Assembly (NCBI GenBank): GCA_905221615.1
Contig: CAJNDT010001236.1
Coordinates: forward strand, 987,670 to 1,051,669
Reading direction: 5' to 3'
Length of the DNA stretch: 64,000 bases
From: Symbiodinium sp. CCMP2592
Lineage: Eukaryota > Sar > Dinophyceae > Suessiales > Symbiodiniaceae
Position 1 is the stretch's first letter. Each line of letters opens with the position of its first letter. The notes under the pieces were generated by a model that saw only the letters and a list, made by a program, of their open reading frames with translations, searched no databases and had not been told where the DNA came from. This document shows, one piece after another, positions 1 through 64,000 of the stretch. Position numbers and translations under genes: made by a program.

Positions 1-645
1 CAACCTGAGGACTTGTCATGGGAGGAGTGGCAGGAAGGAGCCTCGCAGACAAGACGCCGCTTGAGCGTCTCCACCTGAGGCTTCGGCTCTTTCCGACTGA
101 ATGTAGGTCTTAGTGCGTTCAGCAGTGCGATCCCGCACAAGGAGGATACAACGTTGTCCTCTGCCAGCTTGGGCCGTGCGGATTTGTTTCGTGTTCATGT
201 AGGTTCACAGTCCGGAGCCCTGAGTTCCTGCTCAGATGTTCTCATATGTCTAAACCCTTTCTTGAGCCCTAATCCCTATGTAAACCCAGATGTCGAGACC
301 CGAACCCCTTTCTGCTTTCGGGTGTACTGCTCATATCAAACCCCAGGGTCCGAGTGCATACTCAGAATCTACTTTAGTTTATTCAGTCGAGTAGGCAACG
401 GAGAAGAACCGACAATGGCAACTGGCCATTTTCTTCTTTTCAGAAATGCGTGTGTGTGTGTGTGTGCGCAGTTGCAGTTGGTTTCTATACTCACGTTTTT
501 TGAAAAGTTATAGAGCTGTAAAGCACAGCAGAATGAGGGTCAGGTATTTTGCAGGGCGCAAGGGTTCGGGTTTGGTGTCCATTCACAGCCCAAGAGGCCC
601 AAGTGTCTTCTACCGAGCTTCCCTGAGGGAAGTTCTTGCTGTTCC
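1..645. other. Unique left flank of the tandem array
   Basis: This stretch has no counterpart in front of the second or third tandem unit, so it lies outside the array. It holds a short GT microsatellite at about 447-468 ending in GCAG, which could act as a splice acceptor. Open frames here are short and overlap on both strands, and none has protein-like composition. I see no recognisable gene. Confidence 0.6.
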
Positions 646-790
646 AGTGAGTACAACATGGGAGCTCAACACTGCCAGGATCCATTTTTCATTCAACGCT
701 TTCAGCGTTGAAGGTTAGGGAAACGAATTTGCCATGTTCTCGCGATCTTAAGGTCTGCGATTGCTGATGTTGTCACTCTCGACATGTACT

Positions 791-808
791 TGCTCTCTCT
801 CTCTCTCT

Positions 809-853
<45 letters not shown>
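791..853. repeat. CT dinucleotide microsatellite (unit 1)
   Basis: This is an almost pure CT run with one short TTT interruption. Its counterparts are at about 15689-15750 in unit 2 and about 29369-29440 in unit 3, with different lengths and interruptions. The Ser/Leu-only or Arg/Glu-only open frames across it are artefacts. Confidence 0.95.
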
Positions 854-857
<4 letters not shown>

Positions 858-1269
858 CCTCTCCCTCTCCCACACCCCCAAGCCTCAACCCCAGCCCCAA
901 ATGCAAGCCCTCAACCCCAAGCCACGCACTCCTGGATCCCAATACTCTAACCCTGAACCCAGCCCTGAACCCTAATGATGTCTATACCCTGAGCTCTCGA
1001 CCCTTAACCATCAACTCCAGGATGCCCAGTAGTACCCTTATTCCCTTTTTGTAGTCCTAGGTTCCTTATAAAGTTACCCAATACCAACAAGAGAGGCCTT
1101 TTTTATTCCTGGGTTACTGGGTATCCTAGTCTTGATGAACCCTAAACGCTAAACCCGAAACCCTGAACCCGAAACTTCGACCCTCCTAAAACCCTGAGGT
1201 GCAGACTATAAAACGCCTAAAGCATGGACCCGAAACCCATGGATCCTGGCTTGGACGAGCTGCCCATCC

Positions 1270-1364
1270 TATAGTCTCCATTGTAGTTCCTTTTTTGGTT
1301 TAACCAATTCTATATTAGGGATCCTATAAGGTAACCCCAAAAAGGAACTACAATGGAGACTATA
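1270..1364. mobile_element. Short inverted-repeat element, family B
   Basis: Terminal inverted repeats of about 26 bp begin TATAGTCTCCATTGTAGTTC and end with the reverse complement, around a 40-bp centre. The length is about 95 bp and there is no coding capacity, which is MITE-like. Further copies are at 6759-7051 (two copies), in the matching places of units 2 and 3, and at about 47562-47659. The TATA ends suggest a TA target site, but no empty site is visible in this window. Confidence 0.8.
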
Positions 1365-1470
1365 GGGTCAACTTGCCGAAGATCGGTTCGAAAAAACGTC
1401 CGAAGCACGGGTAGAGGGTTTCGGAATGTTTCGGGTTGAAGGCGAGCTTCAATGAGTACGGGCTTATATG

Positions 1471-1539
1471 GCTGGTTGTCAAAATTATGGTCCCTTTTGG
1501 GGTGGCCTAAATATTAGGTGCCGTACTATAATAGGGACC
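1471..1539. mobile_element. Truncated inverted-repeat element, family D (unit 1)
   Basis: Only the left part (GCTGGTTGTCAAAATTATGG onward) is present. Units 2 and 3 have the complete 100-bp element at 16361-16460 and 30093-30192, ending in the inverted TTTTGACAACC and flanked on both sides by ATATG. Unit 1 has lost the right end together with the second ATATG. Another complete relative is at about 49550-49635. Confidence 0.75.
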
Positions 1540-2413
1540 GGGTTTACACGTGATTTGGGGCATCATGTAAAGGTTCTCGAGAGCCCTGCACTTGTTGTGA
1601 TGTCAGAGAGATTCCTGGAACTCAGAGGGCTTCCTCCTTCTTATACAACCATACCTGGACCCCAAAAGTATGTAGAATAATAGCCTTTTATAGGCTTTGG
1701 GCCATTAAGTTATTTACGTTTGGGGGTCTAGGTAGAGGTTTCCTTGAGGATGTGAGGAACCAGGCTCAGGCATTGATTGTGGGTCTGGGATGGGAATTCT
1801 CTAGGTCGTAATTGGGCGATCTGTTAATACTCCGTCCTGTGTTCAGGGTTAAGAGTTTAGGGCTTAGGGCATATGTGGTGCCTCATCCGAGGATCTTGTT
1901 GTTGAGGGTTTTGTGGTTTCTGAGCCTCACCTCCTATGGTGGACTTGTACAGTTTAAGTCCACCTTGGAGGGCTGTGATTTCCGGGTAGGACGTCAAATC
2001 TTCCAAACTCCTTTAATCACGGAATAGATACCTTAAATCATGTTAAGGATCCCTGCTATAATCAGGGTTTAGGGTTTAGGGTTAAGGGTTTAGGGTTTAG
2101 GGTTTAGGGTCCCTAAACTCTTTAGTGAGAGGTTTGGGAAGATCTGGGAAGTCTGTGCCGCACAAGATATGTGTATGTGTAGTTGGACACTTCATCGGGT
2201 TTGGGCCGTGGCTGTGGGGTTTAGGGTTTAGGGATCAAGGTTTTGGGTCTAGGGATCAGGTTTTGGGGTTTAGGTGGCACTTCATCGGGGTTGGGCCGTC
2301 GCTAAATCAGGATTAGCTAGGTGGCGAGGACTCCGGAGGCTGCCAAACCATTACACCGGAACAGTAAACTCTCCGTAGTTCCCATAGTTCAGGTATTTGC
2401 TGATGCCCTAAAT

Positions 2414-2515
2414 GGAAGTTTCCGAAAATTAGGGGTACCTTAGTTTGGGGTCCTTATAATCAGGATCCTGCTACTTAGGGTACGATACAAGGGTCCTCGA
2501 TTTTCGGAAACTCCC
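2414..2515. mobile_element. Inverted-repeat element, family E
   Basis: The termini are GGAAGTTTCCGAAAATTAGG and the inverse TTTTCGGAAACTCCC, with AAAT directly repeated on both sides (2410-2413 and 2516-2519). It is about 102 bp and non-coding, and is present in all three units (counterparts near 17335-17437 and 31065-31167). Other family E copies are at 2975-3077, 11104-11208, about 4547-4615, about 7248-7345 and about 46097-46204. Confidence 0.8.
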
Positions 2516-2789
2516 AAATCAAGAACTCTGAACCTTCGGCCCAAAGTCCTTATCGAAACCTTTACGGACTCGGGTTTAGGGTTTAGGGTTTTAGGATTTA
2601 TAGTAGAAGCCAGAAAGATGGAACATCCTTAGCCTCATGTGCATAAAGTAAAGTAGAGGGAATCCCAGCATGATTCATCCTAAAGCTCTGGAAGCTAGAG
2701 TTGAGTAGCGAAATCAGGTCCAAGATCCCTGAATTCAAGGATTAAACAATGAGTCTTTTTTGTGGGAGCCTGCTTCTTATAGTTAAAGG

Positions 2790-2888
2790 TAGAAGCCGGA
2801 AAGTTGGAATATGGTTATCCTAACCCTTCTATGGTAAATTATAGGGTATCCTACCATGAAACCAGATTCCAACTTTCTGGAGTTCCCT
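2790..2888. mobile_element. Inverted-repeat element, family C, private to unit 1
   Basis: A 99-bp insertion sits between direct repeats TTAAAGG (2783-2789 and 2889-2895). Units 2 and 3 have the empty site GTTAAAGGATATG at the same place. The termini are TAGAAGCCGGAAAGTTGGAA and its imperfect inverse ending AACTTTCTGGAGTTCCCT. A closely matching copy lies in the opposite orientation at another site in unit 3 (about 37124-37223). Confidence 0.88.
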
Positions 2889-2974
2889 TTAAAGGATATG
2901 TGCAGTCATTTTGTGTGAATCGACTGTAATTGAAGGATCTCTAAGACTTTCCTTACCTAGCGGATCTGCTAAAT

Positions 2975-3077
2975 GGGACTTTCCGAAAATAGGGGACCCC
3001 TAATATAGTACCCTAAATAATAGGATCCCTATTATATGGACCCCCAAATAAGGTACCCCTGATTTTCGGAAACTCCC
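2975..3077. mobile_element. Inverted-repeat element, family E, private to unit 1
   Basis: A 103-bp insertion is flanked by AAAT (2971-2974 and 3078-3081). Units 2 and 3 carry the uninterrupted site CTGCTAAATCAGTTCC. The ends are GGGACTTTCCGAAAATAGGG and ATTTTCGGAAACTCCC. The empty sites give a direct reading of a 4-bp target duplication for this family. Confidence 0.88.
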
Positions 3078-4173
3078 AAATCAGTTCCTCCATGGGCCGA
3101 GGTGCAGGGTCTACCTTGTCTGGCCTTCCGGCACCGCGCCGGGATCTTGGTCTAACGTGTCCGTTCCTAGTCGAAGGTTTAGGGTTCCGGGTTTTCTAAT
3201 TCCCCTAAACCCTAAAGCCTTCAAAAAGTTTGGGATTTTGTGTTTTGGGATTAGGCTCTAGGGTTTCTATCGTGTTCGGAATGGGCGCTGTGGGCTTTCG
3301 GGTTAACTTCTTGTTGAAGGTTTGGGGGTCCTTGGTAGGAGGGGAGCTAGAGTTTAGGGGTTTAGAAATGAGCTAAACCGCCCGACCCTTACCCCTACAC
3401 CTAAACCCCTAAACCCTAAGCCTACACCCCAAACCCTAGACCCCTAAACCCGAAAACCTTACACTCTAAGCCCCTGCTTGGGATCTTTATGGTTTCGGGG
3501 CCCCTTCTAACAGAGATGCCAGAAATTTAGACCGGGATCAGGCACGGAGTCTGCTTCGGGGTTCGGGTGATTGCCCCTCCCTCAAGCCCCCAAACCTTGC
3601 TTTGTAGGGTTATACTTATAATGGTTTCGTTATATTTATTCTGGAAGCTTTTGGTTTTCGGTGTTTAAGGTAAACGCTGAACCAGGTTTACACGTTCAAG
3701 GGTGAGTTTCGAGGTTTGTGCCGCCAACTAAATGAGTGACCGTCAGCCGCTCTGGGTTTATAAAACGTCAAACCCTCGAGCATACACGGTAAAACCACAA
3801 ACTTGTAATCCTCCAAAGCCGGCCACACTTGAAAGGCCTGCGTTGTTCCCTAAAAATTTAAACCCTTGAACCCTCAACTGAAGGGAGTGGATGAGACCTG
3901 ACATGCCTCGAGGTCTAGAAGGCTTCGGGCTTGAAGCTTTTTGGGCTTGAGGCCTCTGGCGTCGGGCAACGGGGTTTAGGGGTGACTGTTTAGGGTTTAG
4001 GGCTTAGGGTTTAGACTTTCAGGTTAGGGGTTAAGGTTCCGGGCTGACTGCGTGTCAGCGCCAACCCGCCAGAACATGCAGGTTTCGGGCTTTAGTAGTT
4101 GAGCGCGGCTCGGGGCGAGTTGGCGATTTTTGCTTCCTGTCATCGAAGTGGAGGATTTGGGGTGCAGCTGGGT

Positions 4174-4286
4174 TACCCAGAGAGCCCAATACCCCCTTAA
4201 TTAAGGAATATGGCTTAAATCATAATATGAAGCCCTATATAATTTAAGCCATATTCCTTAATTAAGGGGTTTTGGGCTCTCTGGGT
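4174..4286. mobile_element. Long-armed inverted repeat, family F (unit 1)
   Basis: Two arms of about 45-50 bp, nearly perfect inverses (TACCCAGAGAGCCCAATACC outward, with TTAATTAAGGAATAT inside), surround a short centre containing CATAATATGAAGCC. The same 113-bp structure is at 18935-19047 and 32655-32767. It could be a MITE or fold as a strong hairpin. I see no empty site. Confidence 0.75.
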
Positions 4287-5145
4287 ACGGGGCAAAGCGG
4301 TTTGGGACTCCTGACATGTACCCTCATATAGTAGAGACTTAGGCTTCAAAAGTACCTAAATAGGGACCTTTCAGGGCATAAGTATCTATGTACTATAAAG
4401 GTACATGGATCCTTTGGGAATGGTGTGTTGCAGTTTACCGAAGTCCCTGCACCTGCGGCGTGGAATCTGCACAGAAGGGGCGGGAGCGGCTGACACAATC
4501 TCGATAGCTATCCGCCCTACAACTTTTAGGGCTGTAATTTGAAGATGGGAGTTTCCGAACATAGGGGACCCTACTATAGTACCCAAAGTAAGGTCCCCCC
4601 CTGTTTGTGGAACCTCCCAGGTGTATGTTAGATTATGGAGGTCCGACCTGTATTATAGCCGATGACAGACTGAGGCTTTGGGCCATCGAGCCGCCTCAGG
4701 TGGCTTTGTCGAAGAAGCTCATTTGCGGCAGGCGTGTTCGAGACATTCGTGGCCAAAAAACCCTATAAACCCTTGAAGGGAACCCTAAAGGAACCCTTCA
4801 AAGGGAGCCCTTAAAGTTTTGGGTTCAGGGCTTCTCGGTTTTTTCAAGTGTGAGCGTTTTATTTTGTGCTGCTTGGACGTGGCGGTTCAGAGCTCTAGGC
4901 AAAAGGGATCGCAGGGTTCAGGGAGCAGGGCAGGTTGGAGTTCTGTGTATTGAATGGCTTTTCAGTCGGTTGTAGGACATCGGCAGTGCTGAGTAAGAAG
5001 GGTTTGGGGATGCCGGGTTTAGGGTTTGGGGTTTAGGGCTTAAGGATTAGAGTTTAGGGTTTGGGGATTCGTGGCGTTGAGGTTAAAAAAAGGTATTCGC
5101 GGGTTTTTGGATACTGGGCCTTAGAGGTCTACAACTCAGGCTCTA

Positions 5146-5277
5146 CTTGGAGGGTCGGGGGACTTAGTAAATAGTTATTTTAGAGACTTATAAGTACCAC
5201 AACCCCAATTAGGGTCCCTTTTAGGGTACTTATAAGTCTACTTACTACCTACTTACTAAGTCCCCCGACCCTCCAAG
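5146..5277. mobile_element. TA-target inverted-repeat element, family A, private to unit 1
   Basis: A 132-bp insertion is bounded by TA on both sides (5144-5145 and 5278-5279). Units 2 and 3 have the uninterrupted CTCTATGGATTTAG. The termini are CTTGGAGGGTCGGGGGACTT and the inverse AAGTCCCCCGACCCTCCAAG. TA duplication with inverted ends is typical of Tc1/mariner/pogo-type MITEs. The same family sits inside the coding region of the NTF2-like genes (11565-11786 and counterparts). Confidence 0.92.
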
Positions 5278-6208
5278 TATGGATTTAGTTAGGCTATACT
5301 ACTCTACTACTATACTACGGTTCTGCTCTACTCCCATACTACGATACTATTATACGACTATACTAAGCACTTAATCAAGGCATGCGTCGCCGTGGTTTGA
5401 GGATTCAGCTTATATTGGAGCTTCACAGCTGAGGTTCAGGTACATGCAGTGAGTCGTGCGGTTTAGGGTTTAGGGTGTAGGCTAGGGTCTTGAAAGCAAA
5501 AGTTAGCTAGGAAATGCCTATCACGATTTAGTGGACGTGCTTTGCTCTTAAGAAGAGTGTTTGCTTCATGAGCATCATCGAATCTCCGTGACGCGGTGTT
5601 TCGTGTCTCCTAAATGCTAAACCCAAACCCCCAAACCCCTAAGTCCTAAACCTTATTGCCTGGTCTGCGAAGCCCCACTACCCTCACCCACCCCGTCCTA
5701 CACACCCACCTGGTTTTGGGAACGGGCTCTTTAGGGTGAGACCCCCCGACCCCTCCCAGAATCGTCCACGGCAAGGTGTTCGTGGACCACGACAGATCTC
5801 AACACGTGGAACCGGCATGTGAGCACTCAGGCTTTCCGAAAACCCCTACACCTAGATCCTAAACTAACCCCTAAACCCCTAAACTCTTAAATCAAGCCTC
5901 TAAACCCGAACCCCTAAACTCCTAAATCCAGCCTCTAAACCCTAACCCCTAAACCCCTGAACTCCTAAATCAAGCCTGTAAACGCTAACCCCTAAACGCC
6001 TAACATTTCCCAAGTTATTAAGGCTCTATATAAGGAAGTCATGTTAGGGAACCCCCAAAAGGTAATTAGGTCTCATAGGGTCCATGTAGGGTTTAGGGTA
6101 ACCTGAGTGTCCCCTGTGGGTTTAGGGCTGTGCCTTATGGCTTGGATTTAGGCTTGACTATGTGTCCATCACGTACCAGTATTGAGACGTTGCCTTGAAC
6201 TAAAGCCC

Positions 6209-6316
6209 CAAGGGTCCAAGTACCCTATTATCATGCACTGCCCAAAATCCTAACCTACATAACTACTATCCTAAAACCGAGCACCTGATTATTGGGTCCT
6301 CTGGACCCTTGGGGCT
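6209..6316. mobile_element. Inverted-repeat element, family G
   Basis: The short termini CCCAAGGGTCCA and TGGACCCTTGGGG surround about 85 bp containing AAAATCCTAACCTACATAAC. It is present in all three units (about 20806-20912 and 34553-34672). A relative at about 47295-47397 shares both ends and the centre. This is a MITE-like, non-coding element. Confidence 0.7.
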
Positions 6317-6758
6317 AAAGTGGTTACTATCAAGGTGCCTTCGAGTTTCAGGGTTCGGGTGCTTTTGGGTCTAACTACAGACTTTGCTCCGAGGATACTT
6401 ACCAGACCTTTTGGGAGGATCCCCAAAGTAGATCCCTCAAAAGGATTCCTATAAAGTACCCTTTAGTACCTGGAGGGTCCATATATACTACAACTAATGA
6501 ATTTGTCCCCAGAACCGTAGAAGGGATGGTCTTTTGGGACCTAATTCCAGAATGGTAGCATATATGGAGTATAGGGTCCCAACTTGGGGGATCTATCTTC
6601 TAGGACCTTGCGGGGGTCTGGGTTATGACCTATAATCATTAATTACTCTACGTAGGCTCTCGGAACCCATACATGCTGAGTATGTTTGGGAGAGGGGACC
6701 CCAAATAACTTACCTTTTCAAGGACGTATACAAGGAAATCCAAATGAGGCACCGTGCC

Positions 6759-7051
6759 TACAGTCTCCATTCCAGTTCTTTGTTTGGGTTACCTTATAGG
6801 GTCATAGATATGGCTAAACCAAAAAAGAACTACCACGGAGACTATATAGTAGAAGCCAGAAAGTTGGAGCATCATTCTCCTCATGCCCGCAAGGTAAACT
6901 ATAAGGGATCCTAGCACGAATCCTCCTAAAGCCACAACTTTCTGGCTTCTACTATATATAGTCTCCAGTGTAGTTCCTTTTTCGGTTTAACCATATCTAT
7001 ATGGAGGATCCTATAAGGTAACCCAAAAAAGGAACTACAATGGAGACTATA
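6759..7051. mobile_element. B-C-B cluster of three inverted-repeat elements (unit 1)
   Basis: A degenerate family B element (6759-6846), a family C element (about 6845-6956; ends TAGAAGCCAGAAAGTTGG and CAACTTTCTGGCTTCTA) and a second family B element (6957-7051) stand end to end, joined by TATA. The arrangement is the same at 21288-21578 and 35105-35395, so it predates the segmental duplication. Confidence 0.8.
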
Positions 7052-7690
7052 GGTATACTCTAAACAGGAAGGTTGGAGCTGGGGCTATGTCGAGCCCTTT
7101 TTCAGGGTTTTTGGGGGCCGAGATCCCTGTAGCTTTGTGGGGTTTAGGGTTTAGTTGGTTTTGGGGTTTAGGGTTTAGGGTTCTTCACACAGCGTCTGTT
7201 TCGAGGGAGTTGTGGTAGGGCATGGGCAGTATGTCAATGTGATCAAGGTCAAGTTTCCGAAAATTAGGGGTAATTACCTTATTTTGATGATAAGGATCCT
7301 CTTATTTAGGGCTATATTAGGGTCCCCTATTTTCGGAGTTTCCCAACTGAAGAGGCATAGTTGTGCGACGAAGCATGTAGCTACTTCCAGGAGCGGCAGC
7401 GAAACCCGAAGCCCCATCTCCTACTCTCCAAAACTCTGAAAGCCCTAAACCCTAAACCCCTAAAACCTAAACCCTTATGTAAACCCCAAACCCTAAACTC
7501 CTAAACCCTAAACCCCTAAACCCTCAACCGTATAGACCCTAAACCCTAGTCTGAACCTGAAGCCCTTAAGCCCACCGCTAGCCCTGTAGCCAAGCCCCAA
7601 GTCGGTATTCCAGGCCGAACGGCGATCTTTGCTGTTGCTGCTGCTCCTTGGCTTTTCAGACGTAGGGTTTACGATTTCAGTGCTTTCGGT

Positions 7691-7784
7691 TGATGATATA
7701 ATTCCTGCATTACCTTAAGGGCCCTAAACTATGAGAGTCATGGCATTTTCCTTATTATGGGTAATGCCGGATTTATATCATCAG
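7691..7784. mobile_element. Inverted-repeat element, family H
   Basis: The termini TGATGATATAATTCCTGCAT and the inverse ending GGATTTATATCATCA bound about 94 bp. Unit 2 has it at about 22211-22304, while unit 3 keeps only the left third before a recombination junction at about 36055. Better preserved copies are at about 44975-45068 and 46672-46765. In the 3' flank of the unit genes only a right-end remnant remains (about 13595-13612). Confidence 0.7.
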
Positions 7785-8106
7785 CCGTTTTCCTTGGCTT
7801 TCGGGAGTTGTATATAGGGTTTTACGATTTCAGTGCTTTTCAGTGTTCCAGAATTCTCTGAGAGGAAGGTCCGGATTTGGGGGATCAGGGCTTAATGTGG
7901 TAAGGCTCTTCGGGCGGCGGTAGCGATGTACCAAAGCCATAAAGTTCAGGGTTTTGTTTCTTCAGGATTTCTGACTGAAAGTCGAAGTAATCGAACAGCC
8001 GTGGTTTAGAGGGCCACAGACCTAAACCCTAAACCCTAAGCCTCTCTACCTATAGTAATTTAAACCTTAATGGCTTCGTGGTCACTTGACGTTTTCAGCT
8101 GATCAC

Positions 8107-8358
8107 CTTGATCAATCTTCGCGGTCACTTGATCAATCTTCGTGGTCACTTGATCAATCTCCGTGGTCACTTGATCAATCTTCGTGGTCACTTGATCAAT
8201 CTTCGTGGTCACTTTATCAATCTTCGTGGTCACTTGATCAATCTTCGTGGTCACTTGATCAATCTTCGTGGTCACTTGATCAATCTTCGTGGTCACTTGA
8301 TCAATCTTCGTGGTCACTTGATCAATCTTCGTGGTCACTTGATCAATCTTCGTGGTCA
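8107..8358. repeat. 21-bp minisatellite, 12 copies (unit 1 only)
   Basis: There are twelve consecutive 21-bp units of the type CTTGATCAATCTTCGTGGTC plus A, each with the palindrome TTGATCAA. The period is a multiple of three, so several frames stay open on both strands, giving seven-residue peptide repeats (for example TTKIDQV on the minus strand). There is no initiation context and no counterpart in units 2 or 3, so I treat it as non-coding satellite. Confidence 0.93.
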
Positions 8359-8359
8359 C

Positions 8360-9796
8360 TAGGGTTTAGGCCCTAGGGTTTAGGGTTTAGGGCCTAGGGT
8401 TTAGGGTTTAGGGCCTAGGGTTTAGGCCCTCGGGTTTAGGGCCTAGGGTTTAGGCCCTCGGGTTTAGGGCCTAGGGTTTAGGCCCTGGGGTTTAGGCCCT
8501 AGGGTTTAGGCCCTAGGGTTTATAGAAATTGTATAGGGTTTGGGTCCGGAGTTTTGGTGGGTTTTGGGGGGTTTTGCCGGGTTTTGGGTTTTGCTTTTGC
8601 ATTTTGGTTTCTGGGATTTGGGGAACGGTTTTGTCTTTGCTTCGCTTTTAGTGGAGGGGCAGGGAGGGGGGCAGAGGCGGCCACCACGCGGCTATACACA
8701 AATTGTGGCCAGGGGGAGGGGCGACGACAAGGGGCAAGGAACGGGGGCGGGTGCGAGGGCGGGGGCGGGGGGCACGGGGGCTACGTGTGATTGCATACCA
8801 AAGAAGGTGTGGGTTGGGTTGGGTGTGGGGGCGGGCGAGGGTGGGGGAGGGCACGGGCAGGGGCAGGGGCGGGGAAGGGGAGGGGCAGGGCAGAAAAGGG
8901 GGGCAAAGAACGGGGCGGGGCTGGTGCGTGGGGTGTGGGAAGCGGGGAGTGGGGGGGGAGGGATGGGGGGGCGGGTGTGGCGGGGAGGGGGGCATCATGC
9001 GTGTGATTGCATACTAAAGAAGGTGAAAGTTTTGGGCGAAGGTTTTGAGCGAACGTTTTGGGAGGGTTTTGTTTTTTGACTTGAAGTTTTCGTTTTGGGA
9101 GTTGCGGGCTGGGGGCCGAGCTGGGGCTGGGCGGGTCGGCTGCTGGGCTGGGCTGCTGTGGCTGGCTTAGGCTGGATTTTGGTTGGACACGTTTAATGAA
9201 AATTTGAAACTAATGCAAGTGCAGTTCGAAACGAAAATCACACAATTTCTATTTATCCTGCTCTTGAGGGTTTAGGGCCTAGGGTTTAGGCCCTAGGGTT
9301 TAGGGTTTAGGGCCTAGGGTTTAGGCCCTAGGGTTTTGGGCCTAGAATTTAGGCCCTATGGTTTAGGGTTCAGGGCCTAGGGTTTAGGCCCTAGGGTTTA
9401 GGGTTTAGGGCCCTAGGGTTTAAGGTTCAGGGCCTAGGGTTTATAGGGTTGGCCCTGGGGTTTAGGCCCTAGGGTTTAGGGCCGGGTTTAGGCCCTAGGG
9501 TTTAGGGTTTAGGGCCTAGGGTTTAGACCCTAGGGTTTAGGGTTTAGGGCCTAGGGTTTAGGCCCTAGGGTTTAGGGTGCAGGGTTTAGGGTTTAGGCCC
9601 TAAATTTTAGGGTTTAGGGCCTAGGGTTTAGGCCCCTAGGGTTTAGCGCCTAGGGTTTAGGGCCTAGGGTTTCCGCCCTAGGGTTTAGGGCCTAGGGTTT
9701 AGGCCCTAGGGTTTAGGGCCTAGGGTTTAGGCCGTAGGGTTTAGGGCCTAGGGTTTAGGCCCTAGGCTTTAGCGCCTAGGGTTTACTGTAGGGCGT
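8360..9796. repeat. GGGTTTAGGCCCTA repeat block with G-rich core (unit 1)
   Basis: Positions 8360-8525 and about 9267-9785 consist of variants of GGGTTTAGGGCCTAGGGTTT, a telomere-type heptamer combined with the palindrome TAGGCCTA/TAGGGCCCTA. Between them, 8640-9010 is extremely G-rich on the + strand, with many GGGG runs and two copies of a TGTGATTGCATAC sequence (about 8784 and 9000). The long Gly/Arg/Pro open frames there are compositional. The right-hand part of the block (from about 9625) recurs in unit 3 at 36055-36225; unit 2 lacks it. Confidence 0.85.
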
Positions 9797-10031
9797 ATTC
9801 TGCAAGAGGTTTTCCTTCCTAACGCCCCAATAAGCGAAACAATTCTGCAAGAGGTTTTCCTTCCTGACGCACCAATAAGCGAAACAATTCTGCAAGAGGT
9901 TTTCCTTCCTAACGCCCCAATAAGCGAAACAATTCTGCAAGAGTTTTTCCTTCTTAAAGCTCCAATAAGCGAAGCAATTCTGCCAGAGATTTTACTTCCT
10001 AACGCCCCAATAAGCGAAACAATTCTGCAAG
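9797..10031. repeat. 45-bp tandem repeat, about five copies (unit 1)
   Basis: The unit begins ATTCTGCAAGAGGTTTTCCT and continues with a CCAATAAGCGAAAC segment; the spacing is exactly 45 bp, with drift in the fourth and fifth copies. The repeats are contiguous without unique spacers, so this is not a CRISPR. It is present in unit 3 at 36229-36465 and absent from unit 2. Confidence 0.92.
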
Positions 10032-11103
10032 CGGTTGATTAACGAAGTTTCCCGCAGCATGGCATGATGTTTTCTTGTTTTTGTAGTATCTTGCGGCCAT
10101 GTGTGCTATGATTCTATAAGCTAGGAAGAAGTTGTGTCCATTGTTAACAAAAAAACATCTGTACAAAGGCGAGATCGTATGCAAAATAAAAAGAATTATG
10201 GAAAAAAGTTCCTAAGAAGAATCGTCTTCTATCCGAATATAAAATGAAGGTTGTTATTTCATAATGTGAGGGGAACCTTTGGGCGGGTGGGGTTTTGACT
10301 TGAAATAGCTTGACTTGAAATTTCCAAAGTCAGAGAAGCTGAACCCTAAACCCTAAACCCTAAACCCTATCTCCCCAAAGTGAGATTCTATGCTGGCCAG
10401 ATCGTTGGGAGCCCCGAAGGGGTCGGTATGATCTATCGGTTTAGGGTTTAGGGTTTAGGGTTAAGGGTTTAGGGTTTAGGGTTTCTATCGGGTACGCCTG
10501 GACCCCAATTGCTTAGGTAGGCCTTGTGTTCAAGGGTTGAGTGTCGGTGTAGAAGAGGCGTGTAAGTGGGATCCACAGGACTTCCTAGTTGTCGTTGGGT
10601 TTAAAGTTTAGAGTTTAGAGGTTCAGGGTCTTAGAGTTCAGACTCAGGGGATTAGGGTTTAGGGCGCTAGATATCCTGCTACTTCAGTTATTCAAGCTGT
10701 AAGGCCCTAAGGCCTACACCCTAAATCTCATTTTTGCCCCCCCTCTTCCAGAACTATGAGTAACCTGGTTTCAATGTTTACTTTCACCACTGGCACATGT
10801 TTTTGTGCTTCAGAGTTCCTGCTTCGCAGTTCTGCTTTTAAAGTAGTATGATTATATGAGAACCATTATGACAACGGTTGCCTTTAATTTCGAGAGTCGT
10901 TATCGTGCGGTGGCATGCAGCATGGGACCCAACACTTGCATCCACTGCAAGCGCCGAACCTGTTCAAGGCCGCACCCTACACGTAAACCCTGAGCCAGGG
11001 TTAGGGAAGCCTAAAGCCCTAAACTGAGACACTCAATCCCAAGCCAGGCAGCTCCTGCTCCAAGGGGCTGTGTCAGACTGAGACGATGCCTGTTGCACGA
11101 ACT

Positions 11104-11208
11104 GGGAGTTTTTCGAAAGTAGGGGACCCTTTAATACAATATCCTAAATGGTCGGATCCTTATTCTATGGCCCCCAAAATAAGGTACCCCTATTTTTCGG
11201 AAACTCCC
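11104..11208. mobile_element. Inverted-repeat element, family E, upstream of the unit 1 gene
   Basis: The ends GGGAGTTTTTCGAAAGTAGG and TTTTTCGGAAACTCCC are flanked by AACT on both sides (11100-11103 and 11209-11212), again a 4-bp target duplication. It lies about 320 bp before the predicted start codon. Counterparts are near 24797-24901 and 37618-37722. The fourth gene copy lacks it here and instead has a family A element a few bases away (43106-43225). Confidence 0.82.
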
Positions 11209-11528
11209 AACTGGCTGGGTCAAAAAAGAACACCAGTGCGGCACATGCTTGCAACGAGGTATCGGTAGAAGAGTCGTCATCGGAGCGGCGAAATGCAGTA
11301 TTGTCATATATCACGGTATACTCTAGAGCAAATATTATATATGTATGATATGCATAATTATTGGTTTCTTGTACTATAGAATGAGAGACGGCAGGATCCC
11401 ATCATCAACTGCACTGATCGAGTCCGCTCTACTCCTTCGCCACTCTGCTCAAGTTAAGACAGTCCCGAAGCCAGAAGCACCCGCCTTCGATTGGGGTTCG
11501 CTCCCGCTACGGACACCCCAAGCTTGCA

Positions 11529-13520
11529 ATGATCAGCTACTCGGTGCTTCTTACCGGACTAGTACTTGGAGGATCATGGGACTTAGTAAGTAGGGCTCCT
11601 TAAATGGATCTAAATATAGGGTTCCTTAAAGGGATCTATAGGGCTTATAAGCTTTATTAGGGTTTACTTGGAGGGTCATGGGACTTGGTAAGCAGGGTTA
11701 TAAGTACCCTAATTGGGGATATAAGTAATTATAAGTATAGTTACCTCAATTATAACCTGGGGTACTAAGTCCCAGGACCCTTTAAGTAACCCTTGGCCTG
11801 GGTGTACCACTCGCAGGAGCCGAATGCATCGACTGCGCTTCGCACGAGGAGACGGTGCTGTTGCAGCGCATGAAGTCTTCGGAAGATCACACTGCACCTT
11901 TGTCATAGTTGGGTAACATTTTACATGTTTATGGGTATCTAAACCAATAAGGAATAAACATGTTCATTTTTAATCCAATCCCAACAATGAACTAGGCACT
12001 GGAAGCCGACGAGTGGAGGTGGCAAAAGCATGGCTACCCCAAGTGGAACTGCGAAGATGATGTTCGTGCAGCGCAGCAGGACTGGAGGGGAGCCATCCTC
12101 GACATCTCCGCCGCATACCTCGAGAATCTAGCCGGGTTTTTGGGGTTCAGTGGTTCTGAATAGGTAACCTTTAAGCTTTTGGGGTTTATAGAATCCAATT
12201 GAAAAGGTTAACCTCTTCTGGGCTAGGGTGCTCAGCCCCTGAAGGTTTATGTAGGGCTCCTTTAAGGGATCCTTTAAAGGCTCCCTCAAGAGGGGTTGAG
12301 GGTTTAGGGGCTTGGGGCTAAATTTCTAGGTTCCCGAGCAGTACCGTACCCTTTTGCCGCTTGCTTTTTGGGCTCCCTTCTTGAAACCATATAGTACGCA
12401 AACAGGGTGCCCTCACTATGAAGGGGCTACTGGGGAACCCAGGAATACTTCCAGTGGAGACTTTGTGACCGTGGCGAGTGATGCCATCGAAATGCTTTAC
12501 GGCTATGACATTGGGCCGGTGACCTTCAAGCCGACCCTGGCCGAGGAGGAGCCCTTCCGCCCCACTTTCGATGGTGCCTTGTCATACTTCGTTGGATACG
12601 ACGCCATGCAGGCCTTCAACGGCGGAGGCGGCATCCCGGAAGATAAAGGCTTTGCCATTAATGGTGGTGATGCGTGGTCAAAGGTCTTGTTTTTCAATGA
12701 CCAGATCAGCTGTGTGGGGGATGTTGCGCTTGCCCAAGGGTACTACTACTTCAAGAATGCAACCTCCGGGGTGGAGACAGGCGTGGAGTACACCTTCGCG
12801 TACAAGAAGATGCCGGGAGGTGAGTTGAAGATCGTCGCCCACCACTCATCCCTGCCGGCTCCGCTGCCTGATCCAACTCCCACTTCGCCTCCTGCCCTTG
12901 ATGGGGGCGATTTTATCCAGGAAGGCCAGACAGGGCATGTGGGCATTAAAGCACGTGCTTGGCCGATGAAGCCAGTTTGGTGGCGTGGCCGCGGCTTCAA
13001 AAGGAGTTACAGCGGCCCCAGCTGCGAGGATCGTGTTGCGGCAGCTCAAGAAGAATGGAAGGATGCGATCCTGAGCATCTCTGCCGCGTATGAGCAGGGC
13101 GGGACTAATTCAAGCTATGAGCAGATCGCAGTGGATGCAATCAGCAAGCTCTACAATTACGGCAAGTCCAAGGTGTTATTTAAGCCGACCCTCGCGATAG
13201 AGGATCCCTTCCGCGAGACATTCTCCGGTGCCGCATCTTACTTCCTCGGCTACAACGCCACGGAGGAGCAAGGAGGCTTCCCTGAAGACAAAGGCTTCGC
13301 CATCAATGGCGGAAAGACTTGGTCGGCCGTCAGATTTGTGAACAATCAGACCACCTGTGTGGGGGATGTCGCGCTAGCACAGGGCTACTACTTCTTCACC
13401 GACGCAGTCACCGAGAACGAAACCGGGGTCGAGTATACCTTTGCCTACGAGAAGAGGAAGACAGGGGAGTTGAAGATCATTGCCCACCACTCCTCCTTGC
13501 CGGCATCTTATGGTCGATGA
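11529..13520 (+). CDS. Secreted tandem SnoaL/NTF2-like protein, copy 1 (four exons)
   Basis: I start the gene at the ATG of the signal peptide (MISYSVLLTGLV), by alignment to the uninterrupted paralogue at 43420. Predicted exons are 11529-11562, 11787-11893, 11996-12123 and 12443-13520, giving 448 residues and a TGA stop. The signal peptide ends near an Ala-Gly-Ala. A CIDC and a TVLLQ segment follow, then two homologous domains of about 160 residues. Each domain has FKPT, YF(V/L)GY, EDKGFAI, GDVALAQGYY, VEYTFAY and HHSSLP motifs, typical of a SnoaL-like family in the NTF2 fold; the function is unknown. The three coding interruptions are mobile-element-like. The long open frame from 12354 begins inside the third one, so its first 30 residues are not native. 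Introns 2 and 3 fit GC-AG and GA-AG borders followed by G. Intron 1 has no standard borders, so splicing there needs RNA evidence. Confidence 0.8.
11565..11786. mobile_element. Family A element inside the signal-peptide exon (intron 1, copy 1)
   Basis: A 222-bp insertion is flanked by TA (11563-11564 and 11787-11788). The paralogue at 43420 has the uninterrupted CTAGTAACCC. The ends are CTTGGAGGATCATGGGACTT and the inverse AAGTCCCAGGACCCTTTAAG. A second left end (ACTTGGAGGGTCATGGGACT, about 11669) lies inside, so the element is a composite. Removing one TA plus the element restores the signal peptide frame. The implied borders TA...AG or GT...AA are not standard, and a GTAAGT inside the left end (11586) is an alternative donor. 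Confidence 0.85.
11894..11995. mobile_element. Introner-like insertion with GC-AG borders (intron 2, copy 1)
   Basis: A 102-bp insertion is flanked by GCAC repeats (11894-11897 and 11996-11999). The paralogue reads straight through (CACTGCACTGGGAGCC). Excision as GC...AG followed by G restores the frame exactly. The ends are weakly inverted (CATAGTTGGG and CCCAACAATG), and AACATGTTTAT/ATAAACATGTT forms an inner inverted pair. GC donors and AG followed by G are known dinoflagellate intron features. Confidence 0.85.
12124..12442. mobile_element. Introner-like insertion with GA-AG borders (intron 3, copy 1)
   Basis: A 319-bp insertion lies between GAAT repeats (12124-12127 and 12443-12446). Removing it as GA...AG followed by G joins Leu-Glu to Asn-Thr-Ser-Ser, matching Arg-Glu-Asn-Thr-Ser-Ser of the fourth copy. 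Inside, GGTAACCTTT and AAAGGTTAACC (about 12163-12212) form an inverted pair that recurs in the unit 2 private insert near 24318-24380. A segment with GAGCAGTACCGTACCCTTTT resembles sequence at about 1030 and 47090. It is probably a nest of smaller elements. Confidence 0.82.
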
Positions 13521-14440
13521 ACGTATGCCGCGCCCTAGACACCCTAAACCTATGTCAGCGGTTTTTGCCCAATGATGCTCAGCTTGAAGGGTAATGCAGG
13601 ATTTATAGCATCCTCCGCAGTTTAGGGCGTTTAGTGGTCAGAATTTCCTTGTGTACTTGTTGTTTCCCGGGGCACTCTTCTCCGCACGGATTCGTTTTGT
13701 AGTGGGCACTCCGTTGGGCACTCCCTTGCGCAACATCTTTCTCATAGAGTGGCGCACTCACTTCTGTGGACAACTATACGTTTGTGTTAGCGAGGTTTGT
13801 GCCAGGTGAACCAAAGCCCCATGCAGCTGTTCTTTGGCACAGCGGAAAAGCCCACCCCAATCCGCGGCAAAGCCGCAATTTTGCCACAAGTGGCTGTCTC
13901 AGCTGATTGCTAGTATCCAGCCACAAATGGCACTTTATAGTAAGCAGCAATTACTGCTGTTTTGCGCCACGATTGGAGCACAGAGGGGTGTCAGAAGTAA
14001 CATCAAAAAACAGTGTTGCAAGTGCACGGGCATGCGGGCTTGCTGTCTTACCGCGACACATCCTGAAGGCAGTATACATGGCATGCCAGCATTTTGGAGT
14101 ATTCGCACCTGCTAGGCTCTGCAAGGGATCATACAAGCAGGCCAGCAGCCCAACAAGAAGAAACGCTGGTTCGACATTCTTCGACTCTTCGACGAGCAGC
14201 GTACGCAAGACACGGCTTAAACCACGGACAACGGGCCGTTGAGTGCAGCCCCTTATGCTTCGAGCACCCCCCGGGCCGGTCCCAGCACTGTTAAGTCCCC
14301 TTGGCAATATTTCGGAAATTTTGGAAATTTTGGAACTTCTGGAATTGATTTTCAATGGGCTGATTGTGACCCTTCGGATGACAGACCATGCACTATGACT
14401 CACTTGCAAAGGCAAGGTCTGTTTAGACGATTGTCAGTGT
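13521..14440 (+). other. Conserved 3' flank of the NTF2-like gene (unit 1)
   Basis: This region aligns with the sequence after the fourth gene copy (44851-45770), with single-base and 3-base indels that would break any frame. It is therefore more likely 3' UTR or flank than coding. Units 2 and 3 carry it at 27214-28120 and 40035-40955. The two overlapping open frames of 90-150 residues on opposite strands are not conserved as frames in the fourth copy. Confidence 0.6.
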
Positions 14441-15543
14441 TTATATATATATATATATATACTTAAAAAAATGGTACTCCTACGAATACTATTACCAATA
14501 CAAATACTGACATTGATCATTTGCTGACTGCCCAAGCTAATACCAGCATTAACACGAATATTCACACTTTTTTAAGCCAATACGAATAGGCACCATACAA
14601 ATACTAATAATGATTAATGCTGACGTTCATACTCCTACGCATATCAATAATTATGCCCATATCGGTAGTAGTGTATCTCAATACCAATACTAGTACACAC
14701 CTGCATATACCAATGTACATAAATATACATACCACTATACTAAAGTACAAATACATTAGCTCATGCATGTATTTATCTGTTAGTATTTTCATGTAATCAG
14801 GAGTAATACTAATATAAGACAAACGTTCATGCGAATACATAACTTCATTTTAATACTAGCACTAGCACTAGCACTATTACTAATACCAATCACACTGTTT
14901 ATACCAACACCAAGATTTACATAAGTATTGATACTCCTACGGATACTACTGCGTATACTCTTATGCTGTTAACAGCAATGCTGTCACCAATACTAATACT
15001 GACATTGATAACTTGTTGAATATCAAGATAATGCCAGTATTAATACCATTATTAACACTTATACTAAGGCTAATGCGACTATGGATAATCCTAATACGAA
15101 TATTGACATTAATACTCCTACGAATACCAATAGTCATATTCATATTGATGTGACGACTAATACCATTACAAAAGACACGTGCATATGCTAATGCACACCA
15201 GAACAAATACCATTATCTTAAAATGCCGATATGTATCAATGCATTCATGTACTGATGTTTTAGGACAAGCATATACCCATATACCAATGTAACAATACAC
15301 TACTTGTTAATGTGTGAATATACTATACAAGTATGTTATTATACTAGTATGCTACTATACTAGTATACGACTACTGTATTATGCAAGTATACCGACATGG
15401 CAGGTTAGTCGTGTACTAATATGACAACATACTGATATACTTATAAATCTTTGGACAATACACGTATATTGCATATACTTGTAGACAAATACACTAATGT
15501 ACGAATATACTGGTATGTTAATATACTAATATATTAATACACA
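14440..15543. repeat. AT-rich degenerate AATACT/ACTAATACC repeat block (unit 1)
   Basis: A short TA run is followed by about 1 kb built of drifting ATACTAATACC, TACGAATA and later ATACTAGTATAC-like words. It forms the right end of each unit (28120-29222 in unit 2, 40955-41900 in unit 3). There is no gene. Short frames rich in Ile/Asn/Thr or Met/Ile/Arg are compositional. Confidence 0.85.
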
Positions 15544-15705
15544 AGTGAGTACAACATGGGAGCTCAACACTGCCAGGATCCATTTTTCATTTAACGCTTC
15601 AGCGTTGAAGGTTAGGGAAACGAATTTGCCATGTTCTCGCGATCTTAAGGTCTGCGATTGCTGATGTTGTCACTCTCGACATGTACTTGCTCTCTCTCTC
15701 TCTCT

Positions 15706-15754
<49 letters not shown>

Positions 15755-16360
15755 CCTCTCCCTCTCCCACACCCCCAAGCCTCAACCCCAGCCCCAAATG
15801 CAAGCCCTCAACCCCAAGCCACGCACTCCTGGATCCCAATACTCTAACCCTGAACCCTAATGATGTCTATACCCTGAGCTCTCGACCCTTAACCATCAAC
15901 TCCAGGATGCCCAGTAGTACCCTTATTCCCTTTTTGTAGTCCTAGGTTCCTTATAAAGTTACCCAATACCAAAAAGAGAGGCCTTTTTTATTCCTAGGTT
16001 ACTGGGTATCCTAGTCTTGATGAACCCTAAACGCTAAACCCGAAACCCTGAACCCGAAACTTCGCCGCACCCTCCTAAAACCCTGAGTTGCAGACTATAA
16101 AACGCCTAAAGCATGGACCCGAAACCCATGGATCCTGGCTTGGACGAGCTGCCCATCCTATAGTCTCCATTGTAGTTCCTTTTTTTGGTTTAACCAATTC
16201 TATATTAGGGATCCTATAAGGTAACCCCAAAAAGGAACTACAATGGAGACTATAGGGTCAACTTGCCGAAGATCGGTTCGAAACAGCGTCCGAAGCACGG
16301 GTAGAGGGTTTCGGGATGTTTCGGGTTGAAGGCGAGCTTCAATGAATACAGGCTTATATG

Positions 16361-16460
16361 GCTGGTTGTCAAAATTATGGTGCCTTTTGGGGTGCCCTAA
16401 ATATTAGGTGCCGTACTATAATAGGGACCCAAAAATGGACCCAAATTTTGACAACCACCC
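16361..16460. mobile_element. Inverted-repeat element, family D (unit 2, complete)
   Basis: The ends GGTTGTCAAAATT and its inverse AATTTTGACAACC bound a roughly 100-bp element, with ATATG directly repeated on both sides as a probable target duplication. It is complete here and at 30093-30192, and truncated in unit 1. Confidence 0.75.
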
Positions 16461-18934
16461 ATATGCGGGTTTACACGTGATTTGGGGCATCATGTAAGGG
16501 TTCTGGAGAGCCCTGCACTTGTTGTGATGTCAGAGAGACTCCTGGAACTCAGAGGGCTTCCTCCTTCTTATAAAACCATGCCTGGACCTCAAAAGTATGT
16601 AGAATAATAGCCTTTTTTTTCGGCTTTGGGCCATTAAGTTATTTACGTTTGGGGGTCTAGGTAGAGGTTTCCTTGAGGATGTGAGGAACCAGGCTCAGGC
16701 ATTGATTGTGGGTCTGGGATGGGAATTCTCTAGGTCGTAATTGGGCGATCTGTTAATACTCCGTCCTGTGTTCAGGGTTAAGAGTTTAGGGCTTAGGGCA
16801 TATGTGGTGCCTCATTCGAGGATCTTGTTGTTGAGGGTTTTGTGGTTTCTGAGCCTCACCTCCTATGGTGGACTTGTACAGTTTAAGTCCACCTTGGAGG
16901 GCTGTGATTTCCGGGTAGGACGTCAAATCTTCCAAACTCCTTTAATCACGGAATAGATACCTTAAATCATCTTAAGGATCCCTGCTATAATCAGGTCCCT
17001 TCCTCTTATAAGAAACCCTATACTATACCCTAAACTCTTTAGTGAGAGGTTTTGGAAGATCTGGGAAGTCTTTGCCGCACGAGGTATGTGTATGTGTAGT
17101 TGGACACTTCATCGGGTTTGGGCCGTGGCTGTGGGGTTTAGGGTTTAGGGATCAAGGTTTTGGGTCTGGGGATCAGGGTTTGGGGTTTAGGTGGACACTT
17201 CATCGGGGTTGGGCCGTCGCTAAATCAGCATTAGCTAGGTGGCGAGGACTCCGGAGGCTGCTAAACCATTTCACCGAACCAGTAAACTCTCCGTAGTTCC
17301 CATAGTTCAGGTATTTGCTGATGCCCTAAATGGAAGTTTCCGAAAATTAGGGGTGCCTTAGTTTGGGGTCCTTATAATCAGGATCCTGCTACTTAGGGTA
17401 CGATACAAGGTTCCTCGATTTTCGGAAACTCCCAAATCAAGAACTCTGAACCTTCGGCCCAAAGTCCTTATAGAAACCTTTACGGACTCGGGTTTAGGGT
17501 TTAGGGTTTTAGGATTTATAGTAGAAGCCAGAAAGTTGGGACATCCTTAGCCTCATGTCCATAAAGTAAAGTAGAGGGAATCCCAGCATGATTCATCCTA
17601 AACCTACGTTCCAACTTTCTGGGGTTCACTATAGGGTTTAGGATTTAGGGTTTAGGGTCGGAGCCCGTCCTGGAGCTCTGGAAGCTAGAGTTGAGTAGCG
17701 AAATCAGGTCCAAGATCCCTGAATTCAAGGATTAAACAAAGAGTCTTTTGTGTGGGAACCTGCTTCTTATCGTTAAAGGATATGTGCAGTCATTTTGTGT
17801 CAATCGACTGTAATTTCAGAATCTTTAAGACTTTCCTTACCTAGCGGATCTGCTAAATCAGTTCCTCCATGGGCCGAGGTGCTGGGTCTACCTTGTCTGG
17901 CCTTCCGGCACCGCGCCGGGATCCCGGTCTTACATGTCCGTTCCTAGTCGAGGGTTTAGGGTTCCGGATTTTCTAATTCCCCTAAACCCTAAAGCCTTCA
18001 AGAAGTTTGGAATTGTGTGTGTTGGGATTAGTCTCTAGGGTTTCTATCGTGTTCGGAATGGGCGCTGTGGGCTTTCGGGTTAACTTCTTGTTGAAGGTTT
18101 CGGGGTCCTTGGTAGGAGGGGAGCTAGAGTTTAGGGGTTGAGAAATGAGCTAAACCGCCCGACCCTTACCCCTGCACCTAAACCCCTAAACCCTAAGCCT
18201 ACACCCCAAACCCTTTATAAACCCCTAAACCCGAAAGCCTTACACAAGCCCCTGCTTGGGATCTTTAGTGCCGGGACCGAAATTTAGATCGGGATCAGGC
18301 ACGGAGTCTGCTTGGGGGTTCGGATGATTACCCCTCCCTCAACCCCCCAAACCTTGCTTTGTAGGGTTATACTTATAATGGTTTCTTTATATTTATCCTG
18401 GAAGCTTTTGGTTTTCGGTGTTTAAGGTAAACGCTGAACCAGGTTTACACGTTCAAGGGTGAGTTTCGTGGTTTGTGCCGCCAACTACATGAGTGACCGT
18501 CAGCCGCTCTGGGTTTATATAACGTCAAACCCTCGAGCATACACGGTAAAACCACAGACTTGTAATCCTCCAAAGCCGGCCACACTTGAAAGGTTTGCGT
18601 TGTTCCGTAAAACCTTAAACCCTTAAACCCTCAACTGAAGGGAGTGGATGAGACCTGACATGCCTCGAGGTCTAGAAGGCTTCGGGCTTGAAGCTTTTTG
18701 GGCTTGAGGCCTCTGGCGTCGGGCAACGGGGTTTAGGGGTGACTGTTTAGGGTTTAGGGCTTAGGGTTTAGACTTTCAGGTTATGTAGGGGTTAAGGTTC
18801 CGGGCTGACTGCGTGTCAGCGCCAACCCGCCAGAACATGCAGGTTTCGGGTTTTAGTAGTTGTGCGCGGCTCGGGGCGAGTTGGCGAATTTTGCTTCCTG
18901 TCATCGAAGTGGAGGATTTGGGATGCAGCTGGGC

Positions 18935-19047
18935 TACCCAGAGAGCCCAATACCCCCTAATTAAGGAATATAGCTTAAATCATAATATGAAGCCCTATAT
19001 AATTTAAGCCATATTCCTTAATTAAGGGGTATTGGGCTCTCTGGGTA
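18935..19047. mobile_element. Long-armed inverted repeat, family F (unit 2)
   Basis: This is the counterpart of the 113-bp inverted repeat in unit 1, with a few arm mismatches. Confidence 0.75.
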
Positions 19048-21287
19048 CGGGGCAAAGCGGTTTGGGACTCCTGACATGTACCCTCATAGAGTAGAGACTT
19101 AGGCTTCAAAAGTGCCTAATAGGGACCCTTCAGGGCATAAGTATCTATGTACTATAAAGGTACATGGATCCTTTGGGAATGGTGTGTTGCAGTTTACCGA
19201 AGTCCCTGCACCTGCGGCGTGGAATCTGCACAGAAGGGGCGGGAGCGGCTGACACAATCTCGATAGCTATCCGCCCTACAACTTTTAGGGCTGTAATTTG
19301 AAGATGGGAGTTTCCGAACATAGGGGACCCTACTATAGTACCCAAAGTAAGGTCCCCCCCTGTTTGTGGAACCTCCCAGGTGTATGTTAGATTATGGAGG
19401 TCCGACCTGTATTATAGCCGATGAAAGACTGAGGCTTTGGGCCATCGAGCCGCCTCAGCTGGCTTTGTCGAAGAAGCTCATTTGCGGCAGGCGTGTTCGA
19501 GACATTCGTGGCCAAAAAACCTTATAAACACTTGAAGGGAACCCTAAAGGAACCCTTAAAAGGGAGCCCTTAGGGTTTTGGGTTTAGGGCTTCTCTGTTT
19601 TTCATGTGTGAGCGTTTTGTTTTGTGCTGCTTGGACGTGGCGGTTCAGAGCTCTAGGCAAAAGGGATCGCAGGGTTCAGGGAGCAGGGCAGGTTGGAGTT
19701 CTGTGTATTGAATGGCTTTTCAGTCGGTTGTAGGACATCGGCAGTGCTGAGTAAGAAGGGTTTGGGGATGCCGGGTTTAGGGTTTGGGGTTTAGGGCTTA
19801 AGGATTAGAGTCTAGGGTTTGGGGATTCGTGGCGTTGAGGTTAACAAAAAGGTACTCGCGGGTTTTTGGATACAGGACCTTAGAGGTCTACAACTCAGTC
19901 TCTATGGATTTAGTTAGGCTATACTACTCTACTACACTACGGTTCTGCTCTACTCCCATACTACGATACTACTATACGACTATACTAAGCGCTTAATCAA
20001 GGCATGCGTCGCCGTGGTTTGAGGATTCAGCTTATATTGGAGCTTCACAGCTGAGGTTCAGGTACATGCAGTGAGTCGTGCGGTTTAGGGTTTAGGGTGT
20101 AGGCCAGGGTCTCGAAAGCAAAGGTTAGCTAGGAAATGCCTATCACGATTTAGTGGACGTGCTTTGCTCTTAAGAAGAGTGTTAGCTTCATGAGCATCAT
20201 CGAATCTCCGTAACGCGGTGTTTCGAACCCAAACCCCCAAACCCCTAAATCCTAAACCCTCGAAGCCCCACTACCCTCACCCACCCCGTCCTACACACCC
20301 ACCTGGTTTTGGGAACGGGCTCTTTAGGGTTAGACCCCCCGACCCCTCCCAGAATCGTCCACGGCAAGGTGTTCGTGGACCACGACAGATCTCAACACGT
20401 GGAACCGGCATGTGAGCACTCAGGCTTTCCGAAAACCCCTACGCCTAGATCCTAAACTAACCCCTAAACCCCTAAACTCTTAAATCAAGCCTCTAAACCA
20501 GAACCCCTAAACTCCTAAATCGAGCCTCTAAACCCTTATAACCCCTAAACCCCTAAACTCCTAAATCAAGCCTGTAAACGCTAACCCCTAAACGCCTAAC
20601 ATTCCCCAAGTTATTAAGGCTCTATATAAAGAAGTCATATTAGGGAACCCCCAAAAGGTAATTAGGTCTCATAGGGTCCATGTAGGGTTTAGGGTAACCT
20701 GAGTGTCCCCTTTTGGGTTTAGGGCTGTGCCTTATGGCTTGGATTTAGGCTTGACTATGTGTCCATCACGTACCAGTATTGAGACGTTGCCTTGAACTAA
20801 AGCCCTAAGGGTCCAAGTACCCTATTATCATGCACTGCCCAAAATCCTAACCTACATAACTACTATCCTAAAACCGAGCACCTGATTATTGGGTCCTCTG
20901 GACCCTTGGGGCTAAAGTGGTTACTATCAAGGTGCCTTCGAGTTTGAGGGTTTCGGTGGTTTTGGGTCTAACTACAGACTTTGCTCCGAGGATACTTACC
21001 AGACCTTTTGGGAGGATCCCCAAAGGAGATCCCTCAAAGGGTTCCTGGGATGGTCTTTTGGGACCTAATTCCATAATGGTAGCATATATGGAGTATAGGG
21101 TCCCAACTTGGGGGATCTATCTTCTACAGTAGGACCTTGCGGGGGTCTGGGTTATGACCTATAATCATTAATTACTCTACGTAGGCTCTCGGAACCCATA
21201 CATGCTGAGTATGTTTGGGAGAGGGGACCCCAAATAACTTACCTTTTCAAGGACGTATACAAGGAAATCCAAATGAGGCACCGTGCC

Positions 21288-21578
21288 TACAGTCTCCATT
21301 CCAGTTCTTTGTTTGGGTTACCTTATAGGATCATAGATATGGTTAAACCAAAAAAGAACTACCACGGAGACTATATAGTAGAAGCCAGAAAGTTGGAGCA
21401 TCATTCTCCTCATGCCCGCAAGGTAAACTATAAGGGATCCTAGCACGAATCCTCCTAAAGCCACAACTTTCTGGCTTCTACTATATAGTCTCCAGTGTAG
21501 TTCCTTTTTCGGTTTAACCATATCTATATGGAGGATCCTATAAGGTAACCCAAAAAAGGAACTACAATGGAGACTATA
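21288..21578. mobile_element. B-C-B element cluster (unit 2)
   Basis: This is the counterpart of the cluster at 6759-7051, with the same three elements in the same order. Open frames across it follow from the inverted repeats. Confidence 0.8.
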
Positions 21579-22739
21579 GGTATACTCTAAACAGGAAGGT
21601 TGGAGCTGGGGCTATGTCGAGCCCTTTTTCAGGGTTTTTGGGGGCCGAGATCCCTGTAGCTTTGTGGGGTTTAGGGTTTAGTTGGTTTTGGGGTTTAGGG
21701 TTTAGGGTTCTTCACACAGCGTCTGTTTCGAGGGAGTTGTGGTAGGGCATGGGCAGTATGTCAATGTGATCAAGGTCAAGTTTCCGAAAATTAGGGGTAA
21801 TTACCTTATTTTGATGATAAGGATCCTCTTATTTAGGGCTATATTAGGGTCCCCTATTTTCGGAGTTTCCCAAATGAAGAGGCATAGTTATGTGACGAAG
21901 CACGTAGCTACTTCCAGGAGCGGCAGCGAAACCCGAAGCCCCATCTCCCACTCCCCAAAACTCTGAAAGCCCTAAACCCTAAACCCTAAACCCTTATACA
22001 AACCCCAAACCCTAAACTCCTAAACCCTAAACCCCCTAAACCCTCAACTGTATAGACCCTAAACCCTAATTTGAACCTGAAGCCCTTAAGCCCACCGCTA
22101 GCCCTGTAGCTAAGCCCCAAGTCGGTATTCCAGGCCGAACGGCGATCTTTGCTGTTGCTGCTGCTCCTTGGCTTTTCAGACGTAGGGTTTACGATTTCAG
22201 TGCTTTCGGTTGATGATATAATTCCTGCATTACCTTAAGGGCCCTAAACTATGAGAATCATGGCATTTTCCTTATTATGGGTAATGCCGGATTTATATCA
22301 ACAACCGTTTTCCTTGGCTTTCGGGAGTTGTATATAGGGTTTTACGATTTCAGTGCTTTTCAGTGTTCCAGAATTCTCTGAGAGGAAGGTCCGGATTTGG
22401 CGGATCAGGGCTTAATGTCGTAAGGCTCTTCGGGCGGCGGTAGCGATGTACCAAAGCCATAAAGTTCAGGGTTTTGTTTCTTCAGGATTTCTGACTGAAA
22501 GTCGAAGTAATCGAACAGCCGTGGTTTAGAGGGCCACAGACCTAAACCCTAAACCCTGAAACCTAAACCCTAAACCCTAAACCCTAAACCCCTAAACCCC
22601 TAAACCCCTAAACCCTAAACCCTAAACCCTAAACCCTATTTCCCCAAAGTGAGATTCTATGCTGGCCAGATCGTTGGGAGCCCCGAAGGGGTCGGTATGA
22701 TCTATCGGTTTAGGGCTTAGGGCTTAGGGTTTAGGGTTT

Positions 22740-23520
22740 AGGGCGTCTCGCCGCGCAGCGGCAGTATTTTCTATGTAGGATGGCGCCCCAACACTCCCAG
22801 GGGTGTGGGGGGGCGGCATATCGACGTCTAGCGTTCGAATGCGATTCCACCACCAAACAATTACACATTGGTTCCTCACCTTTTCCCACCCGCTGTGAGA
22901 ATACACAGGCTACCACCCAAAACATTGCCTTTTAGGGTTTAGCGCTTACGCCCTCAATTCCCACCTGCCCCTGGTCTGTCTGTTGGGGCCAGGACTGGCC
23001 AAGTAGAGAGTGAGGGGGGCCGAGGGGGTCAGGGGGGTCCAGGGGGGGCCAGGGGGGGCCAAGGGGGGGCCAGGGGGGGGGCCAAGGGCAGGGCCAGGGG
23101 GGGCCAGGGGGCGCAGGGAGGGGTCAGGGAGGGTCAGGTGTCAGAAAAGGGAGAAAAGACGCCAGGTCTCCCCTAGGACCCCCCAGGAGCCCCCCGGGTC
23201 CCTGGAATCTGCCAGCTCAGAGCCCCCTGGGCCGGCTTCTGGTGCCTTTTCTGAAGGGGGGCCAAAGGGAAACGCCCACCAAGGGATTTGGTCGGGTATT
23301 CCAATCTCTTAAAATTCGAAGGAATTCCCTCTGCGAATATGGGCGCCACGCAAGGGGCCTAATGGCTTGGCTCAGCCCTAGGGGCTGAATTCGACCATTC
23401 TCCAATGGCTCCACCCATTGTCCATCCAGAGTTGGTGTCAATCACTGCCGCATTTCCTTCTGGGTCCAGGCACCCTAAGAAAAAGGGTGGGTACGGCCTA
23501 AGCAGGCCTGGGTGGGAATT
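22740..23520. other. Private insert of unit 2 with a G-run-rich tract
   Basis: This stretch is absent from the matching places in units 1 and 3, which go directly from the TTTAGGG run to TTTCTATCGGGTACGCC. Positions about 23010-23125 are a GGGGGGCCAGG-type run on the + strand. The rest includes CGCCGCGCAGCGGC and a 3' part with mixed composition. The 100-residue Gly/Arg-rich frame (23010-23312) is compositional, and I recognise no gene. Confidence 0.7.
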
Positions 23521-23909
23521 TAGGGTTAAGGGTTTAGGGTTTAGGGTTTCTATCGGGTACGCCTGGACCCCAATTGCTTAGGTAGGCCTTGTGTTCAAGG
23601 GTTGAGTGTCGGTGTAGAAGAGGCGTGTAAGTGGGATCCACAGGACTTCCTAGTTGTCGTTGGGTTTAAAGTTTAGAGTTTAGAGGTTCAGGGTCCTAGA
23701 GTTCAGATTCAGGGGATTAGGGTTTAGGGCGCTAGATATCCTGCTACTTCAGTTATTCAAGCCCTAAGGCCTACACCCTAAATCTCATTCTTGCCCCTCT
23801 CTTCCAGAACTATGAGTAACCTGGTTTCAATGTTTACTTTCACTACTGGCACATGTTTTTGTGCTTCAGAGTTCCTGCTTCGCAGTTCTGCTTTCAAAGT
23901 AGTATGATT

Positions 23910-24545
23910 TTTTGTTAGTGCTATTATTATTATTAGTCATATTCTTCTTATTACTACGATTACTATTATTAATATATGCTGTTGTTGTATTAGCATGACT
24001 AGCTCGCTACGATGTTAAGGAGTTATGGCGACAGCTACCCCTCCCACACTTTCGACTCTAGTTGTCCCACATGTGCCTACGAAAAACTCACGCCCTAAGC
24101 TCGAAGTGCTGGACCCAAAACCTTCAACACGCTGGCCCGGAGCTCTGAATGCAGAGTTCCTACCTCATGTTCCTTGGGTTTTCCCCTAAACGGCACATTC
24201 GACATTTCAGACCACTAACTATGCTAGTCCTAAGTACCAAAGGAGCTTCCTGTTCTCGTTCCATATAGTCGGCTGCACAGACCTGGGACATCAGGGTCTT
24301 AACGTTTAAACTCAGTACCTGAGTATAACCTTTAACCTTTCTGGGTTTGTGTAATCCTACCATAATTGAACAGGTTAACCTTCGCTAAACCCTAAACCCC
24401 TAAAGCCTAAACCCTAAACCCTAAAGCTAGGGTATTCAGCCTCTAAGTTAGGAAGTACAGACATCTCTGTCAATCCGCTACTTACTCGTTGTGCATGTGC
24501 TTCGCACTTGTAAAAGCTGCACGGTTCCTTATAAAAGCTGATGAT
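23910..24545. other. Private 636-bp segment of unit 2
   Basis: In units 1 and 3 the bases GTATGAT and ATATGA are adjacent; here about 636 bp lie between them. The segment starts with a TATTATTATTA-rich stretch and later contains AACCTTTAACC...GGTTAACC and CCCTAAA runs related to intron 3 of the genes. It could be an insertion in unit 2 or a deletion shared by units 1 and 3. I see no gene. Confidence 0.7.
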
Positions 24546-25221
24546 AATATGACAACCATTGTGACAACGGTTTCCTTTAATTTCGAGAGTCGTTATCGTG
24601 CGGTGGCATGCAGCATGGGACCCAACACTTGCATCCACTGCAAGCACCAAACCTGTTCAAGGCCGCACCCTACACGTAAACCCTGAGCCAGGGTTAGGGA
24701 AGCCTAAAGCCCTAAACTGAGACACTCAATCCCATGCCAGGCAGCTCCTGCTCCAAGGGGCTGTGTCAGACTGAGACGATGCCTGTTGCACGAACTGGGA
24801 GTTTTTCGAAAGTAGGGGACCCTTTAATACAATATCCTAAATGGTCGGATCCTTATTCTATGGCCCCCAAAATAAGGTACCCCTATTTTTCGGAAACTCC
24901 CAACTGGCTGGGTCAAAAAAGAACACCAGTGCGGCACATGCTTGCAACGAGGTATCGGTAGAAGAGTCGTCATCGGAGCGGCGAAATGCAGTATTGTCAT
25001 ATATCACGGTATACTCTAGAGCAAATATTATATATGTATGATATGCATAATTATTGGTTTCTTGTACTATAGAATGAGAGACGGCAGGATCCCATCATCA
25101 ACTGCACTGATCGAGTCTGCTCTACTCCTTCGCCACTCTGCTCAAGTTAAGACAGTCCCGAAGCCAGAAGCACCCGCCTTCGATTGGGGTTCGCTCCCGC
25201 TACGGACACCCCAAGCTTGCA

Positions 25222-27213
25222 ATGATCAGCTACTCGGTGCTTCTTACCGGACTAGTACTTGGAGGATCATGGGACTTAGTAAGTAGGGCTCCTTAAATGG
25301 ATCTAAATATAGGGTTCCTTAAAGGGATCTATAGGGCTTATAAGCTTTATTAGGGTTTACTTGGAGGGTCATGGGACTTGGTAAGCAGGGTTATAAGTAC
25401 CCTAATTGGGGATATAAGTAATTATAAGTATAGTTACCTCAATTATAACCTGGGGTACTAAGTCCCAGGACCCTTTAAGTAACCCTTGGCCTGGGTGTAC
25501 CACTCGCAGGAGCCGAATGCATCGACTGCGCTTCGCACGAGGAGACGGTGCTGTTGCAGCGCATGAAGTCTTCGGAAGATCACACTGCACCTTTGTCATA
25601 GTTGGGTAACATTTTACATGTTTATGGGTATCTAAACCAATAAGGAATAAACATGTTCATTTTTAATCCAATCCCAACAATGAACTAGGCACTGGAAGCC
25701 GACGAGTGGAGGTGGCAAAAGCATGGCTACCCCAAGTGGAACTGCGAAGATGATGTTCGTGCAGCGCAACAGGACTGGAGGGGAGCCATCCTCGACATCT
25801 CCGCCGCATACCTCGAGAATCTAGCCAGGTTTTTGGGGTTCAGTGGTTCTGAATAGGTAACCTTTAAGCTTTTGGGGTTTATAGAATCCAATTGAAAAAG
25901 TTAACCTCTTCTGGGCTAGGGTGCTCAGCCCCTGAAGGTTTATGTAGGGCTCCTTTAAGGGATCCTTTAAAGGCTCCCTCAAGAGGGGTTGAGGGTTTAG
26001 GGGCTTGGGGCTAAATTTCTAGGTTCCCGAGCAGTACCGTACCCTTTTGCCGCTTGCTTTTTGGGCTCCCTTCTTGAAACCATATAGTACGCAAACAGGG
26101 TGCCCTCACTATGAAGGGGCTACTGGGGAACCCAGGAATACTTCCAGTGGAGACTTTGTGACCGTGGCGAGTGATGCCATCGAAATGCTTTACGGCTATG
26201 ACATTGGGCCGGTGACCTTCAAGCCGACCCTGGCCGAGGAGGAGCCCTTCCGCCCCACTTTCGATGGTGCCTTGTCATACTTCGTTGGATACGACGCCAT
26301 GCAGGCCTTCAACGGCGGAGGCGGCATCCCGGAAGATAAAGGCTTTGCCATTAATGGTGGTGATGCGTGGTCAAAGGTCTTGTTTTTCAATGACCAGATC
26401 AGCTGCGTGGGGGATGTTGCGCTTGCCCAAGGGTACTACTACTTCAAGAATGCAACCTCCGGGGTGGAGACAGGCGTGGAGTACACCTTCGCGTACAAGA
26501 AGATGCCGGGAGGTGAGTTGAAGATCGTCGCCCACCACTCATCCCTGCCGGCTCCGCTGCCTGATCCAACTCCCACTTCGCCTCCTGCCCTTGATGGGGG
26601 CGATTTTATCCAGGAAGGCCAGACAGGGCATGTGGGCATTAAAGCACGTGCTTGGCCGATGAAGCCAGTTTGGTGGCGTGGCCGCGGCTTCAAAAGGAGT
26701 TACAGCGGCCCCAGCTGCGAGGATCGTGTTGCGGCAGCTCAAGAAGAATGGAAGGATGCGATCCTGAGCATCTCTGCCGCGTATGAGCAGGGCGGGACTA
26801 ATTCAAGCTATGAGCAGATCGCAGTGGATGCAATCAGCAAGCTCTACAATTACGGCAAGTCCAAGGTGTTATTTAAGCCGACCCTCGCGATAGAGGATCC
26901 CTTCCGCGAGACATTCTCCGGTGCCGCATCTTACTTCCTCGGCTACAACGCCACGGAGGAGCAAGGAGGCTTCCCTGAAGACAAAGGCTTCGCCATCAAT
27001 GGCGGAAAGACTTGGTCGGCCGTCAGATTTGTGAACAATCAGACCACCTGTGTGGGGGATGTCGCGCTAGCACAGGGCTACTACTTCTTCACCGACGCAG
27101 TCACCGAGAACGAAACCGGGGTCGAGTATACCTTTGCCTACGAGAAGAGGAAGACAGGGGAGTTGAAGATCATTGCCCACCACTCCTCCTTGCCGGCATC
27201 TTATGGTCGATGA
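25222..27213 (+). CDS. Secreted tandem SnoaL/NTF2-like protein, copy 2 (four exons)
   Basis: This gene has the same structure as copy 1, shifted by 13693 bases. Exons are 25222-25255, 25480-25586, 25689-25816 and 26136-27213, and the predicted protein is 448 residues. The 358 residues encoded by exon 4 are identical to copies 1 and 3, although silent changes exist (for example AGCTGCGTGGGG here against AGCTGTGTGGGG in copy 1). The signal peptide, the CIDC and TVLLQ segments and both NTF2-like domains are intact. Flanking non-coding DNA differs more than the coding part, which suggests selection or gene conversion on the coding region. The catalytic role, if any, is unknown. Confidence 0.8.
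25258..25479. mobile_element. Family A element, intron 1 of copy 2
   Basis: This is the counterpart of 11565-11786 at the same site, with the same TA flanks and the same internal second left end. The insertion therefore predates the triplication of the segment. Confidence 0.83.
25587..25688. mobile_element. GC-AG introner-like insertion, intron 2 of copy 2
   Basis: This is the counterpart of 11894-11995 with the same GCAC flanking repeats and border bases. Confidence 0.83.
25817..26135. mobile_element. GA-AG introner-like insertion, intron 3 of copy 2
   Basis: This is the counterpart of 12124-12442, with GAAT on both sides and the same borders. Confidence 0.8.
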
Positions 27214-29369
27214 ACGTATGCCGCGCCCTAGACACCCTAAACCTATGTCAGCGGTTTTTGCCCAATGATGCTCAGCTTGAAGGGTAATGCAGGATTTATA
27301 GCATCCTCCGCAGTTTAGGGCGTTTAGTGGTCAGAATTTCCTTGTGTACTTGTTGTTTCCCGGGGCACTCTTCTCCGCACGGATTCGTTTTGTAGTGGGC
27401 ACTCCGTTGGGCACTCCCTTGCGCAACATCTTTCTCATAGAGTGGCGCACTCACTTCTGTGGACAACTATACGTTTGTGTTAGCGAGGTTTGTGCCAGGT
27501 GAACCAAAGCCCCATGCAGCTGTTCTTTGGCACAGCGGAAAAGCCCACCCCAATCCGCGGCAAAGCCGCAATTTTGCCACAAGTGGCTGTCTCAGCTGAT
27601 TGCTAGTATCCAGCCACAAATGGCACTTTATAGTAAGCAGCAATTACTGCTGTTTTGCGCCACGATTGGAGCACAGAGGGGTGTCAGAAAACAGTGTTGC
27701 AAGTGCACGGGCATGCGGGCTTGCTGTCTTACCGCGACACATCCTGAAGGCAGTATACATGGCATGCCAGCATTTTGGAGTATTCGCACCTGCTAGGCTC
27801 TGCAAGGGATCATACAAGCAGGCCAGCAGCCCAACAAGAAGAAACGCTGGTTCGACATTCTTCGACTCTTCGACGAGCAACGTACGCAAGACACGGCTTA
27901 AACCACGGACAACGGGCCGTTGAGTGCAGCCCCTTATGCTGCGAGCACCCCCCGGGCCGGTCCCAGCACTGTTAAGTCCCCTTGGCAATATTTCGGAAAT
28001 TTTGGAAATTTTGGAACTTCTGGAATTGATTTTCAATGGGCTGATTGTGACCCTTCGGATGACAGACCATGCACTATGACTCACTTGCAAAGGCAAGGTC
28101 TGTTTAGACGATTGTCAGTGTTTATATATATATATATATACACTTTAAAAAAATGGTACTCCTACGAATACTATTACCAATACAAATACTGACATTGATC
28201 ATTTGCTGACTGCCCAAGCTAATACCAGCATTAACACGAATATTCACACTTTTTAAAGCCAATACGAATAGGCACCATACAAATACTAATAATGATTAAT
28301 GCTGACGTTCATACTCCTACGCATATCAATAATTATGCCCATATCGGTAGTAGTGTATCTCAATACCAATACTAGTACACACCTGCATATACCAATGTAC
28401 ATAAATATACATACCACTATACTAAAGTACAAATACATTAGCTCATGCATGTATTTATCTGTTAGTATTTTCATGTAATCAGGAGTAATACTAATATAAG
28501 ACAAACGTTCATGCGAATACATAACTTCATTTTAATACTAGCACTAGCACTAGCACTATTACTAATACCAATCACACTGTTTATACCAACACCAAGATTT
28601 ACATAAGTATTGATACTCCTACGGATACTACTGCGTGCACTCTTATGCTGTTAACAGCAATGCTGTCACCAATACTAATACTGACATTGATAACTTGTTG
28701 AATATCAAGATAATGCCAGTATTAATACCATTATTAACACTTATACTAAGGCTAATGCGACTATGGATAATCCTAATACGAATATTGACATTAATACTCC
28801 TACGAATACCAATAGTCATATTCATATTGATGTGACGACTAATACCATTACAAAAGACACGTGCATATGCTAATGCACACCAGAACAAATACCATTATCT
28901 TAAAATGCCGATATGTATCAATGCATTCATGTACTGATGTTTTAGGACAAGCATATACCCATATACCAATGTAACAATACACTACTTGTTAATGTGTGAA
29001 TATACTATACAAGTATGTTATTATACTAGTATGCTACTATACTAGTATACGACTACTGTAATATGCAAGTATACCGACATGGCAGGTTAGTGTACTAATA
29101 TGACAACATACTGATATACTTATAAATCTTTGGACAATACACGTATATTGCATATACTTGTAGACAAATACACTAATGTACGAATATACTGGTATGTTAA
29201 TATACTAATATATTAATACACCAGTGAGTACAACATGGGAGCTCAACACTGCCAGGATCCATTTTTCATTCAACGCTTTCAGCGTTGAAGGTTAGGGAAA
29301 CGAATTTGCCATGTTCTCGCGATCTTAAGCTCTGCGATTGCTGATGTTGTCACTCTCGACATGTACTTG

Positions 29370-29440
<71 letters not shown>

Positions 29441-30092
29441 GCTGCCTCTCCCTCTCCCACACCCTCGAGCCTCAACCCCAGCCCCAAATGCAAGCCCTCA
29501 ACCCCAAGCCACGCACTCCTGGATCCCACTACTCTAACCCTGAACCCAGCCCTGAACCCTAATGATGTCTATACCCTGAGCTCTCGACCCTTAACCATCA
29601 ACTCCAGGATGCCCAGTAGTACCCTTATTCCCTTTTTGTAGTCCTAGGTTCCTTATAAAGTTACCCAATACCAACAAGAGACGCCTTTTTTATTCCTGGG
29701 TTACTGGGTATCCTAGTCTTGATGAACCCTAAACGCTAAACCCGAAACCCTGAACCCGAAACTTCGCACCCTCCTAAGTTTAGGGTTTAGGGTTTAGGGT
29801 TTAGGTCCTAAAACCCTGAGTTGCAGACTATAAAAGCCTAAAGCATGGACCCGAAACCCATGGATCCTGGCTTGGACGAGCTGCCCATCCTATAGTCTCC
29901 ATTGTAGTTCCTTTTTTTGGTTTAACCAATTCTATATTATGGGTCCTATAAGGTAACCCCAAAAAGGAACTACAATGGAGACTATAGGGTCAACTTGCCG
30001 AAGATCGGTTCGAAACAGCGTCCGAAGCACGGGTAGAGGGTTTCGGGATGTTTCGGGTTGAAGGCGAGCTTCAATGAATACAGGCTTATATG

Positions 30093-30192
30093 GCTGGTTG
30101 TCAAAATTATGGTGCCTTTTGGGGTGCCCTAAATATTAGGTGCCGTACTATAATAGGGACCCAAAAAGGGACCCAAATTTTGACAACCACCC
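30093..30192. mobile_element. Inverted-repeat element, family D (unit 3, complete)
   Basis: This is the unit 3 counterpart of the unit 2 element at 16361-16460. It has the same termini and the same flanking ATATG repeats. Confidence 0.75.
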
Positions 30193-32654
30193 ATATGCGG
30201 GTTTACACGTGATTTGGGGCATCATGTAAGGGTTCTGGAGAGCCCTGCACTTGTTGTGATGTCAGAGAGACTCCTGGAACTCAGAGGGCTTCCTCCTTCT
30301 TATAAAACCATGCCTGGACCCCAAAAGTATGTAGAATAATAGCTTTTTTTTCGGCTTTGGGCCATTAAGTTATTTACGTTTGGGGGTCTAGGTAGAGGTT
30401 TCCTTGAGGATGTGAGGAACCAGGCTCAGGCATTGATTGTGTGTCTGGGATGGGAATTCTCTAGGTCGTAATTGGGCGATCTGTTAATACTCCGTCCTGT
30501 GTTCAGGGTTAAGAGTTTAGGGCTTAGGGCATATGTGGTGCCTCATTCGAGGATCTTGTTGTTGAGGGTTTTGTGGTTTCTGAGCCTCACCTCCTATGGT
30601 GGACTTGTACAGTTTAAGTCCACCTTGGAGGGCTGTGATTTCCGGGTAGGACGTCAAATCTTCCAAACTCCTTTAATCACGGAATAGATACCTTAAACCA
30701 TCTTAAGGATCCCTGCTATAATCAGGTCCCTTCCTCTTATAAGAACCCCTATACTAGACCCTAAACTCTTTAGTGAGAGGTTTTGGAAGATCTGGGAAGT
30801 CTTTGCCGCACGAGGTATGTGTATGTGTAGTTGGACACTTCATCGGGTTTGGGCCGTGGCTGTGGGGTTTAGGGTTTAGGGATCAAGGTTTTGGGTCTGG
30901 GGATCAGGGTTTGGGGTTTAGGTGGACACTTCATCGGGGTTGGGCCGTCGCTAAATCAGCATTAGCTAGGTGGCGAGGACTCCGGAGGCTGCTAAACCAT
31001 TTCACCGAACCAGTAAACTCTCCGTAGTTCCCATAGTTCAGGTATTTGCTGATGCCCTAAATGGAAGTTTCCGAAAATTAGGGGTACCTTAGTTTGGGGT
31101 CCTTATAATCAGGATCCTGCTACTTAGGGTACGATACAAGGGTCCTCGATTTTCGGAAACTCCCAAATCAAGAACTCTGAACCTTCGGCCCAAAGTCCTT
31201 ATCGAAACCTTTACGGACTCGGGTTTAGGGTTTAGGGTTTTAGGATTTATAGTTGAAGCCAGAAAGTTGGGACATCCTTGGCCTCATGTCCATAAAGTAA
31301 AGTAGAGGGAATCCCAGCATGATTCATCCTAAACCTACGTTCCAACTTTCTGGGGTTCACTATAGGGTTTAGGATTTAGGGTTTAGGGTCGGAGCCCGTC
31401 CTGGAGCTCTGGAAGCTAGAGTTGAGTAGCGAAATCAGGTCCAAGATCCCTGAATTCAAGGATTAAACAAAGAGTCTTTTGTGTGGGAACCTGCTTCTTA
31501 TCGTTAAAGGATATGTGCAGGCATTTTGTGTCAATCGACTGTAATTTCAGAATCTTTAAGACTTTCCTTACCTAGCGGATCTGCTAAATCAGTTCCTCCA
31601 TGGGCCGAGGTGCTGGGTGTACCTTGTCTGGCCTTCCGGCACCGCGCCGGGATCCCGGTCTTACATGTCCGTTCCTAGTCGAGGGTTTAGGGTTCCGGGT
31701 TTTCTAATTCCCCTAAACCCTAAAGCCTTCAAGAAGTTTGGAATTGTGTGTGTTGGGATTAGGCTCTAGGGTTTCTATCGTGTTCGGAATGGGCGCTGTG
31801 GGCTTTCGGGTTAACTTCTTGTTGAAGGTTTCGGGGTCCTTGGTAGGAGGGGAGCTAGAGTTTAGGGGTTGAGAAATGAGCTAAACCGCCCGACCCTTAC
31901 CCCTACACCTAAACCCCTAAACCCTAAGCCTACACCCCAAACCCTTTATAAACCCCTAAACCCGAAAGCCTTACACAAGCCCCTGCTTGGGATCTTTAGT
32001 GCCGGGACCGAAGTTTAGATCGGGATCAGGCACGGAGTCTCCTTGGGGGTTCGGATGATTACCCCTCCCTCAACCCCCCAAACCTTGCTTTGTAGGGTTA
32101 TACTTATAATGGTTTCTTTATATTTATCCTGGAAGCTTTTGGTTTTCGGTGTTTAAGGTAAACGCTGAACCAGGTTTACACGTTCAAGGGTGAGTTTCGT
32201 GGTTTGTGCCGCCAACTACATGAGTGACCGTCAGCCGCTCTGGGTTTATATAACGTCAAACCCTCGAGCATACACGGTAAAACCACAAACTTGTAATCCT
32301 CCAAAGCCGGCCACTCTTGAAAGGTTTGCGTTGTTCCGTAAAACCTTAAACCCTTAAACCCTCAACTGAAGGGAGTGGATGAGACCTGACATGCCTCGAG
32401 GTCTAGAAGGCTTCGGGCTTGAAGCTTTTTGGGCTTGAGGCCTCTGGCGTCGGGCAACGGGGTTGAGGGGTGACTGTTTAGGGTTTAGGGTTTAGACTTT
32501 CAGGTTAGGGGTTAAGGTTCCGGGCTGACTGCGTGTCAGCGCCAACCCGCCAGAACATGCAGGTTTCGGGCTTTAGTAGTTGAGCGCGGCTCGGGGCGAG
32601 TTGGCGATTTTTGCTTCCTGTCATCGAAGTGGAGGATTTGGGATGCAGCTGGGT

Positions 32655-32767
32655 TACCCAGAGAGCCCAATACCCCCTAATTAAGAAATATAGCTTAAAT
32701 CATAATATGAAGCCCTATATAATTTAAGCCATATTCCTTAATTAAGGGGTATTGGGCTCTCTGGGTA
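32655..32767. mobile_element. Long-armed inverted repeat, family F (unit 3)
   Basis: This is the counterpart of the 113-bp inverted repeat in units 1 and 2. Its left arm reads TTAAGAAATATAG where the right arm implies TTAAGGAATATGG, so the arms are diverging. Confidence 0.75.
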
Positions 32768-35104
32768 CGGGGCAAAGCGGTTTGGGACTCTTGACATGTA
32801 CCCTCATATAGTAGAGACTTAGGCTTCAAAAGTGCCTAATAGGGACCCTTCAGGGCATAAGTATCTATGTACTTTAAAGGTACATGGATCCTTTGGGAAT
32901 GGTGTGTTGCAGTTTACCGAAGTCCCTGCACCTGCGGCGTGGAATCTGCACAGAAGGGGCGGGAGCGGCTGACACAATCTCGATAGCTATCCGCCCTACA
33001 ACTTTTAGGGCTGTAATTTGAAGATGGGAGTTTCCGAACATAGGGGACCCTACTATAGTACCCAAAGTAAGGTCCCCCCCTGTTTGTGGAACCTCCCAGG
33101 TGTATGTTAGATTATGGAGGTCCGACCTGTATTATAGCCGATGACAGACTGAGGCTTTGGGCCATCGAGCCGCCTCAGGTGGCTTTGTCGAAGAAGCTCA
33201 TTTGCGGCAGGCGTGTTCGAGACATTCGTGGCCAAAAAACCCTATAAACACTTGAAGGGAACCCTAAAGGAACCCTTAAAAGGGAGCCCTTAAAGTTTTG
33301 GGTTTAGGGCTTCTCGGTTTTTTCAAGTGTGAGCGTTTTATTTTGTGCTGCTTGGACGTGGCGGTTCAGAGCTCTAGGCAAAAGGGATCGCAGGGTCCAG
33401 GGAGCAGGGCAGGTTGGAGTTCTGTGTATTGAATGGCTTTTCAGTCGGTTGTAGGACATCGGCAGTGCTGAGTAAGAAGGGTTTGGGGATGCCGGGTTTA
33501 GGGTTTGGGGTTTAGGGCTTAAGGATTAGAGTTTAGGGTTTGGGGATTCGTGGCGTTGAGGTTAAGAAAAGGTACTCGCGGGTTTTTGGATACTGGGCCT
33601 CAGAGGTCTATAACTCAGGCTCTATGGATTTAGTTAGGCTATACTACTCTACTACACTACGGTTCTGCTCTACTCCCATACTACGATACTACTACGCGAC
33701 TATACTAAGCACTTAATCAAGGCATGCGTCGCCGTGGTTTGAGGATTCAGCTTATATTGGAGCTTCACAGCTGAGGTTCAGGTACATGCAGTGAGTCGTG
33801 CGGTTTAGGGTTTAGGGTGTAGGCTAGGGTCTCGAAAGCAAAGGTTAGCTAGGAAATGCCTATCACGATTTAGTGGACGTGCTTTTCTCTTAAGAAGAGT
33901 GTTTGCTTCATGAGCATCATCGAATCTCCGTGACGCGGTGTTTCGTGTCTCCTAAATGCTAAACCCAAACCCCCAAACCCCTAAATCCTAAACCCTATTG
34001 CCTAGTCTGCGAAGCCCCACTACCCTCACCCACCCCGTCCTACACGCCCACCTGGTTTTGGGAACGGACTCTTTAGGGTGAGACCCCCCGACCCCTCCCA
34101 GAATCGTCCACGGCAAGGTGTTCGTGGACCACGACAGATCTCAACACGTGGAACCGGCATGTGAGCACTCAGGCTTTCCGAAAACCCCTACACCTAGATC
34201 CTAAACTAACCCCTAAACCCCTAAACTCTTAAATCAAGCCTCTAAACCCGAACCCCTAAACTCCTAAATCGAGCCTCTAAACCCTTATAACCCCTAAACC
34301 CCTAAACTCCTAAATCAAGCCTGTAAACGCTAACCCCTAAACGCCTAACATTCCCCAAGTTATTAAGGCTCTATATAAAGAAGTCATATTAGGGAACCCC
34401 CAAAAGGTAATTAGGTCTCATAGGGTCCATGTAGGGTTTAGGGTAACCTGAGTGTCCCCTTTTGGGTTTAGGGCTGTGCCTTCTGGCTTGGATTTAGGCT
34501 TGACTATGTGTCCATCACGTACCAGTATTGAGACGTTGCCTTGAACTAAAGCCCTAAGGGTCCAAGTACCCTATTATCATGCACTGCCCAAAATCCTAAC
34601 CTACATAACTACTATCCTAAAACCGAGCACCTGATTATTGGGTCCTCCGGACCCTTGGGGCTAAAGTGGTTACTATCAAGGTGCCTTCGAGTTTCAGGGT
34701 TCGGGTGCTTTTGGGTCTAACTACAGACTTTGCTCCGAGGATACTTACCAGACCTTTTGGGAGGATCCTCAAAGTAGATCCCTCAAAAGGATTCCTATAA
34801 AGTACCCTTTAGTACCTGGAGGGTCCATATATACTACAACTAATGAATTTGTCCCCAGAACCGTAGAAGGGATGGTCTTTTGGGACCTAATTCCATAATG
34901 GTAGCATATATGGAGTATAGGGTCCCAACTTGGGGGATCTATCTTCTAGGACCTTGCGGGGGTCTGGGTTATGACCTATAATCATTAATTACTCTACGTA
35001 GGCTCTCGGAACCCATACATGCTGAGTATGTTTGGGAGAGGGGACCCCAAATAACTTACCTTTTCAAGGACGTATACAAGGAAATCCAAATGAGGCACCG
35101 TGCC

Positions 35105-35395
35105 TACAGTCTCCATTCCAGTTCTTTGTTTGGGTTACCTTATAGGATCATAGATATGGTTAAACCAAAAAAGAACTACCACGGAGACTATATAGTAGAA
35201 GCCAGAAAGTTGGAGCATCATTCTCCTCATGCCCGCAAGGTAAACTATAAGGGATCCTAGCACGAATCCTCCTAAAGCCACAACTTTCTGGCTTCTACTA
35301 TATAGTCTCCAGTGTAGTTCCTTTTTCGGTTTAACCATATCTATATGGAGGATCCTATAAGGTAACCCAAAAAAGGAACTACAATGGAGACTATA
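35105..35395. mobile_element. B-C-B element cluster (unit 3)
   Basis: This is the counterpart of the clusters in units 1 and 2, nearly identical to unit 2. Confidence 0.8.
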
Positions 35396-36228
35396 GGTAT
35401 ACTCTAAACAGGAAGGTTGGAGCTGGGGCTATGTCGAGCCCTTTTTCAGGGTTTTTGGGGGCCGAGATCCCTGTAGCTTTGTGGGGTTTAGGGTTTAGTT
35501 GGTTTTGGGGTTTAGGGTTTAGGGTTCTTCACACAGCGTCTGTTTCGAGGGAGTTGTGGTAGGGCATGGGCAGTATGTCAATGTGATCAAGGTCAAGTTT
35601 CCGAAAATTAGGGGTAATTACCTTATTTTGATGATAAGGATCCTCTTATTTAGGGCTATATTAGGGTCCCCTATTTTCGGAGTTTCCCAAATGAAGAGGC
35701 ATAGTTATGTGACGAAGCATGTAGCTACTTCCAGGAGCGGCAGCGAAACCCGAAGCCCCATCTCCCACTCCCCAAAACTCTGAAAGCCCTAAACCCTAAA
35801 CCCTAAACCCTTATACAAACCCCAAACCCTAAACTCCTAAACCCTAAACCCCCTAAACCCTCAACTGTATAGACCCTAAACCCTAATTTGAACCTGAAGC
35901 CCTTAAGCCCACCGCTAGCCCTGTAGCCAAGCCCCAAGTTGGTATTCCAGGCCGAACGGCGATCTTTGCTGTTGCTGCTGCTCCTTGGCTTTTCAGACGT
36001 AGGGTTTACGATTTCAGTGCTTTCGGTTGATGATATAATTCCTGCATTACCTTAAGGGTTTAGGCCCCTAGGGTTTAGCGCCTAGGGTTTAGGGCCTAGG
36101 GTTTCCGCCCTAGGGTTTAGGGCCTAGGGTTTAGGCCCTAGGGTTTAGGGCCTAGGGTTTAGGCCGTAGGGTTTAGGGCCTAGGGTTTAGGCCCTAGGGT
36201 TTAGCGCCTAGGTTTTACTGTAGGGCGT

Positions 36229-36465
36229 ATTCTGCAAGAGGTTTTCCTTTTTAACGCCCCAATAAGCGAAACAATTCTGCAAGAGGTTTTCTTTCCTAAC
36301 GCACCAATAAGCGAAACAATTCTGCAAGAGGTTTTCCTTCCTAACGCCCCAATAAGCGAAACAATTCTGCAAGAGTTTTTCCTTCTTAAAGCTCCAATAA
36401 GCGAAGCAATTCTGCCAGAGATTTTACTTCCTAACGCCCCAATAAGCGAAACAATTCTGCAAGCG
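36229..36465. repeat. 45-bp tandem repeat (unit 3)
   Basis: This is the counterpart of the array at 9797-10031, with the same copy number and the same degenerate fourth and fifth copies. It shows common descent with unit 1 despite the different left-hand junction. Confidence 0.92.
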
Positions 36466-37123
36466 GTTGATTAACGAAGTTTCCCGCAGCATGGCATGAT
36501 GTGTTCTTTTTGTTTTTGTAGTATCTTGCGGCCATGTGTGCTATGATTCTATAAGCTAGGAAGAAGTTGTGTCCATTGTTAACAAAAAAACATCTGTACA
36601 AAGGCGAGATCGTATGCAAAATAAAAAGAATTATGAACAAAAGTTCCTAAAAAGAATCGTCTTCTATCCGAATATAAAATGAAGGTTGTTATTTCATACT
36701 GTGAGGGGAACCTTTGGGCGGGTGGGGTTTTGACTTGAAATAGCTTGACTTGAAATTTCCAAAGTCAGAGAAGCTGAACCCTAAACCCTAAACCCTATCT
36801 CCCCAAAGTGAGATTCTATGCTGGCCAGATCGTTGGGAGCCCCGAAGGGGTCGGTATGATCTATCGGTGTAGGGTTTAGGGTTAAGGGTTTAGGGTTTAG
36901 GGTTTCTATCGGGTACGCCTGGACCCCAATTGCTTAGGTAGGCCTTGTGTTCAAGGGTTGAGTGTCGGTGTAGAAGAGGCGTGTAAGTGGGATCCACAGG
37001 ACTTCCTAGTTGTCCTTGGGTTTAAAGTTTAGAGGTTCAGGGTCTTAGAGTTCAGACTCAGGGGATTAGGGTTTAGGGCGCTAGATATCCTGCTACTTCA
37101 GTTATTCAAGCTGTAAGGCCCTA

Positions 37124-37223
37124 CAGGGAACTCCAGAAAGTTGGAATATGGTTTCATGGTAGGATACCCCATAATTTACCATAGAAGGCTTAGGATAATC
37201 ATATTCCAACTTTCTGGCTTTTG
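37124..37223. mobile_element. Inverted-repeat element, family C, private to unit 3
   Basis: About 100 bp are inserted where unit 1 reads AAGGCCCTAAGGCCTACACC. The ends are AGGGAACTCCAGAAAGTTGG and CCAACTTTCTGGCTTTTG. Flanks are CCTA on the left and CCTTA on the right, so the target duplication is imperfect or differs from that of the unit 1 copy. The interior is, apart from a few bases, the reverse complement of the unit 1 private element at 2790-2888. Confidence 0.87.
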
Positions 37224-38042
37224 CCTTAAGGCCTACACCCTAAATCTCATTCTCGCCCCCCTCTTCCCTATGAGTAACCTGGTTTCAATGTTTACTTTCA
37301 CCACTGGCACATGTTTTTGTGCTTCAGAGTTCCTGCTTCGCAGTTCTGCTTTTAAAGTAGTATGATTATATGAGAACCATTGTGACAACGGTTTCCTTTA
37401 ATTTCGAGAGTCGTTATCGTGCGGTGGCATGCAGCATGGGACCCAACACTTGCATCCACTGCAAGCGCCGAACCTGTTCAAGGCCGCACCCTACACGTAA
37501 ACCCTGAGCCAGGGTTAGGGAAGCCTAAAGCCCTAAACTGAGACACTCAATCCCAAGCCAGGCAGCTCCTGCTCCAAGGGGCTGTGTCAGACTGAGACGA
37601 TGCCTGTTGCACGAACTGGGAGTTTTTCGAAAGTAGGGGACCCTTTAATACAATATCCTAAATGGTCGGATCCTTATTCTAAGGCCCCCAAAATAAGGTA
37701 CCCCTATTTTTCGGAAACTCCCAACTGGCTGGGTCAAAAAAGAACACCAGTGCGGCACATGCTTGCAACGAGGTATCGTTAGAAGAGTCGTCATCGGAGC
37801 GGCGAAATGCAGTATTGTCATATATCACGGTATACTCTAGAGCAAATATTATATATGTATGATATGCATAATTATTGGTTTCTTGTACTATAGAATGAGA
37901 GACGGCAGGATCCCATCATCAACTGCACTGATCGAGTCTGCTCTACTCCTTCGCCACTCTGCTCAAGTTAAGACAGTCCCGAAGCCAGAAGCACCCGCCT
38001 TCGATTGGGGTTCGCTCCCGCTACGGACACCCCAAGCTTGCA

Positions 38043-40034
38043 ATGATCAGCTACTCGGTGCTTCTTACCGGACTAGTACTTGGAGGATCATGGGACTTAG
38101 TAAGTAGGGCTCCTTAAATGGATCTAAATATAGGGTTCCTTAAAAGGATCTATAGGGCATATAAGCTTTATTAGGGTTTACTTGGAGGGTCATGGGACTT
38201 GGTAAGCAGGGTTATAAGTACCCTAATTGGGGATATAAGTAATTATAAGTATAGTTACCTCAATTATAACCTGGGGTACTAAGTCCCAGGACCCTTTAAG
38301 TAACCCTTGGCCTGGGTGTACCACTCGCAGGAGCCGAATGCATCGACTGTGCTTCGCACGAGGAGACGGTGCTGTTGCAGCGCATGAAGTCTTCGGAAGA
38401 TCACACTGCACCTTTGTCATAGTTGGGTAACATTTTACATGTTTATGGGTATCTAAACCAATAAGGAATAAACATGTTCATTTTTAATCCAATCCCAACA
38501 ATGAACTAGGCACTGGAAGCCGACGAGTGGAGGTGGCAAAAGCATGGCTACCCCAAGTGGAACTGCGAAGATGATGTTCGTGCAGCGCAGCAGGACTGGA
38601 GGGGAGCCATCCTCGACATCTCCGCCGCATACCTCGAGAATCTAGCCGGGTTTTTGGGGTTCAGTGGTTCTGAATAGGTAACCTTTAAGCTTTTGGGGTT
38701 TATAGAATCCGATTGACAAGGTTAACCTCTTCTGGGCTAGGGTGCTCAGCCCCTGAAGGTTTATGTAGGGCTCCTTTAAGGGATCCTTTAAAGGCTCCCT
38801 CAAGAGGGGTTGAGGGTTTAGGGGCTTGGGGCTAAATTTCTAGGTTCCCGAGCAGTACCGTACCCTTTTGCCGCTTGCTTTTTGGGCTCCCTTCTTGAAA
38901 CCATATAGTACGCAAACAGGGTGCCCTCACTATGAAGGGGCTACTGGGGAACCCAGGAATACTTCCAGTGGAGACTTTGTGACCGTGGCGAGTGATGCCA
39001 TCGAAATGCTTTACGGCTACGACATTGGGCCGGTGACCTTCAAGCCGACCCTGGCCGAAGAGGAGCCCTTCCGCCCCACTTTCGATGGTGCGTTGTCATA
39101 CTTCGTTGGATACGACGCCATGCAGGCCTTCAACGGCGGAGGCGGCATCCCGGAAGATAAAGGCTTTGCCATTAATGGTGGTGATGCGTGGTCAAAGGTC
39201 TTGTTTTTCAATGACCAGATCAGCTGCGTGGGGGATGTTGCGCTTGCCCAAGGGTACTACTACTTCAAGAATGCAACCTCCGGGGTGGAGACAGGCGTGG
39301 AGTACACCTTCGCGTACAAGAAGATGCCGGGAGGTGAGTTGAAGATCGTCGCCCACCACTCATCCCTGCCGGCTCCGCTGCCTGATCCAACTCCCACTTC
39401 GCCTCCTGCCCTTGATGGGGGCGATTTTATCCAGGAAGGCCAGACAGGGCATGTGGGCATTAAAGCACGTGCTTGGCCGATGAAGCCAGTTTGGTGGCGT
39501 GGCCGCGGCTTCAAAAGGAGTTACAGCGGCCCCAGCTGCGAGGATCGTGTTGCGGCAGCTCAAGAAGAATGGAAGGATGCGATCCTGAGCATCTCTGCCG
39601 CGTATGAGCAGGGCGGGACTAATTCAAGCTATGAGCAGATCGCAGTGGATGCAATCAGCAAGCTCTACAATTACGGCAAGTCCAAGGTGTTATTTAAGCC
39701 GACCCTCGCGATAGAGGATCCCTTCCGCGAGACATTCTCCGGTGCCGCATCTTACTTCCTCGGCTACAACGCCACGGAGGAGCAAGGAGGCTTCCCTGAA
39801 GACAAAGGCTTCGCCATCAATGGCGGAAAGACTTGGTCGGCCGTCAGATTTGTGAACAATCAGACCACCTGTGTGGGGGATGTCGCGCTAGCACAGGGCT
39901 ACTACTTCTTCACCGACGCAGTCACCGAGAACGAAACCGGGGTCGAGTATACCTTTGCCTACGAGAAGAGGAAGACAGGGGAGTTGAAGATCATTGCCCA
40001 CCACTCCTCCTTGCCGGCATCTTATGGTCGATGA
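38043..40034 (+). CDS. Secreted tandem SnoaL/NTF2-like protein, copy 3 (four exons)
   Basis: This gene has the same structure as copies 1 and 2. Exons are 38043-38076, 38301-38407, 38510-38637 and 38957-40034, and the predicted protein is 448 residues. Exon 4 translates identically to the other two copies despite silent differences (for example GGCTACGACATT and GCCGAAGAGGAG, which match the fourth copy rather than copies 1-2). That pattern suggests past gene conversion or retained ancestral states. The two NTF2-like domains show all motifs described for copy 1. The biological role is not known. Confidence 0.8.
38079..38300. mobile_element. Family A element, intron 1 of copy 3
   Basis: This is the counterpart of 11565-11786, with a few base changes (AAAAGGATCTATAGGGCATA inside), flanked by TA. 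Confidence 0.83.
38408..38509. mobile_element. GC-AG introner-like insertion, intron 2 of copy 3
   Basis: This is the counterpart of 11894-11995 with identical borders and GCAC repeats. Confidence 0.83.
38638..38956. mobile_element. GA-AG introner-like insertion, intron 3 of copy 3
   Basis: This is the counterpart of 12124-12442 with GAAT repeats and the same borders. It carries small changes near the inner GGTTAACC. Confidence 0.8.
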
Positions 40035-41900
40035 ACGTATGCCGCGCCCTAGACACCCTAAACCTATGTCAGCGGTTTTTGCCCAATGATGCTCAGCTTG
40101 AAGGGTAATGCAGGATTTATAGCATCCTCCGCAGTTTAGGGCGTTTAGTGGTCAGAATTTCCTTGTGTACTTGTTGTTTCCCGGGGCACTCTTCTCCGCA
40201 CGGATTCGTTTTGTAGTGGGCACTCCGTTGGGCACTCCCTTGCGCAACATCTTTCTCATAGAGTGGCGCACTCACTTCTGTGGACAACTATACGTTTGTG
40301 TTAGCGAGGTTTGTGCCAGGTGAACCAAAGCCCCATGCAGCTGTTCTTTGGCACAGCGGAAAAGCCCACCCCAATCCGCGGCAAAGCCGCAATTTTGCCA
40401 CAAGTGGCTGTCTCAGCTGATTGCTAGTATCCAGCCACAAATGGCACTTTATAGTAAGCAGCAATTACTGCTGTTTTGCGCCACGATTGGAGCACAGAGG
40501 GGTGTCAGAAGTAACATCAAAAAACAGTGTTGCAAGTGCACGGGCATGCGGGCTTGCTGTCTTACCGCGACACATCCTGAAGGCAGTATACATGGCATGC
40601 CAGCATTTTGGAGTATTCGCACCTGCTAGGCTCTGCAAGGGATCATACAAGCAGGCCAGCAGCCCAACAAGAAGAAACGCTGGTTCGACATTCTTCGACT
40701 CTTCGACGAGCAACGTACGCAAGACACGGCTTAAACCACGGACAACGGGCCGTTGAGTGCAGCCCCTTATGCTGCGAGCACCCCCCGGGCCGGTCCCAGC
40801 ACTGTTAAGTCCCCTTGGCAATATTTCGGAAATTTTGGAAATTTTGGAACTTCTGGAATTGATTTTCAATGGGCTGATTGTGACCCTTCGGATGACAGAC
40901 CATGCACTATGACTCACTTGCAAAGGCAAGGTCTGTTTAGACGATTGTCAGTGTTTATATATATACTTAAAAAAATGGTACTCCTACGAATACTATTACC
41001 AATACAAATACTGACATTGATCATTTGCTGACTGCCCAAGCTAATACCAGCATTAACACGAATATTCACACTTTTTTAAGCCAATACGAATAGGCACCAT
41101 ACAAATACTAATAATGATTAATGCTGACGTTCATACTCCTACGCATATCAATAATTATGCCCATATCGGTAGTAGTGTATCTCAATACCAATACTAGTAC
41201 ACACCTGCATATACCAATGTACATAAATATACATACCACTATACTAAAGTACAAATACATTAGCTCATGCATGTATTTATCTGTTAGTATTTTCATGTAA
41301 TCAGGAGTAATACTAATATAAGACAAACGTTCATGCGAATACATAACTTCATTTTAATACTAGCACTAGCACTAGCACTATTACTAATACCAATCACACT
41401 GTTTATACCAACACCAAGATTTACATAAGTATTGATACTCCTACGGATACTACTGCGTATACTCTTATGCTGTTAACAGCAATGCTGTCACCAATACTAA
41501 TACTGACATTGATAACTTGTTGAATATCAAGATAATGCCAGTATTAATACCATTATTAACACTTATACTAAGGCTAATGCGACTATGGATAATCCTAATA
41601 CGAATATTGACATTAATACTCCTACGAATACCAATAGTCATATTCATATTGATGTGACGACTAATACCATTACAAAAGACACGTGCATATGCTAATGCAC
41701 ACCAGAACAAATACCATTATCTTAAAATGCCGATATGTATCAATGCATTCATGTACTGATGTTTTAGGACAAGCATATACCCATATACCAATGTAACAAT
41801 ACACTACTTGTTAATGTGTGAATATACTATACAAGTATGTTATTATACTAGTATGCTACTATACTAGTATACGACTACTGTAATATGCAAGTATACCGAC

Positions 41901-43100
41901 AGTGGCCCTATTTTATAGACTGTTACTGTATGGGGGCCGTACCCAAAGTATCCCCCACAACAATACCCAGGACCCTTTGGGATTTAGAGGTTCTTAAAGA
42001 CCGCCAGGCCATGCTAACTCTGTTTTTTTGCAGCAGCGCCTGCTGGCGCAGCTTGAGTGCTTCCTTTTCATGGTTCTGGCTGTGGTGAGAAGAAGTGTTG
42101 CTGTTGCATTAGCTACGAGAAGCGAGGAATCAAGGCTACAGCTACCTGGTGCCTCACATCTGATATCATTTTCCCATGAATGCCTCTGAACCATAGAGCA
42201 AGTGTGAAACCCAATAGCCCTACGCCCTTGAGCGAAAAGTTTGAGAACCCCCCCGGCCCCAAGCCAACACACACACACGCACACACAGCTGAACCATTGA
42301 GTTTTTTTCATTGGGTAATTGCCCATCATAGGACCGTCTACCATTCGCCATTCTACAGACACCTACACCGTAAACCTAAAGTTTAAGCCCTAAGCCCCAT
42401 AAACCTCAAGTGTTAAACACGAAGCGCTAACGCCCTAGAACCTAAACCCCATGTTCATATAGAACCTTGAGCTTTCCGTTCATGTTCCGCAAGATCGGCT
42501 CCTGATGCGAGGGGCAGCGTTCAATTGGTCTTGGGTATTCTTGGGGTTTGGGGTGTAGGGCTTCGGGTTAAGGGGTTTAGGATTTAGGGTATTTAGGGGC
42601 TATAAGGATTTAGGGTTTAGGTCTATGTGCTCATATAGGGTTTACCTTAAGCACTTACATAGGTACATAGGGGTACTTAAGGCCTGAGTATAGACTAAAT
42701 GGGTACATGGACGCTTCGGGTATTCTCGGACTTCATAGGGATAAAAGATTGATTTGTGTTTCGGGGTTAGGCGACTAGGGCCTTGCTGTCCTGTGCTGTC
42801 TGTTACAAAGCTGATGAATTTGCGATTTATTGTCGACCATGTTTCTTATGATGCTTTGAGTTGTTGTAGTGCGACGGCTTGTAGCACGAGCCAGAAAACT
42901 TGAAGGACTGCAAGCAGCAAGCACTGGCAACGCTGCAGCTTAGAAGGGCTTAGGGAACCCTCAACCGTAAACCCTAAACCCTAAACCCTGAACCCTAAAC
43001 CCTAAACCCTGAACCCTAAACCCTAAACCGTAAGCTTGAGCACTAAACTCCAAGCCAGGCAGCTCCTGCTCCAAGAGGGCGTGTGTGAGACTGAGACGAT
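41901..43100. other. Spacer between unit 3 and the fourth gene copy
   Basis: About 41930-41985 carries AAGTATCCCCCACAACAATA followed by CAGGACCCTTTGGG, shared with about 48384-48420, so it is probably another dispersed element. A good splice-acceptor look-alike, TGCTAACTCTGTTTTTTTGC ending in CAG at 42033, is followed by an open stretch of Gln/Leu/Ala codons and a GTGAGA at about 42086. A CA microsatellite lies at about 42268-42288. From about 42800 on, distant homology to the upstream flank of the unit genes begins, with a CCCTAAA run at 42965-43030. No clear gene. Confidence 0.5.
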
Positions 43101-43105
43101 GCGTG

Positions 43106-43225
43106 CTTGGAGGATCATGGGACTTAGTAAGTAGGGTTATAAGTACCTTAATTGGGGTTATAAGTAATTATAAGTACAGTTACCTTAATTATAACACTAG
43201 TTACTAGGTCCCATGACCCTTTAAG
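43106..43225. mobile_element. Family A element upstream of the fourth gene copy
   Basis: A 120-bp element has ends CTTGGAGGATCATGGGACTT and the inverse ...GGTCCCATGACCCTTTAAG. The flanks are TG on both sides; the unit 1 sequence GATGCCTGTTGCAC gives a plausible empty site. It lies about 195 bp before the start codon, while the unit genes have a family E element near the same place. Confidence 0.82.
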
Positions 43226-43419
43226 TGTTGCACAGAGAGCCATGGTCCAAAAAGAACAGCACCGGCCGCTCTCAACGGCACATGTTTGCATCGGAAATCC
43301 AGCGCTGATCGAGTCTGTTCTACTCCTTGGCCGCTCTGCTCAAGTTAAGACAGTCCCGAAGCCAGAAGCACCCGCCTTCGATTGGGGTTCGCTCCCGCTA
43401 CGGACACCCCAAGCTTGCA

Positions 43420-44850
43420 ATGATCAGCTACGCGGTGCTTCTGACTGGGCTAGTAACCCTTGGTCTTGGTGTACCACTCGCAGGAGCCGAATGTATTGAC
43501 TGCGATTCGCACGAGGAGACGGTGCTGTTGCAACGCATGAAGTCTTCGGAAGATCACACTGCACTGGGAGCCGACGAGTGGAGGTGGCAAAAGCATGGCT
43601 ACCCCAAGTGGAACTGCGAAGATGATGTTCGTGCAGCGCAGCAGGACTGGAGGGGAGCCATCCTCGACATCTCCGCGGCATACCGGGAGAATACTTCCAG
43701 TGGAGAATTTGTGACCGTGGCGATTGATGCCATCGAAAACCTCTACGGCTACGACATTGGGCCGGTGACCTTCAAGCCGACCCTGGCCGAAGAGGAGCCC
43801 TTCCGCCCCACTTTTGATGGTGCATTGTCATACTTCGTTGGATACGACGCCATGCAGGCCTTCAACGGCGGTGGCGGCATCCCGGAAGATAAAGGCTTTG
43901 CCATTGCAGGTGGTGATACGTGGTCAAAGGTCTTGTTCTTCAATGACCAGATCAGCTGCGTGGGGGATGTTGCGCTTGCCCAAGGGTACTACTACTTCAA
44001 GAATGCAACCTCCGGAGTGGAGACAGGCGTGGAGTACACCTTCGCGTACAAGAAGATGTGGGAAGGTGAGTTGAAGATCGTCGCCCACCACTCTTCACTG
44101 CCGGCTCCACTGCCAGATCCAACTCCCACTTCGCCAGCCCCGGCCCCTGCCCCTGCCGACCCCGTTCAGGTGACCGCTCCCTCCGGCCCTGAACTGTCGG
44201 GCACTGGCCCCTCCCCGGCCCCCGATTTGATCCAGGAAGGCCAGACAGGAGCTGCAAGCATCAAAGCACGTGCTTGGCCGATGAAGCCTTGGCCCATGAA
44301 GCCAGTTTGGTGGCGTGGCCGCGGCTTCAAAAGGAGTTACAGCGGCCCCAGCTGCGAGGATCGTGTTGCGGCAGCTCAAGAAGAATGGAAGGATGCGATC
44401 CTGAGCATCTCTGCCGCGTATCAGCAGGGCGGGACTAACTCAAGCTATGAGCAGATCGCAGTGGATGCAATCAGCAAGCTCTACAATTACGGCGAGTCCA
44501 AGGTGTTATTTAAGCCGACCCTCGCGATAGAGGATCCCTTCCGCGAGACATTCTCCGGTGCCGCATCTTACTTCCTCGGCTACAACGCCACGGAGGAGCA
44601 AGGAGGCTTCCCTGAAGACAAAGGCTTTGCTATCAATGCCGGTAAGACTTGGTCGGCGGTTGAGTTTGTGAACAATCAGACCACCTGTGTGGGGGATGTC
44701 GCGCTGGCACAGGGCTACTACTTCTTCACCGACAACGTCACCGGGAACGAAACCGGGGTCGAGTATACCTTTGCCTACGAGAAGAAGAAGACAGGGGAGT
44801 TGAAGATCATCGCCCACCACTCCTCCTTGCCGGCATCTTATGGTCGATGA
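43420..44850 (+). CDS. Secreted tandem SnoaL/NTF2-like protein, copy 4 (uninterrupted, 476 aa)
   Basis: A single open frame extends upstream to 43327, but I choose the ATG at 43420 because it starts a clean signal peptide (MISYAVLLTGLVTLGLG, then small residues to Ala-Gly-Ala) and matches copies 1-3. The mature part has CIDC and TVLLQ segments. NTF2-like domain 1 spans residues about 65-226, followed by a Pro/Ala-rich linker (about 227-310, longer than in copies 1-3) and domain 2 (about 311-476). Both domains share FKPTLA, FR.TF.GA.SYF.GY, EDKGFAI, GDVALAQGYY, VEYTFAY and AHHSSLP. These match a SnoaL-like family found in bacteria and algae, with no assigned reaction here. None of the three insertions of copies 1-3 is present. 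Homology to the units continues upstream and downstream of the gene, so this is a genomic duplicate and not simply a processed retrocopy. Confidence 0.88.
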   Translation: MISYAVLLTGLVTLGLGVPLAGAECIDCDSHEETVLLQRMKSSEDHTALGADEWRWQKHGYPKWNCEDDVRAAQQDWRGAILDISAAYRENTSSGEFVTVAIDAIENLYGYDIGPVTFKPTLAEEEPFRPTFDGALSYFVGYDAMQAFNGGGGIPEDKGFAIAGGDTWSKVLFFNDQISCVGDVALAQGYYYFKNATSGVETGVEYTFAYKKMWEGELKIVAHHSSLPAPLPDPTPTSPAPAPAPADPVQVTAPSGPELSGTGPSPAPDLIQEGQTGAASIKARAWPMKPWPMKPVWWRGRGFKRSYSGPSCEDRVAAAQEEWKDAILSISAAYQQGGTNSSYEQIAVDAISKLYNYGESKVLFKPTLAIEDPFRETFSGAASYFLGYNATEEQGGFPEDKGFAINAGKTWSAVEFVNNQTTCVGDVALAQGYYFFTDNVTGNETGVEYTFAYEKKKTGELKIIAHHSSLPASYGR

Positions 44851-45900
44851 ACGTACGCCCCGCCCTAGACGCCCTAAACCTATGTCAGCGGTTTTTGCCC
44901 AATGATGCTCAGCTTGAAGAGCTTGGAGTGATTGAGGAAAGGCCATGTGGCCTCCTGCGCATGAGGTGTAACTTTTGATGACATAAATCCTGCATATTCT
45001 TAAGGACCCTAAACCATGGGAATTATGGCATATTCCTTGTTATGGGAATGCAGGATTTATATCATCCTTCGAAGTTTAGGGGCGTTTAGTGGTCAGAATT
45101 TACTTGTGTACTTGTTGTTTCCCGGGGGACTCTTCTCCGCGCGGATTCGTTTTGCAGTGGGCACTCCGTTGGGCACTCCCTTGCGCAACATCTTTCTCAT
45201 AGAGTCGCGCACTCACTTCTGTGGACAACTATACGTTTGTGCTAGCGAGGTTTGTGCCAGGTGAACCAAAGCCCCATGCAGCTGTTTTTGGCACAGCGGA
45301 AAAGCCCACCCCAATCCGCGGCAAAGCCGCAATTTTGCCACAAGTGGCTGTCTCAGCTGAGTGCTTGTATCCAGCCACGAATGGCACTTTGTAAGCAGCA
45401 ATTACTGCTGATTTGCTCCACGATTAGAGCACAGAGGGGTGTCAGAAGTAACATCAAAAAAACGTGTTGCAAGTGCACGGGCATGCGGGCTTGCTGTCTT
45501 ACCGCGACACATCCTGAAGGCAGTATGCTTGGCATGCTAGCATTTCGGAGTATTCGCACCTGCTAGGCTCTGCAAGGGATCATACAAGCAGGCCAGCAGC
45601 CCAACAAGAAGAAACGCTTCTTCGACATTCTTCGACTCTTCGACGAGCACCGTACGCAAGACACGGCTTAAACCACGGACAATAGGCCGTTGAGTGCAGC
45701 CCCTTGCTGCGAGTACCCCCGAAGCCGGTCCCAGTCCCAGCACTGTCAGGTCCCCTTGGCAATGATGTTTGTTATGACCCCATACCACTAGCATGCTTGA
45801 CTCACATCACTACAGTACATACGGCTTTACTACCTGGATTGCGCGTAGTGTATGTAAATTCCCAGACCCGAACCCCCCCAAAGAAGGAGCTAGGAAGAGT
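44851..45900 (+). other. 3' flank of the fourth gene copy
   Basis: This is homologous to 13521-14290 of unit 1. A family H inverted-repeat element (about 44975-45068) is intact here, while the units retain only its right end after a deletion of roughly 130-150 bp. Homology to the units fades at about 45770. Small indels relative to the units rule out conserved coding. Confidence 0.6.
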
Positions 45901-45915
45901 TCCAGCACAGCCCTG

Positions 45916-45980
45916 GAAACCGCCTTTTTAGGATCCTAGAAACCGCCTTTTTAGGATCCTAGAAACCGCCTTTTTAGGGA
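45916..45980. repeat. 23-bp tandem repeat, three copies
   Basis: GAAACCGCCTTTTTAGGATC plus CTA is repeated at 45916, 45939 and 45962. It is short and contiguous and has no coding meaning. Confidence 0.9.
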
Positions 45981-46096
45981 TAAGGCAAGGTTTTGGGATC
46001 GCTTGCTGCGAGTAGCCATGGCGGCCCCCGAGAAGAGCGAGAATTCCTCAGCGGTAGCTTGGCTCGTGGATACTCCCAATTATGGTTTCCTTACAT

Positions 46097-46204
46097 GGGA
46101 GTTTCCGAAAATTAGGCCATAGGGGTACCTTATCGTGGGGTCCTTGTAATCAGGATCCTGCTATTTAAGGTATAATATTAGGGTCCCCTATTTTCGGAAA
46201 CTCC
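46097..46204. mobile_element. Inverted-repeat element, family E
   Basis: The ends TGGGAGTTTCCGAAAATTAG and ATTTTCGGAAACTCCTA are flanked by TACA on both sides. The interior GGATCCTGCTATTTAAGGTA matches the family E copies in the tandem units. Confidence 0.75.
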
Positions 46205-47560
46205 TATACAAGTCCTGAAAAAGGTAAGCGGTTTGGGGTTAAGGTGCGGCTTGAGGGTTTAGGGCTCAAGGTTGTAAGCTTTGTTGGCTGAGGGCTCAGG
46301 CATTGGGCCTTGGGTTTCGGGGCTTTAGGTTCCGTCAAAAGATCCTTAAAGGGTTCCTTTCAGGATTCTTCAAGGGTAAGGGTTCTCTAAAAAAGGACAG
46401 TGTATGGATTTGACATCCGGTAATGCTTCGACACGGTTTAGGGTTTAGGGTATACCTTACCCCGGAATAACCGACCTTTCCAAGGACTTGTGTAAGGAAA
46501 TCATAATAAGGAACCCTAAAGCGGTAGGTTATTCAGGGTTAAGGTAGGGTTGCCTATGCATGAACATGGGGTCTTCAGGGCTCTTTCTGTCAGCTTCATG
46601 TCGGAGATTGGGCTAGTGTTCCTTTCAGGGTTCTATGGGTTTAGGGTGTAGCAGGGTTTCAGTGTTATACGGTTGATGATATAAATCCTGCATTACCCGC
46701 AATAAGGAATATGCCATAATTCCCATAGTTTAGGGTCCTTAAGGTAATGCAGGATTTCTATCATCTTTCCGAAAAGTCATGTAACATTGGAGGGTTTAGG
46801 GTTTAGGCTAAACTTCGGGTTGCGGGGCTAGAGTTGTAAGTGCAAGACGACTGGCTAAGTTCATACTACCGCGGCAGTTACTGTGCTTCTTGCGGGTGTA
46901 CGAGCACGTGAGTACGACTCGATGGGGTCTGCCGATAGGATACTTAGAAGCTGTGAGTCCCTTCAACGAAGGATCTTCCACTTCGGAGTGGATCGAGCTA
47001 ACCCTAAGGCCCTAAGGGTCCATGCACCTAATACCCGCAACTTCAACCCATGTCCCTACGAAATACCAGTACGTAGTCTAGGTTCCTGAGTAGTACCCTT
47101 TTCCCCTTTTCTCGGGTTCCCGTGTTAAAACCAAACAGCAGGAAAAAGGGTAGCCTTCTTATAAGGACAAAAGGGCCTAGTCAGAAGCTTTCATTTTACT
47201 AGACATGTAAGTGGACCCTCAAGGTAGGCCGTGCCTGAGCCCCAAATAACCTACCTTATATAGGGAAATCAGAATAGGGAACCTTAAAAAGGAACCCCAA
47301 GGGTCCAAGTACTTGATAATCATATACTCTCCAAAATCCTAACCTACATAACTACTATCCTACAACCCTACTTATTGGCTCCTTTGGACCCTTGGGGCAA
47401 GGTTTTATAAGGTCCAGGTGTACCAGGGCCGGCTCATTCGCCGAGTTACGGAAGAGACGGTGCTTCCATGAGGTTTAGGGTTTAGGGTTTGAGGTTTAGG
47501 GTTTAGGGTGCCCGCAAGCCAGAGCATCGTCAGCCGCGATCTGAAGTTGTGAACCCTACC
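46205..47560. other. Non-coding stretch with dispersed elements
   Basis: It contains TTTAGGG runs, a family H element (about 46672-46765), a segment near 47085-47150 with AGTACCCTTTTCCCC resembling part of intron 3, and a family G element (about 47295-47397). The 68-residue frame at 46883-47089 lacks any family signature, so I do not call it a gene. Confidence 0.5.
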
Positions 47561-47561
47561 T

Positions 47562-47659
47562 GTAGTCTCCATTGCAGTTCCTTTTTGGGGGGGTTAACCA
47601 TGTTTGTGTTGGGGATCCTTTAAGGTATCCCAAAAAAAGGAACTATAATGAAGACTATT
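47562..47659. mobile_element. Family B inverted-repeat element
   Basis: The ends GTAGTCTCCATTGCAGTTCC and GGAACTATAATGAAGACTA enclose GGTTAACC...GGGATCC, as in the family B copies of the tandem units. Confidence 0.75.
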
Positions 47660-47935
47660 GGTAGCGCCCGTAAAGCAAGAGTAGACCTCAAAAGATTCAA
47701 CTTGCCTCAAACGCCTTGGGTTTTGCGTTTCTCGCCTACACGCCAGAAGGACCCGGTGGCACCAGCTGCGCCGCCTGAGGCCAAGAAGGAGGCCGTGATG
47801 GGAGAAGGGTATCCCAGAGGGTCCACCTTTACTACCATTATGGAATTAGGTCCCCAAAACCATAACAGGGATGGTCTTTCAGTGTATATGGACCCTCTGG
47901 GTATCAGGAAGACATGTGAGTAAGAGCTGCAGGCT
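47660..47935 (+). other. Possible exon fragment interrupted by an inverted-repeat element
   Basis: About 47690-47810 encodes a protein-like stretch with an Ala-Pro-Ala-Ala-Pro-Pro-Glu-Ala-Lys-Lys run. At 47812 begins an element with ends CCCAGAGGGTCCA and TGGACCCTCTGGG, flanked by GTATC on both sides. A similar Ala/Pro/Glu/Lys stretch stands at about 49830-49878, just before a family A element. These could be exons of one gene dissected by elements or two paralogous scraps. I cannot assign a function. Confidence 0.3.
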
Positions 47936-49545
47936 TGTTCCACAAAGGCATTTCGGCAAGGAAAAGAAGTTGATTGTCCCGAGACCCATTGCTACCCCGT
48001 CCTAGTACCCTGTGTTCCTTCAAGTGAAGAACGGGCGTGGGATGCAGGCACTATAAGTATAGTTACTGTACCCTAATCATAACCCTAGTTACTAAGTCCC
48101 ATGATCCTCTAAATAAACCCCTATAGATCCCTTGAAGGAACCCTATAGATCCCTTTAAGGGACCCTTACTAAGGCATGATGGCCGACACCTTGCCATGCC
48201 CAACATTCCCAACAGCATCCTAAAGGGACCAAAGTACCTATATAGTCGAATGTAGGGTTGCTATATTGGGAATTACTATTACCTTAACCCCCAATAACCT
48301 ACGCTTTTGGGGACTTATATAAGGAAATCATAAATAAGGAGCCCTAAAAAGGTAGGTTCTTTAGGGTCCAGGTATGATTTGGGGAAGTATCCCCCATAAC
48401 ACTACCTAGGACCCTTTGGGCCTAAACCTGAAGTTCCACATGCTGCCGAAAATTGGTCCCTGTCTGTTTTGCCACCTTTGTCCTTGGTATGTCTTGGGAG
48501 CCTCTTCCTTGTGGGTTTTTTTGTCCTAGCACTACTGTATACCACGACCTGAAGTTTCGGTGAAGTTGCTTTGTAGGATCTGTGTGGATTTTGTGTTTTT
48601 CTTTATCTGGCATCCAAATAACTGACCCCGTTCTCCGAGAGGTGCTGTTTGTTGAATGTTCCCTTGTGGTCGTTGCATGTGCCGGCGTTCTAGCTCAATT
48701 CTTCACTCCATGCTGTCTTGTATGTAGTTCATTTCCTTTGTTGTAAGGGCACAAATACCCAAATAGCAGTGTATCAGGTCCGAAAACCTTTCAGAGCAAT
48801 TGAACCAGGGTTTCTAAACACTACTAATTATTGGGATACTTGGACTCGGAGGGTTATTCATGCCTGCTTCTTGCATGGGGTACACAATGGCCTTCAACCC
48901 TAAAAAATGAACCCTAAACCCTGAACCCTAGCTGCCGAACGTATCAAGAGTGCCCGACACAGGGCGGACCATGATGTTCTGATGCAACGCCTTTGGGGCT
49001 TTTGGGGTAGTTTAGGGTTTAGGGTCATTGGGTTTAGGGTTCAGGGTCGACTTCGGAGTTTGGCATCTCCTCAGCATACATGGGTGGTTCTAAGTTCGGG
49101 TCCCTGATAGGGTCCTTTTCTGATAGGGTCTTTCTTATGAGGGTGCCGTGCTATTTCGGAGGCCTAAAAAGGGACCACAGTTTGGAGAACTACCCACATG
49201 TCCCACATCAGGCCTTAGAGTACCGAAAAGGTGGTCTCTTGTGAACTACGTCCGTACTGGTTGCTCACCTACTGATGTGTGCGTGTGTGTATACATATAT
49301 GTAATTATTCATGTCTGTATATGCCATCAAGTGTAATTTGCTACATTGCATAATGTGCTACATTTACACAGTGCATCGACAGCGTTGCCAACATGTTGTG
49401 GTTATATTGCTGCAAATCGCTAGATCGATAGGCAAGCTCTGAAGCAAGGCGCCCAGCTGGTCCGTGCATGCTGCCATTGTGGCGTTGGGTCCCAAAAGAT
49501 CATCCAATTTATAGTTCGGGGACCTACTCGGACAATGCTAGTCTG
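47936..49545. other. Non-coding or unrecognised stretch
   Basis: It holds a degenerate right half of a family A element (about 48050-48115), repeated CCCTATAGATCCCTT words, the shared GTATCCCCCATAACACTACC segment (about 48386), TTTAGGG runs near 49010-49050 and a damaged family D-like inverted pair (about 49080-49200). Frames of 60-65 residues at 48422-48613 (minus) and 48718-48903 (plus) have no recognisable family. Confidence 0.45.
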
Positions 49546-49549
49546 GGTG

Positions 49550-49635
49550 GTTGTCAAAATTATGGTTCCTTTTTGGGTCCCTACTAATAATACTAGGGTA
49601 CCCCAAAAAGGGACCCTATTTTTGACAACCATTCA
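49550..49635. mobile_element. Inverted-repeat element, family D
   Basis: GGTTGTCAAAATTATGGTTC and the inverse CTATTTTTGACAACC bound about 85 bp, with GGGTACCCCAAAAAGGGACC inside, as in 16361-16460. Confidence 0.72.
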
Positions 49636-49640
49636 TATAG

Positions 49641-49822
49641 ACCCTCTAGGGTAGAGACACCTCACTAATTGAGGAGGGACCCTTAATAAGGACCCCTAGG
49701 TATATACCCTTAATATAGCTAGTATATACCCACTATATAGCCCATTATAGGGTAGGGGTCCCCCTTAATGGTCCCTCTTTTTCCCCTTTGAGACCCTCTA
49801 GGGTAGAGACACCTCACTAAGT
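49641..49822. repeat. Direct repeat pair around an inverted-repeat-rich core
   Basis: GACCCTCTAGGGTAGAGACA, continuing CCTCACTAA, occurs at about 49639-49668 and again at about 49791-49819. Between them are TATATACCC/GGGTA and GGGGTCC/GGACCCC inverse words. It may be a small element with direct terminal repeats or the footprint of a local duplication. Confidence 0.6.
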
Positions 49823-49881
49823 GAGAAGGATGCAGCTGCCACAGCGCCGCCTGCAGAGGTCGCCAAGGCGGCTATGGGGTA

Positions 49882-50170
49882 CTTGGAGGATCATGGGACC
49901 TAGTAAGTAAGGGGTTAAGGGTCCCTTCAAGGGTACTATAAGGGTTTAGGGTTTAGGGTCTACTTGGAGGATCATGGGACGGAGTAAGTAGGGGGTTAAG
50001 GGTCCCTTCAAGGGATCTATAGGGGTACTACACGGGTTTAGGGTTTAGGGTCTACTTGGAGGATCATGGGACTTAGTAGGGATATAGGTACCTTTATTGG
50101 GGTTATAAGTAATCATAAGTATAGTTACCTGAATCATAGCCCTGGCTACTAAGTCCCATGATCCTTTACG
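49882..50170. mobile_element. Composite family A element with three left ends
   Basis: CTTGGAGGATCATGGGAC occurs at 49882, about 49962 and about 50057 in the same orientation, while a single right end (GTCCCATGATCCTTTACG) closes the element at 50170, flanked by TA on both sides. The repeats between left ends contain GGTCCCTTCAAGGG and GGGTTTAGGGTTTAGGG. This is the same design, one step further, as the double left end in intron 1 of the NTF2-like genes. Confidence 0.82.
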
Positions 50171-51470
50171 TAGCTTCCAGGGCTTTACCAGGGCCTTGGA
50201 GCTGCAGACACTGTGCTTGACAGTGATTTTAGCACGTTTAGGGTTTAGGGTTTAGGGTTCAGGTCGTTAGATTTGGTGTTCACCAGGAGTTCTTTTCGAC
50301 TGGCGTCTCTGTGTGTGTGAGGCATTTTCCACTACAGCTGGAGCCCCAAAGCCTCAACTCTCAACTACGGCAGGGATTTTCATGGCCGTCAGGTTGAAAA
50401 GTTCAGCACCCGCAGATGCTGTTCGGATTTAGGGTTGTTGGGGTCCTGGCATCGATAGGTTTTGATCTTGGACACCTGGCGTCAGATTCTGCACATTTTT
50501 CATTGAGTTCAAGGCTTGGGGTTGCAGCACTTTGCAGCCTGCGGTTGTAGGACCTCTATAAGTTGTGGGTGTAAGGTGTAGCAAGGCGTGTGGAAATGGT
50601 GTGCGGGGCAGGTGGTAACATTGGGCGGAGGTTTCAAGCAGACCAGCTTCATGGGTGTAGGGGTTTCGGGTCCCAGGGGTCCGCGATTAAACTTGTTGAG
50701 CCCCTCTCCCCAAACCCCAGCTCCTCAAGTAGCTACCAAACCAAAGCCCTAACTCCTCAAGTATCTACCAAACCTGAGCCCTATCTACTAAAGCAGCCAA
50801 ACCACTAAACCTCAGCATTCTTACAGTTCTTGCAAAGAACATCTGCTTGCGGCTGAGGATGGCGACGAAAAACCTGCAGCAGAAGAGGTCCCTGTAAATT
50901 TCTTGGGTTTGGGGTTTACGGTTTAGGGGTAGGATATGGGTTAAGGGATTAGTTAGGGTCGGGGAGTTCAGGGTTTGAGGGTGTTTGTGCTTGAAGTGTT
51001 TCACCCAAGGAGTCTAGTATTCAATAATATATAGGACTTTTGGGCCTTTTTGGGTACCAAAAACCATAAGTAAGGATTCCTTGCACCCTTAGAGTTGGGG
51101 GTTTCAGAGGATGTTTTGGGCTGGGGCGGGTGCAGTGTAAAGTATCATGACCCCAACTATCTGTTCCCTTTTAGGGTACTCATAAGTCTATAAGATAACT
51201 ACTCACGAGGTCCCCCGACACTCCAGCTAGGGTTGCGCTCTGCGAGTTGAGGCTCAGATTTTTGGCTTGCAGGATCAGAGTTTTAGGTTAGGGGTTTAGG
51301 GGTTTAGGGTTTAGGAGTTTAGGGTTTCGGAGTTTAGGGTTTCGGAGTTTAGGGTTTAGGGGTTTAGGACGTTATGGTTTCAGTGTCTCGGGTGCCTAAA
51401 CCCTAAGCCGCCGAAGGTTCTACGAATTCAGCTTTGAGACTTCGTCTCTTCCCAGTCGAAGGGCTGTACT
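50171..51470. other. Non-coding or unrecognised stretch
   Basis: It is TTTAGGG-rich (notably 51290-51365) with isolated frames of 70-80 residues at 50590-50808 (plus) and 50765-51004 (minus), neither with family features. A CTACTCACGAGGTCCCCCGA segment at about 51198-51220 is a worn right end of the family A variant seen at 5250. Confidence 0.45.
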
Positions 51471-51478
51471 TGGAGGAT

Positions 51479-51588
51479 CATGGGACTTAGTAAGTAGGGT
51501 TATAAGTACCCTAATTGGGGTTATAAGTAGTTATAAGTATAGTTACCCTAATTATAACCCTAGTTACTAAGTCCCATGATCCTTTAAG
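51479..51588. mobile_element. Family A element (simple form)
   Basis: A 110-bp element has ends CTTGGAGGATCATGGGACTT and AAGTCCCATGATCCTTTAAG, with TA at 51477-51478 and 51589-51590. It has a single left and a single right end and may represent the basic form of the family. Confidence 0.87.
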
Positions 51589-51815
51589 TAGGTCTTTCGT
51601 GTTTAGATATGAAGGGCCTGGGTGTTATGACCTTCAAGTTTAGGGCTCAAGGTGTTGTTCAGGGTTTTGGGTGTAGATTCTGTGTCATACATATATACAT
51701 ATTAAAGAGCTCTTCCGGAGTCCAGCCTTGGGTCGGAGCCTCAACCATGGTTTCTCGTGATGAACACGCAAGCACTTTGCGCACATGCAGGAGGCAGCCG
51801 AGAAAATAGTCTCGC

Positions 51816-52043
51816 TTGGCAGACGGCACCTTTGCAGCAAGTGAAGTATTGCGTGATGAGTTCTTTCGGCGTCACCACTGTCAGGTCGCGACAAGCACGA
51901 ACACACTGGCCAAGCTGGTGGACCACATCCGGTCTGTGTTTGGGAGTATGCCGTACAGGCGTAGATTTTCCTTGGCTTCAGGTGACGCCAATGTATGCAT
52001 GGCCTGCGCAGCTGGACGTGGTCTTCAAAGCCTCAGTCTGTAA
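51816..52043 (+). CDS. Possible exon of an unknown gene
   Basis: The frame starting at a TTG encodes a balanced, protein-like segment (DEFFRRHHCQVATSTNTLAK, then further Arg/Phe and a CMAC motif). Codon use is more gene-like than in the surrounding frames. A TAG closes the frame just upstream at about 51807-51809, so it would have to be an internal exon entered by splicing. I recognise no family. It may be a fragment. Confidence 0.3.
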   Translation: MADGTFAASEVLRDEFFRRHHCQVATSTNTLAKLVDHIRSVFGSMPYRRRFSLASGDANVCMACAAGRGLQSLSL

Positions 52044-52126
52044 TCTCAGATGAGTCAAGCATGCGATGCAGCAGTCGCTGGTGTGGTCTGCTGATGATCA
52101 GGTATAATGTTGGATCCAGATTAAAC

Positions 52127-52317
52127 CCCCCCCCCCCGCTGTCAAGGTTAGCCTGCTTGAACTTGTTCATGGGTTCAAGTTTTTCCCGCCCCCCCCCGAT
52201 TAAGTGATGGTACAGTAGTACAGTAGTACAGTAGTACAGTAGTACAGTAGTAGTATAGTAGTATTACAGTAGTATAATAGTAGAACAGTAGTTTAGTAGT
52301 AGTATTGAAGTCTAGTA
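52127..52317. repeat. Poly-C tracts and AGTAC microsatellite
   Basis: Two C runs (about 52127-52138 and 52188-52197) are followed by repeats of ACAGTAGT/AGTAGTATA up to the palindrome. It is simple sequence with no gene. Confidence 0.9.
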
Positions 52318-52389
52318 CTATTGTAATAATACTATACTACTGTACTGCTTCTATAGAAGCAGTACAGTAGTATAGTATTATTACAATAG
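52318..52389. repeat. Perfect 72-bp palindrome
   Basis: Two 36-bp arms, starting CTATTGTAATAATACTATAC and meeting at CTTCTATAGAAG with no spacer, are exact reverse complements. It lies directly after the AGTAC microsatellite and before a GGGGGTT-rich tract. It can form a cruciform or hairpin. I see no flanking target duplication. Confidence 0.95.
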
Positions 52390-52439
52390 GGGGTTGGGGG
52401 TTTGAAGGGGTTCAAGGACTTGAGGGGGTTGAGGGGGTT

Positions 52440-54990
52440 GAGGGGTTTGGGGGTTCAAATGTGGCCGGCCATGAGCTTGCCATCAGCTCAAGAGTGCCCG
52501 CATAAGCGCCGCATCCCCACCCATTGGCCATGAGCTCCAACATGAGCGGCAACGAGGGAACCATGGGAACCATGGCTGAGAGACTGGGGCATGATTGGCA
52601 ATTGTGAGTAATTACTTGGTTAATTACTTAGGATTGGGTCATTAGTAATTCATTAATTATTTGGAGCCGAGGATGGGCCAGCTGATGAGTCAGATCCATG
52701 GGTTGCTCCATAACATGGAGCGGCGAGCCGTCATGGGCCGGATAAGTAAGCATCTTTTGTGTTTTAAATTAATTAGTTAATGAGGTATTACAGGTTTAAT
52801 TACATGTGTCTTGAGCCAAGGACGAAGTCCATGGCAGTTTCCGCGATCGCCTCCGCCATGTTGCCACCAGGCTCATGGCGGGGCGATCATGGGTTTTGGT
52901 CAATTGGCAGTGGCTCGGACCGTCATTAGTAATTAATTTGTCATAATAAGAATGTAAATTACATATTTTAAGCTCTGAAGCCCATACATGAGGCAATGGC
53001 GCTGCGATCAGTGGATGAGAGATGAGCTCCTCCACACGTGGATGCTCTATGCTCCTCCCCTGGTATTAATTAGTGTTTTTTAAATAATAAGTAATTAATT
53101 AGGGTTTAGGGTGCAATTAGGATTGGGTTTAGGAGTGCTTCGGGTTTGAGTTCGTGCATGAGGAGCATGACATTGTCATGAGCCATCCAATGCTGCATCA
53201 GCACTGGCGCATCATATGCACGGTGGCATGGGTGGAGGCCCCTGGCAAAAACATAAAACCCCCCCTAACCCCTGTAAACCCTATATAATTAACCCCACAA
53301 CCATAACTATCCCTAAACCCTAAACCCTGCAGGTGAGCCTGGCATTGTTCCGGACCCATGAGTATGACAGCGATGAGTCTGGATGCTGCAGTAGTTCTTT
53401 TTTTTAGATTAGGGTTTAAGGTTTAATTAGGGTTAATTAAACCCTCCTAAGTAAACCCTACTTAACCCCTACTTTAATTAACATAATTAAACCCTAAGCC
53501 CTAAACCCAGGCTGTATGATCCTCGCAATGATGAGATCAGCGATAAGCACATGGTCATGAGCGAGGTGACGCAGAACATGGAGTCCGCCATGAGGACAGC
53601 CTTCATAATTGAGAGTAATTAGAGCCCAAACCCCATAAGGCCCAATTAACCCCCCCCCCTTTCAGGACGGAGATCTTTGAGCTGGCATCATGGGAGACTG
53701 TGTGGGGCGACATGAGAGGCAGCTCAGGGAATAATTTAAGTATCAATTTTCCATAATTTGTTACGGTTAATAGATTATTGAGAAATAAGTTATGGTAATT
53801 TATTAGTTAGCTAGTAATAAGATTCAGCCGAGGCAAGCATTGGCTGATCAAAAGCTGGCACGGCATGGCCCGTTCCCACCATGAGCCGGCCAAATTCAGA
53901 GCATGGGTTGAGACCCATGGGCCAGAGCCCAAAGCGATCATGCGGTCCTACCATGGGCATTTCATGCCCATTGAGGCGGAGGCATGAGCCCTCAGCCCGG
54001 CCATGAGTCCATGAGGAGATGGGCTCGTATATGAGCCATAAGGCTGTAGATCCCATGAGGAGATGGGCTTTTTTAAAAGCACCCATGACGCCAGCCATGA
54101 GCTGCATTAATTAGTTCAGTTAGGGATAAGATTAGTCTTTGGGTTTGTTTGGGGTTTAATTAAGGTTTAGGGTTTAGGATCAGGTTAAGCTCGGCATAGC
54201 GCCGCATGAGTAAGTAATCAATGCATGAAGCAGCATGGCATTTTTCATGGGTGCGATGAGGGGATGGCTTTCTGATCTTCGCATGAGAGCAGCGAAACAC
54301 ATGGGGAGGGTTGGGCCCTTACTTAAAGGATCATGGGACTTAGTAATTAACTAGGGTTATAATTAGGGTAATTAACTATACTTATAACCCCAGCTAGGGT
54401 ACTTATAACCTTACTTACTAAGTCCCATGATCCTCCAAGTAGTTAATGCCAAAACTCCAAACCCCATACTGCCCTTATCCCTAAACCCTTTAACTACACC
54501 CTAGACCCTCAACCTTAAACCTTAATTAAACCCTTTTAACTTAACCCTAAACCCTAAAACCCTAAACCTTAAACCCTTCGAAATAAACCCTACACCCTAA
54601 AACCCTAAACCTTAAACCCTTCGAACTAAACCCTAAACCCCAAAACCCTAAACCTTAAAGCCTTCTAACCAATTAAACCCTAAAACCCTAAAACCCTAAA
54701 ACCCTAAACCTGAAACCCTTGTAGCTAAACCCTAAACCCTAAATCCCTAAACCTTATATAAATCCTTGAAAATAACCCCTAAACCCTAAAAGCCCAAACC
54801 TGACACACTGCTGCGGGCATGAGCTGCATGAAGCCGCACAAATGCAGTGACTTAGATGAGCTGTGGGCATGAGCTGCATGACACCGCTTGCATGCAGTGC
54901 TTTCGATCAGCTGTGAGCATGACAAGCATTGTGGATGAGCTGTGGGCATGAGTTTTTGATAAAATGTGATTTTGAGCTTTAGGCATTTGT
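52440..54990. other. Alternating CATG-rich and TAATTA-rich blocks, no clear ORF
   Basis: GC-richer pieces full of CATGAG, CATGGG and CATGGC (for example 52470-52600, 52660-52745, 52800-52920, 53515-53620, 53825-54105) alternate with AT-rich TAATTAATTAG-type pieces that look intronic. The layout suggests exons and introns of a decayed gene, but I cannot chain an open frame. Positions 54440-54800 are a CCCTAAA-rich tract. From 54800 to 54960 there is an imperfect GGGCATGAGCTGCATGA repeat. Confidence 0.45.
54322..54439. mobile_element. Family A element in the transposon-like region
   Basis: A 118-bp element has ends CTTAAAGGATCATGGGACTT and AAGTCCCATGATCCTCCAAG, flanked by TA on both sides (54320-54321 and 54440-54441). 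Confidence 0.87.
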
Positions 54991-55060
54991 TTCATTAAGT
55001 TTCACATTGTGCCTTTTTCATGACATAGGTTTTCAAGTGAGTGTGCATCTGTATCACGCC

Positions 55061-55765
55061 ATGGTGTGGAGCATCAGTCTTCGTGAGCAGGTGACATGCC
55101 ACAACAGGTTTGCCATCCTGTCGCAACCAGATGAGGATGAAGATGAGCTCATTGCTTTGAACGACATGTTCTTCGACTGGGATGAGCTGGAGAACAGGTG
55201 GAATGAGATGAATGAGCCTTGGGAGCTTCATGATTTTTCCTTCATGGGGAGGTTCTCATGGTCTGATGAGTCAGAGAAGACTGGGGTTGCTCAGCATGTT
55301 TACCAGCACGAGCATGTCAACAGCATGAGCCGCAGCAGCAAGGGCATGAGAGAAGTGAAGAAGCATGCTGTTGTGAGAGACAAGAAAGCAGCATGCAGTG
55401 AGCCCATGCCTCAGATCATGCCAGCTCCCATTCGAGATGAGGGCTTGCGGCAGAGGCTGCATGAGAGCATTCTGAGCATGCAGTTGACAAGGCATTCGCA
55501 GTACCATGCGATTCGCAGCATCATGAGAAAGGCATTCAAGACGCATGCGAAAAAGGAGCGACGACTCAAGCGCCAGCATGAGCAATTGAAGACCTCTGCA
55601 TTCTTCGATTGGGACGAGTTAGATGCTGCTGAAGACAATGAGCTGAGCAAGCGATCAAACTCATGGTTCGATTGGGATGAGCTGAGTTCTGCTGAAGCCA
55701 TCAGCAAGGCCAGCATGGGGAAAGCATGTAAATGTGCCTGTGATGAACATGTTTTCCGTCTCTGA
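55061..55765 (+). CDS. Charged protein with FDWDEL repeats, unknown function
   Basis: I start at the first ATG (55061), giving 234 residues; the frame is open back to 54983, so an upstream exon is possible. The motif FDWDEL occurs three times (about residues 38, 182 and 203), each in an acidic setting. The middle is His/Ser/Met-rich and basic (HAKKERRLKRQHEQLK near residue 170), without membrane segments. The 3' end runs into the tandem repeat region, where a splice donor may end the exon instead of the printed stop. Its position and shared CATGAG bias link it to the transposase cluster downstream. I recognise no family. Confidence 0.5.
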   Translation: MVWSISLREQVTCHNRFAILSQPDEDEDELIALNDMFFDWDELENRWNEMNEPWELHDFSFMGRFSWSDESEKTGVAQHVYQHEHVNSMSRSSKGMREVKKHAVVRDKKAACSEPMPQIMPAPIRDEGLRQRLHESILSMQLTRHSQYHAIRSIMRKAFKTHAKKERRLKRQHEQLKTSAFFDWDELDAAEDNELSKRSNSWFDWDELSSAEAISKASMGKACKCACDEHVFRL

Positions 55766-56100
55766 TATAACTATTCTCCAATCCTCATTCCTTATATCTC
55801 TGATATTCTCCAATCGAAATTCCTTATATCTCTGATATATTCTCCAATCCTCATTCCTTATATCTCGGATATTCTCCAATCGAAATTCTTTATATCTCTG
55901 ATATATTCTCCAATCCTCATTCCTTATATCTCGGATATTCTCCAATCGAAATTCCTTATATCTCTGATATATTCTCCAATCCTCATTCCTTATATCTCGG
56001 ATATTCTTCAATCGAAAATCCTTATTTCTCTGATATATTCTCCAACCCTCATTCCTTATATCTCTGATATTCTCCAATCGAAAGTCCTTCTATTCCTGAT
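55766..56100. repeat. 66-bp tandem repeat (two related 33-bp halves), about five copies
   Basis: GATATTCTCCAATCGAAATT alternates with GATATATTCTCCAATCCTCA, each followed by CCTTATATCTC; together they give a period near 66 bp. The open frame on the minus strand (repeating DIRNEDWRIYQRYKEFRLEN) is a by-product of a period divisible by three. Confidence 0.9.
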
Positions 56101-56109
56101 ATATTCTCA

Positions 56110-57705
56110 AAGCCTCGGGCTTTCTAGGTCAAAGCCAAGGGCCTGCAAATCCCTGGTCCCGGGCCGGACCCTGTTAATCGGGGGGGGTTTCCTGCTATTC
56201 TGGGGGGGGCGGGGCCTGCAAAGGGGTAGCCTTGGAAAACTTGACAAACCTATTCTTTTTATATACGGTTTAATTAGGGAACCACCTGTTTCTGGCAGCA
56301 GAAGATATCACCCAAATCCCAGGGATCCCAAGGCCAGGGATCTCTGACCCTTCCATCTCAAAGCTTCGGGCTTTCTAGGTCAAAGCCAAGGGCCTGCAAA
56401 TCCCTGGTCCCGGGCCGGACCCTGTTAATCGGGGGGGGTTTCCTGCTATTCTGGGGGGGGCGGGGCCTGCAAAGGGGTAGCCTTGGAAAACTTGACAAAC
56501 CTATTCTTTTTATATACGGTTTAATTAGGGAACCACCTGTTTCTGGCAGCAGAAGATATCACCCAAGGGATCCCAAGGCCAGGGATCTCTGACCCTTCCA
56601 TCTCAAAGCTTCGGGCTTTCTAGGTCAAAGCCAAGGGCCTGCAAATCCCTGGTCCCGGGCCGGACCCTGTTAATCGGGGGGGGTTTCCTGCTATTCTGGG
56701 GGGGGCGGGGCCTGCAAAGGGGTAGCCTTGGAAAACTTGACAAACCTATTCTTTTTATATACGGTTTAATTAGGGAACCACCTGTTTCTGGCAGCAGAAG
56801 ATATCACCGAAATCCCAGGGATCCAAGGCCAGGGATCTCTGACCCTTCCATCTCAAAGCTTCGGGCTTTCTAGGTCAAAGCCAAGGCCTTGCAAATCCCT
56901 GGTCCCGGGCCGGACCCTGTTAATCGGGGGGGGTTTCCTGCTATTCTGGGGGGGGGCGGGGCCTGCAAAGGGGTAGCCTCTTGACAAACCTATTCTTTTT
57001 ATATACGGTTTAATTAGGGAACCACCTGTTTCTGGCAGCAGAAGATATCACCCAAATCCCAGGGATCTCTGACCCTTCCATCTCAAAGCTTCGGGCTTTC
57101 TAGGACAAAGCCAAGGGCCTGCAAATCCCTGGTCCCGGGCCGGACCCTGTTAATCGGGGGGGGTTTCCTGCTATTCTGGGGGGGGCGGGGCCTGCAAAGG
57201 GGTAGCCTTGGAAAACTTGACAAACCTATTCTTTTTATATACGGTTTAATTAGGGAACCACCTGTTTCTGGCAGCAGAAGATATCACCCAAATCCCAGGG
57301 ATCCCAAGGCCAGGGATCTCTGACCCTTCCATCTCAAAGCTTCGGGCTTTCTAGGACAAAGCCAAGGGCCTGCAAATCCCTGGTCCCGGGCCGGACCCTG
57401 TTAATCGGGGGGGTTTCCTGCTATTCTGGGGGGGGCGGGGCCTGCAAAGGGGTAGCCTTGGAAAACTTGACAAACCTATTCTTTTTATATACGGTTTAAT
57501 TAGGGAACCACCTGTTTCTGGCAGCAGAAGATATCACCCAAATCCCAGGGATCCCAAGGCCAGGGATCTCTGACCCTTCCATCTCAAAGCTTCGGGCTTT
57601 CTAGGTCAAAGCCAAGGGCCTGCAAATCCCTGGTCCCGGGCCGGACCCTGTTAATCGGGGGGGGTTTCCTGCTATTCTGGGGGGGCTTCCTGCCTGCTAT
57701 TCTGG
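56110..57705. repeat. 250-bp tandem repeat, six full copies and a partial
   Basis: The repeat starts near CTTCGGGCTTTCTAGGTCAA at about 56113, 56364, 56609, 56859, 57089, 57340 and 57590. Each copy contains CCCGGGCCGGACCCTGTTAA, a run of eight or so G, a second G run, TTTTTATATACGGTTTAATT and GGCAGCAGAAGATATCACC. Spacing is 230-251 bp because of small deletions. The last copy ends just before a splice-acceptor-like CTTCTGCTTGTGCAG, so the array may lie in an intron between the 55061 and 57753 exons. Confidence 0.93.
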
Positions 57706-57752
57706 GCAGAGAAAAAGATAATTAATAAATTCTCTTGCTTCTGCTTGTGCAG

Positions 57753-60140
57753 GAGAAGGCAGAAAGGGAGTACTGGCGAAGCATGATGCGAATGAGGGGA
57801 GGCGGTGATGAGTCGCAGCATGAGCAGGAGCAAGAGAATGAGGAGACAGCCATAGTCCTGGACGATGAGGACAAAGCCCTCTCCCAGACTCCTGTGGCAA
57901 AGAAAGAAGCGGATGAGAGCATGAGCCCACCCACGGACCGTGTCAAGCGACAGCTGAGCTTTGGATCGGCTTCATCAGCCGAGTCCAAGCAGTCAAGGCT
58001 GCATAAGTTCTTCCGGTCTCCGTCATCCTTCTCTGACGACAGCAGCATCCATGAGACGCCCAGTCCGCCGCCCAAGAGGCCAAGACATCGCATGGAAGAC
58101 ACTCTTCGTGAGATGTTGAAGAGTGGGCAGCTGTCGCTTGATGGGAAGAAGCTGACCCTGACAGCCCATGAGGATGTCATCCCAAAGCTGCAGCAGGAGG
58201 TGGGCAAGAAGTTTGGGAAGTTCGGAGGTCGGCCCATGAAGCCGGTCAGCGAGAGGAGAGGGGTCATGGGTGGCCTGAAGTCCAACCGGAGAAAGGCAAA
58301 TGAGAAACCTCGGCAGTTTGAGTTGCCTGTGTCCATGAAGAACCGCATCTGCCAGCAAATCTATGAGACCCGTGGGCACCATCCCGCCGAGCAAGACATG
58401 CTCAAGGCCTTTGCAAAGAAGAGCAAGATGAGGTTGGACAAGGTGCAGGACATCTGGGCCAACAGGAGCACATGGGCTCAGCTCGAAAAGAAGGACCATG
58501 GCAACATGATGGGTGGGGAGCAATCCAAGCAGAAGCCAAGGATGAGAGCAGAAGGTGCTGGTGCCAAGCGACAATTCCCTCATGTCGTCCAGAAACTTGG
58601 CCATTGGCTTGACAAAGAACGAGCCCATGGTCATCAGGTGCTGCAGCGACACCTGGCATGGCAGTATGAGCTGCTCCTTCAGGAACACATGCTTGAGCTT
58701 ACGGAGCTGCTTGAGTCTGAGAAGAGTAAGGACATGAGCACAGAGGAGCGGCAGCAGCATGAGGTGAAGCTAAAGCTTGCAGAGAAGCAGATTGAGGCCA
58801 TGCATGGGAGCGAGAAAATGCTGAACAAAAGGGCAAAGACATTGGCCACATGGCTTGGGGCTGAGACGAGGGTTCCAAACCTCGTGACCCAGATAAGTTC
58901 CGTGGAGCAGCAGGTGAGGGCTGAGCTCTCGTGGCAACACCATGACTGGTGCATTCACAAGGTGGCATCAGCAGATGAGGACTTCATGAGACAGTACTTT
59001 GCCAGGCCCAATGAGATCACCCCAGCCATTAGAAAGGCATGTGTTCTGGGCTTCTCCGATCAGGTGCCACTCTGGCTGAAGTCTGGGTCCAAGAAAGAAA
59101 TCATAGCTTCATGGGAAGTAGCAGGCCTCAAGAAGAAGAAGCAGCATCCGCACCTGCATGAGCCGCAGCAGACTGCAGATGAGACAGACCCGGCAGCTGA
59201 GGAGCCTCATGAGGAGTCGAAAGCTGAGGAGCCTCATGAGGAGTCGAAAGCTGAGGAGCATCATGAGAAGCAGCCACATGAGCAGGAGGAACCAGGTGAT
59301 GAGTGGAAGCTCGCCATGCCAGATGAGAAGCATGAGATGGCCCATTTGACCACCCGTCGGCAAGAGAAGGCCGATAGGTACAGGGTCACATTTGAGGCCA
59401 TGCAGCTCGTGAGTGGCTTCTTCGACCATGAGAAGACCCCCGAAGGCCACTGCATGAGAGGCATTCTGATAGTTCCCGGCCAGCATGCACGGTTGGATAA
59501 CATTGACGAGCATGGGAAATGGAAAGAGGATGAGACATTCTTCTACATGGGTCAAGAGAAACGCCACATCAGAGGTGAGAGCTGCGGCCGAGCTCTCATC
59601 AGCTGGCGAAAGCTGCGAGATGAGATGCCACAAGCATTCCGGCATTTCTCCGTCATGAGCCAGCCTGCATCCAACAGTGATGGGATTTGCCTGCCATGGG
59701 TCATAAAGGATCAGGCTAGGCAGTTCCCATTGAGTGTGTGGATGAGGGATGCGTATGGGCCTGCATTCACATCAGATACGGTCAAGACCCTCTTCATGGG
59801 GCATCAGGTTCAATCGAGCATCATGCCTAAGATGACATCAGCATTACAGCTGACTGACACAGATTTCTCACATGCCTTTAAGGCATCAGTGAGAAGAGCC
59901 ATCGATGAGCAGAGCATGAGGCAGGCGGCTCGCCGGAATGAGGAGGATGGCCACCATGAGCAGCAGTTCCCGAAGATGGGCATCAAGGAAATGGCATTGG
60001 CCATCGACGCTGCCATGGAGCACATGATCCAGATGAATGAGAAGACGGAATGGGTCTTGGCTGGGCTCCGCCGCAATGGGTTCTTGGCCCTGAGACCTGA
60101 TGAGCATGGCAAGATGAGGAAGTGCGATCACGAGGCATGA
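57753..60140 (+). CDS. Pogo/Tigger-like DDE transposase
   Basis: The frame is open from 57735 without an ATG; CTTCTGCTTGTGCAG followed by GAG at 57753 looks like a splice acceptor, so I treat this as an internal exon (first Met codon 57783). Residue numbers below count from 57735. Order: acidic and Ser/Pro-rich N-terminus, a helix-turn-helix region (about 198-255) and a second DNA-binding-like segment with HVVQKLGHWLDKERAHGHQV (about 280-300), comparable to CENP-B/Tc5-type domains. Then comes a DDE_1-like core: FSDQVPLW (Asp442), WMRDAYGP (Asp672) and TSALQLTDTDF (Asp708, 35 residues after the second Asp). An Asp/Glu/His-rich insertion with a duplicated HEESKAEEP interrupts the core. The frame closes at TGA 60138-60140, yet continues open in the same frame afterwards. 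Family assignment comes from motif order, without a database search. Confidence 0.72.
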   Translation, partial: EKAEREYWRSMMRMRGGGDESQHEQEQENEETAIVLDDEDKALSQTPVAKKEADESMSPPTDRVKRQLSFGSASSAESKQSRLHKFFRSPSSFSDDSSIHETPSPPPKRPRHRMEDTLREMLKSGQLSLDGKKLTLTAHEDVIPKLQQEVGKKFGKFGGRPMKPVSERRGVMGGLKSNRRKANEKPRQFELPVSMKNRICQQIYETRGHHPAEQDMLKAFAKKSKMRLDKVQDIWANRSTWAQLEKKDHGNMMGGEQSKQKPRMRAEGAGAKRQFPHVVQKLGHWLDKERAHGHQVLQRHLAWQYELLLQEHMLELTELLESEKSKDMSTEERQQHEVKLKLAEKQIEAMHGSEKMLNKRAKTLATWLGAETRVPNLVTQISSVEQQVRAELSWQHHDWCIHKVASADEDFMRQYFARPNEITPAIRKACVLGFSDQVPLWLKSGSKKEIIASWEVAGLKKKKQHPHLHEPQQTADETDPAAEEPHEESKAEEPHEESKAEEHHEKQPHEQEEPGDEWKLAMPDEKHEMAHLTTRRQEKADRYRVTFEAMQLVSGFFDHEKTPEGHCMRGILIVPGQHARLDNIDEHGKWKEDETFFYMGQEKRHIRGESCGRALISWRKLRDEMPQAFRHFSVMSQPASNSDGICLPWVIKDQARQFPLSVWMRDAYGPAFTSDTVKTLFMGHQVQSSIMPKMTSALQLTDTDFSHAFKASVRRAIDEQSMRQAARRNEEDGHHEQQFPKMGIKEMALAIDAAMEHMIQMNEKTEWVLAGLRRNGFLALRPDEHGKMRKCDHEA

Positions 60141-60599
60141 GCCAAGGACAAGCCATTGGGGTGCAAGAGGATCCATCCGACATGGGTCGCCAATCGGTAC
60201 CAGCATGAGAACAATGGAGACATTGAGAAACCCAATTGGGCTCGCATTGAGGGAGCCACTGAGTTGAGTGACCTGGCCCATTGGCACTACAACGATGGGT
60301 TCAAGGATGCCCCAAGCTGGGAGGACATCCCATTTGATGACCATTCCGAGCCCGAATGGTTCATGTGCGCCCAGTTCCAGCTGCCATTAGACCTGAGAAG
60401 GGCCATGCTGGCAAGAGAGGCGACCATGAGCGATGAAGCCAAGGCAAAGAGGGAGAAGAGAAGAGAGAAGAATAAGACCAAGCGGCAGAAGAAGCAACAG
60501 GAGCATCAGCTCACGGATGAGGTCCGGGAGGAGCTGAGAGCAAGCATGCAGGAAAACTCCAGGCTCCTCGCTCTTCCTACTTGCCCTAAACCCCCATGA
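60141..60599 (+). CDS. In-frame continuation of the transposase after a TGA
   Basis: After the TGA the same frame stays open for 152 codons (AKDKPLGCKRIHPTWVANRY and on) and reads like normal protein with Trp/His-rich and Asp/Glu-rich parts. It ends in a basic coiled-coil-like KAKREKRREKNKTKRQKKQQ segment. There is no suitable ATG near the start. Either the TGA is a disabling mutation, a sequencing error, part of a short unrecognised intron, or a recoded stop. The frame ends at a second TGA (60597-60599) that again lies in a CATGAG hexamer, with TTGCCCTAAACCCC just before it. Confidence 0.5.
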   Translation, partial: AKDKPLGCKRIHPTWVANRYQHENNGDIEKPNWARIEGATELSDLAHWHYNDGFKDAPSWEDIPFDDHSEPEWFMCAQFQLPLDLRRAMLAREATMSDEAKAKREKRREKNKTKRQKKQQEHQLTDEVREELRASMQENSRLLALPTCPKPP

Positions 60600-60639
60600 G
60601 ACTCTCCTTCTGTCATGCCACCAGCCAAGGTATGCAGCC

Positions 60640-60951
60640 ATGAGGGATCTGCCATCATCGGCCTCCAAGAGAGGCATGCCGAAGGCCAAGGCGAAGGCGA
60701 AGGCCAAGCCCGAAGCCAAGGCCAAGGGCATGAGATTGGCCAAGATGGGCAAGATGGCCAAAAAGCAGCATAAGAAGCAGCTCAAGAAAGACACATTGAG
60801 CAAAGCGGTGGATGAGCTCCCTGAGCCGCCATTGCCTCCGCCACCCGGCCCACCAGCTATGAGTGCTGACACTGGTGAGCATGACATGACCAAGGGCACA
60901 TGGAGGATAGTCAATGAGGCCTGTGGGTTCGAGAGAAAATTAGCTGGTTGA
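60640..60951 (+). CDS. Lysine/alanine-rich exon-like segment
   Basis: The open frame of about 100 residues begins with ATG at 60640, after an acceptor-like TATGCAG. It contains an AKAKAKAKPEAKAKG repeat, then KKQHKKQLKKD, and a Pro-rich LPEPPLPPPPGPP. It ends near GCTGGTTGAGC, with a strong acceptor (CTCCCTAGCCGCAG) at 60984. It probably links the transposase part to the protease part, or starts a second gene. The basic composition fits DNA or nuclear binding, but no family is recognised. Confidence 0.4.
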   Translation: MRDLPSSASKRGMPKAKAKAKAKPEAKAKGMRLAKMGKMAKKQHKKQLKKDTLSKAVDELPEPPLPPPPGPPAMSADTGEHDMTKGTWRIVNEACGFERKLAG

Positions 60952-60984
60952 GCAAAGCCCATCATAAGCTCTCCCTAGCCGCAG

Positions 60985-62002
60985 GACGCTGGCATTTCGC
61001 TGTATGGGCGGCATGGGTCCATTCTGGGTGTCGGCCGTCAGAACTGCCACATGCTGCTGGAGAAGGACCATTTCTTCCCCAAGCAGCAGAAGGCATGGGT
61101 CAGCAAGAGCCATTGTGAGCGATTGCCAGAGGGTGAGCATAAGGTGTGGAAGTGGGCCCAGATGAGCTTCTACAGGGCCTGGAAGCAGGAAATGCTGCTT
61201 GACATGGGGCTCTTGAGCCAGGACCTGGATCAGCTGGATGGGCTTGAGCAGGTTCACATCCTCCCATACCCAGACATTCAGGCCGGCGGCATAGAGCTGC
61301 AACATCTGCATTTGGGCTGGCGAGTCCTGCTTTGGCACATGCTCCAGAGCTCAATGCAAAGCAAGAGCATGGGCTTCATTAGTCCTGGATGGACACAGCC
61401 ACTATATCTGCATCATGACAATGCCAAAGTGGATGTGGATGCATTCATTGAGTGCATCAAAAAGCAGATGAGTGCTCATACACTGAACTTCCTCCCCCTG
61501 GGGTCTGCTGGGCACTGGGTTTTGCTCGTCATAGATGCGACACATGAGTCTGAGACCCCGAAAGTGAGGCACACCATGCTTTTTCCTCCTTTTCCCTATT
61601 ATAAGGCAGAGTTGTGCATGGGGACTCCTTATTTCGCATTCGCTCGCAGAGCCAGCCCTGAGGTACTATGACTCCCTGCCGGATGAGTCCCAGCGATGCA
61701 GGGACTACGCTGAGAAAATCTTGGCACCCCTGCTCTCCATGGGCCTGCTGCATGAGGCAGTGCTGCCTCCTCGCAGCAACAAGGTCTTCCAGGGAGTCGA
61801 TGAGTGCGGATTCCATGTTCTGGCTGCCATGGAGCAAGAGGCCGCAAAAGCCATGGGGTTTGGAAAGGCCAGCACTGGGTGGCCTTCGCATTCGGCGAAG
61901 AAGTGGCATGAGCGGCTGCATAAGGTCACAAATGCTCTCCGCACTGAGCAGACCAAGCGACTGGATGAGCTGAACCAGCATAAGAAGAAGGAGGAGGCCT
62001 TG
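60985..62002 (+). CDS. Ulp1-like (C48) cysteine protease, at least two exons
   Basis: The first exon starts after CCGCAG at 60984 and is open to 61671. It holds FLPLGSAGHWVLLVIDATHE with the catalytic-type His (codon 61513-61515). A frame change follows within 61564-61660, best explained by a short intron: a GTGAGG donor-like site is at 61564 and a CGCTCGCAG acceptor at 61649, though this exact pair does not keep phase. The next exon gives LRYYDSLPDESQR (Asp codon 61670-61672) and KVFQGVDECGFHVLAAMEQE (Gln and Cys, Cys codon 61804-61806). His, Asp, Gln, Cys in this order and spacing are the hallmark of Ulp1/SENP-type SUMO proteases. Such domains are also carried by several eukaryotic DNA transposons, which fits the adjacent transposase. 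An alternative is a host gene next to the element. Confidence 0.68.
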
Positions 62003-62099
62003 GGAATCAAGATACTCGGACCTTTAGTACTTAGGCCCATTTTCCCTTTTGCAATTAGTCTTCCACATACAGGGACCCTTTTCTTCCTGGGCTTCCCAG

Positions 62100-62436
62100 G
62101 ATGAGAAAAGAGCGAGAGCACATGGCGGCCATGGCTGAGAAACGCATGAGCAAAGGCCTTGAGCTGACTCAGCTTCAGAAGATGGCCCATGAGGTCATTT
62201 GCCAAGGCAAAGTCCTTGAGATCGAGGACATGCCCCAGGCATACTGGGATGAGAGAAATCGAATCGAACTCCATGAGATTGGAGTCTGCAGCCGCTGCCG
62301 GCATGCCTCAGGCTGCCTGAGCTGCGATGAGGGTAAGCTCCTCGCATACTGGATGAGGAAGGAAGCCCGCAGATTGGGCAGGAACATTGCCCCTGAGTAC
62401 AAGCTCAGCTCTGCTGGACATGAGCTGGTCAAATGA
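62100..62436 (+). CDS. C-terminal exon with Cys cluster, after the protease
   Basis: An intron-like stretch from about 62003 to 62099 ends in TTCCTGGGCTTCCCAG followed by G. The exon then reads RKEREHMAAMAEKRMSKGLE, a helical basic part, and GVCSRCRHASGCLSCDEGKL, a CxxC...CxxC pattern that could bind zinc, before a TGA at 62434-62436. The phase of the join to the protease exon is not resolved. I infer that it belongs to the same gene from strand, spacing and composition. Confidence 0.5.
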
Positions 62437-63060
62437 GGAAAAGTCTGCCATTATGAATGCCAGTCCGGGGCTAACCGGGTCCTTTCCATTATGGAACCGG
62501 GTCCTAGGACTTATTATGATGGATGTGACATGGAATGTAGCAAGACATGTGTTCCTGTGGCTCAATGGAAGACATGCTGGACATGTGAAAACTTGTCTTG
62601 TTCTTGCGGCTCAATGGAAAAACAAAACCTGAAAACTTGGTCTCTTCCAAATGGAGATGCATACCTGGACATGTATAAAAAGATGTGTGCTTGTGGCTCG
62701 ATAGAAAAATCAATGCCTGAAACTTGGTTTGATCGAAATGTGAAAACATGTACATCGAAAAATCAAAGCCATACTGACATAATTGCCTGTCCCAAGTTTT
62801 GTAGTTCACATGGAATTTGTTTGTTGCAAGATATTTTTGAAGATCAAAATATTTTGAAGATTCGTTTGTGCCGAGCAAACCAAACAAATGCAACTTGGTG
62901 TTCTTGTGGCTAAACAAAAACAAGAAACTTAAAATTTTATGTTCTGAAACCCTAAAGTCAGCTTTTTGTACGATTCACAACGACTTGAAAATTAGCATGT
63001 TCATGATTAAACATGAAGGGAATCTGAACTTTCGTAACGTCCAGCCCATGCCCTAAACCC
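62437..63060 (+). other. Imperfect repeat region with Cys-rich open frame
   Basis: The words GTGGCTCAATGGAA and GTGAAAACTTG recur at irregular distances (about 62556, 62605, 62690). A 140-residue frame with many Cys (62491-62913) covers it, while the minus strand has an equally long frame. The frame starts with ATG but shows no signal peptide or known domain. I regard it as a probable 3' region of the cluster, though a small Cys-rich protein is not excluded. Confidence 0.35.
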
Positions 63061-63470
63061 TGAACCCTAAACTCTAAACTTATCCAACCCCCAAACCCGC
63101 CCATCCATTCAAGCCCAGAAGCTGCAGGTAGGAAGGGGCACACAGGTAGGTAGAGAGGTATAGTTAGGTAGGCAAGTAGGTATGGATAAGTAGATAGGCA
63201 GGAGGGAAGCTACTTGTAGGTGTAGGTGCGTCGGCAGGCTTCCAGGTCCGTAGGTAGGTAGATAGATAGCTAGGTAGGCGGGCATGTAGGTAAGGAGGCA
63301 TTATGAGGAAAGAGGTTTTAAACCCCTAAACCCCTAACCCCTAAACCCCTGACCCCTGAACCCCTAAACCCTGAACCCTAAATCCAAAACCCGAAACCCT
63401 AAACTAACCTTCAACCCTAAACCCTAAAAGGTAGCAGGCAAAAGTAGTTGTAGGCATTCGTGCAGGCCCT
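63060..63470. repeat. CCCTAAA scraps and GGTA tetranucleotide repeat
   Basis: About 63125-63300 is composed of AGGTAGGTAG-type words, with CCCTAAA/CCCTGAA runs on both sides (63050-63100 and 63315-63430). No gene is visible. Confidence 0.85.
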
Positions 63471-63499
63471 GTCAGGATGTCAGGTGGCCACAGCAGGAG

Positions 63500-63890
63500 T
63501 CTTCGGAGCCCCGTACAGGGGCGTACCCGCGCCAAGGCCTGAGTGGGCCGCGGGATGAACCCCGAATAGGGGTGAGCTTGGACCCCGAACAGGGGTCGTC
63601 GGAGCCCCGTAGAGGGGCGTACCCGCACCAAGGCCGAAGCCCCGAAAAGGGGTGAGCCTGGACCCGAACAGGGGTCGTGAGAACCCCGTGCAGGGGTGTG
63701 GATGAACCCCGAACAGGGGTGAGCTTGGACCCCGAACAGGGGTCGTTAGAGCCCCGCACAGGGGCGTACCGATGAACCCCGAAAAGGGGTGAGGCTGGAC
63801 CCCGAACAGGGGTCGTGAGAACCCCACGCAGGGGTGTGGATGAACCCCGAACAGGGGTGAGGATGAACCCCGAGCAAGGGTGAGCCTGAC
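63500..63890. repeat. Array of about fifteen CCCC-loop-GGGG hairpins
   Basis: Units such as ACCCCGAACAGGGGT, GCCCCGTACAGGGGC and ACCCCGTGCAGGGGT follow each other every 20-60 bp, joined by GAGCTTGGA, CGTACC or GTGGATGA. Loop bases vary while the C4/G4 stems stay complementary in nearly all units, and the outer base often changes together with its partner (A..T or G..C). The minus-strand frames with RPLFG and SSPLFGVHPHP repeats follow from the tandem structure. Confidence 0.88.
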
Positions 63891-63899
63891 CCTCAAAGA

Positions 63900-64000
63900 C
63901 AGATGCAGAGAGCGAGAGAGAGAGACACAGCGAAAATAATTAACGAAGCAAGGAAGGAAGCAAGGAAGGAAGGAAGCAGGGAAGGAAGAAGGAATGATCA
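63900..64000. repeat. GA and GAAG microsatellite at the right edge
   Basis: GAGAGAGAGAGAC is followed by AAGGAAGGAAGCAAGGAAGG-type repeats to the window end. It has no coding meaning. Confidence 0.92.

Follow-up and report, generated by a model that had tools for sequence, protein, structure and literature searches.

Results

Three interrupted genes beside an uninterrupted paralogue

The window, by which we mean the whole 64,000-nucleotide stretch of DNA analysed here, spans C1236:987670-1051669 of the 1.098-Gb genome of Symbiodinium sp. CCMP2592 (S. tridacnidorum in the accessible part of PMC8045281) and reaches the end of its contig. It holds three near-identical gene units (98.7-99.2% over 4.6-5.3 kb) and a fourth, related gene:

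Copy 1, 11529..13520, plus strand: four exons once all three inserts are taken out; 448-aa two-domain protein with a signal-peptide-like start
Copy 2, 25222-27213: layout as in copy 1
Copy 3, 38043-40034: layout as in copy 1
Copy 4, 43420..44850, plus strand: 476-aa paralogue without interruption, with empty sites

The inserts and their components and relatives are as follows:

Insert 1, 11565..11786, plus strand: 222-bp element with terminal inverted repeats; TA target repeat at 11563-11564 and 11787-11788
Insert 1 in copies 2 and 3: 25258-25479 and 38079-38300
Insert 2, 11898..11995, plus strand: 98-bp element; target repeat GCAC at 11894-11897 and 11996-11999; net 102 bp
Insert 3, 12128..12442, plus strand: composite; target repeat GAAT at 12124-12127 and 12443-12446; net 319 bp
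Insert 3 in copies 2 and 3: 25821-26135 and 38642-38956
Element B, 12330..12442, plus strand: outer part of insert 3, 117 bp as 12128-12131 plus 12330-12442; stand-alone elsewhere in the genome
Secondary insertion, 12132..12329, plus strand: 198 bp within element B, with CTAG on each side
Relative of insert 1, 43106..43225, plus strand: 120 bp, repeat TG, upstream of copy 4

Excision of all three inserts yields a 448-aa protein that is identical from copies 1, 2 and 3; read unspliced from the start codon, each of the three ends at codon 25, within insert 1. The core of the original prediction, that insertions common to copies 1-3 and absent from copy 4 are bordered by direct repeats and can be removed with the frame restored, can be read directly from the sequence, with some adjustments. 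The predicted sizes of 102 and 319 bp are the net gains at the second and third sites, but the 222 bp given for the first is the element without its TA repeat, the net gain there being 224 bp; the visible direct repeat at this site is the 4-bp AGTA, because the element itself ends in AG. Three sites were interrupted, but by at least four events, insert 3 consisting of two or more nested insertions. Copy 4 lacks inserts at its sites, while a relative of insert 1 sits upstream of the gene.

The encoded protein combines a signal-peptide-like start, recognised by eye, with two related domains; it has no match in the local Pfam copy, and precomputed annotation assigns PF27546 to its relatives. When the genome was searched at the protein level, 106 matches came up, many of them in long stop-free frames. 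Among the 67 matches listed in a protein search, one protein named for CCMP2592 (P0002) matches copy 4, and none is a separate entry for a spliced copy 1-3. P0002 is shorter than copy 4 by 30 residues of a proline-rich linker (44080-44169), a gap that resembles a predicted GT-AG intron; the segment is open and in frame in copy 4, so that the gap may stem from faulty annotation or from an intron that is optional.

Two further features of the window were recorded. Positions 40933-47926 overlap the end of contig C5303 at 99.87% identity over 7 kb, which may represent either unmerged contig ends or a haplotype copy; C5303 also holds a copy 4 gene, and as an overlapping contig end it was dropped as an independent witness. 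At 56105-57685 a 250-bp unit is repeated in tandem (6.4 copies, 94%), and the long open frame that follows it (57729-60140) has no Pfam match.

Insert 2 and its copies in other genes

The inserts are more than chance, because insert 1, insert 2 and the outer part of insert 3 each belong to a repeat family found at many loci, with ends that coincide with the family boundaries. Given length-neutral splicing, insert 2 would be a GC-AG intron at 11894-11995. The best 40 places of its family include three in the window, and 36 of the other 37 were read (91-95% identical); two of these 36, L047 and L049, share flanks and are not independent. Exact 4-bp repeats of varied sequence border the element at 24 of the 36 loci. 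Its inverted repeats are weak, with 5 of 300 shuffles equally good.

The original prediction had proposed a genome-wide search for exon copies; for this family, recognisable genes are interrupted at two of the 36 loci read, L058 and L064, and in both cases excision restores the protein across the junction. At L058 (repeat GCCT, GC-AG borders) the joined protein matches the Pfam family DAO over residues 4-138 (3.5e-12), with the junction at residue 126, and its alignment with the dimethylglycine dehydrogenase 5l46 (4e-17) also runs through the junction, showing a gap of one residue four positions after it. At L064 (repeat GTCT, GT-AG borders) the junction falls at residue 213, beyond the end of the Pfam match (5.2e-05), but P0069 of S. 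microadriaticum is identical to the joined protein at 227 of 264 residues and aligns with it at the junction without a gap; a PDB search with the joined protein gave only two unrelated matches (E 0.2 and 0.28). The 72 flanking frames of the 36 loci matched four Pfam families with one member each, and two of these, DAO and CTP_transf_like, are taken to be L058 and L064, while a third, RCC1, is L037. Because both genes are interrupted at GC-AG or GT-AG positions while their proteins run on continuously, this family would appear to make introns, and insert 2 can be regarded firmly as an introner, as predicted.

Three further loci were not counted as exon insertions. At L037, which encodes an RCC1 protein, the frame stops just before the element. 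Two loci have a long open span after excision: the Pfam score of L061 lies below the curated cut-off (17.4 against 32 bits), and a flanking frame of L059 has no match. P0069 is continuous at the intron position of L064 (contig C446), and L064 would offer a second datable gain if the P0069 gene lacks the intron.

Insert 3 as a nested element

Insert 3 would, again given length-neutral splicing, be a GA-AG intron at 12124-12442. Taken as a whole it has no inverted repeats (238 of 300 shuffles were equally good). Its outer part, element B, is split in the window after CTAG by the 198-bp intruder, which ends in a second CTAG and contains a piece of a further repeat family. The termini of element B, assigned by eye, are CTAGGTTCCC and GGGAACCCAG, with the repeat GAAT, and stand-alone copies end at identical bases. 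The family occupies 37 other loci at 74-81% identity, and an exact 4-bp repeat with CT...AG ends was recognised at 7 of them.

The exon-copy search of these 37 loci returned one candidate, L149 (repeat GTGG), where, after excision, 57 open codons run on into an ankyrin frame of 232 codons (Ank_2 2.2e-69). Two frames are open on the left side, the strongest Ank match falls well downstream of the junction, and none of the 16 candidates from a search with residues 19-100 is a relative. With its junction backed by no homologue, L149 counts as a candidate for element B rather than as proof. The design of element B in the window, with GA-AG borders and frame neutrality, is that of an introner, though a second gene does not yet bear this out, and the prediction that insert 3 is a mobile-element intron is likely to be right on the strength of its borders, 4-bp repeat and frame neutrality, L149 being the one candidate exon copy.

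Insert 1 as a TA-targeting element

We read 65 other loci of the insert 1 family. TA flanks both sides of 17 of 29 long copies and 26 of 37 short copies. The inverted repeats of insert 1 are better than those of all 300 shuffles, and its RNA is predicted to fold much more stably than shuffled sequence (z = -4.5; for insert 2, z = -1.17). If the element is removed exactly, its borders can be only TA-AG or GT-AA; 20 in-frame GT/GC/GA-AG pairs were found in the searched range, and all of them alter both the protein and the message length. A GT-AG intron using the G before the TA was also tried and rejected; it loses one base and then meets TAA. No exon insertion in a recognisable gene was found at the 65 loci, a small sample; none of 118 open flanking frames (63 of the 65 loci) matches Pfam at 1e-4, and neither does L024, the longest joined span. 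The prediction that this insert is an introner-made intron is not supported in its original form, given the TA duplication, the lack of a length-neutral GT/GC/GA-AG intron and the exon-copy search, and on these grounds insert 1 cannot be filed as an introner. Its 120-bp TA-repeat relative is present in at least 38 other copies at 95-98% identity and appears to belong to a recently active family; several copies share a few contigs (C4279, C357, C5048, C857, C33).

Copies of the insert 2 and element B families lie in exons at 2 of 73 loci, against 0 of 65 for the insert 1 family (p = 0.50), or at 3 of 73 against 0 of 65 if L149 is counted (p = 0.25), a difference that is not significant. Of the three introners originally proposed, we would call one firm (insert 2), one likely (insert 3) and one unsupported (insert 1).

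Dinoflagellate mRNAs are trans-spliced, which opens a further reading of site 1. Inserts 2 and 3 would be spliced and insert 1 would not: the spliced leader would join at an AG in or after insert 1, giving a shorter protein without signal peptide from the in-frame ATG at codon 40 (MKSSEDH). Such bypassing would agree with a family recognised in no gene at 65 loci and with an insert that has no length-neutral GN-AG pair. The signal-peptide codons speak against it: a single amino acid separates copies 1-3 from copy 4 there and the other changes are silent, although these differences may predate the insertion, and overall we consider this reading unlikely. Less likely still is that the TA-targeting element, whose RNA is predicted to fold into a long hairpin, is removed exactly at TA-AG or GT-AA, outside the GT/GC/GA-AG set described for Symbiodiniaceae; if it were, the unorthodox removal of introners that has been proposed for Amoebophrya would extend to Symbiodinium.

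Selection on the interrupted copies

The joined coding sequences of copies 1-3 differ at six sites and all six differences are synonymous, where 23-31% would be expected without constraint (p 1.4e-4 to 8.2e-4, by transition bias). Four of the six fall in the last exon, with one each in exons 2 and 3, so the test informs mostly on the last exon, which is open even unspliced. Elsewhere in the units, copies 1-3 vary at 8 of 557 sites upstream and 9 of 1858 downstream, and at 2 of 224, 0 of 102 and 4 of 319 sites in inserts 1, 2 and 3. After exclusion of 6 ambiguous sites, the earlier branch leading to the triplication carries 20 nonsynonymous (N) and 19 synonymous (S) changes and that of copy 4 carries 8 N and 13 S; over 1039 N and 305 S sites the ratio for the former branch is about 0.3. 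Amino-acid changes are more numerous in the intron-bearing lineage (20 against 8, p = 0.036), while the N:S ratios do not differ significantly (p = 0.42). This faster evolution relative to copy 4 may reflect a partial loss of constraint.

Selection on the protein is nonetheless evident, and because all six later differences are synonymous the genes are probably still working, in which case the inserts must leave the mRNA. The contrary view, that the elements broke the gene, that nothing is spliced and that a dead unit was then triplicated, could appeal to the stop at codon 25 in unspliced translation, to the faster amino-acid change and to the missing ordinary splice pair of insert 1. It would then have to accommodate the six synonymous differences, joined exons that carry no frameshift or stop in any copy, a ratio near 0.3 on the earlier branch, and borders of inserts 2 and 3 that are splice-compatible and in the right phase. 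We judge it improbable that copies 1-3 are pseudogenes.

Gain rather than loss of the inserts

All three insertion sites are uninterrupted in copy 4 and, in the aligned parts read, in the paralogous genes on contigs C2057, C69 (two genes) and C367; an outgroup gene with introns at these sites had been named as one case that would overturn the original prediction, and these four genes are all empty there. Because copy 4 and all four of these paralogues lack them, the inserts are gains. The protein tree joins copy 1 with copy 4 (98/98) and places C2057 and P0003, a protein of another assembly, outside this pair; the DNA tree does not fix the order of copy 4 and C2057. Copies 1-3 stand at a synonymous divergence (dS) of 0.145-0.153 from copy 4 and of 0.007-0.017 from one another; for copy 4 and C2057 the value is 0.354. 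The tree and the empty sites together uphold the predicted order, with gain after copy 4 had split off and before the triplication.

Homology between copy 4 and copies 1-3 begins 118 bp before the ATG and continues for about 910 bp beyond the stop, and because it runs into both flanks copy 4 is not a retrocopy that lost introns, again as predicted. That the inserts are ancestral introns lost from copy 4 via reverse transcription is exceedingly unlikely: we can list no point in its favour, and the four uninterrupted paralogues, the flanking homology and the membership of the inserts in repeat families bordered by target repeats all stand against it. An assembly artefact in the tandem copies or inserts, to which the contig end and its overlap with C5303 might point, can be given hardly any weight, as coding and non-coding substitutions distinguish the copies and the accessible part of PMC8045281 describes the strain's published assembly as hybrid long-read.

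Two of the paralogues have features of their own. The gene at C367:89671-90818 (L011) carries frame-shifting deletions and is probably dead, yet retains the empty sites. In the second domain of the C2057 paralogue, on the minus strand at C2057:577644-577746 (L009:3145-3247), lies a 103-bp inverted-repeat element with the repeat GAGC; its excision restores the frame with GA-AG borders, and its 5' end is also present in L080. With its GA-AG borders it would count as an introner-like gain that arose independently within this gene family.

Discussion

The observed insertions, their repeat families, the order of gain, the restored frame and the selection on the protein provide a framework for the following scenario, which as a whole we consider probable. 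Non-autonomous DNA transposons, presumably moved by transposase supplied in trans, would have entered the coding region of the ancestor of copies 1-3 after its separation from copy 4. For inserts 2 and 3, insertion would duplicate a 4-bp target (GCAC, GAAT) whose left duplicate provides the 5' dinucleotide (GC, GA), and the terminal AG of the element would act as the 3' splice site; because the 5' site comes from the left repeat and the 3' AG from the element, putative splicing would leave the coding sequence unchanged. Insert 3 would have begun as a small intron from the 117-bp element and been enlarged later by a second element inside it. Insert 1 would be a TA-targeting element in the signal-peptide exon, and some bypass of it would be needed if the secreted protein is made. 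As the last step, the unit would have been triplicated.

From its sequence, this locus appears to be a clear, datable example of known introner activity. Intron gain is rarely visible with the before and after states of one gene side by side, and here three interrupted genes and their uninterrupted sister lie within about 34 kb, with few differences between them, in a culture-collection strain. Because of this proximity, similarity and availability, one can measure directly how newborn introns affect splicing accuracy and expression. Insert 3 adds an apparent newborn intron enlarged by nested insertion, and the locus as a whole pairs two introner-type insertions with one, insert 1, that breaks the rule.

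Comparison with known introner systems

Tc1/mariner-type MITEs have a TA target repeat and inverted repeats, and insert 1 resembles them by these features. Insert 1 also recalls the introner elements of Amoebophrya, for which the accessible text of Farhat et al. 2021 (PMC7789003) describes direct repeats at the borders, inverted repeats capable of forming hairpins and non-standard borders; the likeness lies in the direct and inverted repeats and the predicted hairpin. In contrast to those elements, as far as that text describes them, insert 1 belongs to a TA-repeat family recognised in no other gene here, and its removal from RNA is putative.

The original prediction placed introners in several protist lineages including dinoflagellate relatives, which is an understatement, as the portions of the literature accessible to us report them in Symbiodinium itself (PMC9860276) and in other dinoflagellates (PMC11453091). 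Introner elements in Symbiodiniaceae are also treated in the accessible parts of PMC11114475 and PMC10522408. The review PMC11453091, in its accessible part, gives 25-74% GC/GA-AG introns for Symbiodiniaceae and summarises the dinoflagellate introners of Roy et al. 2023 (Curr Biol), with which we compare our elements through that summary rather than by family sequences. Among the matches listed in a literature search on introners with tandem paralogues, titles and abstract openings do not name the present locus.

A close parallel is with the introners of S. microadriaticum, which according to the Fig. 2B legend of Gozashti et al. 2022 (PMC9860276) have 4-bp repeats, terminal inverted repeats and their own 3' site, with the repeat supplying the 5' site; the accessible text of the same paper includes GC and GA among the 5' sites of introner families. 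Insert 2, and insert 3 by its outer element, fit this published design, a likeness at the level of design, while the inverted repeats of insert 2 are weak and insert 1 does not fit. Relative to the S. microadriaticum introners as described there, the present locus differs in that the states before and after insertion lie adjacent to one another.
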